The notes under the pieces were generated by a model. It was not told the origin of the DNA, did no database searches, and saw only the letters and a program-made list of their open reading frames with translations. A stretch of 64,000 bases of DNA from Fibrobacter succinogenes (GTDB lineage: Bacteria; Fibrobacterota; Fibrobacteria; Fibrobacterales; Fibrobacteraceae). Position 1 is the first letter of the stretch; every line of letters begins with the position of its first letter. The stretch spans positions 1-64,000 of the forward strand of contig CACWJY010000001.1 in assembly GCA_902761355.1 (NCBI GenBank). Reading direction: 5' to 3'. Made by a program: the position numbers and the translations under genes. This document shows, piece after piece, positions 1 to 64,000 of this stretch.

Positions 1-1
1 G

Positions 2-616
2 ACCACGACCCACAAGACTCTCCGTGGCCCGCGTTCCGCTATCATCATGTGCAAGGACCGCACCATCCAGAAGATGGTGAAGGGCGAACTCAAGGAAGTC
101 TCCCTCGCCAAGGAAATCGACAAGGGTGTGTTTCCGGGCATGCAGGGTGGTCCGCACGACCACATCAACGCCGGTAAGGCCGTTGCATTCCTCGAAGCTC
201 TCCAGCCGGAATTCCAGACCTACGCCAAGAACGTGATCAAGAACGCTCAGGCTATGTGCGCCGAAATGCAGAAGCTCGGCTACAAGGTCATCAGCGATGG
301 CACCGACAACCACCTCATCGTTGTCGACATGACTTCTAAGGGCGTTTCCGGTAAGGAAGCCGAAGTGGCCATGGAAAAGGTCGGCATCTCCTGCAGCCGC
401 TCCACGATTCCGTTCGATCCGCGCAAGCCGATGGACCCGTCTGGTGTTCGTCTCGGTACTGCCGCCATCACGACCCGTGGCTTTGACGAAGAAGACACCC
501 GCGAAGTGGCTCGCATTATCGACCGTGCAATCCAGGCTAAGGACGACGAAGCTGGCCTTGCCAAGATCCGCGAAGACATCGTGGCTCTCTGCAAGAAGCA
601 CCCGTTGTACAAGTAA
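2..616 (+). CDS. glyA: Serine hydroxymethyltransferase, C-terminal part (5' end outside window)
   Basis: The frame is open from the first bases of the window, so the gene begins upstream; about 204 residues are visible. GlyA is the PLP enzyme that converts serine and tetrahydrofolate to glycine and methylene-tetrahydrofolate. The visible part opens with TTTHKTLRGPR, the motif holding the PLP-binding lysine, and continues through GVFPGMQGGPHDH and the C-terminal domain with the conserved VRLGTAAITTRGF stretch. It ends HPLYK followed by TAA, as GlyA proteins usually do. A clear intrinsic terminator follows at 674-700. Identification is secure from motif order; only the N-terminal half is missing. 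Confidence 0.97.
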   Translation, partial: TTTHKTLRGPRSAIIMCKDRTIQKMVKGELKEVSLAKEIDKGVFPGMQGGPHDHINAGKAVAFLEALQPEFQTYAKNVIKNAQAMCAEMQKLGYKVISDGTDNHLIVVDMTSKGVSGKEAEVAMEKVGISCSRSTIPFDPRKPMDPSGVRLGTAAITTRGFDEEDTREVARIIDRAIQAKDDEAGLAKIREDIVALCKKHPLYK

Positions 617-673
617 GACTGCTCGGCTCTATTGTAGATAAGAACCTACGATATCGCCTCGCTCTCGCAACCA

Positions 674-700
674 CGCCTCGTTAATACGAGGCGTTTGTTG
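674..700 (+). terminator. Intrinsic terminator after glyA
   Basis: A 7-bp perfect stem (CGCCTCG, loop TTAATA, CGAGGCG) is followed by a T-rich tail, TTTGTTG. It lies about 58 nt after the glyA stop codon. Confidence 0.8.
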
Positions 701-753
701 CTCACAGAGTAAATATGTGGCGGGGTGAATGCCCCGCGCATACCAACGAAATT

Positions 754-781
754 GCCCTCGGTTCAAAGCCGGGGGCTTTTT
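754..781 (+). terminator. Second terminator-like hairpin running into a promoter
   Basis: The stem GCCCTCGG / CCGGGGGC (one G-T wobble) with loop TTCAAAG is followed by a T-run. The T-run runs straight into the promoter-like element at 783-790 of the next gene. A further small hairpin, GCGGGG-CCCCGC, lies at 720-737. The pair may back up the glyA terminator. Confidence 0.6.
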
Positions 782-782
782 C

Positions 783-790
783 TATATTTA
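783..790 (+). promoter_or_regulatory. TAnnTTT(G/A)-type promoter element, ABC ATPase
   Basis: TATATTTA ends 5 nt before the ATG at 796. If transcription begins about 5 nt after the element, the mRNA would start at the start codon. A TTCAAA at 762-767 sits at a -35-like distance. Prediction from pattern only. Confidence 0.5.
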
Positions 791-795
791 TCCCC

Positions 796-1626
796 ATGTT
801 TGCGATTAAGGTCCAAGGTGTTTCGTTTGCTTACCCCGGTGCGCCTGCAAAGGCGCTTGATTCGGTGAATCTTGAAATTCCCGAGGGGAGTTTCTTTGCG
901 CTCTTGGGCCCGAATGGGGCGGGCAAGACCACGCTTTTGCGACTTTTATGTGGCCGCTTTGCAAAGTATTCGGGGACCATAGAAATTACTGAGAATTTGC
1001 GCGGCAAGAATGGTTTTCTCGATCCTCATGCTTGCGGCATCTTGCTTGAAAATCCGGGCATTTACCCGAAGCTTTCGATTGCGGAATACGTGGATTATTT
1101 TGTGGGCTTTTATGCAATGCAAAATCCGGCGTGGAATGTTTCTGCGGCTCGCGAACGTATTGCGAAGCTCTCACAGAAACTTGAGTTGCCTGATTCCGCA
1201 ACCCGTATGGGTAAACTTTCTCTCGGAAACCGTCAAAAGGTTCAGCTGTTACGAGCAATGGCGCCTGCGCCCAAATTTTTGATTCTCGATGAACCTGTTG
1301 CAAACCTGGACCCGATGGCCCGCGAAGCTGTATGGGGCCTGCTTGCCGATTGGCGCAAAAATGAGGGCGGTACCGCTATCGTATGCTCGCATATTTTGGC
1401 CGAAATGGAAGAAGAAGCAACTGATTACGCCATTATTGACCGTGGTCAAGTGCTTAGTAGTGGGCGAGTCGCTGATATTGGTGCAAGTTCCGTGACCTTT
1501 AAGGTTGATGCCTCTGCAGGCGTGGATTTGGAACAAGTGCGCGCCGCTCTTGCCGCGGCAGGAATTTCTGCAGATGTAACCCGTGTGTCGGCCGGCCTTT
1601 CTAGGCTTTACCGTGAAACGGTCTAG
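796..1626 (+). CDS. ABC transporter ATP-binding protein without a neighbouring permease
   Basis: A 276-residue ATPase subunit of the CcmA/multidrug-export type, which would power an export permease at the inner membrane. Visible motifs: Walker A GPNGAGKTT at residues 38-46, a degenerate signature LSLGN at 141-145 (usual form LSGGQ), Walker B FLILDE at 161-166, and the H-loop CSH with His199. About 60 residues after the core form an extra C-terminal domain. The start at 796 was chosen because the fold begins with IKVQGVSFAYPG; longer open sequence upstream crosses the terminator hairpin. No permease is adjacent, so substrate and partner cannot be read from context. Its TAG overlaps the stop codon of the convergent tamA-like gene. 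Confidence 0.85.
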   Translation: MFAIKVQGVSFAYPGAPAKALDSVNLEIPEGSFFALLGPNGAGKTTLLRLLCGRFAKYSGTIEITENLRGKNGFLDPHACGILLENPGIYPKLSIAEYVDYFVGFYAMQNPAWNVSAARERIAKLSQKLELPDSATRMGKLSLGNRQKVQLLRAMAPAPKFLILDEPVANLDPMAREAVWGLLADWRKNEGGTAIVCSHILAEMEEEATDYAIIDRGQVLSSGRVADIGASSVTFKVDASAGVDLEQVRAALAAAGISADVTRVSAGLSRLYRETV

Positions 1627-3506
1627 AAAGTCTGCGACAAATCAAATGCGAATCTTCCCCAGGCGAAATCTTCGGGATCCCAGTTGCTCAAGTCCTTCTT
1701 GAACGCATAGTCCAGACGGAATGTTAGGAATTGCCAGTGGTAGCGTAGGCCAAAACCAAAGCTTTCGCATTCACGGTCAGCGTAGATGCTTTCGGCATCG
1801 GTGATTTTAGCCCAGTCATAGAACTGTACGATTTGCCAACGGCGTCTGCTTTTCCATGGGAGCGTCCAGCGGATTTCTTCGTTAAATCGGAAATAAATTG
1901 GGGTAAGGCCCGTGTTGATGACTTCTTTTCCTTCTTCGTCTATACTATTGTAGCTTGCGAATATGCTGCGGAATCGGTAGCCGCGAACGGAACGCGAACC
2001 GCCCTGATAAAACACGCGGGCATCATCTTCGATGGCTTTGGCAAAGAACCTGCCGGTACTTCCGCTAAGCGCTCCGTAAAAGGTCCAGAATAGCGGATGA
2101 TAAAGGTTCATGGTAAATTCGCCATAAGTATAGGGATCGCCAATCATGGTCAGCGATTGCAGGTTACCACGCCAGTTGGTGCCTGCACCTACGGTAGGCG
2201 CAAGTCGAATACCTTTGGTGGGGTTAAAGTAGTCGTCCGTGTAGTCGAACGTCAGGGCTGTTTCGCCCTTAAGCTTAAACATGTCGTCGCGGTTCTTGTT
2301 CACGTATCGGGTATCCAGCGTTCCGCGGAAACGGATATGCTTGGTAATGCCGAAGGTCAAGTCACCGCGGTTGATAATTTCATATCGCTCTTCGATGCTG
2401 TCGGGGTAGGCGGGCGGGTTAATTTTTTCATGATTCAGTGTCAAGCGATCCTCAAAGCGGATTGCGGTTGGAATAAAGCTGAATGATGTTCCGAATAAAA
2501 GAGGATTTGCGTAACCGATAGAGGCTTCTTGCTTGTGCTGTGCAATTTGGGCGCCCGTCGAAAATTCGTGAAAACGTCCGAAAAAGTTCTTATGTTTTGC
2601 TGAGGCTTGGGCGCCAAAACCATAAATTTCTTCGTAGAAAAATCCATAGCGGGTTTCGCCGGGAACACGTTCGGTAACGTTGAGGTAAACATCCGAAAGA
2701 CCGTCGCTTCGTAGTGAATCGTTCATCTTGATTTGAGTGAACAGCTGAGTTGAAAAGAGCTTGCTTCTGAATGAATTGTATTGGTTACCGTTGATAATTT
2801 CTCCCTGGGGGATTTTCCATAGCGAGGAGAGCCACGCCGTATCCGTTAATCCGGGCTCCGTTGTAGAGCTTGTCTTGTTCTTGCGGTCTTCGGAACGGTG
2901 GCTGATGCTTACCATATTGCCCATAACGACTTTTGCGCCGGGCGTGACGGTAATATCTACAAATATCTGTTTCTTGGTGGTATCAAGCTTTTCTATCGAA
3001 GAAACACTCGCATGTAGGTAACCTTCTTTTCTATAGGCTTTTTGAATTTCTTGCAGATCTTCAGCAATATCTTCGTGGTTGTACAGCTTGTTTTTTGAAA
3101 CATTCAGCCCAGATTCATCAAATTCAACTTTGCTTTCGGGAGGAACGTTGATTTTAACTCCGTTAAACCGGAAACGGTCGCCGTCAATAATGTTGATAAA
3201 GTAGCCGCGAACAATGCTGTCTTGAGAAATGTAGTCCCTGTGAATTTCTAGAGAAATGTCGAGACTGTAATAACCGCGAGAATAGTAGAGCGCTTTGATA
3301 TTTTCAATCGAAAGCCTCATCATAAAGTCCTGTTTGGTCGTATCCATTTGACCAAATTCTTCAGGAATGTCTAGCTGTTCTTCAAGCTGAAAATTAGAAA
3401 AGGCACTGTTGCCGGTAATGTTGATATACCAGGGGTGCTTGTCATTTTCGTCAGCCCAGGTAATGGCCGCAAAGATCAAAAGCAGAAGGAAAATCAGTTG
3501 TTTCAT
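1623..3506 (-). CDS. tamA: TamA/BamA-family outer-membrane beta-barrel protein (Omp85)
   Basis: A 627-residue Omp85-superfamily protein with a cleavable signal peptide (LIFLLLLIFAAITWA), an N-terminal periplasmic region consistent with several POTRA domains, and a C-terminal barrel. GGSRSVRGYRF matches the conserved L6 loop motif (VRGY) of the family. It follows the tamB-like gene with an ATGA overlap, and GAAGGAG sits just upstream, which fixes the start at 3506. TamA works with TamB in placing or supplying outer-membrane components. BamA itself is usually longer with five POTRAs, so TamA fits better by size and partner. It ends convergently against the ABC ATPase gene, the two stop codons lying within one CTAG, with no terminator between. 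Confidence 0.85.
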   Translation of the reverse strand: MKQLIFLLLLIFAAITWADENDKHPWYINITGNSAFSNFQLEEQLDIPEEFGQMDTTKQDFMMRLSIENIKALYYSRGYYSLDISLEIHRDYISQDSIVRGYFINIIDGDRFRFNGVKINVPPESKVEFDESGLNVSKNKLYNHEDIAEDLQEIQKAYRKEGYLHASVSSIEKLDTTKKQIFVDITVTPGAKVVMGNMVSISHRSEDRKNKTSSTTEPGLTDTAWLSSLWKIPQGEIINGNQYNSFRSKLFSTQLFTQIKMNDSLRSDGLSDVYLNVTERVPGETRYGFFYEEIYGFGAQASAKHKNFFGRFHEFSTGAQIAQHKQEASIGYANPLLFGTSFSFIPTAIRFEDRLTLNHEKINPPAYPDSIEERYEIINRGDLTFGITKHIRFRGTLDTRYVNKNRDDMFKLKGETALTFDYTDDYFNPTKGIRLAPTVGAGTNWRGNLQSLTMIGDPYTYGEFTMNLYHPLFWTFYGALSGSTGRFFAKAIEDDARVFYQGGSRSVRGYRFRSIFASYNSIDEEGKEVINTGLTPIYFRFNEEIRWTLPWKSRRRWQIVQFYDWAKITDAESIYADRECESFGFGLRYHWQFLTFRLDYAFKKDLSNWDPEDFAWGRFAFDLSQTF

Positions 3507-6500
3507 TGATTTTTCTCCTTCTTTGTAGATTGTGGTTGTATACCTTCGCACTTACCAATTCCGAGTAGACAGGGGTTCCAGAAACGGTAAATATAGTCAA
3601 TACCGATGTTCTTTTCCATTCGGGCTTCGTTGTTGGTTTCTGTACCGGTGTTGGCAAGGTACTGCTTAGAAATAAGCATCGCGTTAAGGGCCAAAGTCGG
3701 TGAAATATGGTTGCGGTGCGAATATTCGGCTTCCTGGAATACGGGAAGCGTATAGTTTATGCCGAATTGTAGTGATTGGTCGTAGGTGGGGTTTTCGCTT
3801 TGATCCTGCGTGTAGCCAAAGATCAGGCTTAGGTTTTTGACCCAGCGGTCAAGCGAAACGGGTACCTTAAAGTAACTGGAATCCTTGTCGCTAGTGGTGT
3901 TGTTTTCAAACAGCATCACCTTCATATCGATATCGCCAATATAGTCTCCGCCAAGAGTCTTGTTTGCTGTCGTGGAAATCACTTTGCCAATAGCCTTTCC
4001 TGCGAGCTTATTCCAGTCAGTTTGTTCTCCGTTGTCGTCTGCTATACAGCCAAGAAGAACGTTGTAATAAATGACGGCCGGTGTCGATTCGGTACCGCAG
4101 TTAGAGGAAGGAATCGGTTGCGGATTGGTAATGGTTCCTTGAATGTCTAGATTGATGGGACAAGTTTCTTTTTCTTTTTCGTTTGTTTCGCTACAGAACG
4201 GCAGTTCCTGACTACTAGAAACATCGACTACGCCATGCTGCCAAGGAACATCGTTCCAGCTAATCAAGAATGAGTTTAGGTTGAATTCATAGATGTCCTT
4301 GACGCCGATAAATCCGTTGTTAGTATTAGAAACGTCTCCTCGCAATAGCGGACGAGTCGTATTGCCTAAAACCCAAAGATCGACCGTTAGGGGGAATGTG
4401 GCGAATGGTGTGACAATGGCGATGGAATCGACCTGAGTGTCACTGATATGCATCGATAGATTGATTGGGCTTGCCGAAGAAAGCTTGGCTTCTTGGACTT
4501 CTTTGCTGCGTAAATTAGCAACGGCATTGTTGAACATTGTCAGATACTTGTCTAAGGCGGTGGGTGTCACGTCAATGTCGAAATCTCGATAGAACACGAG
4601 TTTGTCTATCATTATGTCGCCATTAATGGTATTGTTGGTGATAATGCCCTCATGCCCGTGAGGAATGCTAAAGCCGAAGTTCCCTCTCATCAATGCTTCG
4701 GCATGGCCATTGATATCGCTATTGTATTTGTATGCAATGCGGGGAACCGTTGCCCAGATAAACAGGTCTTCTTCGCGATCTTCAAGATGACCGTTGATGT
4801 TTTCGAGAATAAGTTCGTGATCGCCCCTTCGAATAGAGTAGCGCTTGGAGTGAATGTCAACGGCATCTAGTTTCATGCTATCGAGTAGGAATTTTACCGT
4901 TGCCGAAATGACTTCGTTACTGTCGTTTTGAGTCTTCGCTTCGTAAATATCGACCAAACCGTTTTCGACATGGCCCCTTAAGTAAATGGGGAATTGCATC
5001 TGTGTCTTCGGTGGCTGGTATTGTGTCGAATCGAGGCTGATGTCGGCGGTGATACCCTTAAGGCCTTTGCGAATATCGACGTCCATGTCGACATGCAAAT
5101 CGGTGTTCTTGATTTCACTGACTGTTCCTGGAATAAACCAAGAACCGTTGGCGTCCAGAGTTCCCTTGAACATCAGGTCGTTGTCGATAAATCCGCTTGC
5201 CCAGACAGTGCCGCCGTTGTCGCTACCATGTGAGAAACTGACATGCCGCTTGTCGCTAAAGATGTTGTCGATGATAATCTGGGTGTTTCCGGTCCATCCG
5301 CCACCACCGATGTCTAGGTAGGAGTTGAGCTCGACTTTGCTCTTTTCTGCAAAGATGTTTAACTTGCGAATGTTGAAAAGGGTGGGTGAAATTTTTCTGA
5401 AATGAATGTCGTAGAAATCTAGGTTGCCGACAAGTCCGTTTTCTTGACTATAAGAAAGGTCACCGTTAAGCATGCCCGAGGTTAAGGTAGAGTCGTTTAA
5501 CGGCTCTAGCAGCAGGGGAATGCTGAATTCCTTTGAAGAAATGTTGACGTTCAATAGTTGTATCGGTAAGAAGTTGGTCGGCTTAAAGTCCGGGTTAGAA
5601 TCGTTCGGCAAGATGAAGACTCCGTCTGCCTTTACGGTGTTTCTGTTCTGTGCCGCATCAAAGTTGTCAATAAAAATAGTGTCTCCGTTTTGGCGCACGG
5701 CAACGTTCACGTTTACACTGAATGCGTCGAGATTACTTTCGACTGAAACATCGGCCTTTCCGATGTTGTTGGTAAAGTCCTGATACCATTTGCCGGTGAC
5801 TTCGCCGTCGATCTTGAATCCCAAATCTATGTCAGAAAACGGAATGGTGGAGAATAGGACCTTGTCCGCATTTACGTCAAGAGAAATTGTGTCTCCGATG
5901 GTAATGTAGGCGCTGGCCTTTCCGCCGTTACGTTGTGTCACATTCCATGAGGTGTGGGGATCTTCTGTTCCCCATTTAACATCACCATCAAAATCAAAGG
6001 TCTCTTTTGGCCCATAAATAATACCGTTCGAAAAATCGATACCCTTTTTGTCGATATCCAACGTGACTTGCATGGAGTCTGCGGCGATATGGTATGCATT
6101 CAGAATGGTTCCGAATTTTGTCTGGATTCGCACCTTGCCGTTTTCAAAGACTCCGTAGACTTGTGGTCTGCATCCAAGCGACAGGTTTCCGTGAGTCCAG
6201 TCCAGAGCCCATGGTTCGACGGGTGAAATATCTCCGGTGAAGGTCAATAAAAGCGAATCGCGTAAATTGATGACGGCGTCGACATTGGATCCTTGCCTTG
6301 TTTCGGCAGAAACAACGATTTTCTGATCATAGAATTCTGCTGATTTAATCTGCATGTCTAGAGGCATCATCTGCGGACCGAACATGGCGCTCATGTGGCT
6401 TACGTAGCCTTCTAGATAGCCGCTCATGTCTTTGTCGAAATAGCCGCTTAGGTGAATACTTCCGCCTTCGTCATTCTGCAACAGCAGGTTTATGTCGGCA

Positions 6501-7387
6501 CGTTCCTGGTCGCCATCTAAATGCAAGGTGACGTTTTCGGGGAGCAGTGGCCAGAATTCCCCCACCCTTGTTTTGACCGTCGCCTTGTAATTCAATTGTC
6601 CCTTTTGCAGGTTGCCAGAAATGTCTGCTGATACATCCAGTTTTCCTAGGGCGGGGACTGAAGGGGGGAGCTCCGCCGGAATCCACTTCTTGGGATTGTC
6701 TATGGTTAGTTTGGTTTTCCCCTTAAAGTTGGTGAGGTTTTCTTTGGGAAGGTCGGCGTTTATTTGTACCGAGTCGCTTGCGGTCTTGATTTTGCCGTTA
6801 ATTTTGAGTTTGTCATCGTTGAAGTCTGTGCTTAGCTGAACGGATGTCTTGCTTGGGATATAGTCCCCTTCGATACTCTTAATCGATAGGTTGGCCGCTT
6901 TCTTTTCAGGGTTGTAAAGGCTTAGGCCTTTAATGTTCCATTGCCGACCGTCCGAAAGTCTGATGTCGGCCTGCTTGAGGTCGAGACGAACCGTGACCGG
7001 AATCTTTAGGTTTTCGGGGAATTGGGGGGCCGCCTTGTTGGACTCCTGGGCTTTAGCCTTGTTTTCGGGAATGTTGATGTTTGCATCCAACTTTTGGATA
7101 TCTAGTTTGACCCCTCTTTCTGTTCCAAGGAGAGTTATATCTAGGTTCGGGTCCGTGATGGTAAATTCGGAACCGTTTGCCGAAACGCGTAACGAGTCAA
7201 AATGGTGTGTTAATAGGGATTCCATGGAATGCCCATAGGGCGTTATGGTAACCCCAGCAAAGGTATGTGGAGTCGATAAAAAGCGTTCTAAGAGTGCATG
7301 CGCAAACCAGACGCCAAGGGCGATGGCGCCAACAACAGCCGTGGCAACGACGGCTGTTCCGACAAATGTCGTAGGTTTTTTAATCAA
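3503..7387 (-). CDS. tamB: TamB-like translocation/assembly protein (DUF490)
   Basis: A 1294-residue protein with one N-terminal membrane segment (about residues 8-30, rich in A, V and G) and a very long repetitive beta-rich body typical of TamB and AsmA-like bridge proteins. The C-terminal part, ending about 1285, resembles the DUF490/TamB domain. Such proteins are anchored in the inner membrane, span the periplasm and act with an Omp85 partner. Here the partner gene overlaps by ATGA, which supports the assignment. The likely start is TTG at 7387; no ATG or good Shine-Dalgarno sequence is near, and the hydrophobic anchor begins right after it. A 22-bp palindrome lies 25 nt upstream. E. coli TamB is similar in length (1259 residues). 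Confidence 0.85.
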   Translation of the reverse strand: MIKKPTTFVGTAVVATAVVGAIALGVWFAHALLERFLSTPHTFAGVTITPYGHSMESLLTHHFDSLRVSANGSEFTITDPNLDITLLGTERGVKLDIQKLDANINIPENKAKAQESNKAAPQFPENLKIPVTVRLDLKQADIRLSDGRQWNIKGLSLYNPEKKAANLSIKSIEGDYIPSKTSVQLSTDFNDDKLKINGKIKTASDSVQINADLPKENLTNFKGKTKLTIDNPKKWIPAELPPSVPALGKLDVSADISGNLQKGQLNYKATVKTRVGEFWPLLPENVTLHLDGDQERADINLLLQNDEGGSIHLSGYFDKDMSGYLEGYVSHMSAMFGPQMMPLDMQIKSAEFYDQKIVVSAETRQGSNVDAVINLRDSLLLTFTGDISPVEPWALDWTHGNLSLGCRPQVYGVFENGKVRIQTKFGTILNAYHIAADSMQVTLDIDKKGIDFSNGIIYGPKETFDFDGDVKWGTEDPHTSWNVTQRNGGKASAYITIGDTISLDVNADKVLFSTIPFSDIDLGFKIDGEVTGKWYQDFTNNIGKADVSVESNLDAFSVNVNVAVRQNGDTIFIDNFDAAQNRNTVKADGVFILPNDSNPDFKPTNFLPIQLLNVNISSKEFSIPLLLEPLNDSTLTSGMLNGDLSYSQENGLVGNLDFYDIHFRKISPTLFNIRKLNIFAEKSKVELNSYLDIGGGGWTGNTQIIIDNIFSDKRHVSFSHGSDNGGTVWASGFIDNDLMFKGTLDANGSWFIPGTVSEIKNTDLHVDMDVDIRKGLKGITADISLDSTQYQPPKTQMQFPIYLRGHVENGLVDIYEAKTQNDSNEVISATVKFLLDSMKLDAVDIHSKRYSIRRGDHELILENINGHLEDREEDLFIWATVPRIAYKYNSDINGHAEALMRGNFGFSIPHGHEGIITNNTINGDIMIDKLVFYRDFDIDVTPTALDKYLTMFNNAVANLRSKEVQEAKLSSASPINLSMHISDTQVDSIAIVTPFATFPLTVDLWVLGNTTRPLLRGDVSNTNNGFIGVKDIYEFNLNSFLISWNDVPWQHGVVDVSSSQELPFCSETNEKEKETCPINLDIQGTITNPQPIPSSNCGTESTPAVIYYNVLLGCIADDNGEQTDWNKLAGKAIGKVISTTANKTLGGDYIGDIDMKVMLFENNTTSDKDSSYFKVPVSLDRWVKNLSLIFGYTQDQSENPTYDQSLQFGINYTLPVFQEAEYSHRNHISPTLALNAMLISKQYLANTGTETNNEARMEKNIGIDYIYRFWNPCLLGIGKCEGIQPQSTKKEKNQ

Positions 7388-7411
7388 CTTGTGTATAAGT
7401 ATAGAAATTTG

Positions 7412-7433
7412 AGCCTTTTTAATTAAAAAGGCT
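7412..7433. repeat. Perfect 22-bp palindrome upstream of tamB
   Basis: A perfect palindrome made of AGCCTTTTTAA and its reverse complement, just upstream of the tamB TTG start. It could be an operator or a weak bidirectional terminator; its A/T-rich centre leaves little loop as a hairpin. Confidence 0.55.
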
Positions 7434-7519
7434 GTGGAAAAAAGTGGCTTAAATCGTTGATGTTCAATGACTTACGTGAGTTGTCTGTATAAAAAAGTAA
7501 ACATGCCTTGGCCAAACCT

Positions 7520-7549
7520 AAAAAAGGGCCCATCGTTACCGATGAACCC
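7520..7549 (-). terminator. Terminator after the CE1-like esterase gene
   Basis: Read on the minus strand, GGGTTCATCG, loop GTAA, CGATGGGCCC forms a 10-bp stem with two G-T pairs, followed by six T. It lies 28 nt beyond the esterase stop codon. Confidence 0.85.
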
Positions 7550-7576
7550 TTAAGTTGGAGGTGTGTATAGGAATTT

Positions 7577-9103
7577 CTAGAACTGCTCGAAGAACTTGTG
7601 GACTTCTTCGGGGACCCATGTCTGTTCCCAGTTCCAACCGACGCCCATGTTACCGGTGTCGTGAGCGGTCCACTGGTGGTCACCTGGCCAGCTGCACCAC
7701 TTGACTGGGAAACGTTCGTCGACGGTCGTGAAGTCATAGCAGACGTGTCCGGTGTTGCCGTTCACTTCTTCGGGTTTTTCGGAGCTTGCGTCGGTGAAGT
7801 CGCCGTTGGCGTCGGCCTTGCCGTTACGTTTGAGGATTCTCGGGAGGGCGCTGTTCTTGGCGCGGTTGTAGTCGCATCTGCCGTCGTTTTTGCCGTGAAC
7901 ATTCATCCAGGCAATCGGCAAGTTCTTCATGTTGTTGCCTTCGGGGAGCCAGATGTTGTAATCGGCCACGGCATAGGTGGCTGCGGCACGCACACGGCTC
8001 TGCATGTCCTGCATCAATGAATAGCTGAACATGGCGCCAAAGCTGAAGCCTGTAATGAACACGCGGCTCGTGTCAATGCAGTAGTTTTCGTTCAGGGTGG
8101 TGAGCGTCTGGGCGAAGAAATCGTGATCGCCCTGGCCCTTGGTCCATACTCCACCGATTGCATCGAGTGAAACAAAGATGTAGTCGCCGTTCTTGTCGAG
8201 CACCTGCTGGCCGTAATACGGAGTGGGGTGGTCGTAGTCAGCCTTGTGGTGCACAAAGTCTTCGCCGCGGCTGCCGTAGCAGTGCAGTGCGAACAGCACC
8301 TTGTGCGGTTTCTTGTTGTCGTAGTTCTTGGGCAGGGTGATAAAGTAGTCGCGGGTGTCGCTACCGACCCTGATCTGGAACTGGTCGCCGTTTTCGACGC
8401 TCTTGACCTTTTGCAACTTGGACGTTGTGCCGCAACCCTTACTCGGCGTGGGGACGTTGCCGAGGGCGTAGCCGAACTTGAACTGGGGTGCTGTTGCCGT
8501 GAGTTTCACATCAAGGGTTGTATCGAGCGTGCCGAGGGGTATGGTGAGGGTGTCAAAACCTTCTGCCACAAAGCGGATGGCTTCGTCCTGGGCTGCCTCT
8601 TTTAACAGAGTTCCATTGGCTTGTGTGCCGATGGCGCTGTTAAAGCCGCCATCGGTCGTAAACTTGAAATTCTGCCTTGCGTTTCCGACAGAGACTTGGG
8701 CGAAGTATGTGCCGCGAGCCTTGACGCAACGACTCAGATCATACGAGCCGGAACCCTGTAGGGTTTTGTCGAAAACTTGGTGACCGAGCGAATTGAATAT
8801 TTTTACCTGCACGGGCGAGGTGCTGCTTTGGGAGTACGAAAGAATACCGTTGTTTACGCCGATATATCCTACAGAATTTTTGAACGCAGGGGCGATTCCT
8901 TCAACTTCTTCTTCGTGGATGGTGAACTTGCCTTGGTCATCCGTAATGGTGTTTTTGCCTTCTTTAAGCAAATCAACCGAAATACCTTCCAGGGCTTTGC
9001 CCTGGTCGTCAGAAACGGTACCAGAAATGGTGTATGCCGAAGCGAATCCGCAGAATGCGAGTAGGCTTGCTGCCGAAATAACCGTTGAAACTTTGGTGGC
9101 CAT
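7577..9103 (-). CDS. Secreted CE1/feruloyl-esterase-like alpha/beta hydrolase with N-terminal beta domains
   Basis: A 508-residue secreted protein. Residues 1-23 are a signal peptide ending ASA. Residues 24-65 (YTISGTVSDDQGKALEG) look like a carboxypeptidase-regulatory/CnaB-like domain. Residues 80-150 resemble a T9SS-type C-terminal sorting or Fn3-like module (VKIFNSLGHQVF, GTYFAQVSVG) but lie mid-protein. Residues 170-203 look like the remaining strands of the first domain. The catalytic part starts near 222: FALHCYG is the oxyanion-hole region, GFSFG at 352-356 holds nucleophile Ser354, and GDHQW near the end holds the likely His. The family (polyhydroxybutyrate depolymerase/LpqC/CE1) removes acetyl or feruloyl groups from plant polymers. 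AAGGAG precedes the ATG. Confidence 0.8.
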   Translation of the reverse strand: MATKVSTVISAASLLAFCGFASAYTISGTVSDDQGKALEGISVDLLKEGKNTITDDQGKFTIHEEEVEGIAPAFKNSVGYIGVNNGILSYSQSSTSPVQVKIFNSLGHQVFDKTLQGSGSYDLSRCVKARGTYFAQVSVGNARQNFKFTTDGGFNSAIGTQANGTLLKEAAQDEAIRFVAEGFDTLTIPLGTLDTTLDVKLTATAPQFKFGYALGNVPTPSKGCGTTSKLQKVKSVENGDQFQIRVGSDTRDYFITLPKNYDNKKPHKVLFALHCYGSRGEDFVHHKADYDHPTPYYGQQVLDKNGDYIFVSLDAIGGVWTKGQGDHDFFAQTLTTLNENYCIDTSRVFITGFSFGAMFSYSLMQDMQSRVRAAATYAVADYNIWLPEGNNMKNLPIAWMNVHGKNDGRCDYNRAKNSALPRILKRNGKADANGDFTDASSEKPEEVNGNTGHVCYDFTTVDERFPVKWCSWPGDHQWTAHDTGNMGVGWNWEQTWVPEEVHKFFEQF

Positions 9104-9328
9104 GAGTTCTCCTTTTTTTTAATACGAACACACCTTTATATAAACTAATATATTGTTGAAGTTTAGTTACGTCACAAATGCTTGAGGGTATGGATGATTT
9201 GTCTGCAAAAAGTTTTTTACGAATATTTAGGAGCCTTTTTAGGGGGTGAACAAATGTTTATACGCCTGTTTTCGTCCTAAATGATGTAAAAAAAGAGGCT
9301 TTTGAGTCTTTTTGCTCGGCATATTTCG

Positions 9329-9336
9329 TATATTTT
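9329..9336 (+). promoter_or_regulatory. TAnnTTTT promoter element for the 9.4-kb lipoprotein
   Basis: TATATTTT lies 19 nt before the ATG, with AAGGAG at 9345-9350 in between: a short leader with a good ribosome binding site. The rest of the 252-bp divergent gap (9104-9355) is A/T-rich with no gene seen. Confidence 0.5.
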
Positions 9337-9355
9337 CATCTAAAAAGGAGCTCTT

Positions 9356-9901
9356 ATGAATCTCTTTAAATGGACTGTTTCTACCTGTGCTGTTCTTGCT
9401 GCAGTAACCTTTACGGCTTGCAATGACTCGACATCGGCAAATGTAACTGTTGTTACTGGTGATAACTCGTCTTCTTCGACATCCAAGGATTCCCCTTCTT
9501 CGGCCTCTAAAGATAATCAGTCATCGTCATCCAAGGAGTCTTCCAAGGATTACGATTGCTCTGTCACGGATGGCGTAAAGGTCCTTTATCCGGAAGATGG
9601 TGCCAAATTCAAGATGGGCGATACCATCACGGTGATTTATGGTTCCGATGTCAAGGGTTCTGGCTACCGTTTCGTGTTTAAGACTTCCGAAGACGATATT
9701 GGCGTTGACATGCTCCCGACTTCTGCTGGTCCTAAAGATCCGGACGGAAAGACCTGCTATGAACAGAAGGTTGTTTTGCAGGAAGAAACAGACGACGATG
9801 ATGCTACCGCAGAACCGACGGATACCGCTATTATTCGCGTAATTCCGTACGAAAAGACGGCAAAGGGTTCTAATTCTGGCACCTTCAAGGTGACCGAATA
9901 A
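9356..9901 (+). CDS. Small lipoprotein with Ser-rich tether
   Basis: 181 residues. The signal sequence ends in lipobox VTFTAC with the lipidated Cys at position 22. A roughly 45-residue Ser/Thr/Lys-rich linker follows (SSSSTSKDSPSS), then a compact domain of about 115 residues starting at DYDCSVTDGVKV. The domain contains strands such as GDTITVIYG and YRFVFKTSEDD, suggesting a small beta-sandwich like those in cell-surface proteins; I do not recognise a named family. It has its own promoter-like element and a strong Shine-Dalgarno sequence. The stop codon is 2 nt before the next gene, so they may be co-transcribed although the functions look unrelated. Confidence 0.8.
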   Translation: MNLFKWTVSTCAVLAAVTFTACNDSTSANVTVVTGDNSSSSTSKDSPSSASKDNQSSSSKESSKDYDCSVTDGVKVLYPEDGAKFKMGDTITVIYGSDVKGSGYRFVFKTSEDDIGVDMLPTSAGPKDPDGKTCYEQKVVLQEETDDDDATAEPTDTAIIRVIPYEKTAKGSNSGTFKVTE

Positions 9902-9903
9902 CC

Positions 9904-10947
9904 TTGAACGCCACACTCAGATTTGATGATTCTTCCATCACCGTAGCCCTTGTGGGTTGCGGTGGTTTTATTGGTTGTCATTTATTGCGGGCGCTGCTGG
10001 AACGGACGCAGTGGCGAATTTTCGGCGTAGATTTGGATTCGTACCGTATCCAGGAGTTCTTGTCGAATTCTCGTTTTGAATTCTTGAGCGCAGATCTTGC
10101 TGAACCTGCTGTCGTGGAACGTATTGCCCGTTATCCGGTAGTTGTAAATTTGGCTGCCATTTGTACGCCCGGTCGCTATATGGCCGAGGCGGCAGAAGTT
10201 ATCCGCAGCAACTATAACCATCCGGCCGCATTGGCCGATGCGTGTGCTCAAAGCGGTTCTTGGCTAATCCATTTTTCGACTTCTGAGATTTATGGTAAAA
10301 CTGCGGCAGATTCTTCTGCACTTGTAGAAGATGAATCTGAAATTGTGCTGGGGCCAGTGACGGCAAGTCGTTGGAGCTATGCAACGGCAAAACTTCTGAC
10401 AGAACGCTATTTGACGGGACTTGCTGGTTTGAACTGGACGGTGGTGCGCCCCTTTAATTTTGTAGGACCGTACATGGATTTTATGCCGGGGGTCGATGGC
10501 GAAGGCATCCCGCGCGTGCTGGCGAATTTTTCGACGGCGCTTGTTCGTGGCGAATCGCTCAAGTTGGTGAATGGCGGCGTTGCAAAGCGCTGTTTTACCT
10601 CGGTTCATGATGCGGTCGACTTTGTGTTCTGCTTATTTGCAAATGCAAATGTGGCTATAGGCGAGGCCTTTAATGTGGGCAATGCTGAAAATGAACTCTC
10701 GATTGCTGACCTGGCCCAAATGATGCGGTTGGTGTATGCTTCGATTAAGGGCAAATCCGAAAGTGATGTACCTGGAATCGAGGTTGTTTCGGGAGAAGCC
10801 TATTACGGTAAGGGCTATGACGATTCGATGCGTCGTCTGCCTTCTGTCGAAAAGGCTCTGCGATTACTTGGGTTTAAGGCGATAGTCCCGCTGAAGGTTT
10901 CGCTCGAAGAATCCCTCCGCTGGTTTATTGGCCATTATGAAGTGTGA
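9904..10947 (+). CDS. NAD-dependent sugar-nucleotide epimerase/decarboxylase (ArnA C-domain-like)
   Basis: A 347-residue extended short-chain dehydrogenase. The NAD fold starts ITVALVGCGGFIG (GxxGxxG). HFSTSEIYG and SYATAKLLTERY carry the Ser/Thr-Glu and Tyr-Lys residues of the family, and GVAKRCFTSVHDAVD closely resembles the KRCFTD region of ArnA and UDP-xylose synthases. Those enzymes oxidise and decarboxylate UDP-glucuronate, or act as 4,6-dehydratases/epimerases; the substrate is not certain here. The only plausible start is TTG at 9904, 2 nt after the lipoprotein stop codon, because the Rossmann fold begins 12 residues later and no ATG lies between. It overlaps the next glycosyltransferase by 11 nt, so the pair probably builds one glycan step. 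Confidence 0.8.
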   Translation: MNATLRFDDSSITVALVGCGGFIGCHLLRALLERTQWRIFGVDLDSYRIQEFLSNSRFEFLSADLAEPAVVERIARYPVVVNLAAICTPGRYMAEAAEVIRSNYNHPAALADACAQSGSWLIHFSTSEIYGKTAADSSALVEDESEIVLGPVTASRWSYATAKLLTERYLTGLAGLNWTVVRPFNFVGPYMDFMPGVDGEGIPRVLANFSTALVRGESLKLVNGGVAKRCFTSVHDAVDFVFCLFANANVAIGEAFNVGNAENELSIADLAQMMRLVYASIKGKSESDVPGIEVVSGEAYYGKGYDDSMRRLPSVEKALRLLGFKAIVPLKVSLEESLRWFIGHYEV

Positions 10948-11683
10948 TTACTTCATATTCATTCCTGCATATAACGTAGCAGATACTCTTGCAGAGGTTT
11001 TGCAAAAAATTCCTGATGCCGTGTGGCCGAATTCCTACATTCAGGTTATCGATGATGGTTCTGTTGACGGTACGCGAGAAACGTTTGAAAACTTTGCAGC
11101 AGATATGTGTGATAACCTTAAAAAGTCACGACTGCGTTATATGCGTTTTGAACAGAATCAGGGTTATGGAGCTGTCGTTAAAAGGGGCGTTGCCGAGGGA
11201 ATCCGTTCTGGAGCAAAGTTTGTGGCGTGTTTGCATGGCGATGGTCAATATCCGGCCGAAAAATTGGGCGAGTTTTTTGATTACCTGAAAACGCATGAAG
11301 TGGCTTTAGTGCAGGGGTCCCGTCGCTTAGTTCGGGGTGGGGCACGTGCAGGGAATATGCCGCTTTACAAGCGCGTGGGCGGTTCTTTTTTGACGGCTGT
11401 AGAAAATTTGTTTTTTAGGCAAAAACTAACGGACCGTCATAGCGGTTTCATCGTGTATGCTGCGGATTTTTTAAAGACGGTTCATTTCGAGAAACTGAGC
11501 CCGTCGTTTGATATTGATTTGGAACTTATTTCTATTGCGGATGCTCACGGCTTTGAACTTGCGGAGCTTCCGATTCCGACCCGCTATGCAGGTGAAAAAT
11601 CGAATCTCAATGTAATTACCTACGGCATCCGGGTGCTGCGTCAAGTCGTTCGCCGCAGGTTTTCTTCTCAAATAAAAAATTGA
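10937..11683 (+). CDS. Family 2 glycosyltransferase, DPM1/ArnC-like, no membrane domain
   Basis: 248 residues of GT-A fold. FIPAYNVADTL opens the domain, QVIDDGSVDGT is the nucleotide-binding DDGS motif, and CLHGDGQYPAEKL corresponds to the metal-binding DxD region. HSGFIVYAADFL resembles dolichyl-phosphate mannose synthase-like enzymes that transfer a sugar to polyprenyl phosphate. Unlike ArnC and GtrB it has no C-terminal membrane helices. ATG at 10937 overlaps the upstream epimerase by 11 nt, implying translational coupling and a shared pathway. It ends 4 nt from the convergent epmB stop codon with no clear terminator. Sugar donor and acceptor are unknown. Confidence 0.8.
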   Translation: MKCDYFIFIPAYNVADTLAEVLQKIPDAVWPNSYIQVIDDGSVDGTRETFENFAADMCDNLKKSRLRYMRFEQNQGYGAVVKRGVAEGIRSGAKFVACLHGDGQYPAEKLGEFFDYLKTHEVALVQGSRRLVRGGARAGNMPLYKRVGGSFLTAVENLFFRQKLTDRHSGFIVYAADFLKTVHFEKLSPSFDIDLELISIADAHGFELAELPIPTRYAGEKSNLNVITYGIRVLRQVVRRRFSSQIKN

Positions 11684-11687
11684 TTCT

Positions 11688-12662
11688 CTATACGGGAGTC
11701 TTGCTCTTCTCGCCGGCGATCTCGCGGACGAGTTTCGGCACGAGGTAGCCAGGTAACTTGGTGCGGATTTCTGCAATCAGCTTGCGGGCTTCGTCATCGC
11801 TCACTTCAAAGTGGGCGACTCCGTTCGCATGGTCCAGCTGGTGCAAGTAGTAGGGGAGTACACCCTGTTCAAAAAGTTTGCGGCACAAGGCGGTGAGCTT
11901 GAGGGCGTCATCGCTGATTCCCCTTAGCAGCACGCTCTGGTTCAAGAGCGTCCAGCCGCTAAAGCGCAATTGTGCAAAAACGGTTGCCGATTCTTCGTCG
12001 AGTTCGTCGGCGTGGTCCACATGTGACACCAGAACGCAGCTAAACCTTGCCGGAAGTTCGCGCAACAATTCAAAATGCTGCATCACCAAGTCCGGGCGCA
12101 TCACGGGGAGGCGCGTATGGATTCTAAGCGTAGTGACCGAGGGGTGCATCGCAATCGCTTCAATCAGTTCGCGGAAGGCGCCGGGACCGAGAGTCAGCGG
12201 GTCGCCGCCCGAAAGAATCACTTCCCAAACGTCGGTGTGGGTATCGAGCCAGTGGCTCACCTGGCGTGCAACGTCGGGTGTGTTTTGGAAAGGGTAGTTC
12301 TTGCGGAAACAGAAGCGGCAACGGGCACCGCAGGTGGCGGTCGAGACAATCAGGGCTCGCTGGTCGTATTTTTGAATCACACAGTCGGATTTTCCGGCCG
12401 GTAAATCGCCCACGGGGTCATCTACAAATCCATCGACCTTCTTGAGTTCGTCTTTGGTCGGCAAAATTTCGCGCAACAGGGCGGCGGGGTCGCTAGCCTT
12501 CTTGATTAGGTCTGCATAATGCCTAGAACAAAGAAACGGAAACTTCGGATTCAGGTCAAGATTGGCCAAAGCGGTCGTTTTGGCGATAGTTGTCGCCAAA
12601 TCGGATCCCAAATAGTCCAAAAAGTCAGGGATTTGCGTAAAAACGGTAACGGGGCTTTCCAT
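11688..12662 (-). CDS. epmB: EF-P beta-lysylation protein EpmB (lysine 2,3-aminomutase family)
   Basis: A 324-residue radical SAM enzyme. The [4Fe-4S] motif is CGARCRFC (Cys111, Cys115, Cys118), followed by FRKNYPF, the EpmB-type form rather than that of catabolic lysine aminomutase. EILSGGDPLTL and the RIHTRLPV stretch match the PLP- and SAM-binding core of the family. Length fits EpmB (342 in E. coli); catabolic KamA is over 400. EpmB turns (S)-alpha-lysine into (R)-beta-lysine, which EpmA attaches to EF-P. Next to it, pointing the other way, is efp, whose target lysine is present. No epmA gene is seen in this window. The start at 12662 lies 8 nt after TAAATTTA on the minus strand. Confidence 0.9.
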   Translation of the reverse strand: MESPVTVFTQIPDFLDYLGSDLATTIAKTTALANLDLNPKFPFLCSRHYADLIKKASDPAALLREILPTKDELKKVDGFVDDPVGDLPAGKSDCVIQKYDQRALIVSTATCGARCRFCFRKNYPFQNTPDVARQVSHWLDTHTDVWEVILSGGDPLTLGPGAFRELIEAIAMHPSVTTLRIHTRLPVMRPDLVMQHFELLRELPARFSCVLVSHVDHADELDEESATVFAQLRFSGWTLLNQSVLLRGISDDALKLTALCRKLFEQGVLPYYLHQLDHANGVAHFEVSDDEARKLIAEIRTKLPGYLVPKLVREIAGEKSKTPV

Positions 12663-12670
12663 TATATTGC

Positions 12671-12678
12671 TAAATTTA
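12671..12678. promoter_or_regulatory. Palindromic TAAATTTA shared by divergent epmB and efp
   Basis: The 8-mer reads the same on both strands and fits TAnnTTT(G/A) in both directions. For epmB it ends 8 nt before the ATG; for efp it lies 25 nt before the ATG, with AGAGGA as ribosome binding site. The two start codons are only 41 nt apart, so the promoters must overlap. Confidence 0.5.
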
Positions 12679-12703
12679 GAATCAAAATCAACAAGAGGAT
12701 AAT

Positions 12704-13288
12704 ATGGGTACTGTAAGCACCAACGAATTCCGCAAGAAACTTAAAATCATGGTTGATGGTCAGCCGTACGAAATCATTGAAAACCAGTTCGTGAAGCCGG
12801 GTAAGGGTCAGGCCTTTAACCGCGTTCGCATCAAGAACTTGGTGACTGGCCGCACCCTCGAACGCACCTGGAAGAGTGGCGATACGGTTGAAGAAGCCGA
12901 CGTGACCTTCACCGAAATGACCTACCTCTACAACGATGGTTCTACTTGGTACTTCCTGAACAACGAAACTCAGGAAACTGAAGAAATCTCCAAGGAAGCC
13001 CTCAATGGCTGCGAAGTTTGGCTCCTCGATGGCGCTACTGTCGAAGTCACTTGGTGGAAGGACCCGAAGACTCAGGCTACGCTTCCGATCGAAGTGATTC
13101 CGCCTACCTTCGTTGACCTCATGATCATCGATGCTCCTCCGGCTGTCCAGGGCAACACCAGCGGTAACGTGATGCGTGAATGCACCGTCGAAACCGGCGC
13201 TAAGGTGATGATCCCGCTCTTCATCGAAAACAACACCAAGATCCGCGTGGATACCCGCGACGGTTCTTACCTCGAACGCGCTAAGTAA
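12704..13288 (+). CDS. efp: Translation elongation factor P
   Basis: 194 residues with the three beta-barrel domains of EF-P, which rescues ribosomes stalled at polyproline. The tip motif PGKGQAF places Lys34 at the position that is beta-lysylated in E. coli, consistent with the adjacent epmB. The C-terminal signature is present (DTRDGSYLERA). The start is clear: ATG with AGAGGA 6 nt upstream. A strong UUCG-loop terminator follows at 13326. Polyproline-rich proteins such as the DnaG tail in this window are typical EF-P clients. Confidence 0.97.
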   Translation: MGTVSTNEFRKKLKIMVDGQPYEIIENQFVKPGKGQAFNRVRIKNLVTGRTLERTWKSGDTVEEADVTFTEMTYLYNDGSTWYFLNNETQETEEISKEALNGCEVWLLDGATVEVTWWKDPKTQATLPIEVIPPTFVDLMIIDAPPAVQGNTSGNVMRECTVETGAKVMIPLFIENNTKIRVDTRDGSYLERAK

Positions 13289-13325
13289 TCTTTATAAAGA
13301 TTATCTTTAAAAAGATTTCAGAAAT

Positions 13326-13355
13326 GCTCCTGGCTTCGGCTGGGAGCTTTCTTTG
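13326..13355 (+). terminator. Terminator after efp with UUCG tetraloop
   Basis: GCTCCTGGC, loop TTCG, GCTGGGAGC forms a 9-bp stem with two wobble pairs, followed by TTTCTTTG. It lies 37 nt after the efp stop codon. Confidence 0.9.
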
Positions 13356-13450
13356 TATGTAGGGGGAAGAATCCCCCTCGCTACAACCGCTCTTGGCGTT
13401 TTCCGCTCCCCCCTCTCCTAAGGGGCTCCGCCCCCTAAGACCCCTAATGG
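13356..13450. other. GC-rich hairpin-rich intergenic stretch
   Basis: Contains the inverted repeats GGGGG/CCCCC (about 13361-13376) and AGGGGC-TCC-GCCCCCT followed by AAGACCCCTAATGG. Short open frames here have non-protein-like translations. This and the next element fill most of the 382-bp gap between efp and the CE6 esterase and look like intergenic repeat sequence. Confidence 0.5.
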
Positions 13451-13542
13451 TGCCACACTGATTCGAAATGCCTAACGGCATTTCCATTTTTTTTGTTTTA
13501 TCATAACAGGAATCACGTTAGTGATTCCCAATCCGTGTGGCA
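13451..13542. repeat. 92-bp element folding as a three-way junction with complementary loops
   Basis: TGCCACAC at 13451-13458 pairs with GTGTGGCA at 13535-13542. Inside are two 8-bp hairpins: GAAATGCC-TAAC-GGCATTTC (13465-13484) and GGAATCAC-GTTA-GTGATTCC (13509-13528). Loop TAAC is the reverse complement of loop GTTA, so the loops could kiss. The outer arms could also be terminal inverted repeats of a small mobile repeat; no target-site duplication is obvious. A T-run follows the first inner hairpin, so that hairpin alone could act as a terminator. Confidence 0.6.
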
Positions 13543-13599
13543 ATTACTTTATTGAATTCTCGTTCTTTGTATGCATTGACAATCTGTCTATAAAATAAG

Positions 13600-13628
13600 G
13601 GCGCCGGGGGCGCCTTTTGTGTTTTTTT
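13600..13628 (+). terminator. Terminator-like hairpin upstream of the CE6 esterase
   Basis: GGCGCC, loop GGG, GGCGCC, then TTTT-GTG-TTTTTTT. It lies 43 nt before the esterase ATG. It could end any transcript reading in from the intergenic region or act as an attenuator. Confidence 0.6.
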
Positions 13629-13670
13629 CAAGATATCTTTAAGAAGGATGTTTAAAAAAGAAGGGTTGTC

Positions 13671-15251
13671 ATGGGATTTTTAAATAAATTCTCTGGTTTC
13701 GTGCCTGCTGCATGTATTGCTGCGGGCTTGTTGTCGTTCGGTGCAATGCAGGCGAAAGCCGCTCCGGACCCGAATTTCCACATTTACATTGCTTACGGCC
13801 AGTCCAATATGGGCGGCACTGCAGATGCTCAGAGTGCCGATAAGGTCGAAAATTCGCGGTTCAAGATTTTTGCGACGCAAAAGTGCTCGGGTAAGGGGCG
13901 CAACACGTTGGGTGAGGTTTATCCGGCGGTGCCTTCGCTATTCAACTGTGGCAATACGATTTCGGTGGCGGACTGGTTCGGTCGCACGATGGCCGACAGC
14001 ATGCCGGATGTGACCATCGGGATTATTCCAGTTGCGGTGGGTGGCGCAAGCATCAAGCTCTTTGACCAGGACCAGTACGCAAGCTACCTTTCGACGGCAG
14101 AAAGCTGGCTCCAGAACTATGCGAAGGAATATGCGAGCGATGGTAACGTGACAAAGACGATTATCGATATCGCAAAGAAGGCGCAGGAAAAGGGCGTCAT
14201 TAAGGGATTCATTTTCCATCAGGGTGAAACCGATGGCGGCTACCCGGACTGGCCGAAAATCGTGAAGAAGACTCGCGACGACATTCTGAAGGCGCTCGAT
14301 ATGAGTTCCGACACGGTTCCGTTTGTAGCGGGCGAGCTCCTGCGTTCGGGCTGCTGCTATTCTGACCGCGTGTCGAAACTCCCGAACACGATGGACAATA
14401 CCTATTACGCGTCGTCTGAAGGCCTTGACGGCAACGGCGTGGACCGCTACCACTTCGGTCACGATGCCTACGTGACATTTGGCAAGCGCTATGCGGAGCA
14501 GATGCTCAAGGCAATCAACCGCGCTCCGGTAGTTCCCGAACCGCAGAAGCCGTTCAAGGACAAACCGTTTGAAATTCCGGGCAAGATCGAGGCCGAAGAC
14601 TTCGACATCCCGGGTGTCGGCTCGGGCAACGACTCCTACAAGGAAAACGATTCCGAAGACCACGGCGGCAGCAATTACCGCGAAGGGACGGGCGTCGACA
14701 TTTACAAGAAGGCGACGGGCTACATCGTGGGCTACAACCAAGAAGGCGAATGGCTCGAATACAGCGTGAATGTCAAGGAAGCGGGCGAGTACGCTTTCTT
14801 GGCGGCGGTTGCATCCGCAAACGAGACTTCGGGCTTCCAGATGTCGCTCGACGGCAAGAACATCACGGATGTGATTTCTGTCCCGAAAAACGAAGGCGAG
14901 GACAACTACGACGACTATAACAAGGTTCGGGCGACGGTGAACCTCCCCGCGGGCGAACACATATTGCGCTTTACGGTGACCGGTTCCTGGATGGACGTGG
15001 ATTACTTTGTGTTCGGAGAAGACGAAATCGTTTGCGTTGACGGATGCACAGACTTTGTAAGGCCTGCGCTATCGCATGCGCCCGGAACCGAAAGCTACCG
15101 CATGTTCGACATGAATGGCAACTATCTTGGAACGGTGCGGGCCTCTGGAATGCAGGAACTCCGTGCCAGCGCGAAAGCTCTCGTGAAAACCGGCGGCTCG
15201 TATTATGTGAAGTCGAAAAACAACTCCACCATAATACGTGTAACGAGGTAA
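13671..15251 (+). CDS. Secreted acetylxylan esterase-like protein (CE6/SASA) with CBM6 and basic C-terminal module
   Basis: 526 residues with signal peptide 1-30 (MQAKA-A). Residues 35-285 are a sialate-O-acetylesterase-type (SASA) hydrolase: GQSNMGG holds nucleophile Ser45, HQGETDGG (about 183) is the conserved block, and DRYHFGHDAY (about 263) holds the Asp-x-x-His pair. Residues 300-445 match a CBM6 xylan-binding module (GKIEAEDFDIPG at its start, WMDVDYFVF at its end). Residues 470-526 (MFDMNGNYLGTV, GGSYYVKS, basic) resemble the terminal module shared by Fibrobacter hemicellulases and T9SS-type sorting domains. CE6 plus CBM6 is a known F. succinogenes arrangement for de-acetylating xylan. 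GAAGGG precedes the ATG. Confidence 0.88.
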   Translation: MGFLNKFSGFVPAACIAAGLLSFGAMQAKAAPDPNFHIYIAYGQSNMGGTADAQSADKVENSRFKIFATQKCSGKGRNTLGEVYPAVPSLFNCGNTISVADWFGRTMADSMPDVTIGIIPVAVGGASIKLFDQDQYASYLSTAESWLQNYAKEYASDGNVTKTIIDIAKKAQEKGVIKGFIFHQGETDGGYPDWPKIVKKTRDDILKALDMSSDTVPFVAGELLRSGCCYSDRVSKLPNTMDNTYYASSEGLDGNGVDRYHFGHDAYVTFGKRYAEQMLKAINRAPVVPEPQKPFKDKPFEIPGKIEAEDFDIPGVGSGNDSYKENDSEDHGGSNYREGTGVDIYKKATGYIVGYNQEGEWLEYSVNVKEAGEYAFLAAVASANETSGFQMSLDGKNITDVISVPKNEGEDNYDDYNKVRATVNLPAGEHILRFTVTGSWMDVDYFVFGEDEIVCVDGCTDFVRPALSHAPGTESYRMFDMNGNYLGTVRASGMQELRASAKALVKTGGSYYVKSKNNSTIIRVTR

Positions 15252-15257
15252 TTTTTC

Positions 15258-15265
15258 TATTTTCA
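15258..15265 (+). promoter_or_regulatory. TAnnTTT element just before the radical SAM gene
   Basis: TATTTTCA after a T-run; it ends 5 nt before the second of three in-frame ATG codons (15265, 15271, 15277). This favours 15271 as a leaderless start. Confidence 0.4.
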
Positions 15266-15270
15266 TGACT

Positions 15271-16287
15271 ATGTTCATGAGCAAAAAAGACCTTCGACTA
15301 GACCTTGATACACGTTGCAATTTCCGTTGCCATTATTGCGACAATGCAAGTCTTGATCCGGCAACGAAAGTTTCGTTTCCGCTGGAACAGTTTGAAGCGG
15401 TTTTCAAAAGTGCAGAGAAAAATTGCTGGTCGCTGTTCTTGAGCTGTGCCGGCGAACCGCTGGTGAATCCTAAGTTTTCTGAGGTCATGGAACTCTTGTC
15501 GAAGACGGTCCATACTCCGGATGTCTCGATGGTGACGAATGCCTTGCTCCTGAACGAAAAGAATCGTAAGCTGATTCTGGATTCGACGATAGACCGCCTA
15601 TTTATTTCGATGGATAGCCTTTCTCCCGAAATTTTTACCAAGTGGTGTGGCGTTAATGTGAATCAGTTCCAGAAGGTTATTGAACATATCGAATGTTTTG
15701 CTCGCGAGCGTTTGCAGCAAAAGAGACGCCCGCACCTGATTGTGACATCCATTGCGATGAAGGACTCTCTCGAGGGGTTGCCGGAAATTGCCCGATGGTT
15801 GAAAAAGCTCAAGGTATCCGCTTATAACATCCAGTGGCTGAATTCCATGGACCATGATTACTTGCGCAAAGAACAGCTGGATTTGTCGGATGCGGAGGTG
15901 TCGGCGAAGGTGCAGTCTGTTTTGGATGAAGTTCGCGGAATCTTGAAGGGGAGTGGAGTGCTTCTGGATTATCCGAGGGCGGTGAGTACCGAAAAGCTCA
16001 AGTCCGTCTGGATGAACCGCAAACTGTGGCGGAACAAGCTGTACTATTTCAAGGACATTTTGATGAAGCTTACGGCGAAACGTCGCGGCTTGCCGTGTCG
16101 TTTCGCGAACAACACGTTCTACTTGTGGCCCGACGGTCACCTAAAGGGCTGCCCGGCGGATGGCTTTGATACAGGTAACCTTTTCGATGGAGTCCATACG
16201 CTGGAATCCGAAATCGAGGCGGTTCGCAAAAAAATAGCGGCGGGTGAAACCGGCCGCTGCAAGAATTGCCTGTTCGTGAATGAGTAG
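15271..16287 (+). CDS. Radical SAM protein with SPASM-like C-terminal cysteines
   Basis: About 338 residues. CNFRCHYC near the N-terminus is the CxxxCxxC motif binding the SAM [4Fe-4S] cluster, and SCAGEPLVNP is the usual GGEP-type motif. C-terminal cysteines (PCRFAN, GCPADG, RCKNCLF) suggest an auxiliary cluster as in SPASM/Twitch proteins, which modify peptides or act in cofactor or carbohydrate maturation. Specific substrate unknown. Three ATGs lie in frame; 15271 is preferred because TATTTTCA ends 5 nt before it and no Shine-Dalgarno sequence precedes any of them. It follows the CE6 esterase by 19 nt but probably has its own promoter. No small precursor-peptide gene is seen beside it. Confidence 0.75.
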   Translation: MFMSKKDLRLDLDTRCNFRCHYCDNASLDPATKVSFPLEQFEAVFKSAEKNCWSLFLSCAGEPLVNPKFSEVMELLSKTVHTPDVSMVTNALLLNEKNRKLILDSTIDRLFISMDSLSPEIFTKWCGVNVNQFQKVIEHIECFARERLQQKRRPHLIVTSIAMKDSLEGLPEIARWLKKLKVSAYNIQWLNSMDHDYLRKEQLDLSDAEVSAKVQSVLDEVRGILKGSGVLLDYPRAVSTEKLKSVWMNRKLWRNKLYYFKDILMKLTAKRRGLPCRFANNTFYLWPDGHLKGCPADGFDTGNLFDGVHTLESEIEAVRKKIAAGETGRCKNCLFVNE

Positions 16288-16306
16288 GCTGGGTGTTACG
16301 CCCTTG

Positions 16307-17290
16307 TCATTTTAAAGATTTTCGGAATGTCTCGGCGACCTTGTCTGGGTCATCGCTTTTAAGCCAACTTAAGGTTTCTGTTCCGCGGTAGCTCCAGGCA
16401 AAAATGTTGTCAATGCCTGCCTTGCGGCTTTCTTCGACGGCGATGGCAAGGTCGTTTTCACGGCCCGCTTCAATCTGGTAAGCCTTGATCCACATCTGCA
16501 CGGCCTTGCCGTATTTGGTTGCGACATCCACAAGTTTCTTAGCGGTCGCGGCGTATTTTTCGCGGACCCATTCTTCGGTGGCGCCCTTTTCCCAGTATGG
16601 GTCAGAAGCCACTTCGTCGACGCTTTCGAGGCTTGCGACGCGGCCCCAGTCATCGAGGCCAGCGGGGAACCATGGCGGGAGCATGCACACGCAGTTGCGC
16701 TTACCGCGGGCGTGAACGTCTTCGGTCATTTCTTTCAGAAAATCAATCAGGCTGTCTTCGCGGAATTTCAAAACGTCTGCGGTGAGTTCGGCGGGCATGT
16801 TGTAGCCGTATTGCTTGCGGAACTTGGTCTGGCATTTTTCGCAGCGGCAGCTCCAATTCTGGAGCCCGCCCTTTTCGAAGTAAAAATGCGGCTCGTCCCA
16901 GAAAATCGTATTCACCTTGGTGGCGCAAACGGATTCAATCCACTTGTGCATGTAGGCGCGGAATTCCGGATGGTTCGGGCAGGCGGCCACTTTGGGTTTG
17001 CCGTCGAGTGCGACTTGGCATAAATCGTGATTGCGGACGGTGAGTTCGGAATAGGCTTCTCCGCCAAATACGCGGCCGACACCCCACGGGTTCACGTAGA
17101 CCGTTAGGCCTAAGTCTGCGGACTGATCCACGATGTTCTTCATGGTGCCGTAGTAATATTGCTCGTCTTCTTCGCTCCAGGTGTGGAGCACTGCGTTAAA
17201 ACCCGCCGCCTTAATATCTTGCATGTCGGTCAAAACATGCTTAGGCGAGCGCACGCCAAAATAGCTTACGCCTTTAAATTTCAAATCCAT
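16307..17290 (-). CDS. TIM-barrel glycoside-hydrolase-like protein of unknown function
   Basis: 327 residues, no signal peptide, so probably cytoplasmic. Alternating strands and helices (GVSYFGVR, GFNAVLHTWSEED, LTVYVNPWGVG, TIFWDEPHFYF, VQMWIKAYQ, NIFAWSYRGTE) indicate a TIM barrel like putative glycosyl hydrolases. WDEPHF at 131-136 could supply the acid residues. CRCEKC (Cys148, Cys150, Cys153) suggests a bound metal, unusual in a hydrolase. No named family is certain. TAAATTTA ends 4 nt before the ATG and no Shine-Dalgarno sequence is present. It follows the receiver-like gene on the same strand with a 14-nt gap. Confidence 0.65.
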   Translation of the reverse strand: MDLKFKGVSYFGVRSPKHVLTDMQDIKAAGFNAVLHTWSEEDEQYYYGTMKNIVDQSADLGLTVYVNPWGVGRVFGGEAYSELTVRNHDLCQVALDGKPKVAACPNHPEFRAYMHKWIESVCATKVNTIFWDEPHFYFEKGGLQNWSCRCEKCQTKFRKQYGYNMPAELTADVLKFREDSLIDFLKEMTEDVHARGKRNCVCMLPPWFPAGLDDWGRVASLESVDEVASDPYWEKGATEEWVREKYAATAKKLVDVATKYGKAVQMWIKAYQIEAGRENDLAIAVEESRKAGIDNIFAWSYRGTETLSWLKSDDPDKVAETFRKSLK

Positions 17291-17294
17291 GCTG

Positions 17295-17302
17295 TAAATT
17301 TA
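17295..17302 (-). promoter_or_regulatory. TAAATTTA element 4 nt before a start codon
   Basis: On the minus strand TCTAAATTTACAGC runs directly into the ATG at 17290. It lies between the stop codon of the upstream gene and this ATG. A leaderless start is predicted. Confidence 0.45.
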
Positions 17303-17304
17303 GA

Positions 17305-17727
17305 CTAGTTGTTTGCCCACTGGGGCGATCCGCTCTTGAGCAACACCTGTTCAAGCGTACTGTACCATTCTTCTTCGCTTACGGGCTTGCGTACCCAGTA
17401 GTAGTTCTCGTCGCTTTCGGGGAGCGGCATGTTGTCTGGTACCAGTTCCACAATCCACGATTCGGGAATTCCGTCGTGCAAGAGCTTGCTGAACTTGATG
17501 TTCTGTTCGTGCGGGCGGTCTGCGTGATCCAAAATAATCAAAGCGGGGGACTGCCCGATAATCAAAGCCGATTCCAAAAGATTGGTTGCGTCTTCGATAG
17601 AATTGCAGGTGTACATGGTCGAATCTTCAGCCAAATCACCGTGCGCAAGCAGCCAACGGAAGGTCCATTGACTCAAGCGATCCAGACTACCTGGAGAGGA
17701 TGGGGTGATAAAGAAGATATGTCCCAT
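17305..17727 (-). CDS. Degenerate response-regulator receiver-like protein
   Basis: 140 residues with a CheY-like layout: strand 1 HIFFITPSS lacks the usual acidic pair, LIILDH puts Asp67 at the phospho-acceptor position, and YYWVRKPVSEEEW puts Lys114-Pro at the conserved KP site near the end. No output domain is attached. Either a stand-alone pseudo-receiver or a remote homologue; the assignment is by eye. The ATG at 17727 follows TATCTTTT by 5 nt with no Shine-Dalgarno sequence. It is followed after 14 nt by the TIM-barrel gene. Confidence 0.5.
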   Translation of the reverse strand: MGHIFFITPSSPGSLDRLSQWTFRWLLAHGDLAEDSTMYTCNSIEDATNLLESALIIGQSPALIILDHADRPHEQNIKFSKLLHDGIPESWIVELVPDNMPLPESDENYYWVRKPVSEEEWYSTLEQVLLKSGSPQWANN

Positions 17728-17732
17728 GCGCT

Positions 17733-17740
17733 AAAAGATA
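17733..17740 (-). promoter_or_regulatory. TATCTTTT element 5 nt before a start codon
   Basis: Minus-strand CCTATCTTTTAGCGC runs into the ATG at 17727. It fits the TAnnTTTT pattern with leaderless spacing. Confidence 0.4.
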
Positions 17741-17816
17741 GGTATTTATCTCGTTTTGTGAATAGATTTTTTCGACTTTTTTGAATTTTATTTTTTATTC
17801 CGTAGTTGCCCTCTGT

Positions 17817-17880
17817 TTATCAACAATTTGTAACCAAGATGTGTTTTTGTGATCGGTCTCGCAAACGTCCCTGTGGATTT
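17817..17880. other. DnaA-box-like sites in the A/T-rich gap before thiL
   Basis: The 260-bp gap 17728-17987 is A/T-rich and without genes. TTATCAACA (17817-17825) differs from the DnaA box TTATCCACA at one base. TGTGGATTT (17872-17880, reverse complement AAATCCACA) differs at two. The same TTATCAACA variant occurs upstream of the dnaA-family gene at 57856-57864. Suggestive only. Confidence 0.3.
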
Positions 17881-17987
17881 TTTGCTCCCGTTTTCTTTGC
17901 AAAACAGCCTTGTTTTAGGCCTTAAAATGCTAACGTTTTTTGCGTATTTTTTTTATTTTGAATTAAAACGCTTTTTCTGAATCGATA

Positions 17988-18977
17988 ATGTTTCCGAATA
18001 TTCCTGAATTTTGTTTTATTGATAAACTGCTTAAAGATTCTGCCGAATTTAGGCACGATGTCCCAAAACAACGAGACTGGCTCGGCGTGGGCGATGACTG
18101 CGCCATATTCGATGGCTGGCTCGTGACCAAGGATCTTTCGGTCGAAAATACGCATTTTAGACTTGATTGGTCTACTCCGGAACAGGCTGTAGAAAAGCAC
18201 ATTGTTTCAAATGTTTCTGACATTTCTGCGATGGGTGGAGTCCCAAAGATTGCTTTGCTTGGTCTGTGCCTGAACAAGAACTGGTCTTTAGAAACCCGTA
18301 ACCGTGTGCAGGTTGCGTTTTCGCAGGGCTTTGCGAAGCGTGGCATAGCGTTGATTGGTGGAGATACCGTAGTAGGCGATGTGGGGATGTTTTCGACCAC
18401 CCTTTTGGGACATCTGGCGGGAGATAGACCGCTTTTGCGCTCCGCTGTACAACCGGGTGATAACTTGTATGTAAACGGAACCCTGGGAAAGTCGGGGGCT
18501 GGGCTTTGGCTGCTGATGAATCACCCTGAAGCGGTGGCTGAATTCCCCAAGTTGGTGGAATACCACCTTAATCCTCGAATAGCCGAGGGGGCTGGCGCTG
18601 AACTTGCTCGGCAGGGGGCGTATGGGGCCTGTATGGATATTAGCGACGGGCTTTCGTCGGAGTTGAATCATCTTGCCGTTGCGTCGGGGGTGACGCTGCA
18701 GATAGAAAAGGATTTATTGCCGATTGACCCAGATGTTCTTCGCCTGAGTGATAGATATCACCTTGATCCTCTTGATTTTGCGTTGAACGGGGGGGAAGAA
18801 TATGAACTCCTATTTGCAAATTCAACTTCAAATAGTATATTTGAAAAAAGTAAAGGTTTAGGTGAGGTGTGTAGAATCGGTTCTGCTTTGGAAAGGTCCA
18901 AGGCGCCCGATGTTCGCATGCGGAACCAGAATGGAGAATTTTTGCCCGTTCAACCGCGGGCGTGGTCGCATATATGA
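17988..18977 (+). CDS. thiL: Thiamine-monophosphate kinase
   Basis: 329 residues. ThiL phosphorylates thiamine monophosphate to the diphosphate cofactor with ATP. Family motifs in order: GVGDDCAIF (metal/ATP site), KDLSVENTHF, NVSDISAMGG, IGGDTVVG, MDISDGLSSELNHL and GGEEYELLF near the C-terminus. Length is typical (about 325). The ATG at 17988 lacks a clear Shine-Dalgarno sequence; upstream is a long A/T-rich region. Its TGA overlaps the ATG of pilB (ATGA), so the pilus motor gene is translationally coupled to a cofactor gene, a chance operon rather than a shared pathway. Confidence 0.93.
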   Translation: MFPNIPEFCFIDKLLKDSAEFRHDVPKQRDWLGVGDDCAIFDGWLVTKDLSVENTHFRLDWSTPEQAVEKHIVSNVSDISAMGGVPKIALLGLCLNKNWSLETRNRVQVAFSQGFAKRGIALIGGDTVVGDVGMFSTTLLGHLAGDRPLLRSAVQPGDNLYVNGTLGKSGAGLWLLMNHPEAVAEFPKLVEYHLNPRIAEGAGAELARQGAYGACMDISDGLSSELNHLAVASGVTLQIEKDLLPIDPDVLRLSDRYHLDPLDFALNGGEEYELLFANSTSNSIFEKSKGLGEVCRIGSALERSKAPDVRMRNQNGEFLPVQPRAWSHI

Positions 18978-20908
18978 TGAACAACAACAAGATGAACCTT
19001 GGCCAGTTGCTGCTTCGTCAGGGAGTCCTCGACGAAGACCAGTTGGCCCATGCCATGGCCGAACATAAACGTACCGGCCTCATGTTGAGTAAGATCCTGG
19101 TGCGTTTGGGTATGGTGAGCGAAGAAACGCTCACGAATATCCTTGGTTCGCAGATGCAGTCGTCGACCAAGATGCGTATCGGCGAAATGCTCCTTGCTCA
19201 AGGTTACATTACACAAGAACAGCTGGATAAGGCTCTAGAAACCCAGAAAACTTCTGGTAAGCGTCTAGGCCGCACGTTGGTGGACTTGGGTTACATGCCC
19301 GAAGAGCGCCTTATCGAAATTCTTTCGAGACAGTTCGAAGTCCCTTACGTCAAGCTGGATAACTTCAATATTGACCCGAACGCCTATACCTACTTGCCCG
19401 AAGACATGTGTAAGCAGTACAAGGTGGTCCCCTTGTTCGTGCAGAAGGGAGAAGACGAACGTCGTCAGATCCGCTCGGTTTTGACGATTGCCATGACCGA
19501 CCCGACCAACATGCGTACCATTAGCGTGGTCAAGTTCAAGGTCCGTATGGATGTCGAAGTCGTGATGGCCTCTGACGCCGATGTGGCGAAGGCCATTGAA
19601 CGTGTATTTGCCGGTCACGGTCCTACCGAAGAATCCCTTGCCGAACTTATCAGTGAATCTAAGGACGGCGAAGAACTAGAAACCGTGGAACGCGGTCAGG
19701 GCGGCAACGACGAACCCGAACTGAGTGACGAAGAAGGCCGTCAGGTGGTTAAGATCGTGACCACGCTGATTCACGAAGCTATTGCCCGTAAGGCTTCCGA
19801 TATTCACCTGGAACCGCAAGAAACCTTCCTCAAGCTGCGTTACCGTATTGACGGTGACCTGCAGGTGATGTCTCCGATTCCGGCACGTTTGATGCCGCAG
19901 ATTCTTTCGCGTATTAAGCTCCTGTCTAAGATGGATATTGCCGAAAAACGTAAACCGTTGGACGGCCGCTTTACCGTGCGTTACAAAGGTTCCGAAGTGG
20001 ACCTTCGTGTGAGCTCGTTCCCGATTTCGCTCCGTAAGCGTGGTGTTTGCGAAAAGATCGTTATGCGTATCTTAAACCCGAACTCCGGTCAGTTCCCGCT
20101 CAAGGACATGGGCTTTGACCCGCGCGTGCTCAAGCAGTTTATTGATGCGATTAATGCTCCTAACGGTATTGTGCTGGTGACCGGTCCTACCGGTTCCGGT
20201 AAGTCAACCACGCTTTATGCTTCTATTCGAGAAATTTTGGATTCCACCATCAACATCTCTACGATGGAAGACCCGGTGGAATTGAATATTGACGGTGTGA
20301 ACCAAGGACAGATCAACAACGCCGCAGGCTTTACCTTTGCGGCGGGCATCCGCGCCCTGCTGCGTCAGGACCCGGATGTGATTATGATCGGTGAAATGCG
20401 TGACCAGGAAACTTCGTCCATGGCTATCGAAGCGGCTTTGACGGGTCACTTGGTCTTTAGTACGTTGCATACAAACGATGCTGCTGGTGCATTCCCGCGT
20501 TTGCTCGAAATGGGCCTGGAACCGTTCCTTGTGTCTACCGCTATCAAGGGCGTGCTTGCTCAGCGTCTTGTGCGCCGCATCTGTAAGTACTGTAAGGAAC
20601 CTGTCGAAATTTCGCAGGCCATGCGCGACGAGTTCCACCTGACGCCCGATATGCAGTTCTACCATGGCAAGGGTTGCGACAAGTGCGATGGTTCGGGCTA
20701 CAAGGGCCGTTGCGGTATCTACGAATTCCTGGTGCCGAACGAAACCGTGCGTAACCTCATCATCAAGCGTTCTTCGGGTGACGTCATCAAGCGTGCCGCC
20801 ATTCAGGAATGCGGCATGATTACGCTGCGTATGGATGGCATCCAGAAGGCTCTCGATGGTCATACGACTCTCGAACAGGCTATTGGTGCCTCTACGGCAG
20901 ACGACTAA
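18974..20908 (+). CDS. pilB: Type IV pilus assembly ATPase PilB (GspE family)
   Basis: 644 residues. The extension motor of type IV pili is a cytoplasmic hexameric ATPase. The N-terminal part holds two related MshEN-like repeats (LGQLLLRQGVLDEDQL and IGEMLLAQGYITQEQL), then a linker, then the ATPase: Walker A GPTGSGKST about 403-411, Asp box near EDPVEL, Walker B VIMIGEMRD, and HTND in the His box. Zinc-binding cysteine pairs CKYC and CDKC follow, as in PilB/GspE. The start at 18974 overlaps the thiL stop codon (ATGA); a GTG 12 nt upstream is less likely. A terminator overlaps its stop codon. GspE of a type II system is the alternative, but pilM, pilN and pilT in the window favour PilB. Confidence 0.92.
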   Translation: MMNNNKMNLGQLLLRQGVLDEDQLAHAMAEHKRTGLMLSKILVRLGMVSEETLTNILGSQMQSSTKMRIGEMLLAQGYITQEQLDKALETQKTSGKRLGRTLVDLGYMPEERLIEILSRQFEVPYVKLDNFNIDPNAYTYLPEDMCKQYKVVPLFVQKGEDERRQIRSVLTIAMTDPTNMRTISVVKFKVRMDVEVVMASDADVAKAIERVFAGHGPTEESLAELISESKDGEELETVERGQGGNDEPELSDEEGRQVVKIVTTLIHEAIARKASDIHLEPQETFLKLRYRIDGDLQVMSPIPARLMPQILSRIKLLSKMDIAEKRKPLDGRFTVRYKGSEVDLRVSSFPISLRKRGVCEKIVMRILNPNSGQFPLKDMGFDPRVLKQFIDAINAPNGIVLVTGPTGSGKSTTLYASIREILDSTINISTMEDPVELNIDGVNQGQINNAAGFTFAAGIRALLRQDPDVIMIGEMRDQETSSMAIEAALTGHLVFSTLHTNDAAGAFPRLLEMGLEPFLVSTAIKGVLAQRLVRRICKYCKEPVEISQAMRDEFHLTPDMQFYHGKGCDKCDGSGYKGRCGIYEFLVPNETVRNLIIKRSSGDVIKRAAIQECGMITLRMDGIQKALDGHTTLEQAIGASTADD

Positions 20909-20931
20909 TTTTTAGTCGTCTTTGATAATTT
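20899..20931 (+). terminator. Terminator containing the pilB stop codon
   Basis: AGACGACTAA, loop TTT, TTAGTCGTCT is a perfect 10-bp stem followed by TTGATAATTTT. The TAA stop of pilB lies in the left arm. Confidence 0.8.
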
Positions 20932-20958
20932 TAAAAAGACTGATAAAGAAGGAAAAAT

Positions 20959-21801
20959 ATGAAAAAAAATGTCATTTGGAATATTGTTTTAATGTCCGCT
21001 TTTTTGGCGGCCTGTTCCGACGAATCATCCTCGTCTTCATCTTCTAAGGAAGACGTGGTTTCGTGTAAATTGAACGTCTCCGTTGGTGATGAAAAGTATC
21101 TGCAAATGTGTTGGCAGGCACCTAGAATTTATGAAAAGGCGCTAGATGAGTTGTGTTCTGAACTGAAAACTAAATCAAAAAAGGGAAGCCTGTCTGATGA
21201 AGCATGCGAAGCTTCTAATTATGTAAGACAGTGTAAAACACCCAAAGACCCATTGTCTGCGCTGTATGTTTATGATATGGGCTTAAATTTAGATTGTGAT
21301 GACTTTTTAAAAGTTGCGGAAAATGGTTATGAAGACAGCGATGACGAAGAAGAAAAGAAATCTTTGTTCACCCTCGCTTACTACAATATTCCCGAACAAA
21401 GATGCGTGCAATGTAATGCGGGCTTAAATTGCAAGTCTGATGTGGATTCTGCTTTGGGAGAACGTCATCCTGAATTGGATAAGGCCGGTGTGGGCAGGAT
21501 TATAGTTGAAAAATGCGGCGCTGTTGCAAAAACTCCGGTTGCGATATGCTCTGATAATGATGACGATGCCCCCTTAATGGTATACTTCTATGATCAAGCA
21601 TTGAAGGGGAAAAAATGTGAGGAGCTAATCACTTTTGTTCCTGCAAAAGAAAATCCGCTCGGTTTGGATGACGATTCCGAGACTGAAGATGATGAGGATG
21701 ATTCCGAGGCTGATGAAGAGGAAAATGATTCCGTGGCTGACGATGAGGGTGATCCCGAGGCCGATGAAGATGGGGATGAGCCCGATGCGGAAGAAGAATA
21801 G
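20959..21801 (+). CDS. Cys-rich lipoprotein with poly-Ser tether and acidic tail
   Basis: 280 residues. The lipobox LAAC gives lipidated Cys19, then SDESSSSSSSKED, a short serine tether. The body (about 35-225) has many cysteines in pairs (CKLNV, MCWQ, LCSEL, RCVQCNAG, NCKSD), suggesting several disulphides. The last 55 residues are a low-complexity D/E-rich tail with short repeats such as DSEADEEEND, possibly binding cations. I do not recognise the family. The gene lies 20 nt before the C11 peptidase lipoprotein, probably as one transcript, so it may be its partner, substrate or inhibitor. The Asp/Ser-rich start after Cys resembles the lipoprotein surface-export signal of Bacteroidota. Confidence 0.8.
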   Translation: MKKNVIWNIVLMSAFLAACSDESSSSSSSKEDVVSCKLNVSVGDEKYLQMCWQAPRIYEKALDELCSELKTKSKKGSLSDEACEASNYVRQCKTPKDPLSALYVYDMGLNLDCDDFLKVAENGYEDSDDEEEKKSLFTLAYYNIPEQRCVQCNAGLNCKSDVDSALGERHPELDKAGVGRIIVEKCGAVAKTPVAICSDNDDDAPLMVYFYDQALKGKKCEELITFVPAKENPLGLDDDSETEDDEDDSEADEEENDSVADDEGDPEADEDGDEPDAEEE

Positions 21802-21821
21802 GATTTTATAAGGGAGAAAAA

Positions 21822-23219
21822 ATGATGAGAAAAATCTATTTTTATTTACAGTTTGCATTGACTTTTGCAGTTTTGTTGTTGACCGCTTGTTCTAACGATA
21901 CGGTGTCTACAACCGATAAATTCGAAAAAGGCTCCACTCGCTATACGGCAATTATTTATGGCCAAAATGGCGGAGATATGGAGTCTAGTATTGAAGGTAC
22001 GATGCGAGACATTCAGTCGGTTCTCGGCGATAATGATAAAGTCCGCGTCTTGCTGGTCTATAAGTATGGTGGCTCGGAGAAATTTGATGGAAAGAAAGCC
22101 TATCCTGGACAGTTGCTAAAATTTGAAATCACCAAGAATACCGACCTGTCTAACTTGAAAGATTCATCGGCCATTGTCGAAGATTCTATTAAGCTGTACG
22201 ATCCTGATTTTATGGCCTCTGTTCTCAATTATGCTCATGATAGTCTTCCTGCAGATGAATATTTGCTTTTTGTGGAAGGACACGGCGCCGGCTACAGTTT
22301 TGCGGGGGACTATCCCAAGTCTGAAAACGAAAAATCAAAGGCTCTTGCAAAAACGCCGGATAAACAAGTTGGATTCTTTCTGCCGGATGAATGGGTCCCC
22401 TTTGCTGTGGGGGGTGCACGAGGCATGACTGCGAGTGAGCTTGCTGAGGGAATCAAAAAATCCAAGATTTCTCATTTTAAGGCGATTCTTTTCAATGTTT
22501 GCCTTATGGCTAACGTTGAAACCTTAGAAGACATATACCCTTATGCGGATTATTTAATGGTTTCGGAACACTCGCTGTTATCTGGTCGCGGAGAGTTGAT
22601 GACTTTTATTGTTGACGCCTTGACGAAAAATGTGAACGGTAATTTTGAAGACGTCACTAAGGCTGTTTTTGAAGATAAAAATGTTTATGTACCTTGGCTA
22701 GCCGCCTATTATGACATCGGAAAGAATGGCGATTTTAAGCTGATTAAGGCGGATAAGTATGCTGCGCTGGATCCCATTTTCAAGAAATTGTCAAGTCGTC
22801 TGATTGAACTTTATGCGGATGAATCAAATCGTTCTGCTATCGACAGGGCTGCTGATAAGACGTATAAGATTAGCTCGGATGACTTCTTGTTCGATGTTCG
22901 GGATTATGCGAACAAACTCGCAGAAGAAACGGAGGATGAAACTCTTGAAGAAATAGCAGGTGAATTGGATAAGGCTTTGGATAGTCTGTCGGTTACGCGT
23001 AAAATGGAAGCTCATTTTTCCGAAAATGGCTCGCTGGATCATTTCTCTTTTTCGATTGTTTTGGTAGACTCTGCTTCGTACAATGATGATATGGGCGTTT
23101 TTGGTAAAACAAACCGCGACGCATACGAACTTACATCATTCCACAAGAAAACCGGCTGGGGTGACTGGTTGAATACAAATACTCATAAACCTACCGGAAA
23201 TCCCTACGGTGAGGAATAG
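21822..23219 (+). CDS. Clostripain-family (C11) cysteine peptidase lipoprotein
   Basis: 465 residues. Lipobox LLTAC at Cys23, then SNDTVSTTD. The peptidase domain begins YTAIIYGQNGGDMES. VEGHGAG gives the catalytic His154 and ILFNVCLMANVETLED the catalytic Cys227, with YADYLMVSEH after it, all as in clostripain-type C11 enzymes that cleave after Arg or Lys. Being lipidated, it acts at the outer membrane, possibly on the cell surface. AAGGGAG precedes ATG-ATG. It is paired with the Cys-rich lipoprotein 20 nt upstream and followed by a strong terminator. The C-terminal 120 residues are family-variable. Confidence 0.85.
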   Translation: MMRKIYFYLQFALTFAVLLLTACSNDTVSTTDKFEKGSTRYTAIIYGQNGGDMESSIEGTMRDIQSVLGDNDKVRVLLVYKYGGSEKFDGKKAYPGQLLKFEITKNTDLSNLKDSSAIVEDSIKLYDPDFMASVLNYAHDSLPADEYLLFVEGHGAGYSFAGDYPKSENEKSKALAKTPDKQVGFFLPDEWVPFAVGGARGMTASELAEGIKKSKISHFKAILFNVCLMANVETLEDIYPYADYLMVSEHSLLSGRGELMTFIVDALTKNVNGNFEDVTKAVFEDKNVYVPWLAAYYDIGKNGDFKLIKADKYAALDPIFKKLSSRLIELYADESNRSAIDRAADKTYKISSDDFLFDVRDYANKLAEETEDETLEEIAGELDKALDSLSVTRKMEAHFSENGSLDHFSFSIVLVDSASYNDDMGVFGKTNRDAYELTSFHKKTGWGDWLNTNTHKPTGNPYGEE

Positions 23220-23242
23220 TTAGAGTGTTCTCTTTCCCCAAA

Positions 23243-23268
23243 AGCTGACTGATAAAGTCGGCTTTTTT
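23243..23268 (+). terminator. Terminator after the C11 peptidase
   Basis: AGCTGAC, loop TGATAAA, GTCGGCT, followed by TTTTTT (one G-T pair). Confidence 0.85.
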
Positions 23269-23285
23269 ATTTGGATGAATTTTGC

Positions 23286-23293
23286 TATATTGC
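23286..23293 (+). promoter_or_regulatory. TATATTGC promoter element for pcrA
   Basis: TTTTGCTATATTGC lies 28 nt before the ATG. A second TATATTAG at about 23301-23308 lies nearer. AGGA precedes the ATG. Confidence 0.4.
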
Positions 23294-23321
23294 ACATCTG
23301 TATATTAGATAGGACCCCCTT

Positions 23322-25808
23322 ATGGCAAATATTGTAGATAATGCTGTTTTAGATAAAGAATTGAACCCGGAGCAGGCCGCCGCTGCAAAAAAGATTGACG
23401 GACCGATGCTGATTTTGGCTGGTGCTGGTTCGGGAAAGACTCGTTGCATTACCTATAAGATTGCGCACCTCGTCTCTCAGTATAATGTGGAATCCGACCG
23501 TATTCTGGCGGTGACGTTTACGAACAAGGCTGCGCGCGAAATGAAGTCGCGTATCCAGAAGTTGCTGGACTGCAACATGAACTTTGCCTGGATGGGGACT
23601 TTCCATTCGGTGTGCCTAAAGCTGTTGAAGCTTTGCCTTTCTAAGGATTCGGTCGTGGCAGCCATGGGTGGTAAGTGGTACGACGGTAATTTTTCTATTT
23701 ACGATGACGACGATCAAAAACGGATTCTCAAGGAAATCTTAAAAGAGGATTTGGGCGACAACTTTGAAGCCTCCGAAGTCAAAAAACTGCATGGGGCGAT
23801 TTCGAGGTACAAGAATACGATTCTATATAAGGGGAATGTGGCTCAGTTACAGACTCCTGATATTGCTCTTGAAATGGCCGCCTTTGCAGACGAAGAAAAA
23901 CGTGCCAAGTATTACGCCGAATATCAGAAGCGCCTTAAGGAATCGAATGCGATGGACTTTGACGACCTGTTGTTCAATACGGTCTACATGCTGCAAAAGA
24001 TTCCCGATTTGGCTCGACAGTTGGCCTATCGCTTCCGTTACGTAGTGGTTGACGAATATCAGGATACCAACGACGTTCAGTATGAATTGCTAAAGTTGCT
24101 GATAAACGAAGATAAGAACGTGACGGTGGTGGGCGATGATGACCAGAGTATTTACGGCTGGCGTGGAGCGAACATCAAGATTATCCGTAACTTCCACCGA
24201 GACTTTGCTCCGGTGACGATTGTCAAGCTCGAACGCAACTACCGCTCGACGGCAAACATTGTGAAGGGCGCTGGCTCCGTGATTGCGCATAATATTCGCC
24301 CCGAAGAAATGCAGAAGAATGTGTTCTCTAAGGAGGATGCGGGTGAACTCATTCACGTGCGTCACTTTATGGATGACCGTTCCGAAGCCTCGGCCATTGC
24401 CGATACGATTGCAAAGGCTGGTGAGGATTGCTATGCAAAGACGGCGGTTTTCTACCGCACCAACGCGCAGTCCCGCGCCTTGGAAAAGGCGCTGAATGAC
24501 CGCCGTATACCGTCGGTCATTTTTGGCGGCATGCGATTCTGGGACCGCAAAGAAATCAAGGACGTCCTTGCATATCTGCGACTGCTTGCTAACGAACGTG
24601 ATGATGCCGCCTACCTGCGCGTGATCAACACACCTCCGCGCGCCATTGGTAAGACGACTGTCGAAAACATCTTGGCGCGTGAGCGCAGCGGCGAAGGAAC
24701 CTTCTGGGAAAACTTGCTTGCCGAAGCGAATGCGGGGGGGCGCACGGCTCCCAAGCTTAAGGGTTTTACTGACCTGGTGCTAAACTGGAAGGCGCTTGTT
24801 GCTGCGGGTGAGACTCCGCTCCCGATTCTTGCGGAACGGATTATTGCTGATGTGGGCTACAAGGAATTTTTGCGCAAAGAAGACGAACTCACCGCAGACG
24901 AACGCATCGGTAACTTGGACGAAATGGTGAACGCCATCCGCGAATTTGACGAAGAACATCCGGGGGCTACTCTCGATGCGTTCTTGCAGGATATTTCGCT
25001 GTTGACCGATGCCGACAAGAAGGTGGATGATTCTAAGGGCCAGGTGACGCTCATGACGATTCACATGGCGAAGGGCCTTGAGTTTAATACGGTACATATT
25101 GCGGGCTGCGACGAAGAAATTTTCCCATTGGTGCGAATGTCTTCGATGCTTTCGGGGGCCGAGATGAACGAACAGATGGAAGAAGAACGTCGCTTGTTCT
25201 ATGTGGGCTGCACCCGCGCCGAAAAGAAACTTTATCTGTATCATGCGGAACGCCGCTTTTTCCAAGGCAATATTCGCCCGTTTGCACCGTCGCGTTTTTT
25301 GAAGGAACTTGATCCGTCTGTCGTTGATTTTACGCCGTGCATGGATTCTGGTTTTGGCGGTTCCGGCTTTGGTAGCGAAGATTTTAATCAGGATTTTTCG
25401 TCCCAGCAGTTCTCAAGGCCTGCTCGCCCGAACTTGCCGCCCGCTTTTGCGCGTAGACCGTCTAGTGGCTATAGCTCCGGTGGATTTAATCGTGGCGGCT
25501 TTAACCGTCCATCGGCAATTCCCGATTCGGTCAAGAAAAACGACCGCCGTATTGTTTACCGTAATCCGGTAAAGGTGGCTGCTCCTGTAAAAACAGTCGA
25601 ACCGTCGGGTCCGCGTGTGGTTTACGATGAGTATAGTGAGAATCCTTACCATCCGGGAGTACGTGTACGCCATACCAAGTATGGCGTGGGGACCATTATC
25701 AAGTGTTACGGTTCAGGCGATAATGCCCGCGTAGATGTCCGTTTTGGTAACGATCCGACTGTCCGTACCATTATTTTGAAGTATGCGGCGTTACAAATAG
25801 TCGGGTAA
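23322..25808 (+). CDS. pcrA: ATP-dependent DNA helicase PcrA/UvrD
   Basis: 828 residues; a superfamily 1A 3'-5' helicase used in nucleotide-excision and mismatch repair and in clearing RecA or polymerase from DNA. Motifs: Q-motif LNPEQAAA, Walker A AGAGSGKTR, AVTFTNKAAREMK (Ia), VVDEYQDTN (II), VVGDDDQSIYGWRGA (III), LERNYRS (IV), VTLMTIHMAKGLEF (V) and EERRLFYVGCTRA (VI). A Gly/Phe/Ser/Arg-rich linker (about 670-750) leads to the C-terminal Tudor-like domain (VRHTKYGVGTI), which in PcrA binds RNA polymerase. Start ATG 23322 with AGGA; a terminator follows at 25818. Confidence 0.95.
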   Translation: MANIVDNAVLDKELNPEQAAAAKKIDGPMLILAGAGSGKTRCITYKIAHLVSQYNVESDRILAVTFTNKAAREMKSRIQKLLDCNMNFAWMGTFHSVCLKLLKLCLSKDSVVAAMGGKWYDGNFSIYDDDDQKRILKEILKEDLGDNFEASEVKKLHGAISRYKNTILYKGNVAQLQTPDIALEMAAFADEEKRAKYYAEYQKRLKESNAMDFDDLLFNTVYMLQKIPDLARQLAYRFRYVVVDEYQDTNDVQYELLKLLINEDKNVTVVGDDDQSIYGWRGANIKIIRNFHRDFAPVTIVKLERNYRSTANIVKGAGSVIAHNIRPEEMQKNVFSKEDAGELIHVRHFMDDRSEASAIADTIAKAGEDCYAKTAVFYRTNAQSRALEKALNDRRIPSVIFGGMRFWDRKEIKDVLAYLRLLANERDDAAYLRVINTPPRAIGKTTVENILARERSGEGTFWENLLAEANAGGRTAPKLKGFTDLVLNWKALVAAGETPLPILAERIIADVGYKEFLRKEDELTADERIGNLDEMVNAIREFDEEHPGATLDAFLQDISLLTDADKKVDDSKGQVTLMTIHMAKGLEFNTVHIAGCDEEIFPLVRMSSMLSGAEMNEQMEEERRLFYVGCTRAEKKLYLYHAERRFFQGNIRPFAPSRFLKELDPSVVDFTPCMDSGFGGSGFGSEDFNQDFSSQQFSRPARPNLPPAFARRPSSGYSSGGFNRGGFNRPSAIPDSVKKNDRRIVYRNPVKVAAPVKTVEPSGPRVVYDEYSENPYHPGVRVRHTKYGVGTIIKCYGSGDNARVDVRFGNDPTVRTIILKYAALQIVG

Positions 25809-25817
25809 GGTGCGTTT

Positions 25818-25839
25818 AGCAACTCTGAGTTGCTTTTTT
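25818..25839 (+). terminator. Terminator after pcrA
   Basis: AGCAAC, loop TCTGA, GTTGCT, with a run of T. Confidence 0.8.
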
Positions 25840-25854
25840 GCCCGAATTATTTGC

Positions 25855-25862
25855 TATTTTGT
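25855..25862 (+). promoter_or_regulatory. TATTTTGT promoter element for gatC
   Basis: TTTGCTATTTTGT lies 21 nt before the gatC ATG, with AAGAGG at 25874-25879 as ribosome binding site. Confidence 0.45.
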
Positions 25863-25883
25863 AGTCGTAAGAAAAGAGGTTTT

Positions 25884-26171
25884 ATGCTCGAACGTGAAGA
25901 AGTTTTGAAACTCGCGAAGCTTTCTAGGCTTGAAGTTGCCGAAGAAGATATCGAATCCGTGAAGGGTCATTTGGATAAGATGCTGAATCATCTGGAAGCC
26001 CTTAAGGCGCTGAACCTTTCTGACGTGGAACCGATGACCGCTGTCGAAAACGGCGCTACGATTCTCCGCGAAGACGTGCCGGTGCAGGGTTTCTCGCTGG
26101 AAAAGGCCTTCATGAACGCCCCGGCTGTCGAAAACGACCACTTCGCTATTCCGAAGGTGATCGGCGGCTAG
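25884..26171 (+). CDS. gatC: Asp/Glu-tRNA amidotransferase subunit C
   Basis: 95 residues. GatC stabilises the GatAB amidotransferase that makes Gln-tRNA(Gln) and Asn-tRNA(Asn) by transamidation. The opening EREEVLKLAKLSRLEV, the LDKMLNHLEALKALNLSDVEPM block and the ending VENDHFAIPKVIGG are characteristic. The start at 25884 fits family length and has AAGAGG upstream; an earlier in-frame start at 25830 would cross the pcrA terminator. gatA and gatB are not in the window. Next gene kdsB, 43 nt downstream, is unrelated. Confidence 0.95.
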   Translation: MLEREEVLKLAKLSRLEVAEEDIESVKGHLDKMLNHLEALKALNLSDVEPMTAVENGATILREDVPVQGFSLEKAFMNAPAVENDHFAIPKVIGG

Positions 26172-26214
26172 TTTTTCTACGACCCCCATTTTTCATTTTG
26201 GGTGCGGATTGTCT

Positions 26215-26913
26215 ATGGCTGTGCATTGCATAGTTCCCGCTCGTATGGGGTCATCCCGTTTCCCGGGAAAGCCCCTAATTAAGATTCTTGGTAAAGAGAT
26301 GATTGTACGCACGATGGAACGTGCGCGCTTAGCCCATTGTTTTGATCGTATTGTATGTGCGACCGATTCCGAAGAAATCGCAGAGGTTGTTTCTAAAGTG
26401 GGCTTTGATTATGTGTTGACGGGCCCCGCGGCTACGGGCTCCGACCGTGTGGCCCAGGCTGCGAAGGTGCTGGATTTAGACCTCGTGGTGAACTTGCAGG
26501 GCGATGAACCATTGGTTGAACCTACGCTTTTGGCCGATGTGGCAAAGACCCTTGAAAGTCATCCTGATGAGTGGGTGACGGTTGCGTGCCCCTTGGATCC
26601 GGGCGAGGCAAAGGTCCCTTCGGTTGTTAAGGTTTTAGTCGAAGGCGATTACGCGCTGGATTTTAGCCGGTCGGTAGCGGTTGAGGACGCTGTCCGCTGG
26701 TTCCAGCATCAAGGCATTTACGCCTATTCTAGGCGTTGCCGCGATGAGTTTTCGTCTTTACCACAGAATAAAGTTGAACTGGAACGTTCCTTAGAACAGA
26801 TGCGAGTGTTGGGGCGTCGCCCCATCCGTATCGTTCGGAGTCCCTATCGTTCGATTTCTGTGGATGTCCCGTCTGACGTGAGTGCGGTAGAGGGGGCGCT
26901 AAAGCGTGGTTGA
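26215..26913 (+). CDS. kdsB: 3-deoxy-manno-octulosonate cytidylyltransferase
   Basis: 232 residues. Forms CMP-Kdo from CTP and Kdo for the lipopolysaccharide inner core, so its presence supports a Gram-negative LPS envelope. Motifs: VPARMGSSRFPGKPL (nucleotide binding), VCATDSEEI, LQGDEPLVEP, and ending YRSISVDVPSDVSAVE. Slightly shorter than E. coli KdsB (248). The ATG at 26215 is chosen because the family begins right at the IVPAR motif; a TTG 6 nt upstream is possible. Its stop codon lies 20 nt before the comEA-like ATG, so the two are probably co-transcribed. Confidence 0.94.
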   Translation: MAVHCIVPARMGSSRFPGKPLIKILGKEMIVRTMERARLAHCFDRIVCATDSEEIAEVVSKVGFDYVLTGPAATGSDRVAQAAKVLDLDLVVNLQGDEPLVEPTLLADVAKTLESHPDEWVTVACPLDPGEAKVPSVVKVLVEGDYALDFSRSVAVEDAVRWFQHQGIYAYSRRCRDEFSSLPQNKVELERSLEQMRVLGRRPIRIVRSPYRSISVDVPSDVSAVEGALKRG

Positions 26914-26933
26914 GGATTTCGAAGAGGAATCCT

Positions 26934-27383
26934 ATGAATGCTCCTGAAAAAAACATGGTGCGGCTAGCAGCGGGGCTGTTTGCTGTCGGTGTTCTTGTGC
27001 GTTTGCTCCCTTGGGGACTGCCTTCTATTGAAAGTTTTGAGGTGGGCGATGCCCTGGTGGTGCCGGTCGAAAGTCCTGCTGCAGAACCTTCTAGGCTGTT
27101 GCACGATGAACAAATATTTTTGTCAAAAATTGACTCGGTGAAAGAGCCGCGACCTCAAAATAGGTTCAAAAATCAAAAAAAAGTGGCGTTGCCGGTTCGA
27201 ATCAATACGGCTACGGTCGATGAACTTTGTGCCCTAAAAGGGGTCGGCCCCAAGCTCGCAGAGAAAATTGTTGGGGTCCGGGAGAGTCGAGGCCCCTTTA
27301 AAACGCCCTCTGACCTTAAAAAAGTGCCCGGAATCGGTGAGAAAAAGTTGGAGAAGCTCCTTTCGGGGGTAATTTTTGATTAG
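26934..27383 (+). CDS. ComEA-like helix-hairpin-helix DNA-binding protein
   Basis: 149 residues. One N-terminal membrane segment (about 8-25, LAAGLFAVGVLVRLLPWG), a charged spacer, then two helix-hairpin-helix motifs: INTATVDELCALKGVGPKLAEKI and SDLKKVPGIGEKKLEKLL (about 90-145). This is the ComEA layout, which binds incoming double-stranded DNA at the outer face of the inner membrane during natural transformation. With type IV pilus genes nearby, competence is plausible. ATG 26934 is preferred because AGAGGA sits 7 nt upstream; an earlier TTG overlapping the kdsB stop codon is less likely. The spacer is longer than in short ComEA proteins. Confidence 0.8.
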   Translation: MNAPEKNMVRLAAGLFAVGVLVRLLPWGLPSIESFEVGDALVVPVESPAAEPSRLLHDEQIFLSKIDSVKEPRPQNRFKNQKKVALPVRINTATVDELCALKGVGPKLAEKIVGVRESRGPFKTPSDLKKVPGIGEKKLEKLLSGVIFD

Positions 27384-27421
27384 TTTTTATGGTGTAGTTT
27401 TTTTCATAAGTCGTTGATAAT

Positions 27422-28336
27422 ATGAGTGATACGAAGATTTACATGGGAATAGAGGCGGCGGACGCTTCCTTGAAAGTGGCCCTTCTGGATGCTGCAGAAC
27501 GCAGGGTTTTAAAGACTGCGGTCCTGGAAACAGAAACTAGCCCTCTTGACGATGTTTATTCCTTTGAAACGGTCCTTCAAGGTTGGTTGGACTATTGCCA
27601 GATTGACTCTGTTGAAGCCGTCGCTGTTTCTATCCCTGCGTTTAGGTCTATTGTGCGTCAGGTTTATGTTCCCGCCGAGGCGAGCAAGAACATGAACGAC
27701 TACCTGAGATGGTATGTATCCTTGATTACCAATGCCGATGCAAACGAATATATTATCGACTATCAGACTTTGTTTGGCGAAGACTCGTTGGGTTATACCG
27801 TCATGCTCGTTGCTGTAAGGCAGCAGTGGGTCGACAACTTGCGCAAGGGTTTCCGCAATAAGATGTTGGCTCCCAAGGCTTTAGATGTCGATGTCGTTTC
27901 GCTCATGAACCTGATGGACTACGCCGAAAATCTGACCGAACTGGAATGTGTAGTCAAGGCTGACTATGCCGGCGTGACGCTCGTCTGGTTGACCAAGGAC
28001 AATTTGCAGGCACTACGCTGTGTCTCGACGCTCCCCTTGGTGAACAAGACCAAAGAAGAGGCTTACCAGATTTTGGCCGATGGCATTGCCGAGCAGATTG
28101 CCCAGGCGCAGGCCGAAAATGCTTCGGTGGTGACCAAGACGATTCACCTGTGTGGCGACATGGCGGGTGACCTGAGCTTTGTGGAAAATCTTCGACAGAC
28201 CTTAACGGATTGTCAGATTGTTCCTATGGACTCTTTCTCGAACATGCGGTTGCCTATTGAAGCCGAAGATTCTGCCGCGGTGCTGTCTTGTGCTGGGGCG
28301 ATTGGTGCTGCCCTGAATGTGATGGAGGGTGTATGA
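27422..28336 (+). CDS. pilM: PilM-like type IV pilus inner-membrane assembly protein
   Basis: 304 residues with an actin/FtsA-like nucleotide-binding fold. IYMGIEAADASLKVALLD resembles the phosphate-1 region, VEAVAVSIPAFRSIVRQVYVP is PilM-like, and HLCGDMAGDLSFVENL corresponds to the adenosine region. PilM is cytoplasmic and binds the N-terminal tail of PilN to form the alignment platform. The gene overlaps the next by ATGA, and that product has a cytoplasmic tail plus one membrane helix, as PilN does, which supports this otherwise divergent call. GATAAT touches the ATG; no clear Shine-Dalgarno sequence is seen. Confidence 0.7.
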   Translation: MSDTKIYMGIEAADASLKVALLDAAERRVLKTAVLETETSPLDDVYSFETVLQGWLDYCQIDSVEAVAVSIPAFRSIVRQVYVPAEASKNMNDYLRWYVSLITNADANEYIIDYQTLFGEDSLGYTVMLVAVRQQWVDNLRKGFRNKMLAPKALDVDVVSLMNLMDYAENLTELECVVKADYAGVTLVWLTKDNLQALRCVSTLPLVNKTKEEAYQILADGIAEQIAQAQAENASVVTKTIHLCGDMAGDLSFVENLRQTLTDCQIVPMDSFSNMRLPIEAEDSAAVLSCAGAIGAALNVMEGV

Positions 28337-29346
28337 TTCATTTGAACTTAATCGATGCTGCGGAACGTTTGACGGTTGTCGAAACCGTTGCTCCGGTCAA
28401 TGTCACTAGCATCAAGGAATTGCAGAAAAAATCTCGCAAGAAGGCTTTGGCGGTTGTCCTTGCTGCAATGCTCGTGTTCGCCGCTTTCAGTGGATTCCTC
28501 AGCATTGCTGGTGTTCCTGCTCAGTTGCAGGGGCTGTTGCCGACGCCGTATCTTGAGTTGATTGGCGCAGATGATCCCACTCGTTCTGCCCTTACCATGG
28601 GGGCTGGTCAGCGGACTTCTGCTGGCGGTTCGCTTGAGGCTCAGGCTGCTGCGGCCAATGCGGTCTTGATGCAGCGTGATGCGATGACGGTTAAGCAGAT
28701 TGTGGGCGAAATCAACCCGCAGGTGCTGTTTAACAACAAGCGTACGGAATATGCTTCTTACCTTCCGCTGGAAAAGATTTCTTACCAGAAGGCTTCTGTG
28801 GGCCAGTTCATGGCTTTCATGAATACGGCAACGCCTGATGACGTGGGCTTCTCGGATTGCATTTACCAGGCTCCGAACTTCTATTACCTGCGCGGTGTGG
28901 CGGCAAAGCCGACTTCGCAGAGAAGTTTCTTGGAACGTATCAAGATGGTGAGTTCCGACTTCAGGACCCCGCCGCTGCCCGAAAATGCTCCGGCAACCGA
29001 CATTACGGCTTTCGGTCTGTTTAATGTGACCAACGTGAACTTGGGTGCGGTAAACGCTTTTGTTCCGGTTTCTGCTGTTGCCGAAGAAATCAAGGCGCTC
29101 AAGAGCTTTGCCACTGCAAACAAGGTTCAGCTGGCCGGCTTGGATAAGCCCCAGGTCGAAGACTATGGCGTCTACAAACGCTTTACGTACAAGGTAACGA
29201 CTTCTGCCGACTTTAGTGACTTGCAGGCGTTTGTTGGCGCCTACGTGTCTTCGCCGGTACGTGTCGGCCTTCAGAGCATCGAAATGAAACTGGCCAAGAA
29301 GGACCTGTTCTCGACAATTCATTTCGAAATGTTTGTTGTTAAGTAA
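28333..29346 (+). CDS. pilN: PilN/PilO-like type IV pilus assembly protein
   Basis: 337 residues. IHLNLIDAAERLTVVE is a cytoplasmic tail similar to the PilN motif that binds PilM, followed by basic KKSRKKA and one membrane helix (about 36-58, VVLAAMLVFAAFSGFLSI), then a periplasmic domain. The last 80 residues have the ferredoxin-like pattern of PilN/PilO/GspM proteins. At 337 residues it is much longer than PilN (about 190), so it may combine PilN and PilO functions; no separate pilO follows. Translation is coupled to pilM (ATGA). rsmD starts 6 nt later. Confidence 0.65.
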   Translation: MIHLNLIDAAERLTVVETVAPVNVTSIKELQKKSRKKALAVVLAAMLVFAAFSGFLSIAGVPAQLQGLLPTPYLELIGADDPTRSALTMGAGQRTSAGGSLEAQAAAANAVLMQRDAMTVKQIVGEINPQVLFNNKRTEYASYLPLEKISYQKASVGQFMAFMNTATPDDVGFSDCIYQAPNFYYLRGVAAKPTSQRSFLERIKMVSSDFRTPPLPENAPATDITAFGLFNVTNVNLGAVNAFVPVSAVAEEIKALKSFATANKVQLAGLDKPQVEDYGVYKRFTYKVTTSADFSDLQAFVGAYVSSPVRVGLQSIEMKLAKKDLFSTIHFEMFVVK

Positions 29347-29352
29347 TCCGGT

Positions 29353-29892
29353 ATGTCTATTCGCATTACCGGAGGTGTGATGCGGGGGAGGAATGTTCCT
29401 TCTCCGGATTCTTCTAAAACAAGGCCCACGGCTTCGCGTACGAGAGAAGCCTTGTTTAATATTTTGCAGGGTGTCGAAAACTATAGGATGCTCGACCTGT
29501 TTGCGGGGACGGGCATCATGGGAATTGAGGCCCTTAGCCGTGGTGCTGCTAGCGTTACGGCTGTAGAAATGGCTCATGTTCAGGCGCGGCTCGTATTGCA
29601 GGCATATAAGGCCCTTTCGCTCGAATCAAAACTTACTTTGTTAGAAAAGGACGTCCTGGCGTTGAACCGTGATGCTCTTTGTGCCGAAGAAGGTTTTGAT
29701 TTGATTTATGCGGATCCTCCGTTTAAGGATATGGAGTATCCTGATTTACGGCCTTTTTGGGAATGGCTGAATCCGGGAGGCGTCGCTGTGTTTGAAGCCC
29801 CTAGCCGTAAGCTTCCGAAGTGGGTCGTAGAAGATGACCATTTGCGGGTGCGCCGCTATGGTGAGTCTTCGCTTGTGATTTATCGAAAATAA
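29353..29892 (+). CDS. rsmD: 16S rRNA (guanine-966-N2)-methyltransferase RsmD
   Basis: 179 residues. RsmD methylates G966 of 16S rRNA using SAM. Signature features: N-terminal IRITGGVMRGRNVPSP, RPTASRTREALFNIL, the SAM-binding LDLFAGTGIMGIEALSRGA and the catalytic ADPPF (NPPF/DPPY-type) motif. Family length is about 185-200. It starts 6 nt after the pilN-like gene, so it rides on that transcript. About 80 A/T-rich bases follow before metX. Confidence 0.93.
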   Translation: MSIRITGGVMRGRNVPSPDSSKTRPTASRTREALFNILQGVENYRMLDLFAGTGIMGIEALSRGAASVTAVEMAHVQARLVLQAYKALSLESKLTLLEKDVLALNRDALCAEEGFDLIYADPPFKDMEYPDLRPFWEWLNPGGVAVFEAPSRKLPKWVVEDDHLRVRRYGESSLVIYRK

Positions 29893-29964
29893 AATTTGGG
29901 ACAATCAAGTTTTTTTATTGCCAGCTATAGCTTTTTTCAAAAGCCATTTTCCGTTGTTTTTTTC

Positions 29965-29972
29965 TAAATTTT
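29965..29972 (+). promoter_or_regulatory. TAAATTTT element before metXW
   Basis: TTTTTTTCTAAATTTT abuts an ATG at 29973 and ends 6 nt before a second in-frame ATG at 29979. The latter is predicted to be the leaderless start. Confidence 0.45.
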
Positions 29973-29978
29973 ATGCGT

Positions 29979-31775
29979 ATGAGTGAATTTTTGCATAAAT
30001 ATAGCGTCGGCCCCGTCGTTCCCCAGACCTTCGAAAAGGATTATGGCGAACAGGGCTTTATGTTGGAGTGTGGCAAGACTCTTCCGACGCTGACGATCCG
30101 TTACGAGACTTACGGAACGCTGAACGCAGACAAGAGCAATGTGGTCTGGGTGTGCTCTCCGTTGACTGCGGATGCCCATGTGGCAGGATACTACACCGAA
30201 AACGACAAGAAACCCGGTTGGTGGGATGCCTTGATTGGCCCAGGTAAGCCGGTGGATACGGACAAGTTCTTTGTTGTCTGCAGCAACATCTTGGGCGGCT
30301 GTAAAGGCACTACTGGCCCGGCAAGCATCAACCCGCGCACCGGCAAGCCTTATGGTAGTACCTTCCCGATGATTACCATTGGCGATATGGTGAATGCTCA
30401 GCGTGAACTCGCCAAGGGACTTGGTATTGAACAGCTATGCTGCGTAATCGGTGGCTCCATGGGTGGTTTTCAGGCCATGAAATGGGCTATTTACTATCCG
30501 GAACTGGTGCGTCGCTGCATTGTGATTGCTAGTTCTCCGCGTTTCAGCAGCCAGGCGCTTGGCTTTGAAATTGTCGCTCGTGATGTGATTACTCAGGACC
30601 CGAACTACAACGGTGGCGATTATTATGAATCGGCGCATCCTGATGTCGGTCTTTCGAACGCCCGCAAACTTGCTCACATCACCTACCTCTCTGCAGTGGG
30701 TATGGAACAAAAGTTTAAGCGTGCGCAGGATCAAGAAAACAGGAATCATGCGATTACTTACAGTACGCCGTTCGATTTGAATCTCCCGCTCGAAAGCTAC
30801 CTGCGTTATCAGGGGGCAAAGTTTGTAGATCGCTTTGATGCGAACAGCTACTTGCATATTGCGCATGCCACGGACAGCTTTGACTTGGAAACGGAATACG
30901 GTTCGCTCGAGAATGCTTTTAAGGGCGTAAAGGCCGAATTCTTGAATGTGAACTTGAGTACAGACTGGCTTTTCCCGCCGCATGAATCTCGTCGCATAAC
31001 CAGTGCGCTCCTGAATGCGGGCAAGGTGGTGACGAGCCTTGAACTGGACACCCAGTTTGGTCATGACGGATTCCTCATTGAAGTCGGTGACCTTGGTAAG
31101 GCGGTGGGTCGATTCTTGGATTCTAAGATTATCCCGGCTTCTGGCGATACGCAGGTGATGCCTGTATTCCACAATACCGAAGATTTCGACTTTATCGGAA
31201 GCCTTGTCAAGGAAAATAGCAAGGTGCTTGACTTGGGTTGCGGAAATGGCGAACTGCTCGACTACCTGAATAAAAAGAAGAAGGTCGAGGTTCTTGGCAT
31301 TGAACGCAATTTCAAGAGCATCATGGATTGCCTCGAAAACGATGTTCCCGTAATCCAGCGCGATCTTGATGAAAGCGGCCTTACCGATTTTAAGGATGGA
31401 AGCTTTGACTATGCGATTATCAATCGCACCATTCAAGAAATTCGAGACCCGGTGGCGCTCTTGAACGAGCTCCTGCGTGTGGCAAAACGTGCCATTGTGA
31501 CCTTCCCGAATTTTGGACATTGGACAACCCGTGGAAGCCTGATGCTGCATGGTCGCATGCCCAAGTCTAAGGAGCTGCCATACGAATGGTATGATACTCC
31601 GAATATTCGCATTTTGACGTTGAAGGACTTCTATACCCTTTGTGATAAGGAAGGCCTGAAAATAGAGAACATTCATTACCAGAATGAACACAAACTCAGT
31701 AAATTGCTGACTGCAACAGGTTTTGCAAACTTTGGTGCTGAACATGTGATTGCCATGGTAAGTAAAAAGGATTAA
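29979..31775 (+). CDS. metX: MetX-MetW fusion: homoserine O-acetyltransferase plus methyltransferase-like domain
   Basis: 598 residues. Residues 1-385 are MetX, an alpha/beta hydrolase-fold enzyme that acylates homoserine for methionine synthesis: LTIRYETYGTLN, GGCKGTTGPASINP, GGSMGGFQAMKW with nucleophile Ser about 158, STDWLFPP (Asp) and FGHDGFL (His). Residues 400-598 are MetW: SKVLDLGCGNGELLDYL (SAM-binding motif), NRTIQEIRDPVALL and TFPNFGHWTTRGSLMLHGRMP. In many proteobacteria metX and metW are separate adjacent genes and MetW boosts MetX; here they are one frame with no stop codon. Start 29979 is preferred from promoter spacing; 29973 adds two residues. yicC starts 2 nt after the stop codon. 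Confidence 0.93.
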   Translation: MSEFLHKYSVGPVVPQTFEKDYGEQGFMLECGKTLPTLTIRYETYGTLNADKSNVVWVCSPLTADAHVAGYYTENDKKPGWWDALIGPGKPVDTDKFFVVCSNILGGCKGTTGPASINPRTGKPYGSTFPMITIGDMVNAQRELAKGLGIEQLCCVIGGSMGGFQAMKWAIYYPELVRRCIVIASSPRFSSQALGFEIVARDVITQDPNYNGGDYYESAHPDVGLSNARKLAHITYLSAVGMEQKFKRAQDQENRNHAITYSTPFDLNLPLESYLRYQGAKFVDRFDANSYLHIAHATDSFDLETEYGSLENAFKGVKAEFLNVNLSTDWLFPPHESRRITSALLNAGKVVTSLELDTQFGHDGFLIEVGDLGKAVGRFLDSKIIPASGDTQVMPVFHNTEDFDFIGSLVKENSKVLDLGCGNGELLDYLNKKKKVEVLGIERNFKSIMDCLENDVPVIQRDLDESGLTDFKDGSFDYAIINRTIQEIRDPVALLNELLRVAKRAIVTFPNFGHWTTRGSLMLHGRMPKSKELPYEWYDTPNIRILTLKDFYTLCDKEGLKIENIHYQNEHKLSKLLTATGFANFGAEHVIAMVSKKD

Positions 31776-31777
31776 TT

Positions 31778-32659
31778 ATGGCTATCTTATCGATGACGGG
31801 GTTTGGAAAGAGCGAATCGATGTACCAGGGGGCAACCTGCGTCATCGAAGTTCGTAGCGTGAACAATCGCTTTTTGGATATCTCTTGCAAGCTCCCCAAG
31901 AACTTGGCGTACCTTGAAAACAGCTTCAAGAACCAGATAAAAGACAAGTTGGTGCGTGGTTCCGTTATTTTTAGCGTAACGCTTGGTGCCGGAACTGCAG
32001 CGAATATTCCTGTTTCTTACAACGAGCAGGCGATTGCAAAGTTTGTCGAAATTACCCGTGCGATGCAGCAGAAGTTCGGCATTGCAGGCGAAATCAAACT
32101 AGAGCACGTACTTGCTCTCCCCGAAGTGCTGCAGTTTACCGATGCCGACGCCGATTCCGAAGCTTTAGAAAAGCATCTTGCCGCTGAACTCGATAAGGCC
32201 TTGGATAAGGTCAACGAAATGCGCGAAAAGGAAGGCGCAAACCTTGCTCGCGATCTGGAAGGCCGCGTGAATCACTTGAATAATGTCCTTGATAAAATCG
32301 AGGTGCTGGATCCGCAGCGTATCGAAGTGTGGAAAGGCAAGTTCAAGGAACGTATCAATGTGCTTTTGAAGGATTCTGAAATTGATGACGTTCGCCTTTT
32401 GCAAGAAGCTTGCATTATGGCAGACAAACTCGATATCCACGAAGAAATTACACGTTTCCGTAGCCACAATAAGCTTTTCTTGAACGCCCTTAAAGAAGGC
32501 GGCGCGCAAGGAAAAAATCTGGGCTTTATCCTTCAAGAAATGGGACGCGAAGCAAATACGCTCGGTACTAAGTGCCAGAGCGCCGATATCGCGGCGCTTG
32601 CGATTGAACTTAAGAATGAGGTGGAGTGCATCCGCGAACAAAGCCTCAACATCGCCTAA
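31778..32659 (+). CDS. yicC: YicC family endoribonuclease
   Basis: 293 residues, the usual family length. MTGFGKSE at the N-terminus, VRSVNNRFLDISCKLP, and the C-terminal GREANTLGTKCQSADIA with VECIREQSLNIA are diagnostic of YicC. Members degrade small RNAs or act in stationary-phase survival. Acidic ends such as EMGREANT are thought to form a metal-dependent active site. It starts 2 nt after metXW and ends before a bidirectional terminator shared with sufD. Confidence 0.93.
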   Translation: MAILSMTGFGKSESMYQGATCVIEVRSVNNRFLDISCKLPKNLAYLENSFKNQIKDKLVRGSVIFSVTLGAGTAANIPVSYNEQAIAKFVEITRAMQQKFGIAGEIKLEHVLALPEVLQFTDADADSEALEKHLAAELDKALDKVNEMREKEGANLARDLEGRVNHLNNVLDKIEVLDPQRIEVWKGKFKERINVLLKDSEIDDVRLLQEACIMADKLDIHEEITRFRSHNKLFLNALKEGGAQGKNLGFILQEMGREANTLGTKCQSADIAALAIELKNEVECIREQSLNIA

Positions 32660-32682
32660 GGCGAGAACTTTTTCTTAGATAG

Positions 32683-32712
32683 AAAAAGGGAGCTCCAGTG
32701 GAGCTCCTTTTT
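32683..32712. terminator. Bidirectional terminator between yicC and sufD
   Basis: GGAGCTCC, loop AGT, GGAGCTCC with five A on the left and five T on the right, so it can end transcripts from both sides of the convergent pair. It stops 3 nt from the sufD stop codon. Confidence 0.9.
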
Positions 32713-32714
32713 GC

Positions 32715-33695
32715 TTAAGCTTTTAAAACTTGCATCAGCCTCTTCTTGGCTGCACCTTCCGGCAATTCCAGGAACAATTCCTTCGCGAATGCCTTGGTGA
32801 GCATTTCGCGGGCCTTATCGGCCGGAATTCCGCGGCTCGTCAAATAGAACATCTGATCCTTGTCGAGTTCACCCACGGTATTGCCGTGCGTACATTCCAC
32901 ATCGTCGTGGTAAATCTTGAGCACCGGCTTCACCGAGACGCTCGGGCCGTCGCTCAAAAGAATCGTATTTACCAACTGGCTCGAATTCACCTGGCTGCAG
33001 TTGCTGCCCACGACCACCTGGCCGTCGTAGCTCGCGTAAGCATTTTCGTCGAGAATGTTGCGCACGAACTGCGTGCTCACCGTACTGGGGGCGTTGTGCA
33101 AAATCGTCAGACGCTGATGCTTAGAGGCGTTGCCCTTCAGAATGTTCAAGCTGCGGTAATCGAAGTTTGAACATTCGCCATTCAGTTCCACGCGGGCGCT
33201 GATGCGGCCAATGCCGCTGTCTTGCAAAACGTTCGCAAAATGCACCGTAGAATTTGCGGCCTGCTTGATGTCGAAATGCCTAAAGGTGAGCGGCAAGTCG
33301 TTAGCGGGATTCGCAAAAAAGATTTCGAGCTCGGCGCCTTCTGCTACATTGATGTCGAAACGTTCGGCGCAAATTTCGTGCATCACCTTGTTGTCAAGGA
33401 TTTCGATGCTTGCCTTTGCGTTCTTGCCGATGTTCAAAACTGTGCGACCGAAGTCGTTGTTGCACTTGAGCATCGCCATTTCATTTTCGCCGTCATCAAT
33501 CGTCTTCACGAGCTCACGGGCGTTGCAGGCTATCGGCAAAAGGGCGGCGAAGTCGTCTTCGTTTGCGAAGTCTTCGTCGCAAGAGCATTCGCTCGGGAAT
33601 TCAGGAGCCTGAATCTTGTTGACCGGGAAAAACGTCCACAATTCGTTATTGCGACGCGGCATTCCCAATTGTTTAATGCGGGTAATGGCGTCCAT
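32715..33695 (-). CDS. sufD: Fe-S cluster assembly scaffold component SufD
   Basis: 326 residues, somewhat short for SufD (423 in E. coli). It opens with MPRRNNELWTFFPVNKI (the usual R..E.W.YT region), has the repetitive right-handed beta-helix core (VHFANVLQDSGIG, SKHQRLTILH), and ends with the diagnostic HGNTVGELDKDQMFYLTSRGIPADKAREML block. SufD pairs with SufB and SufC to form the Fe-S scaffold. The ATG overlaps the sufC stop codon (TAATG). sufB and sufS are not in this window, so the operon is split or SufD-like proteins replace SufB here. SufB usually keeps its own longer N-terminal domain, so SufD is the better name. Confidence 0.88.
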   Translation of the reverse strand: MDAITRIKQLGMPRRNNELWTFFPVNKIQAPEFPSECSCDEDFANEDDFAALLPIACNARELVKTIDDGENEMAMLKCNNDFGRTVLNIGKNAKASIEILDNKVMHEICAERFDINVAEGAELEIFFANPANDLPLTFRHFDIKQAANSTVHFANVLQDSGIGRISARVELNGECSNFDYRSLNILKGNASKHQRLTILHNAPSTVSTQFVRNILDENAYASYDGQVVVGSNCSQVNSSQLVNTILLSDGPSVSVKPVLKIYHDDVECTHGNTVGELDKDQMFYLTSRGIPADKAREMLTKAFAKELFLELPEGAAKKRLMQVLKA

Positions 33696-34441
33696 TAGTT
33701 TTCCTCGATCCAGTCGTAACCTTGTTCTTCGAGCTTGAGGGCGAGTTCTGGACCGCCCGAAAGAATAATCTTGCCGTGGCGCAGCACATGCACGTAAGTA
33801 GGCTTGATGTAGTCCAGAAGTCTCTGGTAGTGCGTCACCAGAATCACAGCCTTTTCGGGCGACATAATTTGGTTGATGCCGTGAGCCACAATGCGCAGCG
33901 CATCAATATCGAGGCCCGAGTCCGTTTCGTCGAGGAAGGATACTTTCGGGTCCAAAATAGCCATCTGCAGGATTTCGTTGCGCTTCTTTTCGCCGCCGCT
34001 AAAGCCGTCGTTCACGCCGCGGTCGCGGTAACGGTCGTCCATTTCGAGCATGGCCATCTTTTCTTCGCAGAGCTTCTTGAAGTCGGCATCGGAGAGCGGT
34101 TCAAGCCCCAGGTAGGCGCGTTTGGAGTTGAGCGCCATCTGCAAGAATTCCACGTTGTTCACGCCCGGAATTTCGGTGGGGTACTGCGTGCTGATGAAAA
34201 GGCCCGAATTGGCGCGGTCGCAAATTTCCATTGATAGCAGGTCCTTGCCGTCGAGCGTCACGGAACCGTCGTTCACGGTATAGGCGGGGTGGCCTGCGAT
34301 GACCTTTGAAAGCGTACTCTTGCCAGACCCGTTCGGACCCATGATGGCGTGAACTTCGCCCGGTTTGACTTCCAGGTTGATACCCTTCAAAATCTGGGTT
34401 CCGTCTTCGATACTTGCTTTCAGGTTCTTGATGGACAGCAT
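33695..34441 (-). CDS. sufC: Fe-S cluster assembly ATPase SufC
   Basis: 248 residues, the usual SufC length. Walker A GPNGSGKST about residues 35-43, signature FSGGEKKRNEILQMA, Walker B VSFLDETDSGLDIDALR (the SufC-specific DETDSGLD), and VTHYQRLLDYI for the H-loop. A cytoplasmic ATPase that drives changes in the SufBD scaffold. GGAGGT lies just before the ATG, preceded by a small GCGC-AAAAA-GCGC hairpin. The transcript probably begins about 40 nt upstream after TAAATTTG, and continues into sufD. Confidence 0.96.
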   Translation of the reverse strand: MLSIKNLKASIEDGTQILKGINLEVKPGEVHAIMGPNGSGKSTLSKVIAGHPAYTVNDGSVTLDGKDLLSMEICDRANSGLFISTQYPTEIPGVNNVEFLQMALNSKRAYLGLEPLSDADFKKLCEEKMAMLEMDDRYRDRGVNDGFSGGEKKRNEILQMAILDPKVSFLDETDSGLDIDALRIVAHGINQIMSPEKAVILVTHYQRLLDYIKPTYVHVLRHGKIILSGGPELALKLEEQGYDWIEEN

Positions 34442-34484
34442 ATTACCTCCGGCGCTTTTTGCGCTAGAATCATTTTTTACGGCA

Positions 34485-34492
34485 CAAATTTA
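34485..34492 (-). promoter_or_regulatory. TAAATTTG promoter element for sufCD
   Basis: Minus-strand TTTTTCTAAATTTG, an exact TAnnTTTG. It leaves a 40-nt leader with GGAGGT, in contrast to the leaderless genes. Confidence 0.5.
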
Positions 34493-34545
34493 GAAAAACT
34501 TGCGGCCTGTGTCTTATCAATTCTTTCTATAATCAGATGAACAGA

Positions 34546-36738
34546 TTACCCGAAGTCGTCAAAGTCGTTGCTCATGTTGTCGTCACCGCCGTAAGAGTAT
34601 TCCTCGTCATCTTCGGGCGGCGGGGGCTCAAAACCCTCGGGCGGTTCGTCGGCAGGCATTTGCTCTTCGGCGAATTCATCCGGAGCTTGTGACGGTGCAT
34701 TTGCAACAGGTTGAGCGCTCGGTGCCGGGGTTGTCGGTGCAACCATTGCGGGTGCGGCTTGGACCGGTGCGGGCGTTGCCTGAATGGAGGCCGGTGTAAT
34801 CACGATTGGCGCTGCGGGCATCGGGGCGCCCTGAATCACCGACTGGAACAATATCAGCTGAGCCTTGCTGCGAACCACTTGGTCGGCGAAGGCATCAATG
34901 GTAATCTTTTCAGCGTTGAACAAAGTGTTCAACTTTTGCATGCCTTGCGTGAACTTGGACATCTGCATGCGTGTTTCAACGGCTTCGTTGCTGGTCAGCG
35001 GAATCAGGTGCTTTTGCCTGTCGCAGAGCTTGGTTGAAAATACGGTCAGTGTCTGGTAAAATTCAATGATTTCTTGCGGCGTTTTCCACTTTTCTTCGGG
35101 CAGGCCTTCCAAAAAGAGCCTGAGCGTGGGCGATACATTTTCGTACATCAGCTGCGGCGAAACGGCGCCAGTTTCGGCGTAAAGCGCAATGGCTGAATTC
35201 ACGAATTCTTCGACCACCGGAGATTCGAACATGCGGACTCCGCTTGCGGCCCAGTCCATGTCAAAGTATTCCAGCGCGCGATCCATCAGGGTTGGATTTC
35301 GGAGAATCAAGTTCGCAAAACGGATCTCCATTGGCGGAATGCTTGCCCAGTCGAGTGAGGCGGCTTGCTCTAGTTGCGGAATCACTTCCGGTGTGCCGGA
35401 AGTGGCGTTTGTAGCCATCGGTCGGCGTTCTTCGGGGCTTTTTTGTGGCTTCAGGCTTTTCACTTGAGCCAAGGACCGGCTCGTATTGAATCGTTCCGCA
35501 ATCAGCTTCACATACTGGTTTTGAAGTTCGCGGTCCGCAATGCTCTTTACAAGTGACTTAGTGTATGTCACAAAGCGGGCGCGTTCTTCGGGGCTTTGCA
35601 TGTCATGCTGGCGGGCCAAATAAGAAAGCCAGTCCTCGGATTCGCGCAAAGCGGCTCGGAATGCGTCTGCACCGCGTTCGTTCACAAAGTTGTCGGGGTC
35701 AATCTTGGTGCCATCGGGGCGCGAAAGCGCGAATATGCGGGGCGCAATTCCCTTGGGCAAGACAATTTCCAAACTTCTGAGGGTAGCCTTCTGGCCGGCG
35801 GCGTCACCGTCAAATACCAGGTAGGCGGTGTTGGCGTATCGGGCAAGAATGCTGGCGTGCGTTTCGGTCAATGCCGTTCCTGAGGCAGCTACCACGTTCG
35901 TGACGCCGCCTTGATACAGGCTGATCATGTCGAAGTAGCCTTCTACGATAATCACCGCGTTTTCTTTCGCGATGCTTTGGCGGCTCTGGTGCAAACCGAA
36001 CAGAATATCGCTCTTGTGGTACAGCGCCGATTCCGGGCTGTTCATGTACTTCGCACGTTTAAAATCTTTATTTTCGCTTAAGTCGCGGCCACCGAAGGCG
36101 ACAATCACGCCCGAGAGGTTCTGAATAGCAATCATTAAGCGATCGCGGAACTTGTCCGATATTCCGCCGTTTTCTTTTTCGACGGCAAGTCCCGCCTTGA
36201 CGCAGTCCAGCGGCGAAAATCCGTTCTTGACGGCGTAACCGATAAAGCCTTCGCGGCCTTCGGGAGCGTAACCGATGTGGAACTGCTTACGGGTGGCGTC
36301 GGTAATGTGGCGGCTGGCAAGATATTGGAGCGCCTTGGGTGAAAGGGCGAGCTGCTGCTCGAACCATTCGCAGGCAAGTTCGTTCAGCCTGCGGACCATG
36401 GCGCGTTCTTCGGTCTTTTCACTGTCTTCGGGGGCGCCTAGCTGGGGGAGTGCAAAACCGGTAAAGTTCGCCACCCATTCCACGGCACCCTTAAAATCCA
36501 TTTTTTCGTGTTCTTGCACGAACTTGAAAACATCGCCGCCCGCACCACAGGCAAAGCATTTGTAAATGCCCAGGCTCGGATTCACATTCATGGAGGGACT
36601 TCTGTCATCATGGAAGGGGCAGACGCCCAGGTAGCGGCCATTCCCGGAGCGTTTCAGCGGAACAAAATTCTCAATGACCAACGCGATATCTGCGTGGGCT
36701 TTGAGTTGCTGAATGATTTCGTTAGAGTAGAACGCCAC
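34546..36738 (-). CDS. dnaG: DNA primase with extended acidic C-terminal tail
   Basis: 730 residues; synthesises RNA primers for replication. The zinc finger is CPFHDDRS...YKCFACG (CHC2 type, first 60 residues). The RNA polymerase core holds VIIVEGYFDMISL and LVFDGDAAGQ (Toprim Glu and DxD). Residues about 450-620 are a helical region consistent with the DnaB-interacting domain. Residues 640-730 are an extra low-complexity tail: Ala/Pro-rich, then PPEGFEPPPPEDDEE, ending MSNDFDDFG, much like the acidic SSB C-terminus. The start is GTG at 36738, 9 nt after the upstream aminotransferase stop codon, with no Shine-Dalgarno sequence and TAGATTTA 4 nt upstream. E. coli DnaG is 581 residues. Confidence 0.93.
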   Translation of the reverse strand: MAFYSNEIIQQLKAHADIALVIENFVPLKRSGNGRYLGVCPFHDDRSPSMNVNPSLGIYKCFACGAGGDVFKFVQEHEKMDFKGAVEWVANFTGFALPQLGAPEDSEKTEERAMVRRLNELACEWFEQQLALSPKALQYLASRHITDATRKQFHIGYAPEGREGFIGYAVKNGFSPLDCVKAGLAVEKENGGISDKFRDRLMIAIQNLSGVIVAFGGRDLSENKDFKRAKYMNSPESALYHKSDILFGLHQSRQSIAKENAVIIVEGYFDMISLYQGGVTNVVAASGTALTETHASILARYANTAYLVFDGDAAGQKATLRSLEIVLPKGIAPRIFALSRPDGTKIDPDNFVNERGADAFRAALRESEDWLSYLARQHDMQSPEERARFVTYTKSLVKSIADRELQNQYVKLIAERFNTSRSLAQVKSLKPQKSPEERRPMATNATSGTPEVIPQLEQAASLDWASIPPMEIRFANLILRNPTLMDRALEYFDMDWAASGVRMFESPVVEEFVNSAIALYAETGAVSPQLMYENVSPTLRLFLEGLPEEKWKTPQEIIEFYQTLTVFSTKLCDRQKHLIPLTSNEAVETRMQMSKFTQGMQKLNTLFNAEKITIDAFADQVVRSKAQLILFQSVIQGAPMPAAPIVITPASIQATPAPVQAAPAMVAPTTPAPSAQPVANAPSQAPDEFAEEQMPADEPPEGFEPPPPEDDEEYSYGGDDNMSNDFDDFG

Positions 36739-36742
36739 GGCC

Positions 36743-36750
36743 TAAATCTA
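36743..36750 (-). promoter_or_regulatory. TAGATTTA element overlapping the upstream stop codon, before dnaG
   Basis: Minus-strand TCTAGATTTAGGCC runs into GTG at 36738. The first three bases of the element are the TAG stop of the aminotransferase gene. Spacing (4 nt) matches the other leaderless candidates, and the sequence closely resembles that before the 57245 gene. Confidence 0.4.
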
Positions 36751-37839
36751 GAAATTTAGTTTCGCAATAATGCTGTCGACATCCGTGAAGGCGCATACAG
36801 GGAGACTTATGGTGCGCTTAGAGGCCCATTCCGAATTTGGTCGCGGCTGTTTATCCGAAAAACAAGGCTGGGTATGCAGTGGGGCCGGGTAGTGGATGCA
36901 GTGGGGGATTCCTGCTGCGTCTAGTTTTTGAATAAAGTAATCACGACTTTCGGCAAGTACGGTGTACTGTGCGTAGGTGCTTGTGTTGCCTTTGGCGATT
37001 TTTTGCGGAATAATCTGCTTGTTGCTAGGGGCGCCCTGGTTGTATTTTTCAAAGAATGCGTCGTATTTTGCGGCGTTTTGACGTCTTAAGGGGAGTTCTT
37101 CGTCGAGGTGCTTTAGTTTCACGCGAAGGACCGCTGCCTGCAGGGCGTCGAGTCGGCTGTTGAGGCCGATAACCTGGTGGTTATAGCGACCCGTGCTGCC
37201 ATGATTGGCTAGGGACTTTGCCTTAAGAATAAAGTCCTTGTTGGCCGAAAAAAGGGCTCCTCCGTCTCCGTAGCAGCCAAGGGGCTTGCTCGGGTAAAAA
37301 CTTGTAATGGAGATGTCGCCAAAAGTGCAAGCTTTTGTTTGGTTTGCGGTGGCTCCAAAGGCCTGGGCGGCATCTTCTATAATCCAGAGGCCGTGCTCGT
37401 CTGCGATTTTTCGTAATTTAACAAAGGGGGCGCATTGGCCAAAAAGGTTGACTGCAATAATCCCCTTGGTGCGTGGATTAATCTGTTTTTTGACGCTTTC
37501 GGGTGAAATTTGCAGCGTTTGACGGTCGATATCGGCAAATTTGGGGATTCCGCCCAAAAATGCGACGCATTCTGCCGGGGCGATAAAGGTAAAGTCGGGG
37601 ACAATCACCTCGTCAAGCGGTTGTAGACCCAGCGTCATTAGGGCGAGCGTCAGGGCGTCGGTGCCGCTAGCGCAGGTTGCGGTGAATGTGCCACCTATAT
37701 ATTCAGATAGTTCCCTTTCGAGGGCCTCGACTTGGGGGCCTCCGATAAAACACCCGCTCTCCAGCACCTCCCGTTCGGCTTTTTCGAGTTCAAAACGGTA
37801 TTTTTCACGCTGTCCAGTCAGATTTACAAAGGGAATCAT
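36748..37839 (-). CDS. DegT/DnrJ/EryC1 family sugar aminotransferase
   Basis: 363 residues. A PLP enzyme that aminates keto-sugar nucleotides for surface polysaccharide synthesis. Motifs: CASGTDALTLAL (phosphate binding), DEVIVPDFTF, IIEDAAQAFGA, and SFYPSKPLGCYGDGG with the PLP lysine. It is closest in pattern to WbpE-type enzymes acting on UDP-acetamido-hexuluronate, but the substrate is not proven. ATG 37839; minus-strand TATTTTTT ends 5 nt upstream. Its stop codon overlaps the predicted dnaG promoter; no other sugar gene is next to it. Confidence 0.88.
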   Translation of the reverse strand: MIPFVNLTGQREKYRFELEKAEREVLESGCFIGGPQVEALERELSEYIGGTFTATCASGTDALTLALMTLGLQPLDEVIVPDFTFIAPAECVAFLGGIPKFADIDRQTLQISPESVKKQINPRTKGIIAVNLFGQCAPFVKLRKIADEHGLWIIEDAAQAFGATANQTKACTFGDISITSFYPSKPLGCYGDGGALFSANKDFILKAKSLANHGSTGRYNHQVIGLNSRLDALQAAVLRVKLKHLDEELPLRRQNAAKYDAFFEKYNQGAPSNKQIIPQKIAKGNTSTYAQYTVLAESRDYFIQKLDAAGIPHCIHYPAPLHTQPCFSDKQPRPNSEWASKRTISLPVCAFTDVDSIIAKLNF

Positions 37840-37844
37840 GCCTT

Positions 37845-37852
37845 AAAAAATA
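37845..37852 (-). promoter_or_regulatory. TATTTTTT element 5 nt before the aminotransferase start
   Basis: Minus-strand TTCTATTTTTTAAGGC runs into the ATG at 37839. AAGG is too close to the ATG to serve as a Shine-Dalgarno sequence. Confidence 0.4.
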
Positions 37853-37870
37853 GAAAATTTTTCTGACCCC

Positions 37871-37900
37871 TTGAAATAATTTGATTTTTTACTAAATTTG
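37871..37900 (+). promoter_or_regulatory. rpsT promoter with -35 and TAAATTTG
   Basis: TTGAAA (37871-37876), 16-bp spacer, then TAAATTTG (37893-37900). This is the best-formed promoter of the window. It gives a leader of about 37 nt containing CGGAG before the GTG start. Confidence 0.6.
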
Positions 37901-37941
37901 ACCCAACATTTTTAAGTAGGTTTTCACCCGGAGATAATAAG

Positions 37942-38202
37942 GTGCCTCAACACAAATCTTGCAAAAAGCGTCTGCTTCAGGCCGAAAAGGCCAATGCCAT
38001 GAACCGTTCGACTCGTTCCGCTATTCGTACCGCCCTCAAGGCTGTCCGTAGCGCAACCACCAAGGAAGAAGCCCTCAAGGCCATGCCGGCTCTGTTCAGC
38101 ATGCTCGATAAGGCTGCTGCTAAGGGTCGTGCCGGTTTCTGCGCAAACCGCGCCGCTAACTACAAGGCCAAGGCTGCTAAGGTCGTTAATAGCCTCGCTT
38201 AA
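37942..38202 (+). CDS. rpsT: 30S ribosomal protein S20
   Basis: 86 residues, highly basic, binds 16S rRNA early in 30S assembly. PQHKSCKKRLLQAEKANAMNRSTRSAIRT and the KGRAGFCANRAANYKAKAAK end are characteristic. The start is GTG at 37942 with GGAG 8 nt upstream. E. coli rpsT uses UUG, where the weak start codon takes part in autogenous control, so the non-ATG start here may reflect the same logic. Hairpins that may terminate transcription follow at 38214-38284. Confidence 0.96.
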   Translation: MPQHKSCKKRLLQAEKANAMNRSTRSAIRTALKAVRSATTKEEALKAMPALFSMLDKAAAKGRAGFCANRAANYKAKAAKVVNSLA

Positions 38203-38241
38203 TTAGCGAACCTCGGCGATACTCGCCGTTCTAAAATTTTG

Positions 38242-38284
38242 AATAAGCCGATGCACCGTCGTGTGTCGGTTTATTCGTGTTTTA
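38242..38284 (+). terminator. Probable terminator after rpsT
   Basis: AATAAGCCGA pairs with TCGGTTTATT (10 bp, one G-T) across a 14-nt loop, followed by CGTGTTTTATAG. A shorter hairpin, CGGCGA-TAC-TCGCCG, precedes it at 38214-38228. The T-tail is weak. Confidence 0.5.
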
Positions 38285-38310
38285 TAGCCGATTTAAATGG
38301 TGCGCTCGTC

Positions 38311-38395
38311 AAAATTGCGATAAACTAATGCCCTGCAATTTTGGTGTTTATGGCGTGTTTTTCGTGTTTTTGGGCTATTTTAGGTGTTTTACTTT
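38311..38395 (+). other. Inverted repeat and GTGTTT-rich stretch upstream of ribE
   Basis: AAAATTGC (38311-38318) pairs with GCAATTTT (38335-38342). After it, GTGTTT recurs at about 38345, 38355, 38364 and 38384, and once earlier near 38277. The repeats lie upstream of the predicted ribE start of transcription, so they would be protein-binding DNA rather than a leader. There is no FMN riboswitch. Confidence 0.35.
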
Positions 38396-38397
38396 TC

Positions 38398-38405
38398 TAC
38401 ATTTG
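38398..38405 (+). promoter_or_regulatory. TACATTTG element 6 nt before ribE
   Basis: CTTTTCTACATTTG, an exact TAnnTTTG, ends 6 nt before the ATG at 38412. No Shine-Dalgarno sequence. Leaderless ribE mRNA is predicted. Confidence 0.5.
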
Positions 38406-38411
38406 TAACGT

Positions 38412-39011
38412 ATGTTTACGGGAATTATTCAATCTACCGGTGAAATCGTTTCGATCGAAACTCGAGGCGATGCGCTTACGATGCGCCTTAAGTCACCGGG
38501 CTTTTTTAAGAATTGTAAGTTGGGCGACAGTGTCGCTAACGATGGTGTGTGTCTTTCCATTGAATCTTGCACCGATGACGAAGCCACTTTTTGTCTGATG
38601 CACCAGACGGTGGAAAATACGGGCTTTAAGCAGGCTGCTGTCGGTAAGTTGGTGAATTTGGAACTTCCTTGCCGAGCCGATAGCTTTATGGGCGGTCACT
38701 TTGTGATGGGCCATGTGGACTGCATTACCGAAGTCATCCAGGTGACTCCGCGTGAAACGGGTGTCGAAGTCGACTTGAAGCTCCCGGCTGATTTGCGTCG
38801 TTACGTGATCCGTCGTGGTTCGATATCGCTGAATGGAATCAGCCTGACGGTCGCTGAAAAATTTGAAGACTCTATCCGTGTTTGCATTATCCCCGAAACC
38901 TTGGCCCGTACGAACCTGCGCAATTGGGTTCCGGGTACAATCGTGAATGTGGAAGTCGACATGCTCGGCAAGTATATTGAAAATTATCTAAAGGAACGTG
39001 ACCTTGCTTAA
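38412..39011 (+). CDS. ribE: Riboflavin synthase alpha chain
   Basis: 199 residues in two homologous lumazine-binding halves. [12 protein letters not shown] starts the first half; [11 protein letters not shown] and the [17 protein letters not shown] block mark the second, with NLRNW near the end. It dismutates two lumazines to riboflavin. First gene of ribE-ribBA-ribH-nusB. It overlaps ribBA by 14 nt (or 8 if ribBA starts at TTG 39004). Confidence 0.96.
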
Positions 39012-40239
39012 TACCATTGAAGAGGCCATAGAAGATTTTAAGAACGGCAAGTTTTTGATTGTGGTCGATGATGAAGACCGCGAAAACGAAGGCGACTTTG
39101 TAATCGCTGCCGAGAAGATTACACCCGAAAAGGTGAATTTCATGCTTCATGAAGGTCGTGGCGTGCTTTGCGCTCCGCTTCCGATTAAGCGTTGCCATGA
39201 ATTGAACCTTACGCGACAGACTGCCGAGAACACCTCGATTTTGGGAACACCTTTCACAATCATGGTCGACAAGATTGAAGGATGTACCACGGGTGTTTCT
39301 GCCCATGATCGTGCTGCAACGATTCTTGCTCTTGCAGATCCGAATTCTAAGCCCAGCGACTTTGGGCGGCCGGGGCATATTTCGCCCCTGTACGCCCAGG
39401 AAGAGGGCGTACTCCGTCGCGCAGGCCATACCGAAGCGGCTGTAGACCTGGCAAAGCTTGCTGGCCTGCACCCGGCGGCCGCCTTGATCGAAATCATGAA
39501 CGAAGACGGGACCATGGCCCGTATGCCGCAGCTTCAGGAAGTCGCGAAGAAGTTTAACCTCAAGATTATCTCGATCCGCGACCTCATCGATTACCGCCTG
39601 AAAAACGAAAAACTGGTGCAACGTGTTGCCGCTCCGCACGTGCAGACCAAGTACGGTGATTTTACTGCTTATGCTTACCGCAGCAAGACCGATGGTGTAG
39701 AACATGTGGCTTGGGTTGCGGGTAATCCTGACTTTAGCAAGCCGGTGTACGTGCGTGTGCATAGCGAATGCTTGACGGGCGACATCTTTGGTAGCCTCCG
39801 TTGCGATTGTGGCGAACAGCTTGCTTCTGCCATGAAGTTCATTGGCGAACATGGTGGCGTGTTCCTTTATATGCGTGGCCAAGAAGGTCGTGGAATCGGT
39901 CTCTGCAATAAGCTCCGCGCTTACGAACTGCAAGAAAAGGGCATGGACACGGTTGAAGCGAACCTGCACCTTGGGTTCAAGTCCGATTTGCGCCAGTATG
40001 GTACGGGTGCACAGATCCTTGCGGACTTGGGCGTCAAAGAAATGCGTTTGCTCACGAATAACCCGAGCAAGATTTCGGGAATTTCGGCTTATGGCCTCAA
40101 GATTGTGGAACGAGTTCCGATTGAAATCAAGCCGAACAAGGAAAACCTTTTCTACCTGCTTACAAAGCAGAAAAAGATGGGACACCAATTGCATGTGGAT
40201 GGTGTAACACCCGAAGAGAATTTGAAAGAGGAAAAATAA
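38998..40239 (+). CDS. ribBA: Bifunctional DHBP synthase / GTP cyclohydrolase II
   Basis: 413 residues. Residues 1-205 are RibB (ribulose 5-phosphate to dihydroxybutanone phosphate): [37 protein letters not shown]. Residues 210-400 are RibA (GTP to diaminoribosyl-pyrimidine): [21 protein letters not shown] with the zinc cysteines, [10 protein letters not shown], and [10 protein letters not shown] with the catalytic Tyr. Start is uncertain: GTG 38998 lies very close to AAGGA, whereas TTG 39004 (giving [11 protein letters not shown], the usual family start) has better spacing. Both overlap the ribE end, implying coupling. ribH begins right after the stop codon. Confidence 0.96.
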
Positions 40240-40704
40240 ATGGTGAACGAAATCAAGAATTCCCTGAATGGCTCTGGCCTCACGGTGGCGATCGCTGTTG
40301 CTCGCTTTAATGAAGTCGTGACCGACAAACTCCTGGAAGGGGCCGTGCGTCAGCTCGAACTGCTCGGTGTCGCAGACAAGGACATTACGGTCGTGCATGT
40401 GCCGGGCGCTTTCGAACTCCCGGGTGTATGCCGTCGTCTTGCTGATAGCGGTAAGTACAGTGCCGTGATGGCGCTTGGTGCCGTGATTCGTGGCGAAACC
40501 TCTCACTATGACGTTGTGGTAAATGCTTCTACGGGTGGTATCGCAAATATTGCTGCCGAAGGCAAGCTCCCTGTGATTTTGGGAATCCTCACCACCGACA
40601 CCGTGGATCAGGCGATGAACCGCGCTGGTCTCAAGGCCGGCAATCTCGGCTCCAGCTGGGCATCTACTGCCGTTGAAATGGCAAATCTGTATAAGACTAT
40701 CTAA
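40240..40704 (+). CDS. ribH: 6,7-dimethyl-8-ribityllumazine synthase
   Basis: 154 residues, the family norm. Condenses the RibB and RibA-branch products to lumazine. ARFNEVVTDKLLEGA, VPGAFELP, ALGAVIRGETSHYDVV with the catalytic His, and GNLGSSWASTAVEM are diagnostic. The ATG immediately follows the ribBA TAA, with GAGG upstream. ribH next to nusB is a common arrangement. Confidence 0.97.
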   Translation: MVNEIKNSLNGSGLTVAIAVARFNEVVTDKLLEGAVRQLELLGVADKDITVVHVPGAFELPGVCRRLADSGKYSAVMALGAVIRGETSHYDVVVNASTGGIANIAAEGKLPVILGILTTDTVDQAMNRAGLKAGNLGSSWASTAVEMANLYKTI

Positions 40705-40725
40705 TTAATTATTGGCAACTCGATT

Positions 40726-41160
40726 ATGAAAGTAAGTTATAGACCCGCCCGTGTATTTGCCATGCAGCTTTTGTATGCGATGGAAATTACGGGACAGACA
40801 GCGGGGGAGGCTCTCCCCGGAATTTTGGAATCTCAGCCCCTCCATGCCGAACAGAAAAAGTATGGTATGAAACTGGTTGATTTGGTGCAGGCTCATCGCG
40901 AAGAACTTGATGAAGAAATCAAGAAGGCTGCTGCCCATTGGGATATCGAACGCATGGCGACACTTGACCGCATTGTGCTTCGTATTGCGATGGTGGAACT
41001 TTCTTATGTGCCCGAAATTCCGATGAAGGTTGCCATTACCGAAGCGGTGCAGATTGCCGCCAAGTACAGTACAGACAATTCGGATTCTTTCGTGAACGGT
41101 CTTTTAACTGGATTTATGCGTAACCGTGGCATGGTTGTCACCGAACCCAAGGAAAAGTAA
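40726..41160 (+). CDS. nusB: Transcription antitermination factor NusB
   Basis: 144 residues, all-helical. RPARVFAMQLLYAMEITG at the N-terminus, ERMATLDRIVLRIAMVELSY and KVAITEAVQIAAKYSTDNSDSFVNGLL are the NusB signatures. It acts with NusE/S10 on rRNA antitermination. No Shine-Dalgarno sequence is clear. The DUF2723 gene starts 1 nt after its stop codon, so this transcript probably continues into the glycosyltransferase genes. Confidence 0.95.
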   Translation: MKVSYRPARVFAMQLLYAMEITGQTAGEALPGILESQPLHAEQKKYGMKLVDLVQAHREELDEEIKKAAAHWDIERMATLDRIVLRIAMVELSYVPEIPMKVAITEAVQIAAKYSTDNSDSFVNGLLTGFMRNRGMVVTEPKEK

Positions 41161-41161
41161 A

Positions 41162-44100
41162 ATGCTCAACGAAAAATGGATGAAACATATCTTTGCTGGT
41201 ATCACTTGTCTGGTGGCATTGGTTGTATATGTGCTGACGATGGCTCCGACGGTCAGCTTCTGGGACTGCGGTGAATTTGTCGCTTGTGCCAATACCTTGG
41301 GCATTCCGCATCCTCCTGGAACTCCGTTCTTTGTGTTCCTAGCACGAGCTGTTATCGTGCTGCTCCCGTTCGTGGGCGAAATTGCAAAGCGCGTGAACTA
41401 CATCTCGGTGGTGAGTTCTGCAGCGACCGTCTATGTGACGGCACTCTTTGCTTGGGAACTCTTGGCAACCGTCCTCAAGACTGACGCCCTGGCCGAAAAG
41501 ATTACGGGTAAGGTTCGTACGGCTGTTCTTGCTACCGCCGCTCTCGTGGCCGGTTTCTTGCTGACTTTCTCCGATACGTTCTGGTTCAATGCGGTCGAAG
41601 CCGAAGTTTATGGCATCGCCATGTTTATCTTGATGCTTGTTTCTTACCTTGGCCTCGTTTGGTACAACAAGCGTAACGAATCTTATAGTGATCGCATCCT
41701 TATCTTTATTTGCTACATCGCATTCCTGGGTGTAGGCGCTCACCTTTATACGATGCTCACGGTGCCGGCTGTCTTCGCCTTGCTTCTCGTTGCAGAACCC
41801 AAGAAGATTGTAGAACGCATTCCTATCTGGATTACGGGCACGCTTCTCTGTTCTGTTATCTACATGGTGTCTGCCTTTATCGAAATTTCGTTCCTTTGCT
41901 TGATCGCTCTTTCGATTCTTTGCCTTGCCAAGCCGTTCAAGTCTCAGGGTGTGCAGCGCAGCATGCGTCTCTCCTTGGCTTTTGCATTCTTTGCCTTGAT
42001 CGGTTACAGCACGCATCTCTATATTCCGATCCGTTCGGAACTGAACCCGATTATCGACGAAAACGATCCTGAAATCAATATCCGTGACGAACAAGGAAAC
42101 CTTCAGCTTGGTAACCTGTTCAAGGATGAAAACTGGGTCGCCTTCAACAACTTTATTGAACGTAAGCAGTATGGTTCCGAAAGCATGATTAGCCGTGCTT
42201 TCTACCGCCGTTCTCGCATTAGCCACCAGTTCCTTTCGTTCCCGCACATGGGTTACGGTGGATATCAGATGGCGCAGTATCTGCCTTACAAGGTGGGTGA
42301 TGTAAACTATGCAAATGGTGTCTATACGTTTGATGCGTCTGATAACCTGCCTATAGAACGCTTTGGCATCAAGTTCCCCACGCAGATGTCGTTCATGGGC
42401 GATGCCACGCTCCCGCAGTTTATCATGTTCTTGCTCTTTAACGGCCTGTTGGTGATGGTTTGCGTATTCGTTTGGAAACGTAACCGCAACATGGGTGTGT
42501 TCGTTTCTGTGCTCTATGCGCTCTGCTCGCTCGGCTTGTTGTTCTATATCAACTTTGCCGATGGTACCCGCATGGAACAGCGTGAACATGACTATTGGGT
42601 TTCGGTGATGTCGCGCAATGTGTCTGACCTCAATAGTCGTGGCATGGGCATTTCGGCTCTTCCGGATCCGAATGACCTTATCGATATGCGTCAGAACATT
42701 GAGCATACCAAGCTTCGTATGGAAACCCTCAAGGCTCGTGGCGGAAACGATGCCAAGTTGGCTGAACTTCAGCGTGAACTGGATGGCTATACGAATTCTG
42801 CAGTATGGCAGAATTGGCAGAAAATTGAAAGTGGTTTCTCGCAGGTGGGTGCCCGCGCTCCGTTCCCCGATGCGGTACACTTGGAAGTTCGCGAACGTGA
42901 CTACTTCTATACGCCGGCATTCATTTTCATGAGTATGATTTACGGTATCGGTGCCGGTATCCTCGTGTTCCTGGTGGCTACGTCTTCTTTTGCAACGTTT
43001 GCCAACCCGGTTGCAGCTCTTCTGGTTGCGGTGTCCTTCCTGGTTCCCTGTGTTTCGAACTACAAGGAACATGACCGTTCTGGCCTCTGGGTTCCTTGGG
43101 ATTACGCTTACAACCTGCTGAATAGCTGTCGTCCGAACGCTATTCTCTTTACGAACGGCGACAACGATACCTTCCCGCTCTGGTTTGCTCAGGAAGTGGC
43201 TGGTATCCGTAAGGATGTCCGCGTCGTGAACCTCTCTCTTGGTAATACCGACTGGTACATTAAGCAGATGCTGACGAACGAGCCGATTCTTAAGCTTAGC
43301 TACGACAAGGCCGCCATTGATCGCGACATGGTACTCGACAATAGCTCGGCTTCTAATCCGAACCATCAGGTTTCGACTTGGATCAAGAATGCGCAGCGTC
43401 TGATGCCGCAGCTCAAGAATCGAATTGACGCCATGGAAGGCCAGACGCTTTCTCCGGCTGATTCTGCGAAGCTCATGCAGTTCAAGGTGCATTATCAGGT
43501 GTGGGATGCCTTTACCGAATGGGCTGCCCGTACCCGCAGCAGCATGATGCTTACTCAGCATAAGTTGGTGATTGACCTTGCTCTTCAGAACATGGATAAG
43601 CCGATTGAAATTTCGACGACGGTTGGAACATCCAACTTTATGGGACTCGAAAAATACATGGTGCAAGAAGGCATGGTCTACAACTTTGTGAAGGGCGATT
43701 TGAACCCCAAGCGCAACGCCTTTGATGCAAAGTACACGGCAGACCTCATTGATTCTGTGTTCAAGTTCCGCGGCCTCGGCGATGGTACTGCTTACATTAA
43801 CGAAGAAACGCAGCGTCTGCTTTCGGGTTATGTGTCCCTGTATCTGCAGATTTCGTTTGATACCCGCGATAAGATTTCTAGTCTCCGCAACGAGCATCCG
43901 TTTACCGCCGAAAAGAAGGCTCAGGTGGATAGCCTTGCCGCTACAGCTGCAAAGTACCTCGAAATGGGTATGAAACAGTTCCCCACGGAATGGCGTAACT
44001 ATTGGGCTGCTGCATTCGTTTACGAAGCGGCTGGTCAGAAGGCTAACGCTCAAGAAGTCTTGAACCGCGGTCTCGAAAACGTTCCTGCCTACGAAGAAGG

Positions 44101-44248
44101 AGGACGTGCTCGCCTGATGATGAGTGGTCGTCAGATTGAAATGATGTCTGAGGAACCTTTGAAGGTTGAGGCTCCGGTTGAACCGGCCTCGGATTCTGCT
44201 GAAAAAGATTCTGCCAAGGAACCCGCAGTGGTTGCCGCGGCAGAATAA
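41162..44248 (+). CDS. DUF2723 multi-spanning membrane protein, protein O-mannosyltransferase-like (TMEM260/GT117 type)
   Basis: 1028 residues. The N-terminal half is a GT-C-like membrane enzyme: the first loop after helix 1 has TVSFWDCGEFVACANTLGIPHPPGTP, the DUF2723 hallmark with the Asp/Glu pair where lipid-linked-sugar transferases carry their catalytic acid. At least ten membrane helices follow up to about 640. The second half (NYKEHDRSGLWVPWDYA, AILFTNGDNDTFPLWFAQEVAGIRKDVRVVNLSL) is the conserved soluble region. The last 150 residues look TPR-like, then an acidic tail. Homologues include TMEM260, a protein O-mannosyltransferase. Three glycosyltransferases follow, including a polyprenyl-phosphate mannose synthase-like enzyme that could make its donor. 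ATG 41162 is 1 nt after nusB with AAGGA upstream. Confidence 0.85.
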   Translation: MLNEKWMKHIFAGITCLVALVVYVLTMAPTVSFWDCGEFVACANTLGIPHPPGTPFFVFLARAVIVLLPFVGEIAKRVNYISVVSSAATVYVTALFAWELLATVLKTDALAEKITGKVRTAVLATAALVAGFLLTFSDTFWFNAVEAEVYGIAMFILMLVSYLGLVWYNKRNESYSDRILIFICYIAFLGVGAHLYTMLTVPAVFALLLVAEPKKIVERIPIWITGTLLCSVIYMVSAFIEISFLCLIALSILCLAKPFKSQGVQRSMRLSLAFAFFALIGYSTHLYIPIRSELNPIIDENDPEINIRDEQGNLQLGNLFKDENWVAFNNFIERKQYGSESMISRAFYRRSRISHQFLSFPHMGYGGYQMAQYLPYKVGDVNYANGVYTFDASDNLPIERFGIKFPTQMSFMGDATLPQFIMFLLFNGLLVMVCVFVWKRNRNMGVFVSVLYALCSLGLLFYINFADGTRMEQREHDYWVSVMSRNVSDLNSRGMGISALPDPNDLIDMRQNIEHTKLRMETLKARGGNDAKLAELQRELDGYTNSAVWQNWQKIESGFSQVGARAPFPDAVHLEVRERDYFYTPAFIFMSMIYGIGAGILVFLVATSSFATFANPVAALLVAVSFLVPCVSNYKEHDRSGLWVPWDYAYNLLNSCRPNAILFTNGDNDTFPLWFAQEVAGIRKDVRVVNLSLGNTDWYIKQMLTNEPILKLSYDKAAIDRDMVLDNSSASNPNHQVSTWIKNAQRLMPQLKNRIDAMEGQTLSPADSAKLMQFKVHYQVWDAFTEWAARTRSSMMLTQHKLVIDLALQNMDKPIEISTTVGTSNFMGLEKYMVQEGMVYNFVKGDLNPKRNAFDAKYTADLIDSVFKFRGLGDGTAYINEETQRLLSGYVSLYLQISFDTRDKISSLRNEHPFTAEKKAQVDSLAATAAKYLEMGMKQFPTEWRNYWAAAFVYEAAGQKANAQEVLNRGLENVPAYEEGGRARLMMSGRQIEMMSEEPLKVEAPVEPASDSAEKDSAKEPAVVAAAE

Positions 44249-44276
44249 CGCGTTTGGTTAAGTTGCGAGGAATTTC

Positions 44277-45212
44277 ATGGATTTGAGTCTTGTCATTCCG
44301 GTTAAGGAAGAAAGCGAGAACCTTCCCGAGCTCTTAAAAGAAATTGTGGCGGCGATTACGCCGACGGGTTTTGAGTTCGAGGTGATTGTCATTGACGATG
44401 GTAGCCGTGACAATACCTGGGAAGTGGTCGAAAATCTTTCTAAGGAATATGCCTTTATTCGTGCTTTCCGTTTTCAGTTTAATTGCGGAAAGGCCGCTGG
44501 GCTTGCTTTTGGCTTTTCTAAGGCGCGCGGCAAGTATGTGGCGACTCTCGACGGCGACTTGCAAGATGATCCTCTCGAAATTCCGAAGATGATCAAGATT
44601 TTAGAAGATGGTTACGACCTCGTATCGGGTTGGAAGATTCGCCGTCTTGATCCTTGGCACAAGACTTGGCCTTCTAAGCTTTTCAACTTGACGGTCTCGA
44701 TGGTTTGTGGTCAGCGCTTGCATGACTTTAACTGCGGCATCAAAGCTTACCGTAGCTCCGTGGTGCGTTTTATTCACCTTTATGGTGATTACCACCGCTT
44801 TATTCCAGTGATGGCCAAGTGGCAGGGCTTCCGCATTACCGAAATGCCGGTGGCGCATCGTGCGCGAGTTCACGGGGTTTCTAAGTATGGAGTGTCCCGC
44901 CTGGTGTCGGGTTTCTTGGACTTGGTTTCCTTGATGTTCATGCGCAGCTTTGCCTCTAAGCCGCTCCATTTCTTTGGCCTCCTCGGGTTGGTCTTTATGC
45001 TCGTGGGTTTTGGCGTGACGGGTTATTTTGGCTATGAATGGTTGCAGACTGGCGCCTTGCACGTGCGCCCGCTCCTTTTGGCGGGTGGCTTTTCGCTGGT
45101 GATGGGTGTGCAGTTCATGTCGCTAGGCCTTTTGGGCGAAATGATGAATGGAAGCAAAAAACAGAGCTATCCTGTGGCCGAATCGATTCGTGAAATTGTA
45201 GATTTAAGTTAG
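44277..45212 (+). CDS. Polyprenyl-phosphate glycosyltransferase, GtrB/ArnC-like
   Basis: 311 residues. A GT2 domain (SLVIPVKEESENLPELL, VIVIDDGSRDNTW, TLDGDLQDDPLEIPKM, NCGIKAYRS) followed by two C-terminal membrane helices (about 230-255 and 262-288). This is the GtrB/ArnC/DPMS-like form that puts a sugar on polyprenyl phosphate at the inner face of the membrane. The acceptor of that sugar could be the DUF2723 enzyme upstream. ATG with GAGGAA 28 nt after the DUF2723 stop codon; 12 nt before the next GT gene. Confidence 0.87.
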   Translation: MDLSLVIPVKEESENLPELLKEIVAAITPTGFEFEVIVIDDGSRDNTWEVVENLSKEYAFIRAFRFQFNCGKAAGLAFGFSKARGKYVATLDGDLQDDPLEIPKMIKILEDGYDLVSGWKIRRLDPWHKTWPSKLFNLTVSMVCGQRLHDFNCGIKAYRSSVVRFIHLYGDYHRFIPVMAKWQGFRITEMPVAHRARVHGVSKYGVSRLVSGFLDLVSLMFMRSFASKPLHFFGLLGLVFMLVGFGVTGYFGYEWLQTGALHVRPLLLAGGFSLVMGVQFMSLGLLGEMMNGSKKQSYPVAESIREIVDLS

Positions 45213-45224
45213 GAGTTGTGTTTT

Positions 45225-45938
45225 ATGGCGTATCCCAAGAGCTTAGTGATTGTACCGACTTATAATGAGAAAGAGAATATCTTGCTCATTATGTCGGCTA
45301 TTCTTGAACAAAATGAATGCCTTGAAATTCTTGTTGTTGACGATGGCAGTCCCGATGGTACGGGTGACATGGTCGAAGAAGAAACCAAGAAAAATCCGCG
45401 CGTTCATTTGATCCGCCGTAAAGGCAAGATGGGCCTTGGCTCTGCATATGTGACTGGTTTTAAGTGGGCTCTCGAACGCGATTACGAACGTGTTTTTGAA
45501 ATGGATGCCGACTTTAGCCATTGCCCGACCGACTTGAACCGCTTCTTGGAAACCGCTGAAGATGCCGATTTGGTGCTTGGCAGCCGTTACCAGAATCACC
45601 GCATTAGTGTGGTGAATTGGGATTTGCGACGCCTGATTCTCAGCTATGGGGCGAATGTCTATACGCGTATTGTGACGGGACTCCCGATTAGCGATGCGAC
45701 CGGTGGATTTAAGTGCTTCCGTCGTGAAGCACTGCAGGCGCTCAATCTCGATAAGATGAAGAGTGACGGCTACTGCTTCCAGATCGAGACCACCTTCAAG
45801 ATTTGGAAAAAAGGACTCCGCGTCAAGGAAATCCCCATCATCTTTACGGACCGCACCCGTGGTACCTCCAAGATGAGTGGTGGCATTATATCGGAGGCCT
45901 TCTTCTTAGTGCTTAAACTCCGCCTAGGACTTGCTTAA
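45225..45938 (+). CDS. Polyprenol monophosphomannose synthase-like glycosyltransferase (DPM1/Ppm1 type)
   Basis: 237 residues. LVIVPTYNEKENI, ILVVDDGSPDGTGDMV, LIRRKGKMGLGSAYVTGFKWAL, VFEMDADFSHCPTDL, LVLGSRY and ISDATGGFKCFRR follow DPM1 and mycobacterial Ppm1 closely. These enzymes make dolichyl- or polyprenyl-phosphate mannose from GDP-mannose. There are no membrane helices, as in Ppm1-D2 and DPM1. TAGGAG sits before the ATG at 45225. It could supply the mannose donor for the DUF2723 protein. Donor specificity for mannose is inferred from similarity only. Confidence 0.87.
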   Translation: MAYPKSLVIVPTYNEKENILLIMSAILEQNECLEILVVDDGSPDGTGDMVEEETKKNPRVHLIRRKGKMGLGSAYVTGFKWALERDYERVFEMDADFSHCPTDLNRFLETAEDADLVLGSRYQNHRISVVNWDLRRLILSYGANVYTRIVTGLPISDATGGFKCFRREALQALNLDKMKSDGYCFQIETTFKIWKKGLRVKEIPIIFTDRTRGTSKMSGGIISEAFFLVLKLRLGLA

Positions 45939-45958
45939 CTCCGAAATTTGAATTGACT

Positions 45959-47647
45959 ATGTATTCTTGTTCTGTTATCATTATTGCCTATAATTCTTGT
46001 GATTTTATTCCGGCGTGCTTAAAGTCCGTCCGTGATGCGTGCGAAGGTATCGACGCGCAGGTGATTGTTCTTGATAACGGTTCTGAATCGCCCATTCTTC
46101 CCGAAATAAAGGCATTTTTCCCTGAGGTGGAATGGCTTGAATCCAAGGAAAACTTGGGATTTGGAAAAGGCTGCAATTTAGCTGAAAAAAAGGCGACTAA
46201 GCCTTACTTGTTCTTTATTAACCCCGATACGGTGGTTTCACGGGACTCGTTCTCCAAAGTACTTGATTTTATGGAAGAACATCCTGATGCTGGTACCGTG
46301 GGGTGTCGTATCTTGAATGAAGACGGCTCGCTCCAGTGGGCTTGCCGCCGCTCTTTCCCGACAATTGTATCTGCAGTATCTAAGACGATCGGTCTTGCAG
46401 CGCTTTTCCCGAAGAACAAGACGCTTGCCAGCTACAACATGTCGTATGCAGATCCGAATGAAATGATCGAAGTCGATGCCATTAGTGGTTCGTTCTTCTG
46501 CATCCGTCGCGATGTCTACGAAAAACTCAATGGTTTTGACGAAGACTTCTTTATGTATGGCGAAGACCTGGACCTCTGTTTCCGCACCAAGGAAATGGGA
46601 CTCCACAACTATTATACGCCGGTAACGAATATTCTGCATTTTAAGGGACAGAGTTGCCGCACTCGCCGCTGGGGTTCGTATGTGGACTTCTATAAGGCGA
46701 TGCTTATCTTTGTGAAAAAGCACAAGGACCTTTACTTTGTTCCGAATTTCCTGGTGTCATTCGGTATTCTGTTTGCCGCATTCGTGGGCATGTTCTCGCG
46801 TCTGATCCCGAAGTTCTGGAAAATGTTCCTTGACTTGGGTGTGATTGCAATATGGGCCTTAGCTGTTTTAGGCGGTGGAATCTCGATTGACCGCTCTTGT
46901 GCAAAGGTGGGAGAGGCTGCTTCGGCTTGCATAGATTATTCTATCGTAGTGAAGCATTCTATTTTGGATGTTTCTCAGTTTGAAGATTGGTGGCTTGTGG
47001 GCCTGGTGGCCATCGTGAATATGGTGTTCCTTGTGTTTCGTGGGGAATATACGGCCTCGAGCCTTAAGGGCGAAAAATTTTTGCGTTTCTTGATACCTCT
47101 GAATTTGCTAACAGTGGGTGGCTATGCCGCATTCCGTTGTTTTACGCAGACCACAGTCATCAATGATGAAATCCGCTTTTTACCCTATGACTCGAAATGG
47201 GTCTTGGTCGCTATTGTTTCGAGCCTGTTTATTCCACTCGCTCTTTTTGCCTGGCGTCGTATCGCATTTTGGATAAATTATTTCTATCGTATCTTTGCAA
47301 AAAAACGTCACCGCTCCATTTTGCTTGGTGGTGCAGAAGATTCGTTGCAGACTTGGTTTGATCGCTACAATGTGATTCCTGGTATCGAAATTCTGGGATG
47401 CGTCAGTTCGGAACCCGAAAAAATATCAGAAGAAAACCGCCAACACCTGCTTGGGAACGTTTCGGAAATGGAATCCATTTGCAACCGTACTGGTTGTCGT
47501 GAACTTTTGGTCGTTTCTAATTTTTCGGGTTACCGTGAACCATTTAATATTGATTGGCTCGATAGCCTAGGGTTGCGGGTGTTTTTGCTGATTGGAAACG
47601 GCAAAGAGGGCAATTATGCCCTTGTAAATCTTAAATATCTGCATTAA
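45959..47647 (+). CDS. GT2 glycosyltransferase fused to membrane region and CoA-binding-3-like Rossmann domain
   Basis: 562 residues. Residues 1-235 are a rhamnosyltransferase-type GT2 domain (VIIIAYNSCDFIPACL, VIVLDNGSE, PYLFFINPDTVV, DEDFFMYGEDLDLCFR). About 250-440 holds four or five membrane helices. Residues 445-562 (RHRSILLGGAEDSLQTWF, EILGCVSSEPEKI, HLLGNVSEMESICNRTGCRELLVV) match the Rossmann-like domain normally found N-terminal to the sugar-1-phosphate transferase in initiating enzymes. The catalytic transferase domain of those enzymes is absent. ATG 45959 is preferred; GAAATTTG 8 nt upstream is a weak promoter-like match. Last gene of the rib-nusB-GT run. Confidence 0.8.
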   Translation: MYSCSVIIIAYNSCDFIPACLKSVRDACEGIDAQVIVLDNGSESPILPEIKAFFPEVEWLESKENLGFGKGCNLAEKKATKPYLFFINPDTVVSRDSFSKVLDFMEEHPDAGTVGCRILNEDGSLQWACRRSFPTIVSAVSKTIGLAALFPKNKTLASYNMSYADPNEMIEVDAISGSFFCIRRDVYEKLNGFDEDFFMYGEDLDLCFRTKEMGLHNYYTPVTNILHFKGQSCRTRRWGSYVDFYKAMLIFVKKHKDLYFVPNFLVSFGILFAAFVGMFSRLIPKFWKMFLDLGVIAIWALAVLGGGISIDRSCAKVGEAASACIDYSIVVKHSILDVSQFEDWWLVGLVAIVNMVFLVFRGEYTASSLKGEKFLRFLIPLNLLTVGGYAAFRCFTQTTVINDEIRFLPYDSKWVLVAIVSSLFIPLALFAWRRIAFWINYFYRIFAKKRHRSILLGGAEDSLQTWFDRYNVIPGIEILGCVSSEPEKISEENRQHLLGNVSEMESICNRTGCRELLVVSNFSGYREPFNIDWLDSLGLRVFLLIGNGKEGNYALVNLKYLH

Positions 47648-47663
47648 AGCCTAAATTCCTTAT

Positions 47664-47714
47664 AAATACTTTACACATTGCGCAAAAATGAGTTATCTTT
47701 TTGTGTAAGTATTT
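47664..47714 (+). promoter_or_regulatory. Inverted repeat flanking a TATCTTTT promoter element
   Basis: AAATACTTTACACA (47664-47677) pairs with TGTGTAAGTATTT (47702-47714), 13 bp with one bulge. TATCTTTT at 47694-47701, the likely -10 of the Trm112-like gene, lies just before the right arm. It could be an operator with arms near -35 and +1, or a terminator of the glycosyltransferase run. Confidence 0.45.
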
Positions 47715-47729
47715 GATTATTAAGGTTTT

Positions 47730-47975
47730 ATGTTCGATACTACTCTTTTGAATATTTTGTGCTGCCCCGAAACGAGGGGTAAACTCCAGTTGGCGTCTGA
47801 TGAAACTCTCGCCAAGGTGAATAGTGCCATTTCTGCCGGTACAGCCAAGAACGCTGCTGGCGAAAAAGTGACTGAACCTTTGACCGAGGCTTTAACGACC
47901 GAAGATGGGTCTAGGGTGTATCCGGTTCGCGAAGGGATTCCGGTCCTTTTGGCGGACGAGGCAATTTTGCTCTAA
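47730..47975 (+). CDS. Trm112/YcaR-like small zinc-ribbon protein
   Basis: 81 residues. NILCCPETRGKL at the N-terminus and the ending VYPVREGIPVLLADEA are the UPF0434/Trm112-like signature. Trm112 partners activate methyltransferases; the role of bacterial YcaR-like proteins is unclear. A 35-residue insert rich in Ala and Glu separates the halves. TAAGG lies upstream of the ATG at 47730. It ends 9 nt before the FimV-like gene. Confidence 0.85.
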   Translation: MFDTTLLNILCCPETRGKLQLASDETLAKVNSAISAGTAKNAAGEKVTEPLTEALTTEDGSRVYPVREGIPVLLADEAILL

Positions 47976-47984
47976 GAGGTGTTT

Positions 47985-50726
47985 ATGGCGGTGACGTTAG
48001 AATCACTAAGGAAGTCTATCAAAAAAAATGCAAATTCAATGGCATTTGCATGGCTTGCTGATCTTGAGCGTGAAGCTGGAGATCTGGATAAGGCTTTGCA
48101 GAGGGTTGATGGTGGACTGACTCTTTACCCGAACGATATTGCGGCACGGCTCGTCCGTTCCAAGATTCTGTTCCAGCAAGAAGCCTTTGAACCCTGTGTT
48201 CAGGAATGCGAACGAATTTTGGTAATCGATCCGTTCAACTTGGCTGCCCAGAGGATTATGGGCGATGCCTACGACAAGTTGGGCGACGAAGGTGCGCGCA
48301 ACCGTTGTTACCGCCGTCTACACGATATGGATCCGTTGAATACCTTCTGGAAAGAAGAGTATGATGTCGTTATTGATGCGGCTGTTGCCGCCTCGACGGC
48401 TGCGGCCATGTCTGACGAGTTTACGCTGAGTGGCGATGACTTCTCGCTGAGTCAGATGGATCAGCCTTCTGATGATTCTTTGACGATGGGTGCGGAACCT
48501 GTAGAAAATGAATCGACACAGGAAGCTCCCGAAGAGAATGCTTTTGATGTTCCTGATTCTGAATCTGTCGATGTTCCTGTGGATGCGGATGACCCGTTTG
48601 CATCTTTGGCCGCGATGTTGCCGAACAGCGATGCTGCTGATGATTCGGCTGTAGAAGACTTGTCTGCATCGCTTGATTCTGTGATGGATTCCATCAGCAC
48701 CGAATTGTCCGCTGATTCTGCAATGGAAGAATTCCCTGCCGATGAAAATATCTCGAGTAGCGATGTTGGCTCGGCTCTGTCTGACATGTTCGGTCTAGAC
48801 GATGATCTTGAACCGGAAGCTGAACCTAATGCTCAAGCAGGAATCTCGGCGCCGTTGGCCTCCGACATTCCGGCAAGCATCGATGAAGCTGCCGAAGAAA
48901 ATGCGGCTAATATTTTTGAAACCGCTGCTGAAGATAAACCGCAGAGTGTGGACAGCGCCTTTGATTCCATCTTTGGCGAAGATGAACTCCCCGAAGAAAA
49001 ACCGCAGGAATCTTCTCCGCTTTCTAGCGAAGGCGAACCGGAACTGCCGGTTGAAGAGGGTGGCCTGTTCGAAAAGTCTGCCGATGCCGACATGAAACTT
49101 GCCGATTCTACGGAATCCGTAGAAGAGTGGAGCCCTGCATCGACCCCTGCTATTGAAGAACCTGCATCTGAAGCTGCTGCAGAAGATGCTCCGACGACCA
49201 TTGACAACGCCTTCGACTCCATCTTTGGTGAAGACGAACTCCCCGAAGAAAAGCCGCAAGAAGAAACTCTCGACATTTCTGATGAGCCGACTCTTGATGC
49301 TGCACCGGAGGTTGCTTCTGATGCTGAATCGTCTGAGTTGTCTGGCGAAGATGAACTTGAACTGCCGGTAGAAGAAGGAGGCCTGTTTGAAAAGTCTGCC
49401 GATGCCGACATGAAGCTTGCTGATTCTACGGAATCTGTAGAAGAATGGAGTCCTGCTCCGCAGCCTGCTGCTGAAGAAACACCCGCTCTCGAAGAAGTTA
49501 CTGCTCCCGAAGAACCGGCACTAGAGTCTCCTGTTGATGCTACTACCGCCGACGCATCGACAACTATTGACAATGCTTTTGACTCCATCTTTGGTGAAGA
49601 CGAACTCCCCGAAGAAAAGCCGCAAGAAGAATCTCTCGACGTTTCTGCCGAGCCGGCTCTTGACGCTGCTCCGGAGGTTTCCGCTGAGACCGACTTGTCT
49701 GATTTGCCGATGGATGACAGTCTTGAACTGCCTGCCGATGAAGGTGGTCTGTTCGAAAAGTCTGCCGAGGCTACGCCGGAACAGGCTGAAGCCCCCGCAG
49801 AAGAAAGTCTTGAATTGCCGGCTGACCTTGAAGCTTCTGAAATCGAAACCGAAAAGACTGAAAGCCTTGAGCCTGCGGCAAAGGACTTTAGCGTAGACAG
49901 CGCTTTTGATTCGCTCTTTGGTGCCGATGACGATCTTCCCGAAGAAAAGCCTCAGCAGGCCTCCGAAGAAATTCAGGAACCTGTTCAAGAAGAAAATGTT
50001 TCTCTTGCGGAACAGGTTGACCAGGCCGAATCAGAACTTGAAATGCCTGAGGTAAAACAGGATACGTCTGACCTTGCCCAAGAAATGGGTGGCGCTTTTG
50101 CCTCCATGTTTGGCAATGATGATGATGACTTGGATTTGCCCGAAGCTAAGAGTGATGAAGTTCCCGCTGCAGATGATCAAGAAGTGACGGGCGCTCCTAT
50201 TGAAGAAAGCCTTGGCAGTGCAAACGAAAGCTTGTCTGAAGAATTGGATGATTCTTTTGATAATTTGTTTGGAAAAGAGGATGCCGTAGTCGAAGACTCT
50301 AAGCCTCAGAATGCTGAGACCGTCGAGGCTCCTGCTGTTGAAACTTCTCAGGATTTGGATTCGCTCGAATCGGAAGTTTCGGGTGCATTCAAGGGCCTTT
50401 TCGACATGGATGACGATTCTTTAACCGAAGAGTCGAAACCTTCGAATAAGGGCGTTGATTTTTTGATGTCCGGTGATTCTGACGATGAAATTTCGTCGGG
50501 ACTTATCAGTAATCCTGACGCTCCTTTGGATCGTGGGGCCCATAACTTAGACGAAAGTTTAAATACCCGTACCTTGGCAGAAATTTATTTTGACCAAGGA
50601 TTGTATGGCAAGGCTCTTGAAATCTACAAGGATCTGGTGCAGAAAGAACCTGAAAACGAAGAGATTGCTGCTCGTATGGCTGAAGTCGAAAAGATCTATA
50701 AAGATAAGTTCGGAGGTGAAGCATAA
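47985..50726 (+). CDS. FimV-like acidic TPR scaffold protein coupled to pilT
   Basis: 913 residues, cytoplasmic (no signal). Residues 1-130 are TPR-like (FAWLADLEREAGDLDKALQRV, IAARLVRSKILFQQEAFEPC). Residues 140-840 are a long, very acidic, low-complexity region with repeats of the form AFDSIFGEDELPEEKPQE (three near-perfect, several diverged) and LPVEEGGLFEKSADAD (three). Residues 855-905 are a C-terminal TPR (TLAEIYFDQGLYGKALEIYKDL). The layout of an acidic middle plus a C-terminal TPR resembles FimV, the polar hub for type IV pili. Its TAA overlaps the pilT ATG (TAATG). It lacks the FimV LysM and membrane segment, so this is an analogy, not proven homology. AGAGGTG precedes ATG 47985. Confidence 0.75.
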   Translation: MAVTLESLRKSIKKNANSMAFAWLADLEREAGDLDKALQRVDGGLTLYPNDIAARLVRSKILFQQEAFEPCVQECERILVIDPFNLAAQRIMGDAYDKLGDEGARNRCYRRLHDMDPLNTFWKEEYDVVIDAAVAASTAAAMSDEFTLSGDDFSLSQMDQPSDDSLTMGAEPVENESTQEAPEENAFDVPDSESVDVPVDADDPFASLAAMLPNSDAADDSAVEDLSASLDSVMDSISTELSADSAMEEFPADENISSSDVGSALSDMFGLDDDLEPEAEPNAQAGISAPLASDIPASIDEAAEENAANIFETAAEDKPQSVDSAFDSIFGEDELPEEKPQESSPLSSEGEPELPVEEGGLFEKSADADMKLADSTESVEEWSPASTPAIEEPASEAAAEDAPTTIDNAFDSIFGEDELPEEKPQEETLDISDEPTLDAAPEVASDAESSELSGEDELELPVEEGGLFEKSADADMKLADSTESVEEWSPAPQPAAEETPALEEVTAPEEPALESPVDATTADASTTIDNAFDSIFGEDELPEEKPQEESLDVSAEPALDAAPEVSAETDLSDLPMDDSLELPADEGGLFEKSAEATPEQAEAPAEESLELPADLEASEIETEKTESLEPAAKDFSVDSAFDSLFGADDDLPEEKPQQASEEIQEPVQEENVSLAEQVDQAESELEMPEVKQDTSDLAQEMGGAFASMFGNDDDDLDLPEAKSDEVPAADDQEVTGAPIEESLGSANESLSEELDDSFDNLFGKEDAVVEDSKPQNAETVEAPAVETSQDLDSLESEVSGAFKGLFDMDDDSLTEESKPSNKGVDFLMSGDSDDEISSGLISNPDAPLDRGAHNLDESLNTRTLAEIYFDQGLYGKALEIYKDLVQKEPENEEIAARMAEVEKIYKDKFGGEA
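48946..49790 (+). repeat. Internal tandem coding repeats in the FimV-like gene
   Basis: A block coding AFDSIFGEDELPEEKPQE occurs near 48955, 49208 and 49573, with a diverged copy near 49900. A second block coding LPVEEGGLFEKSADAD occurs near 49040, 49360 and 49730. Copies are nearly identical at DNA level, so copy number could change by slippage or recombination. Confidence 0.85.
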
Positions 50727-51838
50727 TGGCAGAACAGCAGCCGCAACTTCGTATTGAAAAGTTGCTTCGTGAAATGGTGAATCGTGGTGCCTCTGACTTG
50801 CACTTGCGCGTGGGCGTTCCGCCGGTTTACCGTATTAATGGTGCTTTGCAGCGTCCGTTTGATGTAAGGATTGATTCCTTGATGATGGATTCCTTCTTGG
50901 ATGATATCATGAATCGCGATCAAAAGCAACGCTTTGAAGCCAACAAGGAGTGTGACTTTGCCGTGGGTGCCCGTGACATGGGACGTTTCCGTGTGAACGT
51001 TTTCCGTCAGCGCGGTTCTATCGCAGTTGTGATTCGTCACATTAAGGCAAAGATTCCCGCATTCGAAGATTTGCACCTTCCCGAAGTGATTCGCGACATG
51101 TCTCTGACCAAGCGCGGGCTCGTGCTTGTTACGGGTACGACTGGTTCGGGTAAGTCGACGACGCTTGCCGCCATGCTCGATTACATCAATCAGAACGAAG
51201 CCGTGAACATCATTACGGTCGAAGACCCGATTGAATACCTTTACCGTGATGACAAGGCGATTATTTCACAACGTGAAATTGGTGTCGATACCCTTTCTTA
51301 TGCGAACGCATTGCGTGCGGCGCTCCGTCAGGACCCGGATGTGCTTTTGGTGGGCGAAATTCGTGACCTAGAAACGATGCAGATTGCTTTGACGGCCGCC
51401 GATACGGGTCACATGGTGTTTGCGACGATCCATACCACGAACGCCACCGAGACGATTCACCGTGTACTTTCGATGTATCCGCCGCATCAGCATGACGAAA
51501 TCCGCTTGTTGCTCTCTGAAGTGCTTGCTGGTATTATTTCGCTTCGTCTTTTGCCGACCAAGGATGGTAACGGACGTGTTCCTGCAGCCGAAATCCTGGT
51601 GAATACAGCCGCTATCAAGGAATATATCGAAGACAAGGACAAGAATGACTTGATCGAACAGGCGATTGCTGAAGGCCACATGCAGTACCGCAGCCAGACC
51701 TTCGACCAGGCCCTCCTTAAGCTCTACGAAGAAGAAAAGATTTCTCTTGAAACGGCAATGAACGCTGCCACGAACCCCGATGACTTCGATCTTAAGATTC
51801 GCGGTATTTCGGGTACATCCGAACGCAGCTGGATGTAG
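50726..51838 (+). CDS. pilT: Type IV pilus retraction ATPase PilT
   Basis: 370 residues. The motor that depolymerises pili for twitching, adhesion and DNA uptake. It opens with EKLLREMVNRGASDLHLRVG; Walker A GTTGSGKST about 138-146, Asp box EDPIEYL, Walker B DVLLVGEIRD, His box ATIHTTNATETIHRVL. AIREGRT-type C-terminal sequence is replaced by VNTAAIKEYIEDKDKN, in the position used by PilT. Its start overlaps the stop of the FimV-like gene, so the two are translationally coupled. A strong bidirectional terminator follows. PilU is the alternative paralogue. Confidence 0.95.
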   Translation: MAEQQPQLRIEKLLREMVNRGASDLHLRVGVPPVYRINGALQRPFDVRIDSLMMDSFLDDIMNRDQKQRFEANKECDFAVGARDMGRFRVNVFRQRGSIAVVIRHIKAKIPAFEDLHLPEVIRDMSLTKRGLVLVTGTTGSGKSTTLAAMLDYINQNEAVNIITVEDPIEYLYRDDKAIISQREIGVDTLSYANALRAALRQDPDVLLVGEIRDLETMQIALTAADTGHMVFATIHTTNATETIHRVLSMYPPHQHDEIRLLLSEVLAGIISLRLLPTKDGNGRVPAAEILVNTAAIKEYIEDKDKNDLIEQAIAEGHMQYRSQTFDQALLKLYEEEKISLETAMNAATNPDDFDLKIRGISGTSERSWM

Positions 51839-51871
51839 CTAATAGCAAGGCGGCTTTGCCGCAAGAATATG

Positions 51872-51903
51872 AAAAGTCCTCCGCAATTCGCGGAGGACTT
51901 TTT
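51872..51903. terminator. Bidirectional terminator after pilT
   Basis: AAGTCCTCCGC pairs with GCGGAGGACTT (11 bp, loop AATTC), with flanking A and T runs. Serves pilT and the convergent beta-helix lipoprotein gene. Confidence 0.92.
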
Positions 51904-51921
51904 GGTGGATTAGGAGGAATT

Positions 51922-54135
51922 TTAGTTGTTGTAGTAGACTGTGCTTCCTGATGGGAAGGTTACGCTCTTCTGGTAGCTAGAAGTGTTGCTAATCTGTGAG
52001 GGCTGACCCGTGGTGGTCACCATGTACCTGCCGGAAATGGTGGGCTTGAAGGCAACATTGGAAGTTCCATAGTAGCCGCTGGTGCTGAAGGATACGTTGT
52101 AGTTCGAGCCCTTTTCCGAGGAACCGCTGCTGAATCCGAGAACCGTTTTGCTGGTGAAGCTTGCAGTGCCGTCGGCGTCGAAGGAGCCGCCCATGCCGCC
52201 GCTAATCTGGCATTCAACGATGACAACGCCACCAGAAATGGTGAGTTCGCCGTTGCTGTCAATGCCGTCGGTGTCACCGGAGCCAGTCTTTGCGTGGTGT
52301 ACGCCTCCCGTAATGGTAAGGAATCCACTGCTGCTTCCCATTCTGCCGCCCATGCCGCCTCCGGGGCCGAATCCCCAGTTTGACTGGCCGCTTTGATTGG
52401 TGTTGCCCGAACCATCGTTGCCGCCGGCAGCATTCCAGGCGTCATCGGTTCCGTAGACATCGGTAATGCCGCCGTTTGCCTTGATGTACCAGGCTTCCAG
52501 ACCTTCATAGGAATTGGTCACGTAGATAGTGCCATCGTTGATTATGAGGGTTGAGTCGGCATGAACGCCGTCGTTCTTGGGGGCCGCAATGGTCGTGTAG
52601 CCTCCGTTAAAGTAGACGTTTAGGTTGGAATGAACTCCGTCATCACCAGAGGAAATGTCGATTTTTCCTGCGTTGATGTAAACCCTGTTGTTTGAGACAA
52701 TGCCTTTGCCGGTCGATGTTACTTTGATCGTGGGTTCAGAAACCGAGTCCTGTATGATGATATAGTTGTATGCCTGGATGCCATCATCGCCGGCCTTGGT
52801 AATGGTAATGTTGCCGCCCTTGATATTGACGATGCCTTTATTGCTTACTATGGAACTGTCGTCTTCTCCTTCGTCGCTCTTGATTCCGTCGCCGTTGGCA
52901 GCAGCGATGGTAATGTTGCCGTTTTCGATATCCACGGTGCCTTTTCCCTTCAAGCCGTTATTTACGGCGGTTACGTTGACTGTCGTTGCTCCGCGGAAAC
53001 GAAGGTCGTTGCTGGTGTGAATGCCGTTGTTGTAGTTCCCTTTCACGATCAAGGTGCCTTCGCCCTTGATTGTCAAGTCGTCCTTGGCGTAAATGCAGGC
53101 GCCGGTGGTATCCACTTTTGTTTCGTTGTTGGAGTTCACATAAGTGTAGGTCTTCGTACGGGTGCTTCCGTCGCTAAGCGTGTTGGTGGTGCCGTTTTTG
53201 GGAACCACGAACGTTTTGCTGGACATCTGCGAATAAATGGGGGCGTCGGTTGTATTCGTAAGCGTAAGTCCGCGCAGATTCAGGTATACGCCCGAATCGC
53301 TCTTGGGGGAATACACACGAATCTGGGCATCGGCGCCGCTATAAGAACCGCTAAAGTCGTAGTCGCCGGCGCAGGTGATAACGACCTCGCCGCCGGTAAT
53401 CGTAACGCAGTTGTTATTGTTTGCAACAGCGGCTCCGCTAGTGCTATAGGTAATCGAAGGCGTGTCGCCGTTGGATGGGGTTACGATTGATGCGCTGCTT
53501 TGAGCGGTAGCGCTGCTTTCGATAACTATTGAAGAACTTGAAATGGCGAAGATTTCGGAACTGCTAGAAAGGGTGGTCTCAGAGCTGCTAGAAGTAATGG
53601 TGTTGAGCAAAACCTTATTGCAGTTGGCGTCGTAATAGAAAATGGCTCCCGTATTATCTTGGTAGTAGCTGACGCCGCTGATGGTGTACAGAGGCGTGTT
53701 TGTTGTGCAACCGGCAGATGCCGAGGAATTGATAATAGAGCTTGACGAGGCCGGATCGGTTGGTAATGTGGCAAGCGTGTCGTTATCTGTGGGCGCAGAG
53801 TTGGAAGATGTTCCTACGATGGTATCTTGATTTGCCGTGTCTGAATTGGTAGACTCCGGAAAACTGTAGGTGCCGTCTGCATTAATCCAGAATACAAGAG
53901 TGCCGTTGGCATCCATACATAGGATAATTCCGTTGGCGCCTTGCATGGCTGTGTAAGTGTCTTCTATGCAGACGTTGGTCTTGGTGTTTTCGTTTCCAGA
54001 CGATAGCAGTTCTTGCTGATCTAAATAGGAATCTACCGGTGCACCTGAATTGGATGTAGAATCGTCCGAACATCCGGCCATGAGTCCGAATGATAGGGAG
54101 ACTAATGTTGATAATCCCAAAGACTTCCCAAACAT
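51922..54135 (-). CDS. Carbohydrate-binding beta-helix lipoprotein (Cthe_2159-like)
   Basis: 737 residues. Lipobox LMAGC at Cys22 then SDDSTSNSG. Residues 25-235 hold Ser/Thr-rich linkers (SSSSETTLSSSSEI) and small Cys-containing repeats (CMDANGTLVFWINADGTY and YYDANCNKVLL). Residues 235-720 form a right-handed parallel beta-helix with recurring motifs: GEGTLIVKGNYNNGIHTS, NGLKGKGTVDIENGNITI, DDGIQAYNYIIIQ, DDGVHSN. This matches the Cthe_2159-type domain, a cellulose- and pectin-binding fold. A Gly-rich loop (GFGPGGGMGG) lies about 590. Likely displayed on the cell surface to bind plant polysaccharide. GAGAGG precedes the ATG; the bidirectional terminator lies 19 nt after its stop codon. Confidence 0.82.
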   Translation of the reverse strand: MFGKSLGLSTLVSLSFGLMAGCSDDSTSNSGAPVDSYLDQQELLSSGNENTKTNVCIEDTYTAMQGANGIILCMDANGTLVFWINADGTYSFPESTNSDTANQDTIVGTSSNSAPTDNDTLATLPTDPASSSSIINSSASAGCTTNTPLYTISGVSYYQDNTGAIFYYDANCNKVLLNTITSSSSETTLSSSSEIFAISSSSIVIESSATAQSSASIVTPSNGDTPSITYSTSGAAVANNNNCVTITGGEVVITCAGDYDFSGSYSGADAQIRVYSPKSDSGVYLNLRGLTLTNTTDAPIYSQMSSKTFVVPKNGTTNTLSDGSTRTKTYTYVNSNNETKVDTTGACIYAKDDLTIKGEGTLIVKGNYNNGIHTSNDLRFRGATTVNVTAVNNGLKGKGTVDIENGNITIAAANGDGIKSDEGEDDSSIVSNKGIVNIKGGNITITKAGDDGIQAYNYIIIQDSVSEPTIKVTSTGKGIVSNNRVYINAGKIDISSGDDGVHSNLNVYFNGGYTTIAAPKNDGVHADSTLIINDGTIYVTNSYEGLEAWYIKANGGITDVYGTDDAWNAAGGNDGSGNTNQSGQSNWGFGPGGGMGGRMGSSSGFLTITGGVHHAKTGSGDTDGIDSNGELTISGGVVIVECQISGGMGGSFDADGTASFTSKTVLGFSSGSSEKGSNYNVSFSTSGYYGTSNVAFKPTISGRYMVTTTGQPSQISNTSSYQKSVTFPSGSTVYYNN

Positions 54136-54373
54136 ATTTGAACCTCTCTTTTATAGGCTTGCGCCCGTTGTTAAGGAGAAAGATACCTTCCTTGTGCATG
54201 AAATTCATTAAAAAAAAGGCCGTAATAAAAAAAAAGAAAATGAAAAGTGATACGATTTGTTCCGTTCGGAACAAAAGTCTCCAAAATGCAGGAGTATTGG
54301 TGTAAGCGTTAAGTAAAAAAGCTATCTTGTATTGCATATTACGCCCTTAAGATTCTTGAAAAATCGAGACGTT

Positions 54374-55909
54374 ATGAAAATAGCCTTGTTTAAGCCGTTG
54401 ACCATTATTTTGGCAACATTGCTTTCTGTTGCGGCCTTTGCCGCATCTCCGGTAGTTGGCCCCGAGAACATTCGCAATTTGCGACTCCTAGAAAATTCTC
54501 CGATGCTGTTTGAACTGCATCGGGTGACAACGGGGGCTGAACGTCAGTTCTTTGCGTATCCGCGCCGTGATACGACCTTCCGCAAGCGCTTTGTTGCAAA
54601 CGAAAAAAATGCTCTGTTGTACTATGATAATGCGAACGGGGCTTCGGTTTCGGGGCACGGCTCATTTGAAAACGACCAACCGCGAATGGCTTTGGCCTTG
54701 TCTTTAGTGGGGGGCTTTGATTATCGTGGTGGAGAGGCTTTGGGTGATACCATTTGGCCGGGTGTCGATGGTGGAATTTATTTAAGGGGCTTTGCGGACT
54801 CCATTGATTTTGTGCTTGACGCCCGCATTTATGATGAAGGGCATTCTGCAAAATATCCGAGGTCCTTTGATGGCGAATTTCTTGAAGTTCAGAAAGACGA
54901 AAATAATTCAGGCCTTGAATATACAAGCTATGCTCGTTACCGTACACATATTGCCTTGAACTATGACTGGCTGCGCCTTGACTTTGGCCGTGATGTAATG
55001 CACTGGGGCCCGGGTTACTATAACAACTTGAGCCTTAACCAGTTTGCGCTCCCATACAACATCCTCTCGCTCGATATGCAGTTTGGTCCGCTTCGTGTTC
55101 TTTCTTTCTATGGAGATCTGCGCATTTATTCAAGCATGGATGCGAAGAATATCGATAATACCCGCAATATCTTTGGTCACCGCTACGAACTTGCTGTGGG
55201 TGACGCTACATTCGGTATTAGCGAACTGCAAATCCAGTACGACAACTTGAAACCTTGGCTGTTTATTCCGACGGTTCCCTTGTTCATGGAAAAGGGAAAC
55301 TATTCCGAAGACAGCAATAACGGTTCCCTTTCTTTTGACTTTAACTACCGACTCTTCCGCTCACTCCGTGTCTATAGCGAATTTTTCTTGGATGACATGG
55401 AAAGTCCGGTGAGCTTGGTGAAAAACGACAACATCGAAGCTAAGTGGGCTTGGATGGCGGGTATGCATGGTGCGCACGATTTTAAGATTAAAACTCATTT
55501 GTTAGAATCGGGCTTTATTGCGGAATATGCTCGAATCGAACCTTACGTTTATTCTCACTTTATCAAGAATACGGCTCAAATGGAACACCTTGGCCGACCG
55601 CTGGGGAGTCAGGCTGGTCCCAATAGCCAGACTATTGACTTTACCGCTTATGGCCGCCTGGATCATCGTATTTTTGCTTCTCTTCGCAACACGTGGTTCT
55701 GGAAGGGGACCGATTATGGCAGTGCGGTCAACGATACGACTCCGACGCACAACCACATGAAACTACCCAAGCATTTCTTGCGTGGAGCCAAGATGGAATA
55801 CTCCCTGACGCCTTCGGTGAGTTACGAAGGACAGTATGTGTTCTTCCTTGGCGAAATAACGTTGTTCAATGACGAAAAAGTTTATTTGAGAACTGGATTC
55901 AAGTGGTAG
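54374..55909 (+). CDS. Wzi-like capsule-assembly outer-membrane protein
   Basis: 511 residues. Signal peptide 1-24 (LSVAAFAA). The rest is rich in alternating aromatic strands typical of an 18-strand barrel, and DWLRLDFGRDVMHWGPGYYNNL matches the Wzi signature (RFDFGRD...WGPG). Wzi anchors group 1 capsule at the surface of E. coli; relatives in Bacteroidota and Fibrobacterota have unproven roles. The ATG at 54374 is chosen because the signal peptide starts there; an earlier in-frame TTG at 54332 is unlikely. The U32 gene starts 2 nt after its stop codon. No capsule gene is beside it. Confidence 0.78.
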   Translation: MKIALFKPLTIILATLLSVAAFAASPVVGPENIRNLRLLENSPMLFELHRVTTGAERQFFAYPRRDTTFRKRFVANEKNALLYYDNANGASVSGHGSFENDQPRMALALSLVGGFDYRGGEALGDTIWPGVDGGIYLRGFADSIDFVLDARIYDEGHSAKYPRSFDGEFLEVQKDENNSGLEYTSYARYRTHIALNYDWLRLDFGRDVMHWGPGYYNNLSLNQFALPYNILSLDMQFGPLRVLSFYGDLRIYSSMDAKNIDNTRNIFGHRYELAVGDATFGISELQIQYDNLKPWLFIPTVPLFMEKGNYSEDSNNGSLSFDFNYRLFRSLRVYSEFFLDDMESPVSLVKNDNIEAKWAWMAGMHGAHDFKIKTHLLESGFIAEYARIEPYVYSHFIKNTAQMEHLGRPLGSQAGPNSQTIDFTAYGRLDHRIFASLRNTWFWKGTDYGSAVNDTTPTHNHMKLPKHFLRGAKMEYSLTPSVSYEGQYVFFLGEITLFNDEKVYLRTGFKW

Positions 55910-55911
55910 CT

Positions 55912-57222
55912 ATGCGTAAACCTGAACTTCTTGCTCCTGCGGGCGACTTGACCCGAATGAAATACGCTTTTGCGTATGGCGCCGATGCTGTTTATGCTGG
56001 GCAACCCGCCTTTTCGCTCCGAGCTCGCGAAAATGGATTTAAGAATTTGGATGACCTTGCCGAAGGTATTGCTTATGCGCACCGTTTAGGTAAAAAGTTC
56101 TACTTGACGAGCAATGTGATTCCAAGGAATGTCAAGGTTGAAGCTTTTCAGAAGGCCTTGCTTTCGGCTGTAGAGCTTAAGCCTGATGCCTTGATTGTGG
56201 CCGATCCTGGTTTTGTGGGTTGGCTGCGAGAGACTTGTCCCGATGTCGAAATTCATTTGTCGGTTCAGGCAAATACTACGAACTACCTGGCGGCTAAGTT
56301 CTGGCAGAACTTGGGAGTGGCTCGCATTATTCTGAGTCGCGAACTCCGCTTGAGCGAAATTCTAGAAATTAAGGAACGTTGCCCAGACCTGGAACTGGAA
56401 GTCTTTGTTCATGGCGCCGTTTGTATGTCGATGTCTGGACGTTGTATGCTGAGTAACTGGGTGACTCGCCGCGATGCCAATCAGGGCGCTTGTGACAACA
56501 GTTGCCGTATGCCTTACCGTTTATACGCCAATCCAGAACCGCAATGCGAAAATTACCAAGAACATGAAGGCTCTTTTAGCCTTCAACGAACCGACCGTCC
56601 CGAATTAGACCCGATTGCCTTGGATGAGGATACTTGGGGAACCTATTTTATGAGTAGTCGCGATTTGTGCGCGATGGATGTGATTCCCGACCTTATGATG
56701 GCTGGGCTTGATTCGTTTAAAATCGAGGGGCGTACCAAGTCGGTGTATTATCTGAGTCAGGTGGTGCATGCTTATCGAATGGCGATTGACGCTTGTGCCG
56801 CTCAGGCTGCTGCGGGTAAACCGCTAGAAATTCCCGAAGAATGCCGCCATGCGATTTCGTTTGTGGATGGCCGCGGATTTATGCCAGGCTTTTTGCGTGG
56901 TCCTCTTCCGCAAAACTACGAAAGTACCCATGAGGATGCTCCGGGGGGATGCGTCGCGGCCCAGGTTCTGTCGTATGATGCGTCGTTAAAGGCTTGTCGT
57001 GTTAATGTGAAAAACTCGTTTTCGCTTGATGATCGACTTGAGTTGTTGACACCGTCAGGACAGATTCCCTGTGAACTAGCTTCGATGAAGAATTTTAAGG
57101 GTGAAGATGCGGACAGGCTGCATCCGGGAACCGAAGGCTGGGTTTTTCTTTCAGAAGATGTAAAAGGCCTTCCTGAAAATGCTACTTTTTGCTTTTTTGT
57201 AAGGCAAAACTTTAAAAAATAG
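55912..57222 (+). CDS. trhP: U32 family protein, TrhP/YegQ-like tRNA hydroxylation factor
   Basis: 436 residues. PELLAPAGDLTRMKYAFAYGADAVYAG is the U32 N-terminus. HGAVCMSMSGRCMLSNWVTRRDANQGACDNSCRMPY carries the four cysteines of the family Fe-S cluster, DLCAMDVIPDLMMAGLDSFKIEGRTKS is the core signature, and GFMPGFLRG is typical of YegQ. TrhP makes 5-hydroxyuridine at tRNA position 34 using prephenate. Length fits YegQ (453) better than YhbU (331) or RlhA (653). The start at 55912 is 2 nt after the Wzi-like stop codon. Called a peptidase in older annotation. Confidence 0.85.
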   Translation: MRKPELLAPAGDLTRMKYAFAYGADAVYAGQPAFSLRARENGFKNLDDLAEGIAYAHRLGKKFYLTSNVIPRNVKVEAFQKALLSAVELKPDALIVADPGFVGWLRETCPDVEIHLSVQANTTNYLAAKFWQNLGVARIILSRELRLSEILEIKERCPDLELEVFVHGAVCMSMSGRCMLSNWVTRRDANQGACDNSCRMPYRLYANPEPQCENYQEHEGSFSLQRTDRPELDPIALDEDTWGTYFMSSRDLCAMDVIPDLMMAGLDSFKIEGRTKSVYYLSQVVHAYRMAIDACAAQAAAGKPLEIPEECRHAISFVDGRGFMPGFLRGPLPQNYESTHEDAPGGCVAAQVLSYDASLKACRVNVKNSFSLDDRLELLTPSGQIPCELASMKNFKGEDADRLHPGTEGWVFLSEDVKGLPENATFCFFVRQNFKK

Positions 57223-57232
57223 GATTTTTTTT

Positions 57233-57240
57233 TAAATTTA
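57233..57240 (+). promoter_or_regulatory. TAAATTTA element 4 nt before a start codon
   Basis: TTTTTTTTTAAATTTAGGCC leads directly into the ATG at 57245. The last bases match the dnaG upstream sequence (ATTTAGGCC). Confidence 0.5.
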
Positions 57241-57244
57241 GGCC

Positions 57245-57679
57245 ATGGCTGTAGACGAAGCTACAAAAAAACAGGATGAACTGGAGCTTTATCAGATTGA
57301 CGATAAGGCCATCATTCCTTTTTTTGAAAGCCATATTGAAGACCTCCGTAAATTCATTCAAGAGCGCAAGTGCCAGAATCTGTCTTTGCTGGAATACTTG
57401 AAGCAGTTTATTCGGACCTATAAGCTCCCTTTCAATATGCAGCGCTACATGTCGGTGCAGACGACCTATATCAAGCAAGTCCTACAGGAACGTATGCAGG
57501 ACCGTCAGGTCGCAGTAAGCCACTGGATTCAGGAACATGCTGGCCGTCATCGCAATCGCATGATTCAGTTGCAGTGTCTCTACCTTGACCGTATCAAGGA
57601 TCGTCTTTTGCCCGAAATTCAGGATTTGCTGGAACGTCGTATTGAAAACTTGCAATCGAAATTGGACGAGAAAAAGTAG
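57245..57679 (+). CDS. Small helical protein of unknown function
   Basis: 144 residues, mostly helical and charged, no signal or membrane segment. Features seen: FFESHIEDLRKFIQERKCQN, a basic middle (HAGRHRNRMIQLQCLYLDRIKD) and a C-terminal coiled-coil-like stretch LLERRIENLQSKLDEKK. I do not recognise a family. It has its own likely leaderless promoter between the U32 gene and the dnaA-family gene, and is followed by a hairpin terminator at 57742. Codon use is like its neighbours, so it is probably a real gene. Confidence 0.7.
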   Translation: MAVDEATKKQDELELYQIDDKAIIPFFESHIEDLRKFIQERKCQNLSLLEYLKQFIRTYKLPFNMQRYMSVQTTYIKQVLQERMQDRQVAVSHWIQEHAGRHRNRMIQLQCLYLDRIKDRLLPEIQDLLERRIENLQSKLDEKK

Positions 57680-57741
57680 TCTCGAAATTCAATTTTGATG
57701 TAGCCTCTAACTTATTGATTGTCAACACATTCTGTGAAAAT

Positions 57742-57779
57742 CTGCCGTTTTTTGACGAAAAAAGGCAGTTATTTTTTTG
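57742..57779 (+). terminator. Terminator after the small helical protein gene
   Basis: CTGCC-G-TTTTTT pairs with AAAAAA-GGCAG across loop GACG with one bulged base, followed by TTATTTTTTTG. Confidence 0.7.
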
Positions 57780-58072
57780 TAATGATATAAAAAGTAGTGC
57801 TCATTTGTTCTTGTTACGACTATTTTTTTTGTCAAGACATAGTTCAAAATTTTTCTGTTGATAAGTTGTGCTGAATATAGGGGGAGCGTCTTGATTGCGG
57901 AGTGATTAAAGGAGTGATTAGTTTGAAAACAGAGGGGGATAATTGTGCAGAAAAATTTTTTTGTCCAAATTAGCTCAAAAAAGGCAATTTTGAAAAAAAA
58001 TAAGGGGGCCTGCATTTATGGCTGTATGCTTTATGTAATTTTGACGAGCTTTTTTAGATCATTTGGTATATC
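57780..58072. other. A/T-rich non-coding region upstream of the dnaA-family gene
   Basis: The gap 57680-58072 (393 bp) holds no gene. After the terminator it contains TGTTGATAA at 57856-57864 (reverse complement TTATCAACA, one base from the DnaA box), a direct repeat of GGAGTGATTA at 57899-57908 and 57911-57920 (12-bp period), long T and A runs, and TAATTTTG at 58036-58043, an exact TAnnTTTG about 30 nt before the GTG start. It could be an autoregulatory region or an origin-like site; evidence is thin. Confidence 0.4.
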
Positions 58073-59548
58073 GTGACAAACACTGTTTCTTTGGTTGAAT
58101 CTGTTACTTCGGTCTGGCAATCGGTGCTGGATCGTGTGCGTCTTGAATGTAACGATTATTTTGGCCTCACCATTTTGGATACGGTGGCCTACGACGGATT
58201 TTTTGATGGTTACGTAAAGCTGTCTGTGCCCGATGAATTGCGTGAAAACTGGGTGAAGGCGCATTACGCGGATATCCTTCGCAAGGCTTTTGCTGGCGTA
58301 TTGGGTTCTGAATTTGTTGATTTTAAGATTACGATTGCGCAATCGGCTCCGAGTGTGCCGCAGATGACGTTGGCTCCTGCTCGCCCCCGTCCTGTGGTGC
58401 GTCCCGCCGTTCCTGCACGTCCTCGCAAGCCTAGAATAAAGCTTTCGCTTTATGTAGATTATACTTTTGAAAATTTTATTGAAGGTGAATGTAACTTTAC
58501 GGCTTGTGAAGCCTGTAAGTCCGTTGCCGAAAAACCCGGTGATCCGGCCCTGAATCCGCTTTTTGTGTATGGAAAGTCGGGCTTGGGCAAGACTCACTTG
58601 TTGCAGTCTATTGCCGCTCGCATGATTAAGACTCAGCCGCATACGCGCGTTGTCTATTGCCATGCTTATGATTTCTTACGTGATGCGACAGCGATGAGCA
58701 AGGCTCTTAAACTCAAGACAGGATGTGTTCGCGAGTTGGCCGTTGCCTTCCAGGAAAAGTACGAAAACTGCGATATCCTGCTATTGGATGATGTGCAGCT
58801 TTTGGAGCATGCACCGGCAACGCAAGAACGCCTTGCTATTTTGATTAAGCATTTGCGTTCGGTGGGTAAGCAGGTAGTGCTTTCTTGTGATCGTCATCCG
58901 TCTAAATTTAATAGGCTTGAACCGGGTGCAAAGCCTGCAGGAAGAATGCTGGGTGGTGATACGATTCCTTGCATTTCTGCGAAGTTGCTGGCTCCGCTTG
59001 AATCCTGTGTGGCCGTGGGCCTTGATGAACCGGATCTTTCGACGCGTATAAAGTTGATTCAAAAGAAGTCCATGAATATTCCTTTTGTGGATAAGGACCG
59101 CGAAGAAATCTGCCGTTTTCTATCGATTCCGCCGCGTGAAAATGTCCGTGTCATTGAGGGCATGTTGAATGGGCTTTCTGCCATGAATCAGTTCTGTCAA
59201 GAGAACCTTGACTTGAATGCGGTAAAGCGCTTGGTTGCTCCTCCGGGAGGGGCGAACAAAGAAGAACTGACTCCCAAGGGAATTGCCGAAATCGTCGCTC
59301 TTGAATTTGGTACAGACTTGATCGCCTTGGCGAGCCGTCGCCAGGATGCGGGAGTAACGCTTCCGCGTAAGGTGGCGATGTACCTTTGCCGTGAACTGAC
59401 TCCCAATTCGTTGGAGACGGTTGGCGAACTCTTTAACCGCGACTATTCTTCTGTAATCGCCGCTGTCCGTTCACTCGTTAAGCAGATGGATAAAGACGAA
59501 AACCTTGCCCGCAAGGTTCAAGATATCCGCTATTTGCTGGAAGCCTAG
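58073..59548 (+). CDS. DnaA-family replication initiator-like protein, divergent
   Basis: 491 residues with all four DnaA domains by layout. Domain I 10-75 (VWQSVLDRVRLECND, WVKAHYADIL), a Pro/Arg-rich linker 95-122, AAA+ 128-345 (YTFENFIEGECNF, Walker A GKSGLGKT 167-174, Walker B LLLDDVQLL 236-244, sensor 1 LSCDRHPSKF, sensor 2 NVRVIEG 357-363) and domain IV 398-490 (LPRKVAMYLCRELTPNSLETVGELF). Two sites differ from ordinary DnaA: the box VII arginine-finger region EDRLRSRF is SAKLLAPL here, with no Arg; and the DNA-reading GGRDHTTV is FNRDYSSV. It could be the sole DnaA of the organism or a paralogue; dnaN and recF are not adjacent. Start GTG 58073, no Shine-Dalgarno sequence. Confidence 0.8.
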   Translation: MTNTVSLVESVTSVWQSVLDRVRLECNDYFGLTILDTVAYDGFFDGYVKLSVPDELRENWVKAHYADILRKAFAGVLGSEFVDFKITIAQSAPSVPQMTLAPARPRPVVRPAVPARPRKPRIKLSLYVDYTFENFIEGECNFTACEACKSVAEKPGDPALNPLFVYGKSGLGKTHLLQSIAARMIKTQPHTRVVYCHAYDFLRDATAMSKALKLKTGCVRELAVAFQEKYENCDILLLDDVQLLEHAPATQERLAILIKHLRSVGKQVVLSCDRHPSKFNRLEPGAKPAGRMLGGDTIPCISAKLLAPLESCVAVGLDEPDLSTRIKLIQKKSMNIPFVDKDREEICRFLSIPPRENVRVIEGMLNGLSAMNQFCQENLDLNAVKRLVAPPGGANKEELTPKGIAEIVALEFGTDLIALASRRQDAGVTLPRKVAMYLCRELTPNSLETVGELFNRDYSSVIAAVRSLVKQMDKDENLARKVQDIRYLLEA

Positions 59549-59550
59549 CG

Positions 59551-60420
59551 ATGATTGCTTTGGTGACGGGAGGCGCAGGCGTCGTAGGGAGGGCGCTCTG
59601 TCGGGAGCTTTTGAAACGCGGGTTGTGTGTGCGCGTTCTGGTGCTTCCGGGCGATGCCCAGGCTGGGGCTTTGCCGCAAGGGGTGGAAGTCTTTTATGGC
59701 GATGTGGCCGATTATGGCTCGATTTGCCCTGCATTTAAGGGTGTTGACGTCGTTTTTCATTTAGCTGCAATTTTACTTTCGACAAAGCCGGGAGCGTTTG
59801 ACCGTATTAATGCCGAGGGAACGCGCCATGTGGCTTGTGCTGCAAAAAAGGCTGGTGTATCTAGGCTGCTTTACGTATCGAGTATTTCGGTAACGTACCC
59901 GGTGCTTACGGAGTATGGCAAAAGTAAGCTGGCGGGTGAGGCCTTTGTAAAACAATCCGGTATCCCATGGACCATCGTTCGTCCGACACTGGTGATAGGA
60001 AATGGTGGCGGCATAGAGTACAATATGTTTGTCGCTTATGTGATGCGATTCCCGGTTTATTTTTTGCCAGGGGGTGGCAAGTGCCTAAAACGTCCTGTCA
60101 AGAGCGAGGATCTGGTCGAAGGAATAGCCTTGGCGGGGCTTTTGGAAAATGCCGTTGGGCAGACATATGCTTTAGCGGGATCCAAGGTGATGACCCTTGC
60201 TCAAATGGCTCAATCCGTGTTGAAAATGCGTGGTGAACGGCATTTGATGCTCCCGATGCCGTGGTGGATTGCTAGGCGCCTTGCTGTCTTGAAAAGTTGG
60301 ATTGGGGGACGTCCGGTGACGGCAGAGCAGGCCTTGGCCGGTTTTTTGTATGATGCTGCTCCTCAAATTGAAAACGCAAGTCGTGATTTAGGGTATAATC
60401 CTGGATGCCCTTTGGAGTAG
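59551..60420 (+). CDS. NAD-dependent epimerase/dehydratase family protein
   Basis: 289 residues of extended short-chain dehydrogenase type. The fold starts IALVTGGAGVVGRAL (GxxGxxG); DVVFHLAAI, LLYVSSISV and EYGKSKLAGE (Tyr-x3-Lys) complete the active site. WTIVRPTLVIGNGGG follows. The C-terminal half (PVYFLPGGGKCLKRPVKSEDLVEGI) resembles atypical SDR proteins such as NDUFA9-like or sugar epimerases; substrate unknown. It starts 2 nt after the dnaA-family stop codon, so they share a transcript. The stop codon lies within a terminator stem. Confidence 0.8.
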   Translation: MIALVTGGAGVVGRALCRELLKRGLCVRVLVLPGDAQAGALPQGVEVFYGDVADYGSICPAFKGVDVVFHLAAILLSTKPGAFDRINAEGTRHVACAAKKAGVSRLLYVSSISVTYPVLTEYGKSKLAGEAFVKQSGIPWTIVRPTLVIGNGGGIEYNMFVAYVMRFPVYFLPGGGKCLKRPVKSEDLVEGIALAGLLENAVGQTYALAGSKVMTLAQMAQSVLKMRGERHLMLPMPWWIARRLAVLKSWIGGRPVTAEQALAGFLYDAAPQIENASRDLGYNPGCPLE

Positions 60421-60429
60421 GGCGTTTTT
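60407..60429 (+). terminator. Terminator overlapping the epimerase stop codon
   Basis: GCCCT, loop TTGGAGT, AGGGC, then GTTTTT. The TAG stop codon (60418-60420) lies at the loop/right-arm junction. Confidence 0.65.
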
Positions 60430-60510
60430 ATGTCGTTTTAGTCACTAAAATTTGAAAATTTGAGCCGCAGGGCTTTTTTTTGTTTATATTCAGGTAAAAA
60501 AGAGGTTAAC

Positions 60511-61713
60511 ATGAAAAAAATTTGGGGCAGCACCCTTTTTACTTCGGCCGTTGCTTTTTCGATGATGCTTTCGGCTTGCGGTAGTGATAGTTCGTCGTCT
60601 TCTTCTAATGTTGAACGTGCTGAGGGTGGAGAAAGTTCTAGCGTTGAAGAATCTATATCCTCGTCTTCTGCCGAGGATGAATCTTCGTCTTCAGAAAAAA
60701 AATCGTCTTCGTCCGAGGAATCTAAAAAAGAAGACCGCGTGGCGACAAGTGAGGATTTACCTAAGAATGTTTCTCTGGGGAAAGTGCTTGGTACCGAAGT
60801 GTTCCTTGCGACCGGAAACATGCAAGGCGTTATCTCGATGTGGGTCCTTAATAAAGACGGAAGTGAAGTTGGGTGGGCGGTTGCTCGCTCTGAATTTAAG
60901 GATGGAACGTTTGAATTTGATCCGCAAAAGGGATCGTTTATCGGAGCTTCGGTGCCTGAGGCTGATTCTTTAAGGGCTTTCTTTAATAAGGGTGGTAAGA
61001 TTCAGTTCAAGGTTAATGCCGAAGACACTTTGCTGGTTTCTGTAAATGGAGGTGAATTCCAGAATGCCGATGTGATTTCGGTTCAATCTCCGAAAACCCG
61101 ACTTTCGAAAGTGGATTCCTTGCAGAGTGCTGATTTCAAATGCGATAATGGCCAACTGTTCAAATTTTATAAGGACCGTTATGTACTTGAAGAAACGGTT
61201 AATGATTCAGTCCATTGGTCTGCTGGATACTATGATATTCAACGTGGGCATTTGCTGATGCTCCCCGTGTTCTTTAACACGCGTTCGATTTCTCCGCTTC
61301 TGTCGGCACAGGTCAATTCCGATTACAGCATTACTATGGATGTGGGTGATAGATCTAAGATCGAATGCGAAAAGACTATGTTCAAGTATTCCGAAATTAA
61401 TCGTGATGAAATGGCTGGTTCGTGGGATGGTTCCGATAGCCTTGAATGGATCTTGAAGCTAGGAAAGGATGGTAGCTATTCGGTTAGCGCCTCTGATGCA
61501 GGAAAGCCTAAAGAATCTAAGTCTGGGATCTGGGACGTTTATGGTGATCAGCTCATGCTTGAAAATACCGGCTGCCTGAAACCTGAAACTTGTACTTCTG
61601 CAGTAAAGGGTAAAGTTGAAGGATTTGACGCCAAGGTCGGCTTCACCTATAACCATAATGATGGTGATTCACCTGCAGTTCCGACGGTCTGGACTCTTCC
61701 GCAGACAGAATAA
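60511..61713 (+). CDS. Lipoprotein with long poly-Ser/Glu tether and lipocalin-like C-terminal domain
   Basis: 400 residues. Lipobox MLSAC at Cys23, then GSDSSSSSS and a 50-residue Ser/Glu/Lys tether with repeated SSSSE blocks. Residues 85-215 form a first beta domain (VISMWVLNKDGSEVGWAV, GTFEFDPQKGSF). Residues 285-400 look like a lipocalin-like/heat-shock HslJ-type barrel (EMAGSWDGSD, ILKLGKDGSYSV, SGIWDVYGDQLML). I do not recognise a specific family. AGAGG precedes ATG 60511, with TATATTCA at 60485-60492 as promoter element. An inverted-repeat terminator follows. Confidence 0.8.
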   Translation: MKKIWGSTLFTSAVAFSMMLSACGSDSSSSSSNVERAEGGESSSVEESISSSSAEDESSSSEKKSSSSEESKKEDRVATSEDLPKNVSLGKVLGTEVFLATGNMQGVISMWVLNKDGSEVGWAVARSEFKDGTFEFDPQKGSFIGASVPEADSLRAFFNKGGKIQFKVNAEDTLLVSVNGGEFQNADVISVQSPKTRLSKVDSLQSADFKCDNGQLFKFYKDRYVLEETVNDSVHWSAGYYDIQRGHLLMLPVFFNTRSISPLLSAQVNSDYSITMDVGDRSKIECEKTMFKYSEINRDEMAGSWDGSDSLEWILKLGKDGSYSVSASDAGKPKESKSGIWDVYGDQLMLENTGCLKPETCTSAVKGKVEGFDAKVGFTYNHNDGDSPAVPTVWTLPQTE

Positions 61714-61728
61714 TTTTTTTTGTCGCAT

Positions 61729-61758
61729 AAAAAAAGCCCCGCCATGGCGGGGTTTTTT
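61729..61758. terminator. Bidirectional terminator between lipoprotein and slyD
   Basis: CCCCGCC-ATGGCGGGG, 8-bp palindromic stem with A-run before and T-run after; serves both convergent genes. Confidence 0.9.
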
Positions 61759-61763
61759 GTGAC

Positions 61764-62369
61764 TTATTTGCCGTGGTGCTTGTCGTGGTTGGGGCAGCCG
61801 CAGCCGCCGTTACCATCGCAGTTTTCCTTGTGGCCTTCGCCGCCACATTCGCATTCGTGGCCTTCTTCGCTGCACTTGCATTCGCCTTCGCCGTTGCCGC
61901 CACAGCAGCAGTGGTGACCTTGAGGGTTTAATTCTTCTTCGGTGGCTTCACGCACAGAAACAACTTCGATAGCGAAGTTTAGGTTCTTGCCGGCGAGCTC
62001 ATGGTTGGCATCGATAACGGCGGTCTTTTCTGAAACGGACTTGACGCGGATGGGCATCGGGCCGGCGGGCGTCTGGGCATAGAACATCATGCCTTCGACC
62101 ACCTTTTCGACTCCCTGGAAAACGTCTAGCGGAACTTCCTGAGTCATTTCTTCGTTGTATTCGCCATAGCCTTCGGACGGAATCACCTTGACGTCAAATT
62201 TGTCGCCGACGTCATGGCCGACCATTGCTTTTTCGAGGCCGACCACAATCATGTGGGCTCCCTGGATGTACTGGAGCGGCTCGCGGCCTTCGGAGGTGTC
62301 GATGACCTTGCCTTCGTCGGAGGTGAGGGTGTAATGCATCTGGACGACGGTTTTGTCGGCTATTTTCAT
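61764..62369 (-). CDS. slyD: SlyD-like FKBP peptidyl-prolyl isomerase with Cys/His metal-binding tail
   Basis: 201 residues. The FKBP core 1-70 and 120-145 (VVQMHYTLTSDEGKVIDTS, PLQYIQGAHMIVVGLEKAMVGHDVGD) is split by the insert-in-flap domain about 70-120, as in SlyD. ANHELAGKNLNFAIEVVSV is the family signature. Residues 150-201 form a tail packed with Cys, His, Gly and Glu (HHCCCGG, CKCSEEGHECECGG, CGCPNHDKHH), fitting nickel or zinc binding as in E. coli SlyD, where it feeds hydrogenase maturation. AAAGGA precedes the ATG; the promoter element TATATTTA is at 62421-62428. Confidence 0.94.
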   Translation of the reverse strand: MKIADKTVVQMHYTLTSDEGKVIDTSEGREPLQYIQGAHMIVVGLEKAMVGHDVGDKFDVKVIPSEGYGEYNEEMTQEVPLDVFQGVEKVVEGMMFYAQTPAGPMPIRVKSVSEKTAVIDANHELAGKNLNFAIEVVSVREATEEELNPQGHHCCCGGNGEGECKCSEEGHECECGGEGHKENCDGNGGCGCPNHDKHHGK

Positions 62370-62420
62370 GGTAAATCCTTTGAGTTAGGCGGTTTTTGTC
62401 CGCAATCATGTGCGGATGGG

Positions 62421-62428
62421 TAAATATA
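62421..62428 (-). promoter_or_regulatory. TATATTTA promoter element for slyD
   Basis: Minus-strand TTTTTTCTATATTTA; the T-run is the tail of the terminator of the upstream gene, the same arrangement as at 777-790. The leader is about 45 nt with AAAGGA. Confidence 0.5.
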
Positions 62429-62451
62429 GAAAAAATGACCTATGGTCATTT
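62428..62451 (-). terminator. Terminator containing the stop codon of the OmpA-like gene
   Basis: On the minus strand AAATGACC, loop ATA, GGTCATTT followed by TTTTC. The TGA stop codon (62446-62448) lies in the first arm. Confidence 0.7.
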
Positions 62452-64000
62452 CTTTGGAGACTCGGGAATTTCTTGAATCGAAGCGGTAAGCCTTATGGTC
62501 TCGGATTCACCGGTCCTTTGAATTTTGATGGCGGGGAGCTTGTTTCCGGTGCCACTGAACTTAAGACGATCCTTGTGAATTCCCTTCATTTCGAGATAAT
62601 TGTAGATGGTTTCGGCACGTGCTGTTGAATGTTGAAGGGCTGTGCCGTGCTCAGAATCGCTTGCACTGCATTCAATTTCTAGCGTCATGGTGGGGTGTTC
62701 GCGCATCATTTGGATGATATCGTTCAGGGCGGTGTAGCTTGAATTGTAGAAGGTTGTGTCGTTCCCTTTAAAACGGATGCGCTGTGAGATGGCGTTCAAG
62801 TTGTGTCGCGGATTGATGGGACAGCCGTCGTTGTTGACGATGGCTCCGGTGAATGTGCCCGGACATTGGTCCTGCCAGTCTGCAATGCCGTCCTTGTCTG
62901 AATCGATGGGGCAGCCCAGAGAATCAATTGGGGCGCCTTGTGGCGTTCCGGGACATTTGTCTTCTTCGTCGAATATTCCGTCTCCGTCTTGGTCCAAACG
63001 GCATCCGTTAATGTTGACGCTTGCTCCATGAGGGGTGTCGGGGCATTGGTCTTTGGTGTCGGGAACTCCGTCCATGTCTGCATCGGCAGGGCACCCGTTT
63101 TTGTTGACGGATTCTCCCAGTTTAGAATTGGGGCAATGATCTATTTCGTCCGGGATTCCATCACCGTCAAAATCGAGCGGGCATCCGTAAAGGTCTATTG
63201 AGAATCCTTTAGGGGTGTTGGGACATTGGTCGATTTCATTGGGAATTCCATCCTGGTCCAAATCAAGCGGGCATCCGTCTTCTCCAACCTTTTCGGTTTG
63301 CGGAGTAGCAGGGCATTGGTCGTGGTTGTTGTCGATACCGTCGCCGTCATCATCTACAATACAGCCTGAATCGTTGACGGCGGCTCCAGCTAGGCTGCCT
63401 GGGCAAATGTCTAGGTAGTTGGGGACGCCGTCGGCATCGTCGTCTAGGGGGCAGCCGCTGTAGTCTACGATAAGTCCTTCGGGGGTTCCGGGGCAAAGGT
63501 CCACAATGTTAAGGACTCCGTCCTGGTCTTCGTCGACAGGGCAGCCACGGGGGTTGACGACCATGTTCCTTGCCGTTCCTGGGCACATGTCCTTGCGGTC
63601 AATGACTCCGTCGCCGTCATGATCGGCCCAGCTAAGGTCAAATCTCTTGCTGATGGTGGCCGCGATGGTAAAATTGGGACTTCCAGAAATATAATAGTGC
63701 AAGTCTTGGTCGCCCGATTTTAAGGTGACTGGAATTCCGTTTTCTAGGTTTTCAGTCTTGAAATAGTTGAATCCGATATCGCCCGAAATGGTGAAATCAG
63801 TTGAGTAAGGAAGGTGTAGTCTTAAGCCTGGGGTTAGGCGGAGAGGACTGCTTGTAATGTTGTGGGGGGCGTTGGTTTTGTGAAGGGGCGTTTCTCCAGA
63901 AATTTCAAAAATGGGGGTAAATAGTTTTTCGGGGAATAAATTGATGCCTGCGCCCCAAAGAAGATAATATGCCTGGGTGCTTAAGTCTCTTAAAAATCCC
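62446..64000 (-). CDS. OmpA-like outer-membrane protein with nine thrombospondin type-3 repeats (5' end outside window)
   Basis: The frame stays open to the window edge, so the start lies beyond 64000; at least 518 residues are visible. The part before 63650 codes alternating strands (INLFPEKLFTPIFEISG, PGLRLHLPYSTDFTISG) of an N-terminal beta-barrel. Nine calcium-binding TSP type-3 repeats follow, each with a DxDxDG loop and a CP pair (such as DEDQDGVLNIVDLCPGTPEG). The last 110 residues are an OmpA C-terminal domain (MMREHPTMTLEIECSASDSE, STARAETIYNYLEMKGI); Asp and Arg at the peptidoglycan-binding positions appear kept though GHTD is changed. It tethers outer membrane to cell wall through a rigid repeat arm. 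A start at 63702 would drop the barrel and is rejected. Confidence 0.88.
   Translation of the reverse strand, partial: GFLRDLSTQAYYLLWGAGINLFPEKLFTPIFEISGETPLHKTNAPHNITSSPLRLTPGLRLHLPYSTDFTISGDIGFNYFKTENLENGIPVTLKSGDQDLHYYISGSPNFTIAATISKRFDLSWADHDGDGVIDRKDMCPGTARNMVVNPRGCPVDEDQDGVLNIVDLCPGTPEGLIVDYSGCPLDDDADGVPNYLDICPGSLAGAAVNDSGCIVDDDGDGIDNNHDQCPATPQTEKVGEDGCPLDLDQDGIPNEIDQCPNTPKGFSIDLYGCPLDFDGDGIPDEIDHCPNSKLGESVNKNGCPADADMDGVPDTKDQCPDTPHGASVNINGCRLDQDGDGIFDEEDKCPGTPQGAPIDSLGCPIDSDKDGIADWQDQCPGTFTGAIVNNDGCPINPRHNLNAISQRIRFKGNDTTFYNSSYTALNDIIQMMREHPTMTLEIECSASDSEHGTALQHSTARAETIYNYLEMKGIHKDRLKFSGTGNKLPAIKIQRTGESETIRLTASIQEIPESPKK

Follow-up and report, generated by a model that had tools for sequence, protein, structure and literature searches.

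The window, i.e. the whole stretch of 64,000 nucleotides of Fibrobacter succinogenes DNA that was analysed, carries on its + strand a gene of 913 amino acids plus stop (47985–50726), the product of which, hereafter called the scaffold after its putative role, is composed of two TPR regions separated by an acidic linker predicted to be disordered. It is followed by pilT (50726–51838, + strand, 370 aa), whose product scores well above the cut-off of the PilT/PilU profile TIGR01420 (456.6 bits versus 319.1) and is assigned to the type IV pilus retraction ATPases. The last A of the scaffold stop codon (TAA, 50724–50726) doubles as the first base of the pilT ATG, so that the TAATG stop/start overlap described in an earlier note on this DNA (50724–50728, + strand) is confirmed by the sequence. 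Directly upstream of the scaffold gene, a Trm112-like gene of 81 aa (47730–47975, + strand; Pfam Trm112p, E 1.8e-9) is a conserved neighbour in the class, its position matching in relatives. Start codons were assigned mechanically. Elsewhere in the window, a PilB/GspE-type ATPase of 648 aa (18962–20908) is encoded outside the pilT cluster, some 29 kb upstream of it. Another PilT-like ATPase, with 46% identity, is encoded directly before a pilC-like gene (L105:7311-8378 and 6105-7307, on G000:C16); this second locus has no TPR scaffold of the family of the 913-aa protein.

The composition of the scaffold is extremely acidic, with 250 D+E against 46 K+R, a computed net charge of about -204 at pH 7 and a pI of 4.05; in residues 141–850, D/E account for 30% and K/R for 2.8%. 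No membrane helix is expected, since the highest Kyte-Doolittle mean over 19 residues is only 1.14, and no LysM domain was matched in Pfam at E<=1. Pfam TPR_14/TPR_19 matched both ends of the protein. In the AlphaFold2 model, built with 43 homologues as input, residues 4–118 and 862–909 are confident and residues 143–857 are of low confidence. The N-terminal TPR domain (residues 4–118, 47994–48338, + strand) is modelled as three TPR hairpins with pLDDT mostly >90 and aligns to TPR solenoids with a VIA-align Z of about 16; this fold comparison returned generic TPR solenoids only and names no partner. The linker (residues 143–857, 48411–50555, + strand) has pLDDT mostly <50, and the C-terminal TPR with its capping helix (residues 862–909, 50568–50711, + strand; Pfam TPR_14, pLDDT about 95) is, in the family alignment, the best-conserved part of the protein. 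These data agree with the earlier description of an acidic protein of 913 residues with TPRs at both ends and neither LysM nor membrane helix, and the predicted order at both ends and disorder between them support the cytoplasmic scaffold architecture that had been proposed.

The linker is built on a repeated short motif. A block of 18 residues, AFDSIFGEDELPEEKPQE, is present in three exact copies, and the pattern F..[ILM]F occurs seven times in the scaffold, six of them in the tested linker stretch where 0.13 would be expected after shuffling, well beyond chance. Repeats are also visible within the gene at the DNA level, up to 237 nt at 80% identity, indicating that part of the motif array grew by duplication. 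The AFDSIFG block represents one variant of a 13-residue helix motif, [ST]GxD[VI]xxx[LF]xx[LIM]FG or, written more loosely, [ST]G-x-D-[VI]-xxx-[LFIA]-xx-[LIM]-F-[GEDN], which reads SVDSAFDSIFG in Fibrobacter and TGDDVENRLDELFG or SGQDVEDRLDSLFG in other classes, F-x-x-x-F being the Fibrobacter form of this wider motif. The putative docking motif copies, all on the + strand, are copy 1, SSDVGSALSDMFG (48756–48818, profile E 7.4e-6); copy 2, SVDSAFDSIFGEDELPEEK (48939–49001, 4.9e-8); copies 3 and 4, both TIDNAFDSIFGEDELPEEK (49194–49253, 6.1e-7, and 49560–49619, 3.6e-7); copy 5, SVDSAFDSLFGADDDLPEE (49887–49946, 5.8e-6); copy 6, EMGGAFASMFGNDDDD (50076–50135, 2.8e-5); copy 7, ELDDSFDNLFGKED (50235–50294, 9.1e-4); and copy 8, EVSGAFKGLFDMDDD (50367–50429, 2.1e-4). 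When the own genome was searched with the profile, these eight copies were recovered in the scaffold and none elsewhere at E<=10, a result that shows uniqueness and not discovery, since the profile was built partly from the same copies. With a motif matrix trained each time without the tested group (leave-one-group-out), most full-length proteins of f1 (except g10), f2, f3-g5, f4, f8, f10 and f12 carry 3–15 copies per protein versus about 0.05 in shuffled linkers.

To follow the linkage reported in the earlier note, pilT neighbours were read in relatives. The scaffold gene lies within one gene of pilT in all 92 loci of the phylum with an assembled upstream gene, without exception, and the conserved link to pilT is therefore upheld, the outcome that the earlier note had named as refuting (differing pilT neighbours in relatives) having failed to appear; in three further loci ending at or near a contig edge, no TPR gene is visible. 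Three arrangements were found: direct adjacency in the order Fibrobacterales (f1 and f2, 54 loci), accB in between in f3-g5, f4 and f5 (9 loci, in the order accA-Trm112-TPR-accB-pilT-accC), and pepP in between in f7–f10, f12 and f13 (29 loci). As read from these gene orders, the pairing of the scaffold gene with pilT is ancient and phylum-wide. Of the 54 loci with direct adjacency, only 11, all in one family, show the exact TAATG-type overlap, and the fine coupling of the two genes is therefore recent. The translational coupling claimed earlier is a derived state of the Fibrobacterales. In this order accB and accC left the locus while scaffold and pilT stayed together, and no canonical BCCP (AccB) was found above cut-off in the tested genomes (own genome G000 as a whole; region G000:C3:98904-99182). 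AccB is present beside the TPR gene in the other tested genomes of the class Fibrobacteria. Genomes without a PilT orthologue (G040, and G027, G029 and G031 of g3) retain the TPR gene beside accB-accC; in g3, where no match to PilT or to any ATPase of the PilT family was found, the protein is shortened to 229–293 aa and has neither the long linker nor the motif.

Outside the phylum, candidate members of the family were sought by scanning for the C-terminal TPR. As this TPR is close to consensus, orthology rests on shared architecture and synteny, and gene neighbourhood alone could mislead because the family is also found beside accB-accC in lineages devoid of pilT. The order pepP-efp-accB-pilT-accC with a TPR gene was observed in TA06 (L235) and Zixibacteria (L294), and a similar order with aroQ replacing pepP in Gemmatimonadota (L248). 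The order (pilNOPQ)-aroK-aroB-TPR-mglC-aroQ-pepP-accB-accC, whole or in parts, was found in Desulfobacterota (L236, L241, L252, L265, L289, L290) and Acidobacteriota (L243, L293); mglC is beside the TPR gene in 8 loci of these two phyla, and pilQ in some. In L236 the gene following the TPR gene was identified as mglC, its product matching the M. xanthus MglC of known structure (PDB 7ct3, E 1.3e-21), and the remaining mglC genes were assigned by tblastn with this MglC. The TPR family precedes accB-accC in Desulfobacterota, Acidobacteriota, Gemmatimonadota and Latescibacterota. In several phyla, one TPR protein family travels together with genes for pili and for Mgl polarity. The present gene orders point to an older mixed cluster, and the direct scaffold-pilT coupling looks derived, the family sitting in acc/mgl/pilQ clusters in other phyla. 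A late insertion of pilT into an acc cluster was also considered and dropped, given TPR-pepP-pilT in other classes and pepP-efp-accB-pilT-accC in TA06 and Zixibacteria. In five Myxococcota loci (L302–L306) mglC precedes accB-accC, with aroQ in some, showing that the mglC-acc linkage is widespread even without the TPR gene; no TPR gene of the scaffold family lies near mglC there, and a synteny between sgmX and mglC was not confirmed in these loci.

Type IV pilus genes are already known throughout the Fibrobacteres (PMC4704652), in which group 1 MglA was also listed earlier (PMC4316618). The Ras-like GTPase MglA, a polarity switch protein, is genuine in Fibrobacterota (E 5e-73 to MglA in the PDB) and was found in 137 of 167 genomes of the phylum, including the own genome (G000:C43, E 2.3e-125 to a Fibrobacter MglA). 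The Pfam family PF00025 was abandoned as a probe, its matches at 1e-5 being mixed with other GTPases, and was replaced by a Fibrobacter MglA sequence. A Roadblock (MglB-like) gene adjoins mglA in both genomes checked by Pfam.

The distribution of MglA was then set against that of the motif. In genus g10, MglA is absent from 12 of 12 genomes at E<=1e-25 and from the nine retested at E<=0.001; these nine keep pilM, and pilT is kept in the ten genomes with a locus read, where all ten scaffolds have both TPR ends and no motif. In g3, MglA and PilT are both absent and the scaffold has no linker. Conversely, f5 and f9 possess MglA and PilT with no motif or at most one copy, and in three genomes, all drafts that are 68–92% complete, the motif is present and MglA was undetected. 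Single-genome absences are weak since many assemblies are drafts, the group-wide absences of g10 and g3 being stronger. At the genome level, full-length proteins gave 61 cases with motif and MglA, 3 with motif only, 4 with MglA only and 13 with neither, counts that are inflated by relatedness. The clade count (7, 0, 2 and 4, respectively; Fisher p 0.02, rising to 0.045 when the partial f7 locus is left out) is the fairer, modest test, with clades that were defined manually once the data had been inspected. In these distributions the motif tracks MglA better than PilT, f5 and f9 breaking the rule. Since g10 keeps PilT and PilM and has neither MglA nor motif, MglA, or a protein that depends on it, is a stronger candidate for the partner than PilT. 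The suggestion that the F-rich repeats look like docking sites is accordingly retained for the motif array itself and not for a specificity towards PilT, which g10 contradicts.

Among known proteins, the closest parallel examined is SgmX of Myxococcus xanthus (MXAN_5766), a cytoplasmic protein of 1,060 aa with TPRs at both ends that acts as an effector of MglA-GTP and is required for PilB at the poles (PMC7519303). The two proteins share a cytoplasmic nature (predicted for the scaffold), a size of about 1,000 aa, TPRs at both ends without a membrane helix, a type IV pilus function (putative for the scaffold) and the presence of MglA in the same organism. SgmX is moreover four locus tags from mglC (MXAN_5770), the gene that lies beside the scaffold family in Desulfobacterota and Acidobacteriota. 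In contrast, one group describes 14 TPRs along the whole length of SgmX (PMC7668184), versus about three plus one in the scaffold, where residues 143–857 are predicted to be disordered, and the long acidic linker of repeated motifs belongs to the scaffold only. SgmX binds MglA via its C-terminal TPRs and not via linker motifs (PMC7668184); Bd2492, a TPR protein of Bdellovibrio, also binds MglA (PMC3983030). The scaffold had been called FimV-like, and it resembles FimV/HubP by its long acidic cytoplasmic region, its repeats (for HubP), its C-terminal TPR and the type IV pilus role known in Pseudomonas. Membership of that family is rejected: an N-terminal TPR domain stands where FimV/HubP has its periplasmic LysM, there is no membrane helix, and no FimV profile in NCBIfam matched the protein, C-terminal TPR included, at E<=1. 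The pilotins PilF/PilW/Tgl likewise contain TPRs and serve the type IV pilus, and are small outer-membrane lipoproteins; with their profile TIGR02521 the scaffold reached 11.3 bits versus a cut-off of 154. The motif string is what distinguishes the scaffold from the known TPR hubs of pili and polarity, and no open-access paper was found with a title or abstract describing the scaffold or its motif.

By analogy with SgmX, we propose, giving this proposal an even chance, that the protein is a multivalent cytoplasmic scaffold which places or regulates the type IV pilus machine under the control of MglA. The folded TPR domains modelled at its ends would bind parts of the pilus machine or a polar anchor, and the acidic linker would form a flexible string of 3–15 near-identical short helices to which one partner would dock in several copies; co-occurrence makes MglA, or another protein of the MglA pathway, the likeliest candidate. 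Being in one operon with PilT could keep the scaffold and the retraction motor in step. The comparison among classes and phyla suggests that this direct pairing arose in Fibrobacterales through the loss of genes between scaffold and pilT in the older cluster. A bolder version, which we regard as unlikely, is that the repeated helix is a dedicated MglA docking site; up to 15 putative GTPase sites would then be carried on a disordered acidic string, which would turn the switching of polarity into the assembly of pilus motors at a given place, and the whole phylum would possess a hitherto undescribed system for attaching to surfaces. The organisation of pili for attachment to plant fibres is poorly understood in the cellulose-degrading Fibrobacter and its relatives. 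The question becomes testable here, with a single-copy protein encoded beside pilT, a repeated peptide that is well delimited and only a few candidate partners (MglA, MglB, PilT).

Several hypotheses compete with this SgmX-like role. The motif array could dock PilT or another pilus ATPase directly, concentrating retraction motors at the pilus bases; the pairing conserved in 92 of 92 assembled loci and the missing linker of the pilT-less g3 lineage speak for it, but g10, f5 and f9 keep PilT with no or almost no motif, and we hold it to be improbable. There is a similarly small chance that the pairing is passive, the protein being a housekeeping TPR protein of the pepP-efp-accB-accC cluster (fatty-acid synthesis, translation) brought beside pilT by the loss of intervening genes. 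The position of the family upstream of accB-accC in four other phyla and in pilT-less Fibrobacterota, together with accB or pepP intervening in other classes, would be explained in this way; it fits poorly with a linker that vanishes along with PilT and MglA in g3, with the recurrence of mglC and pilQ beside the TPR gene in other phyla, and with scaffold and pilT remaining joined in Fibrobacterales as the acc genes departed.

TPR grooves often bind short peptides, and the motif is unique to the scaffold within its own genome, which would suit linker motifs binding the TPRs of the scaffold itself, in cis or between molecules, so that the protein would condense by self-association or act as an auto-inhibited hub. 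Such self-binding seems very unlikely: AlphaFold docks no motif confidently, the motif regions being mostly of pLDDT <50, and g10 keeps both TPR ends yet has no motif.

The MglA proteins of Fibrobacterota have features of their own. They bear a disordered-looking C-terminal tail of about 100–550 residues (G000:C43:3851-4447; L163, L197-L214), in which no copy of the scaffold motif was found. Outside Fibrobacterales this tail is in many cases rich in proline, with a basic and amphipathic segment at its end, e.g. KGFFDGLFKKEK or KGLMSKLFNKD, that looks like a basic equivalent of the acidic motif in the scaffold. In several families (L200, L202, L207, L208, L214; Pfam on L200 only), mglA is preceded by a DUF4388 (PatA N-terminal-like) gene.
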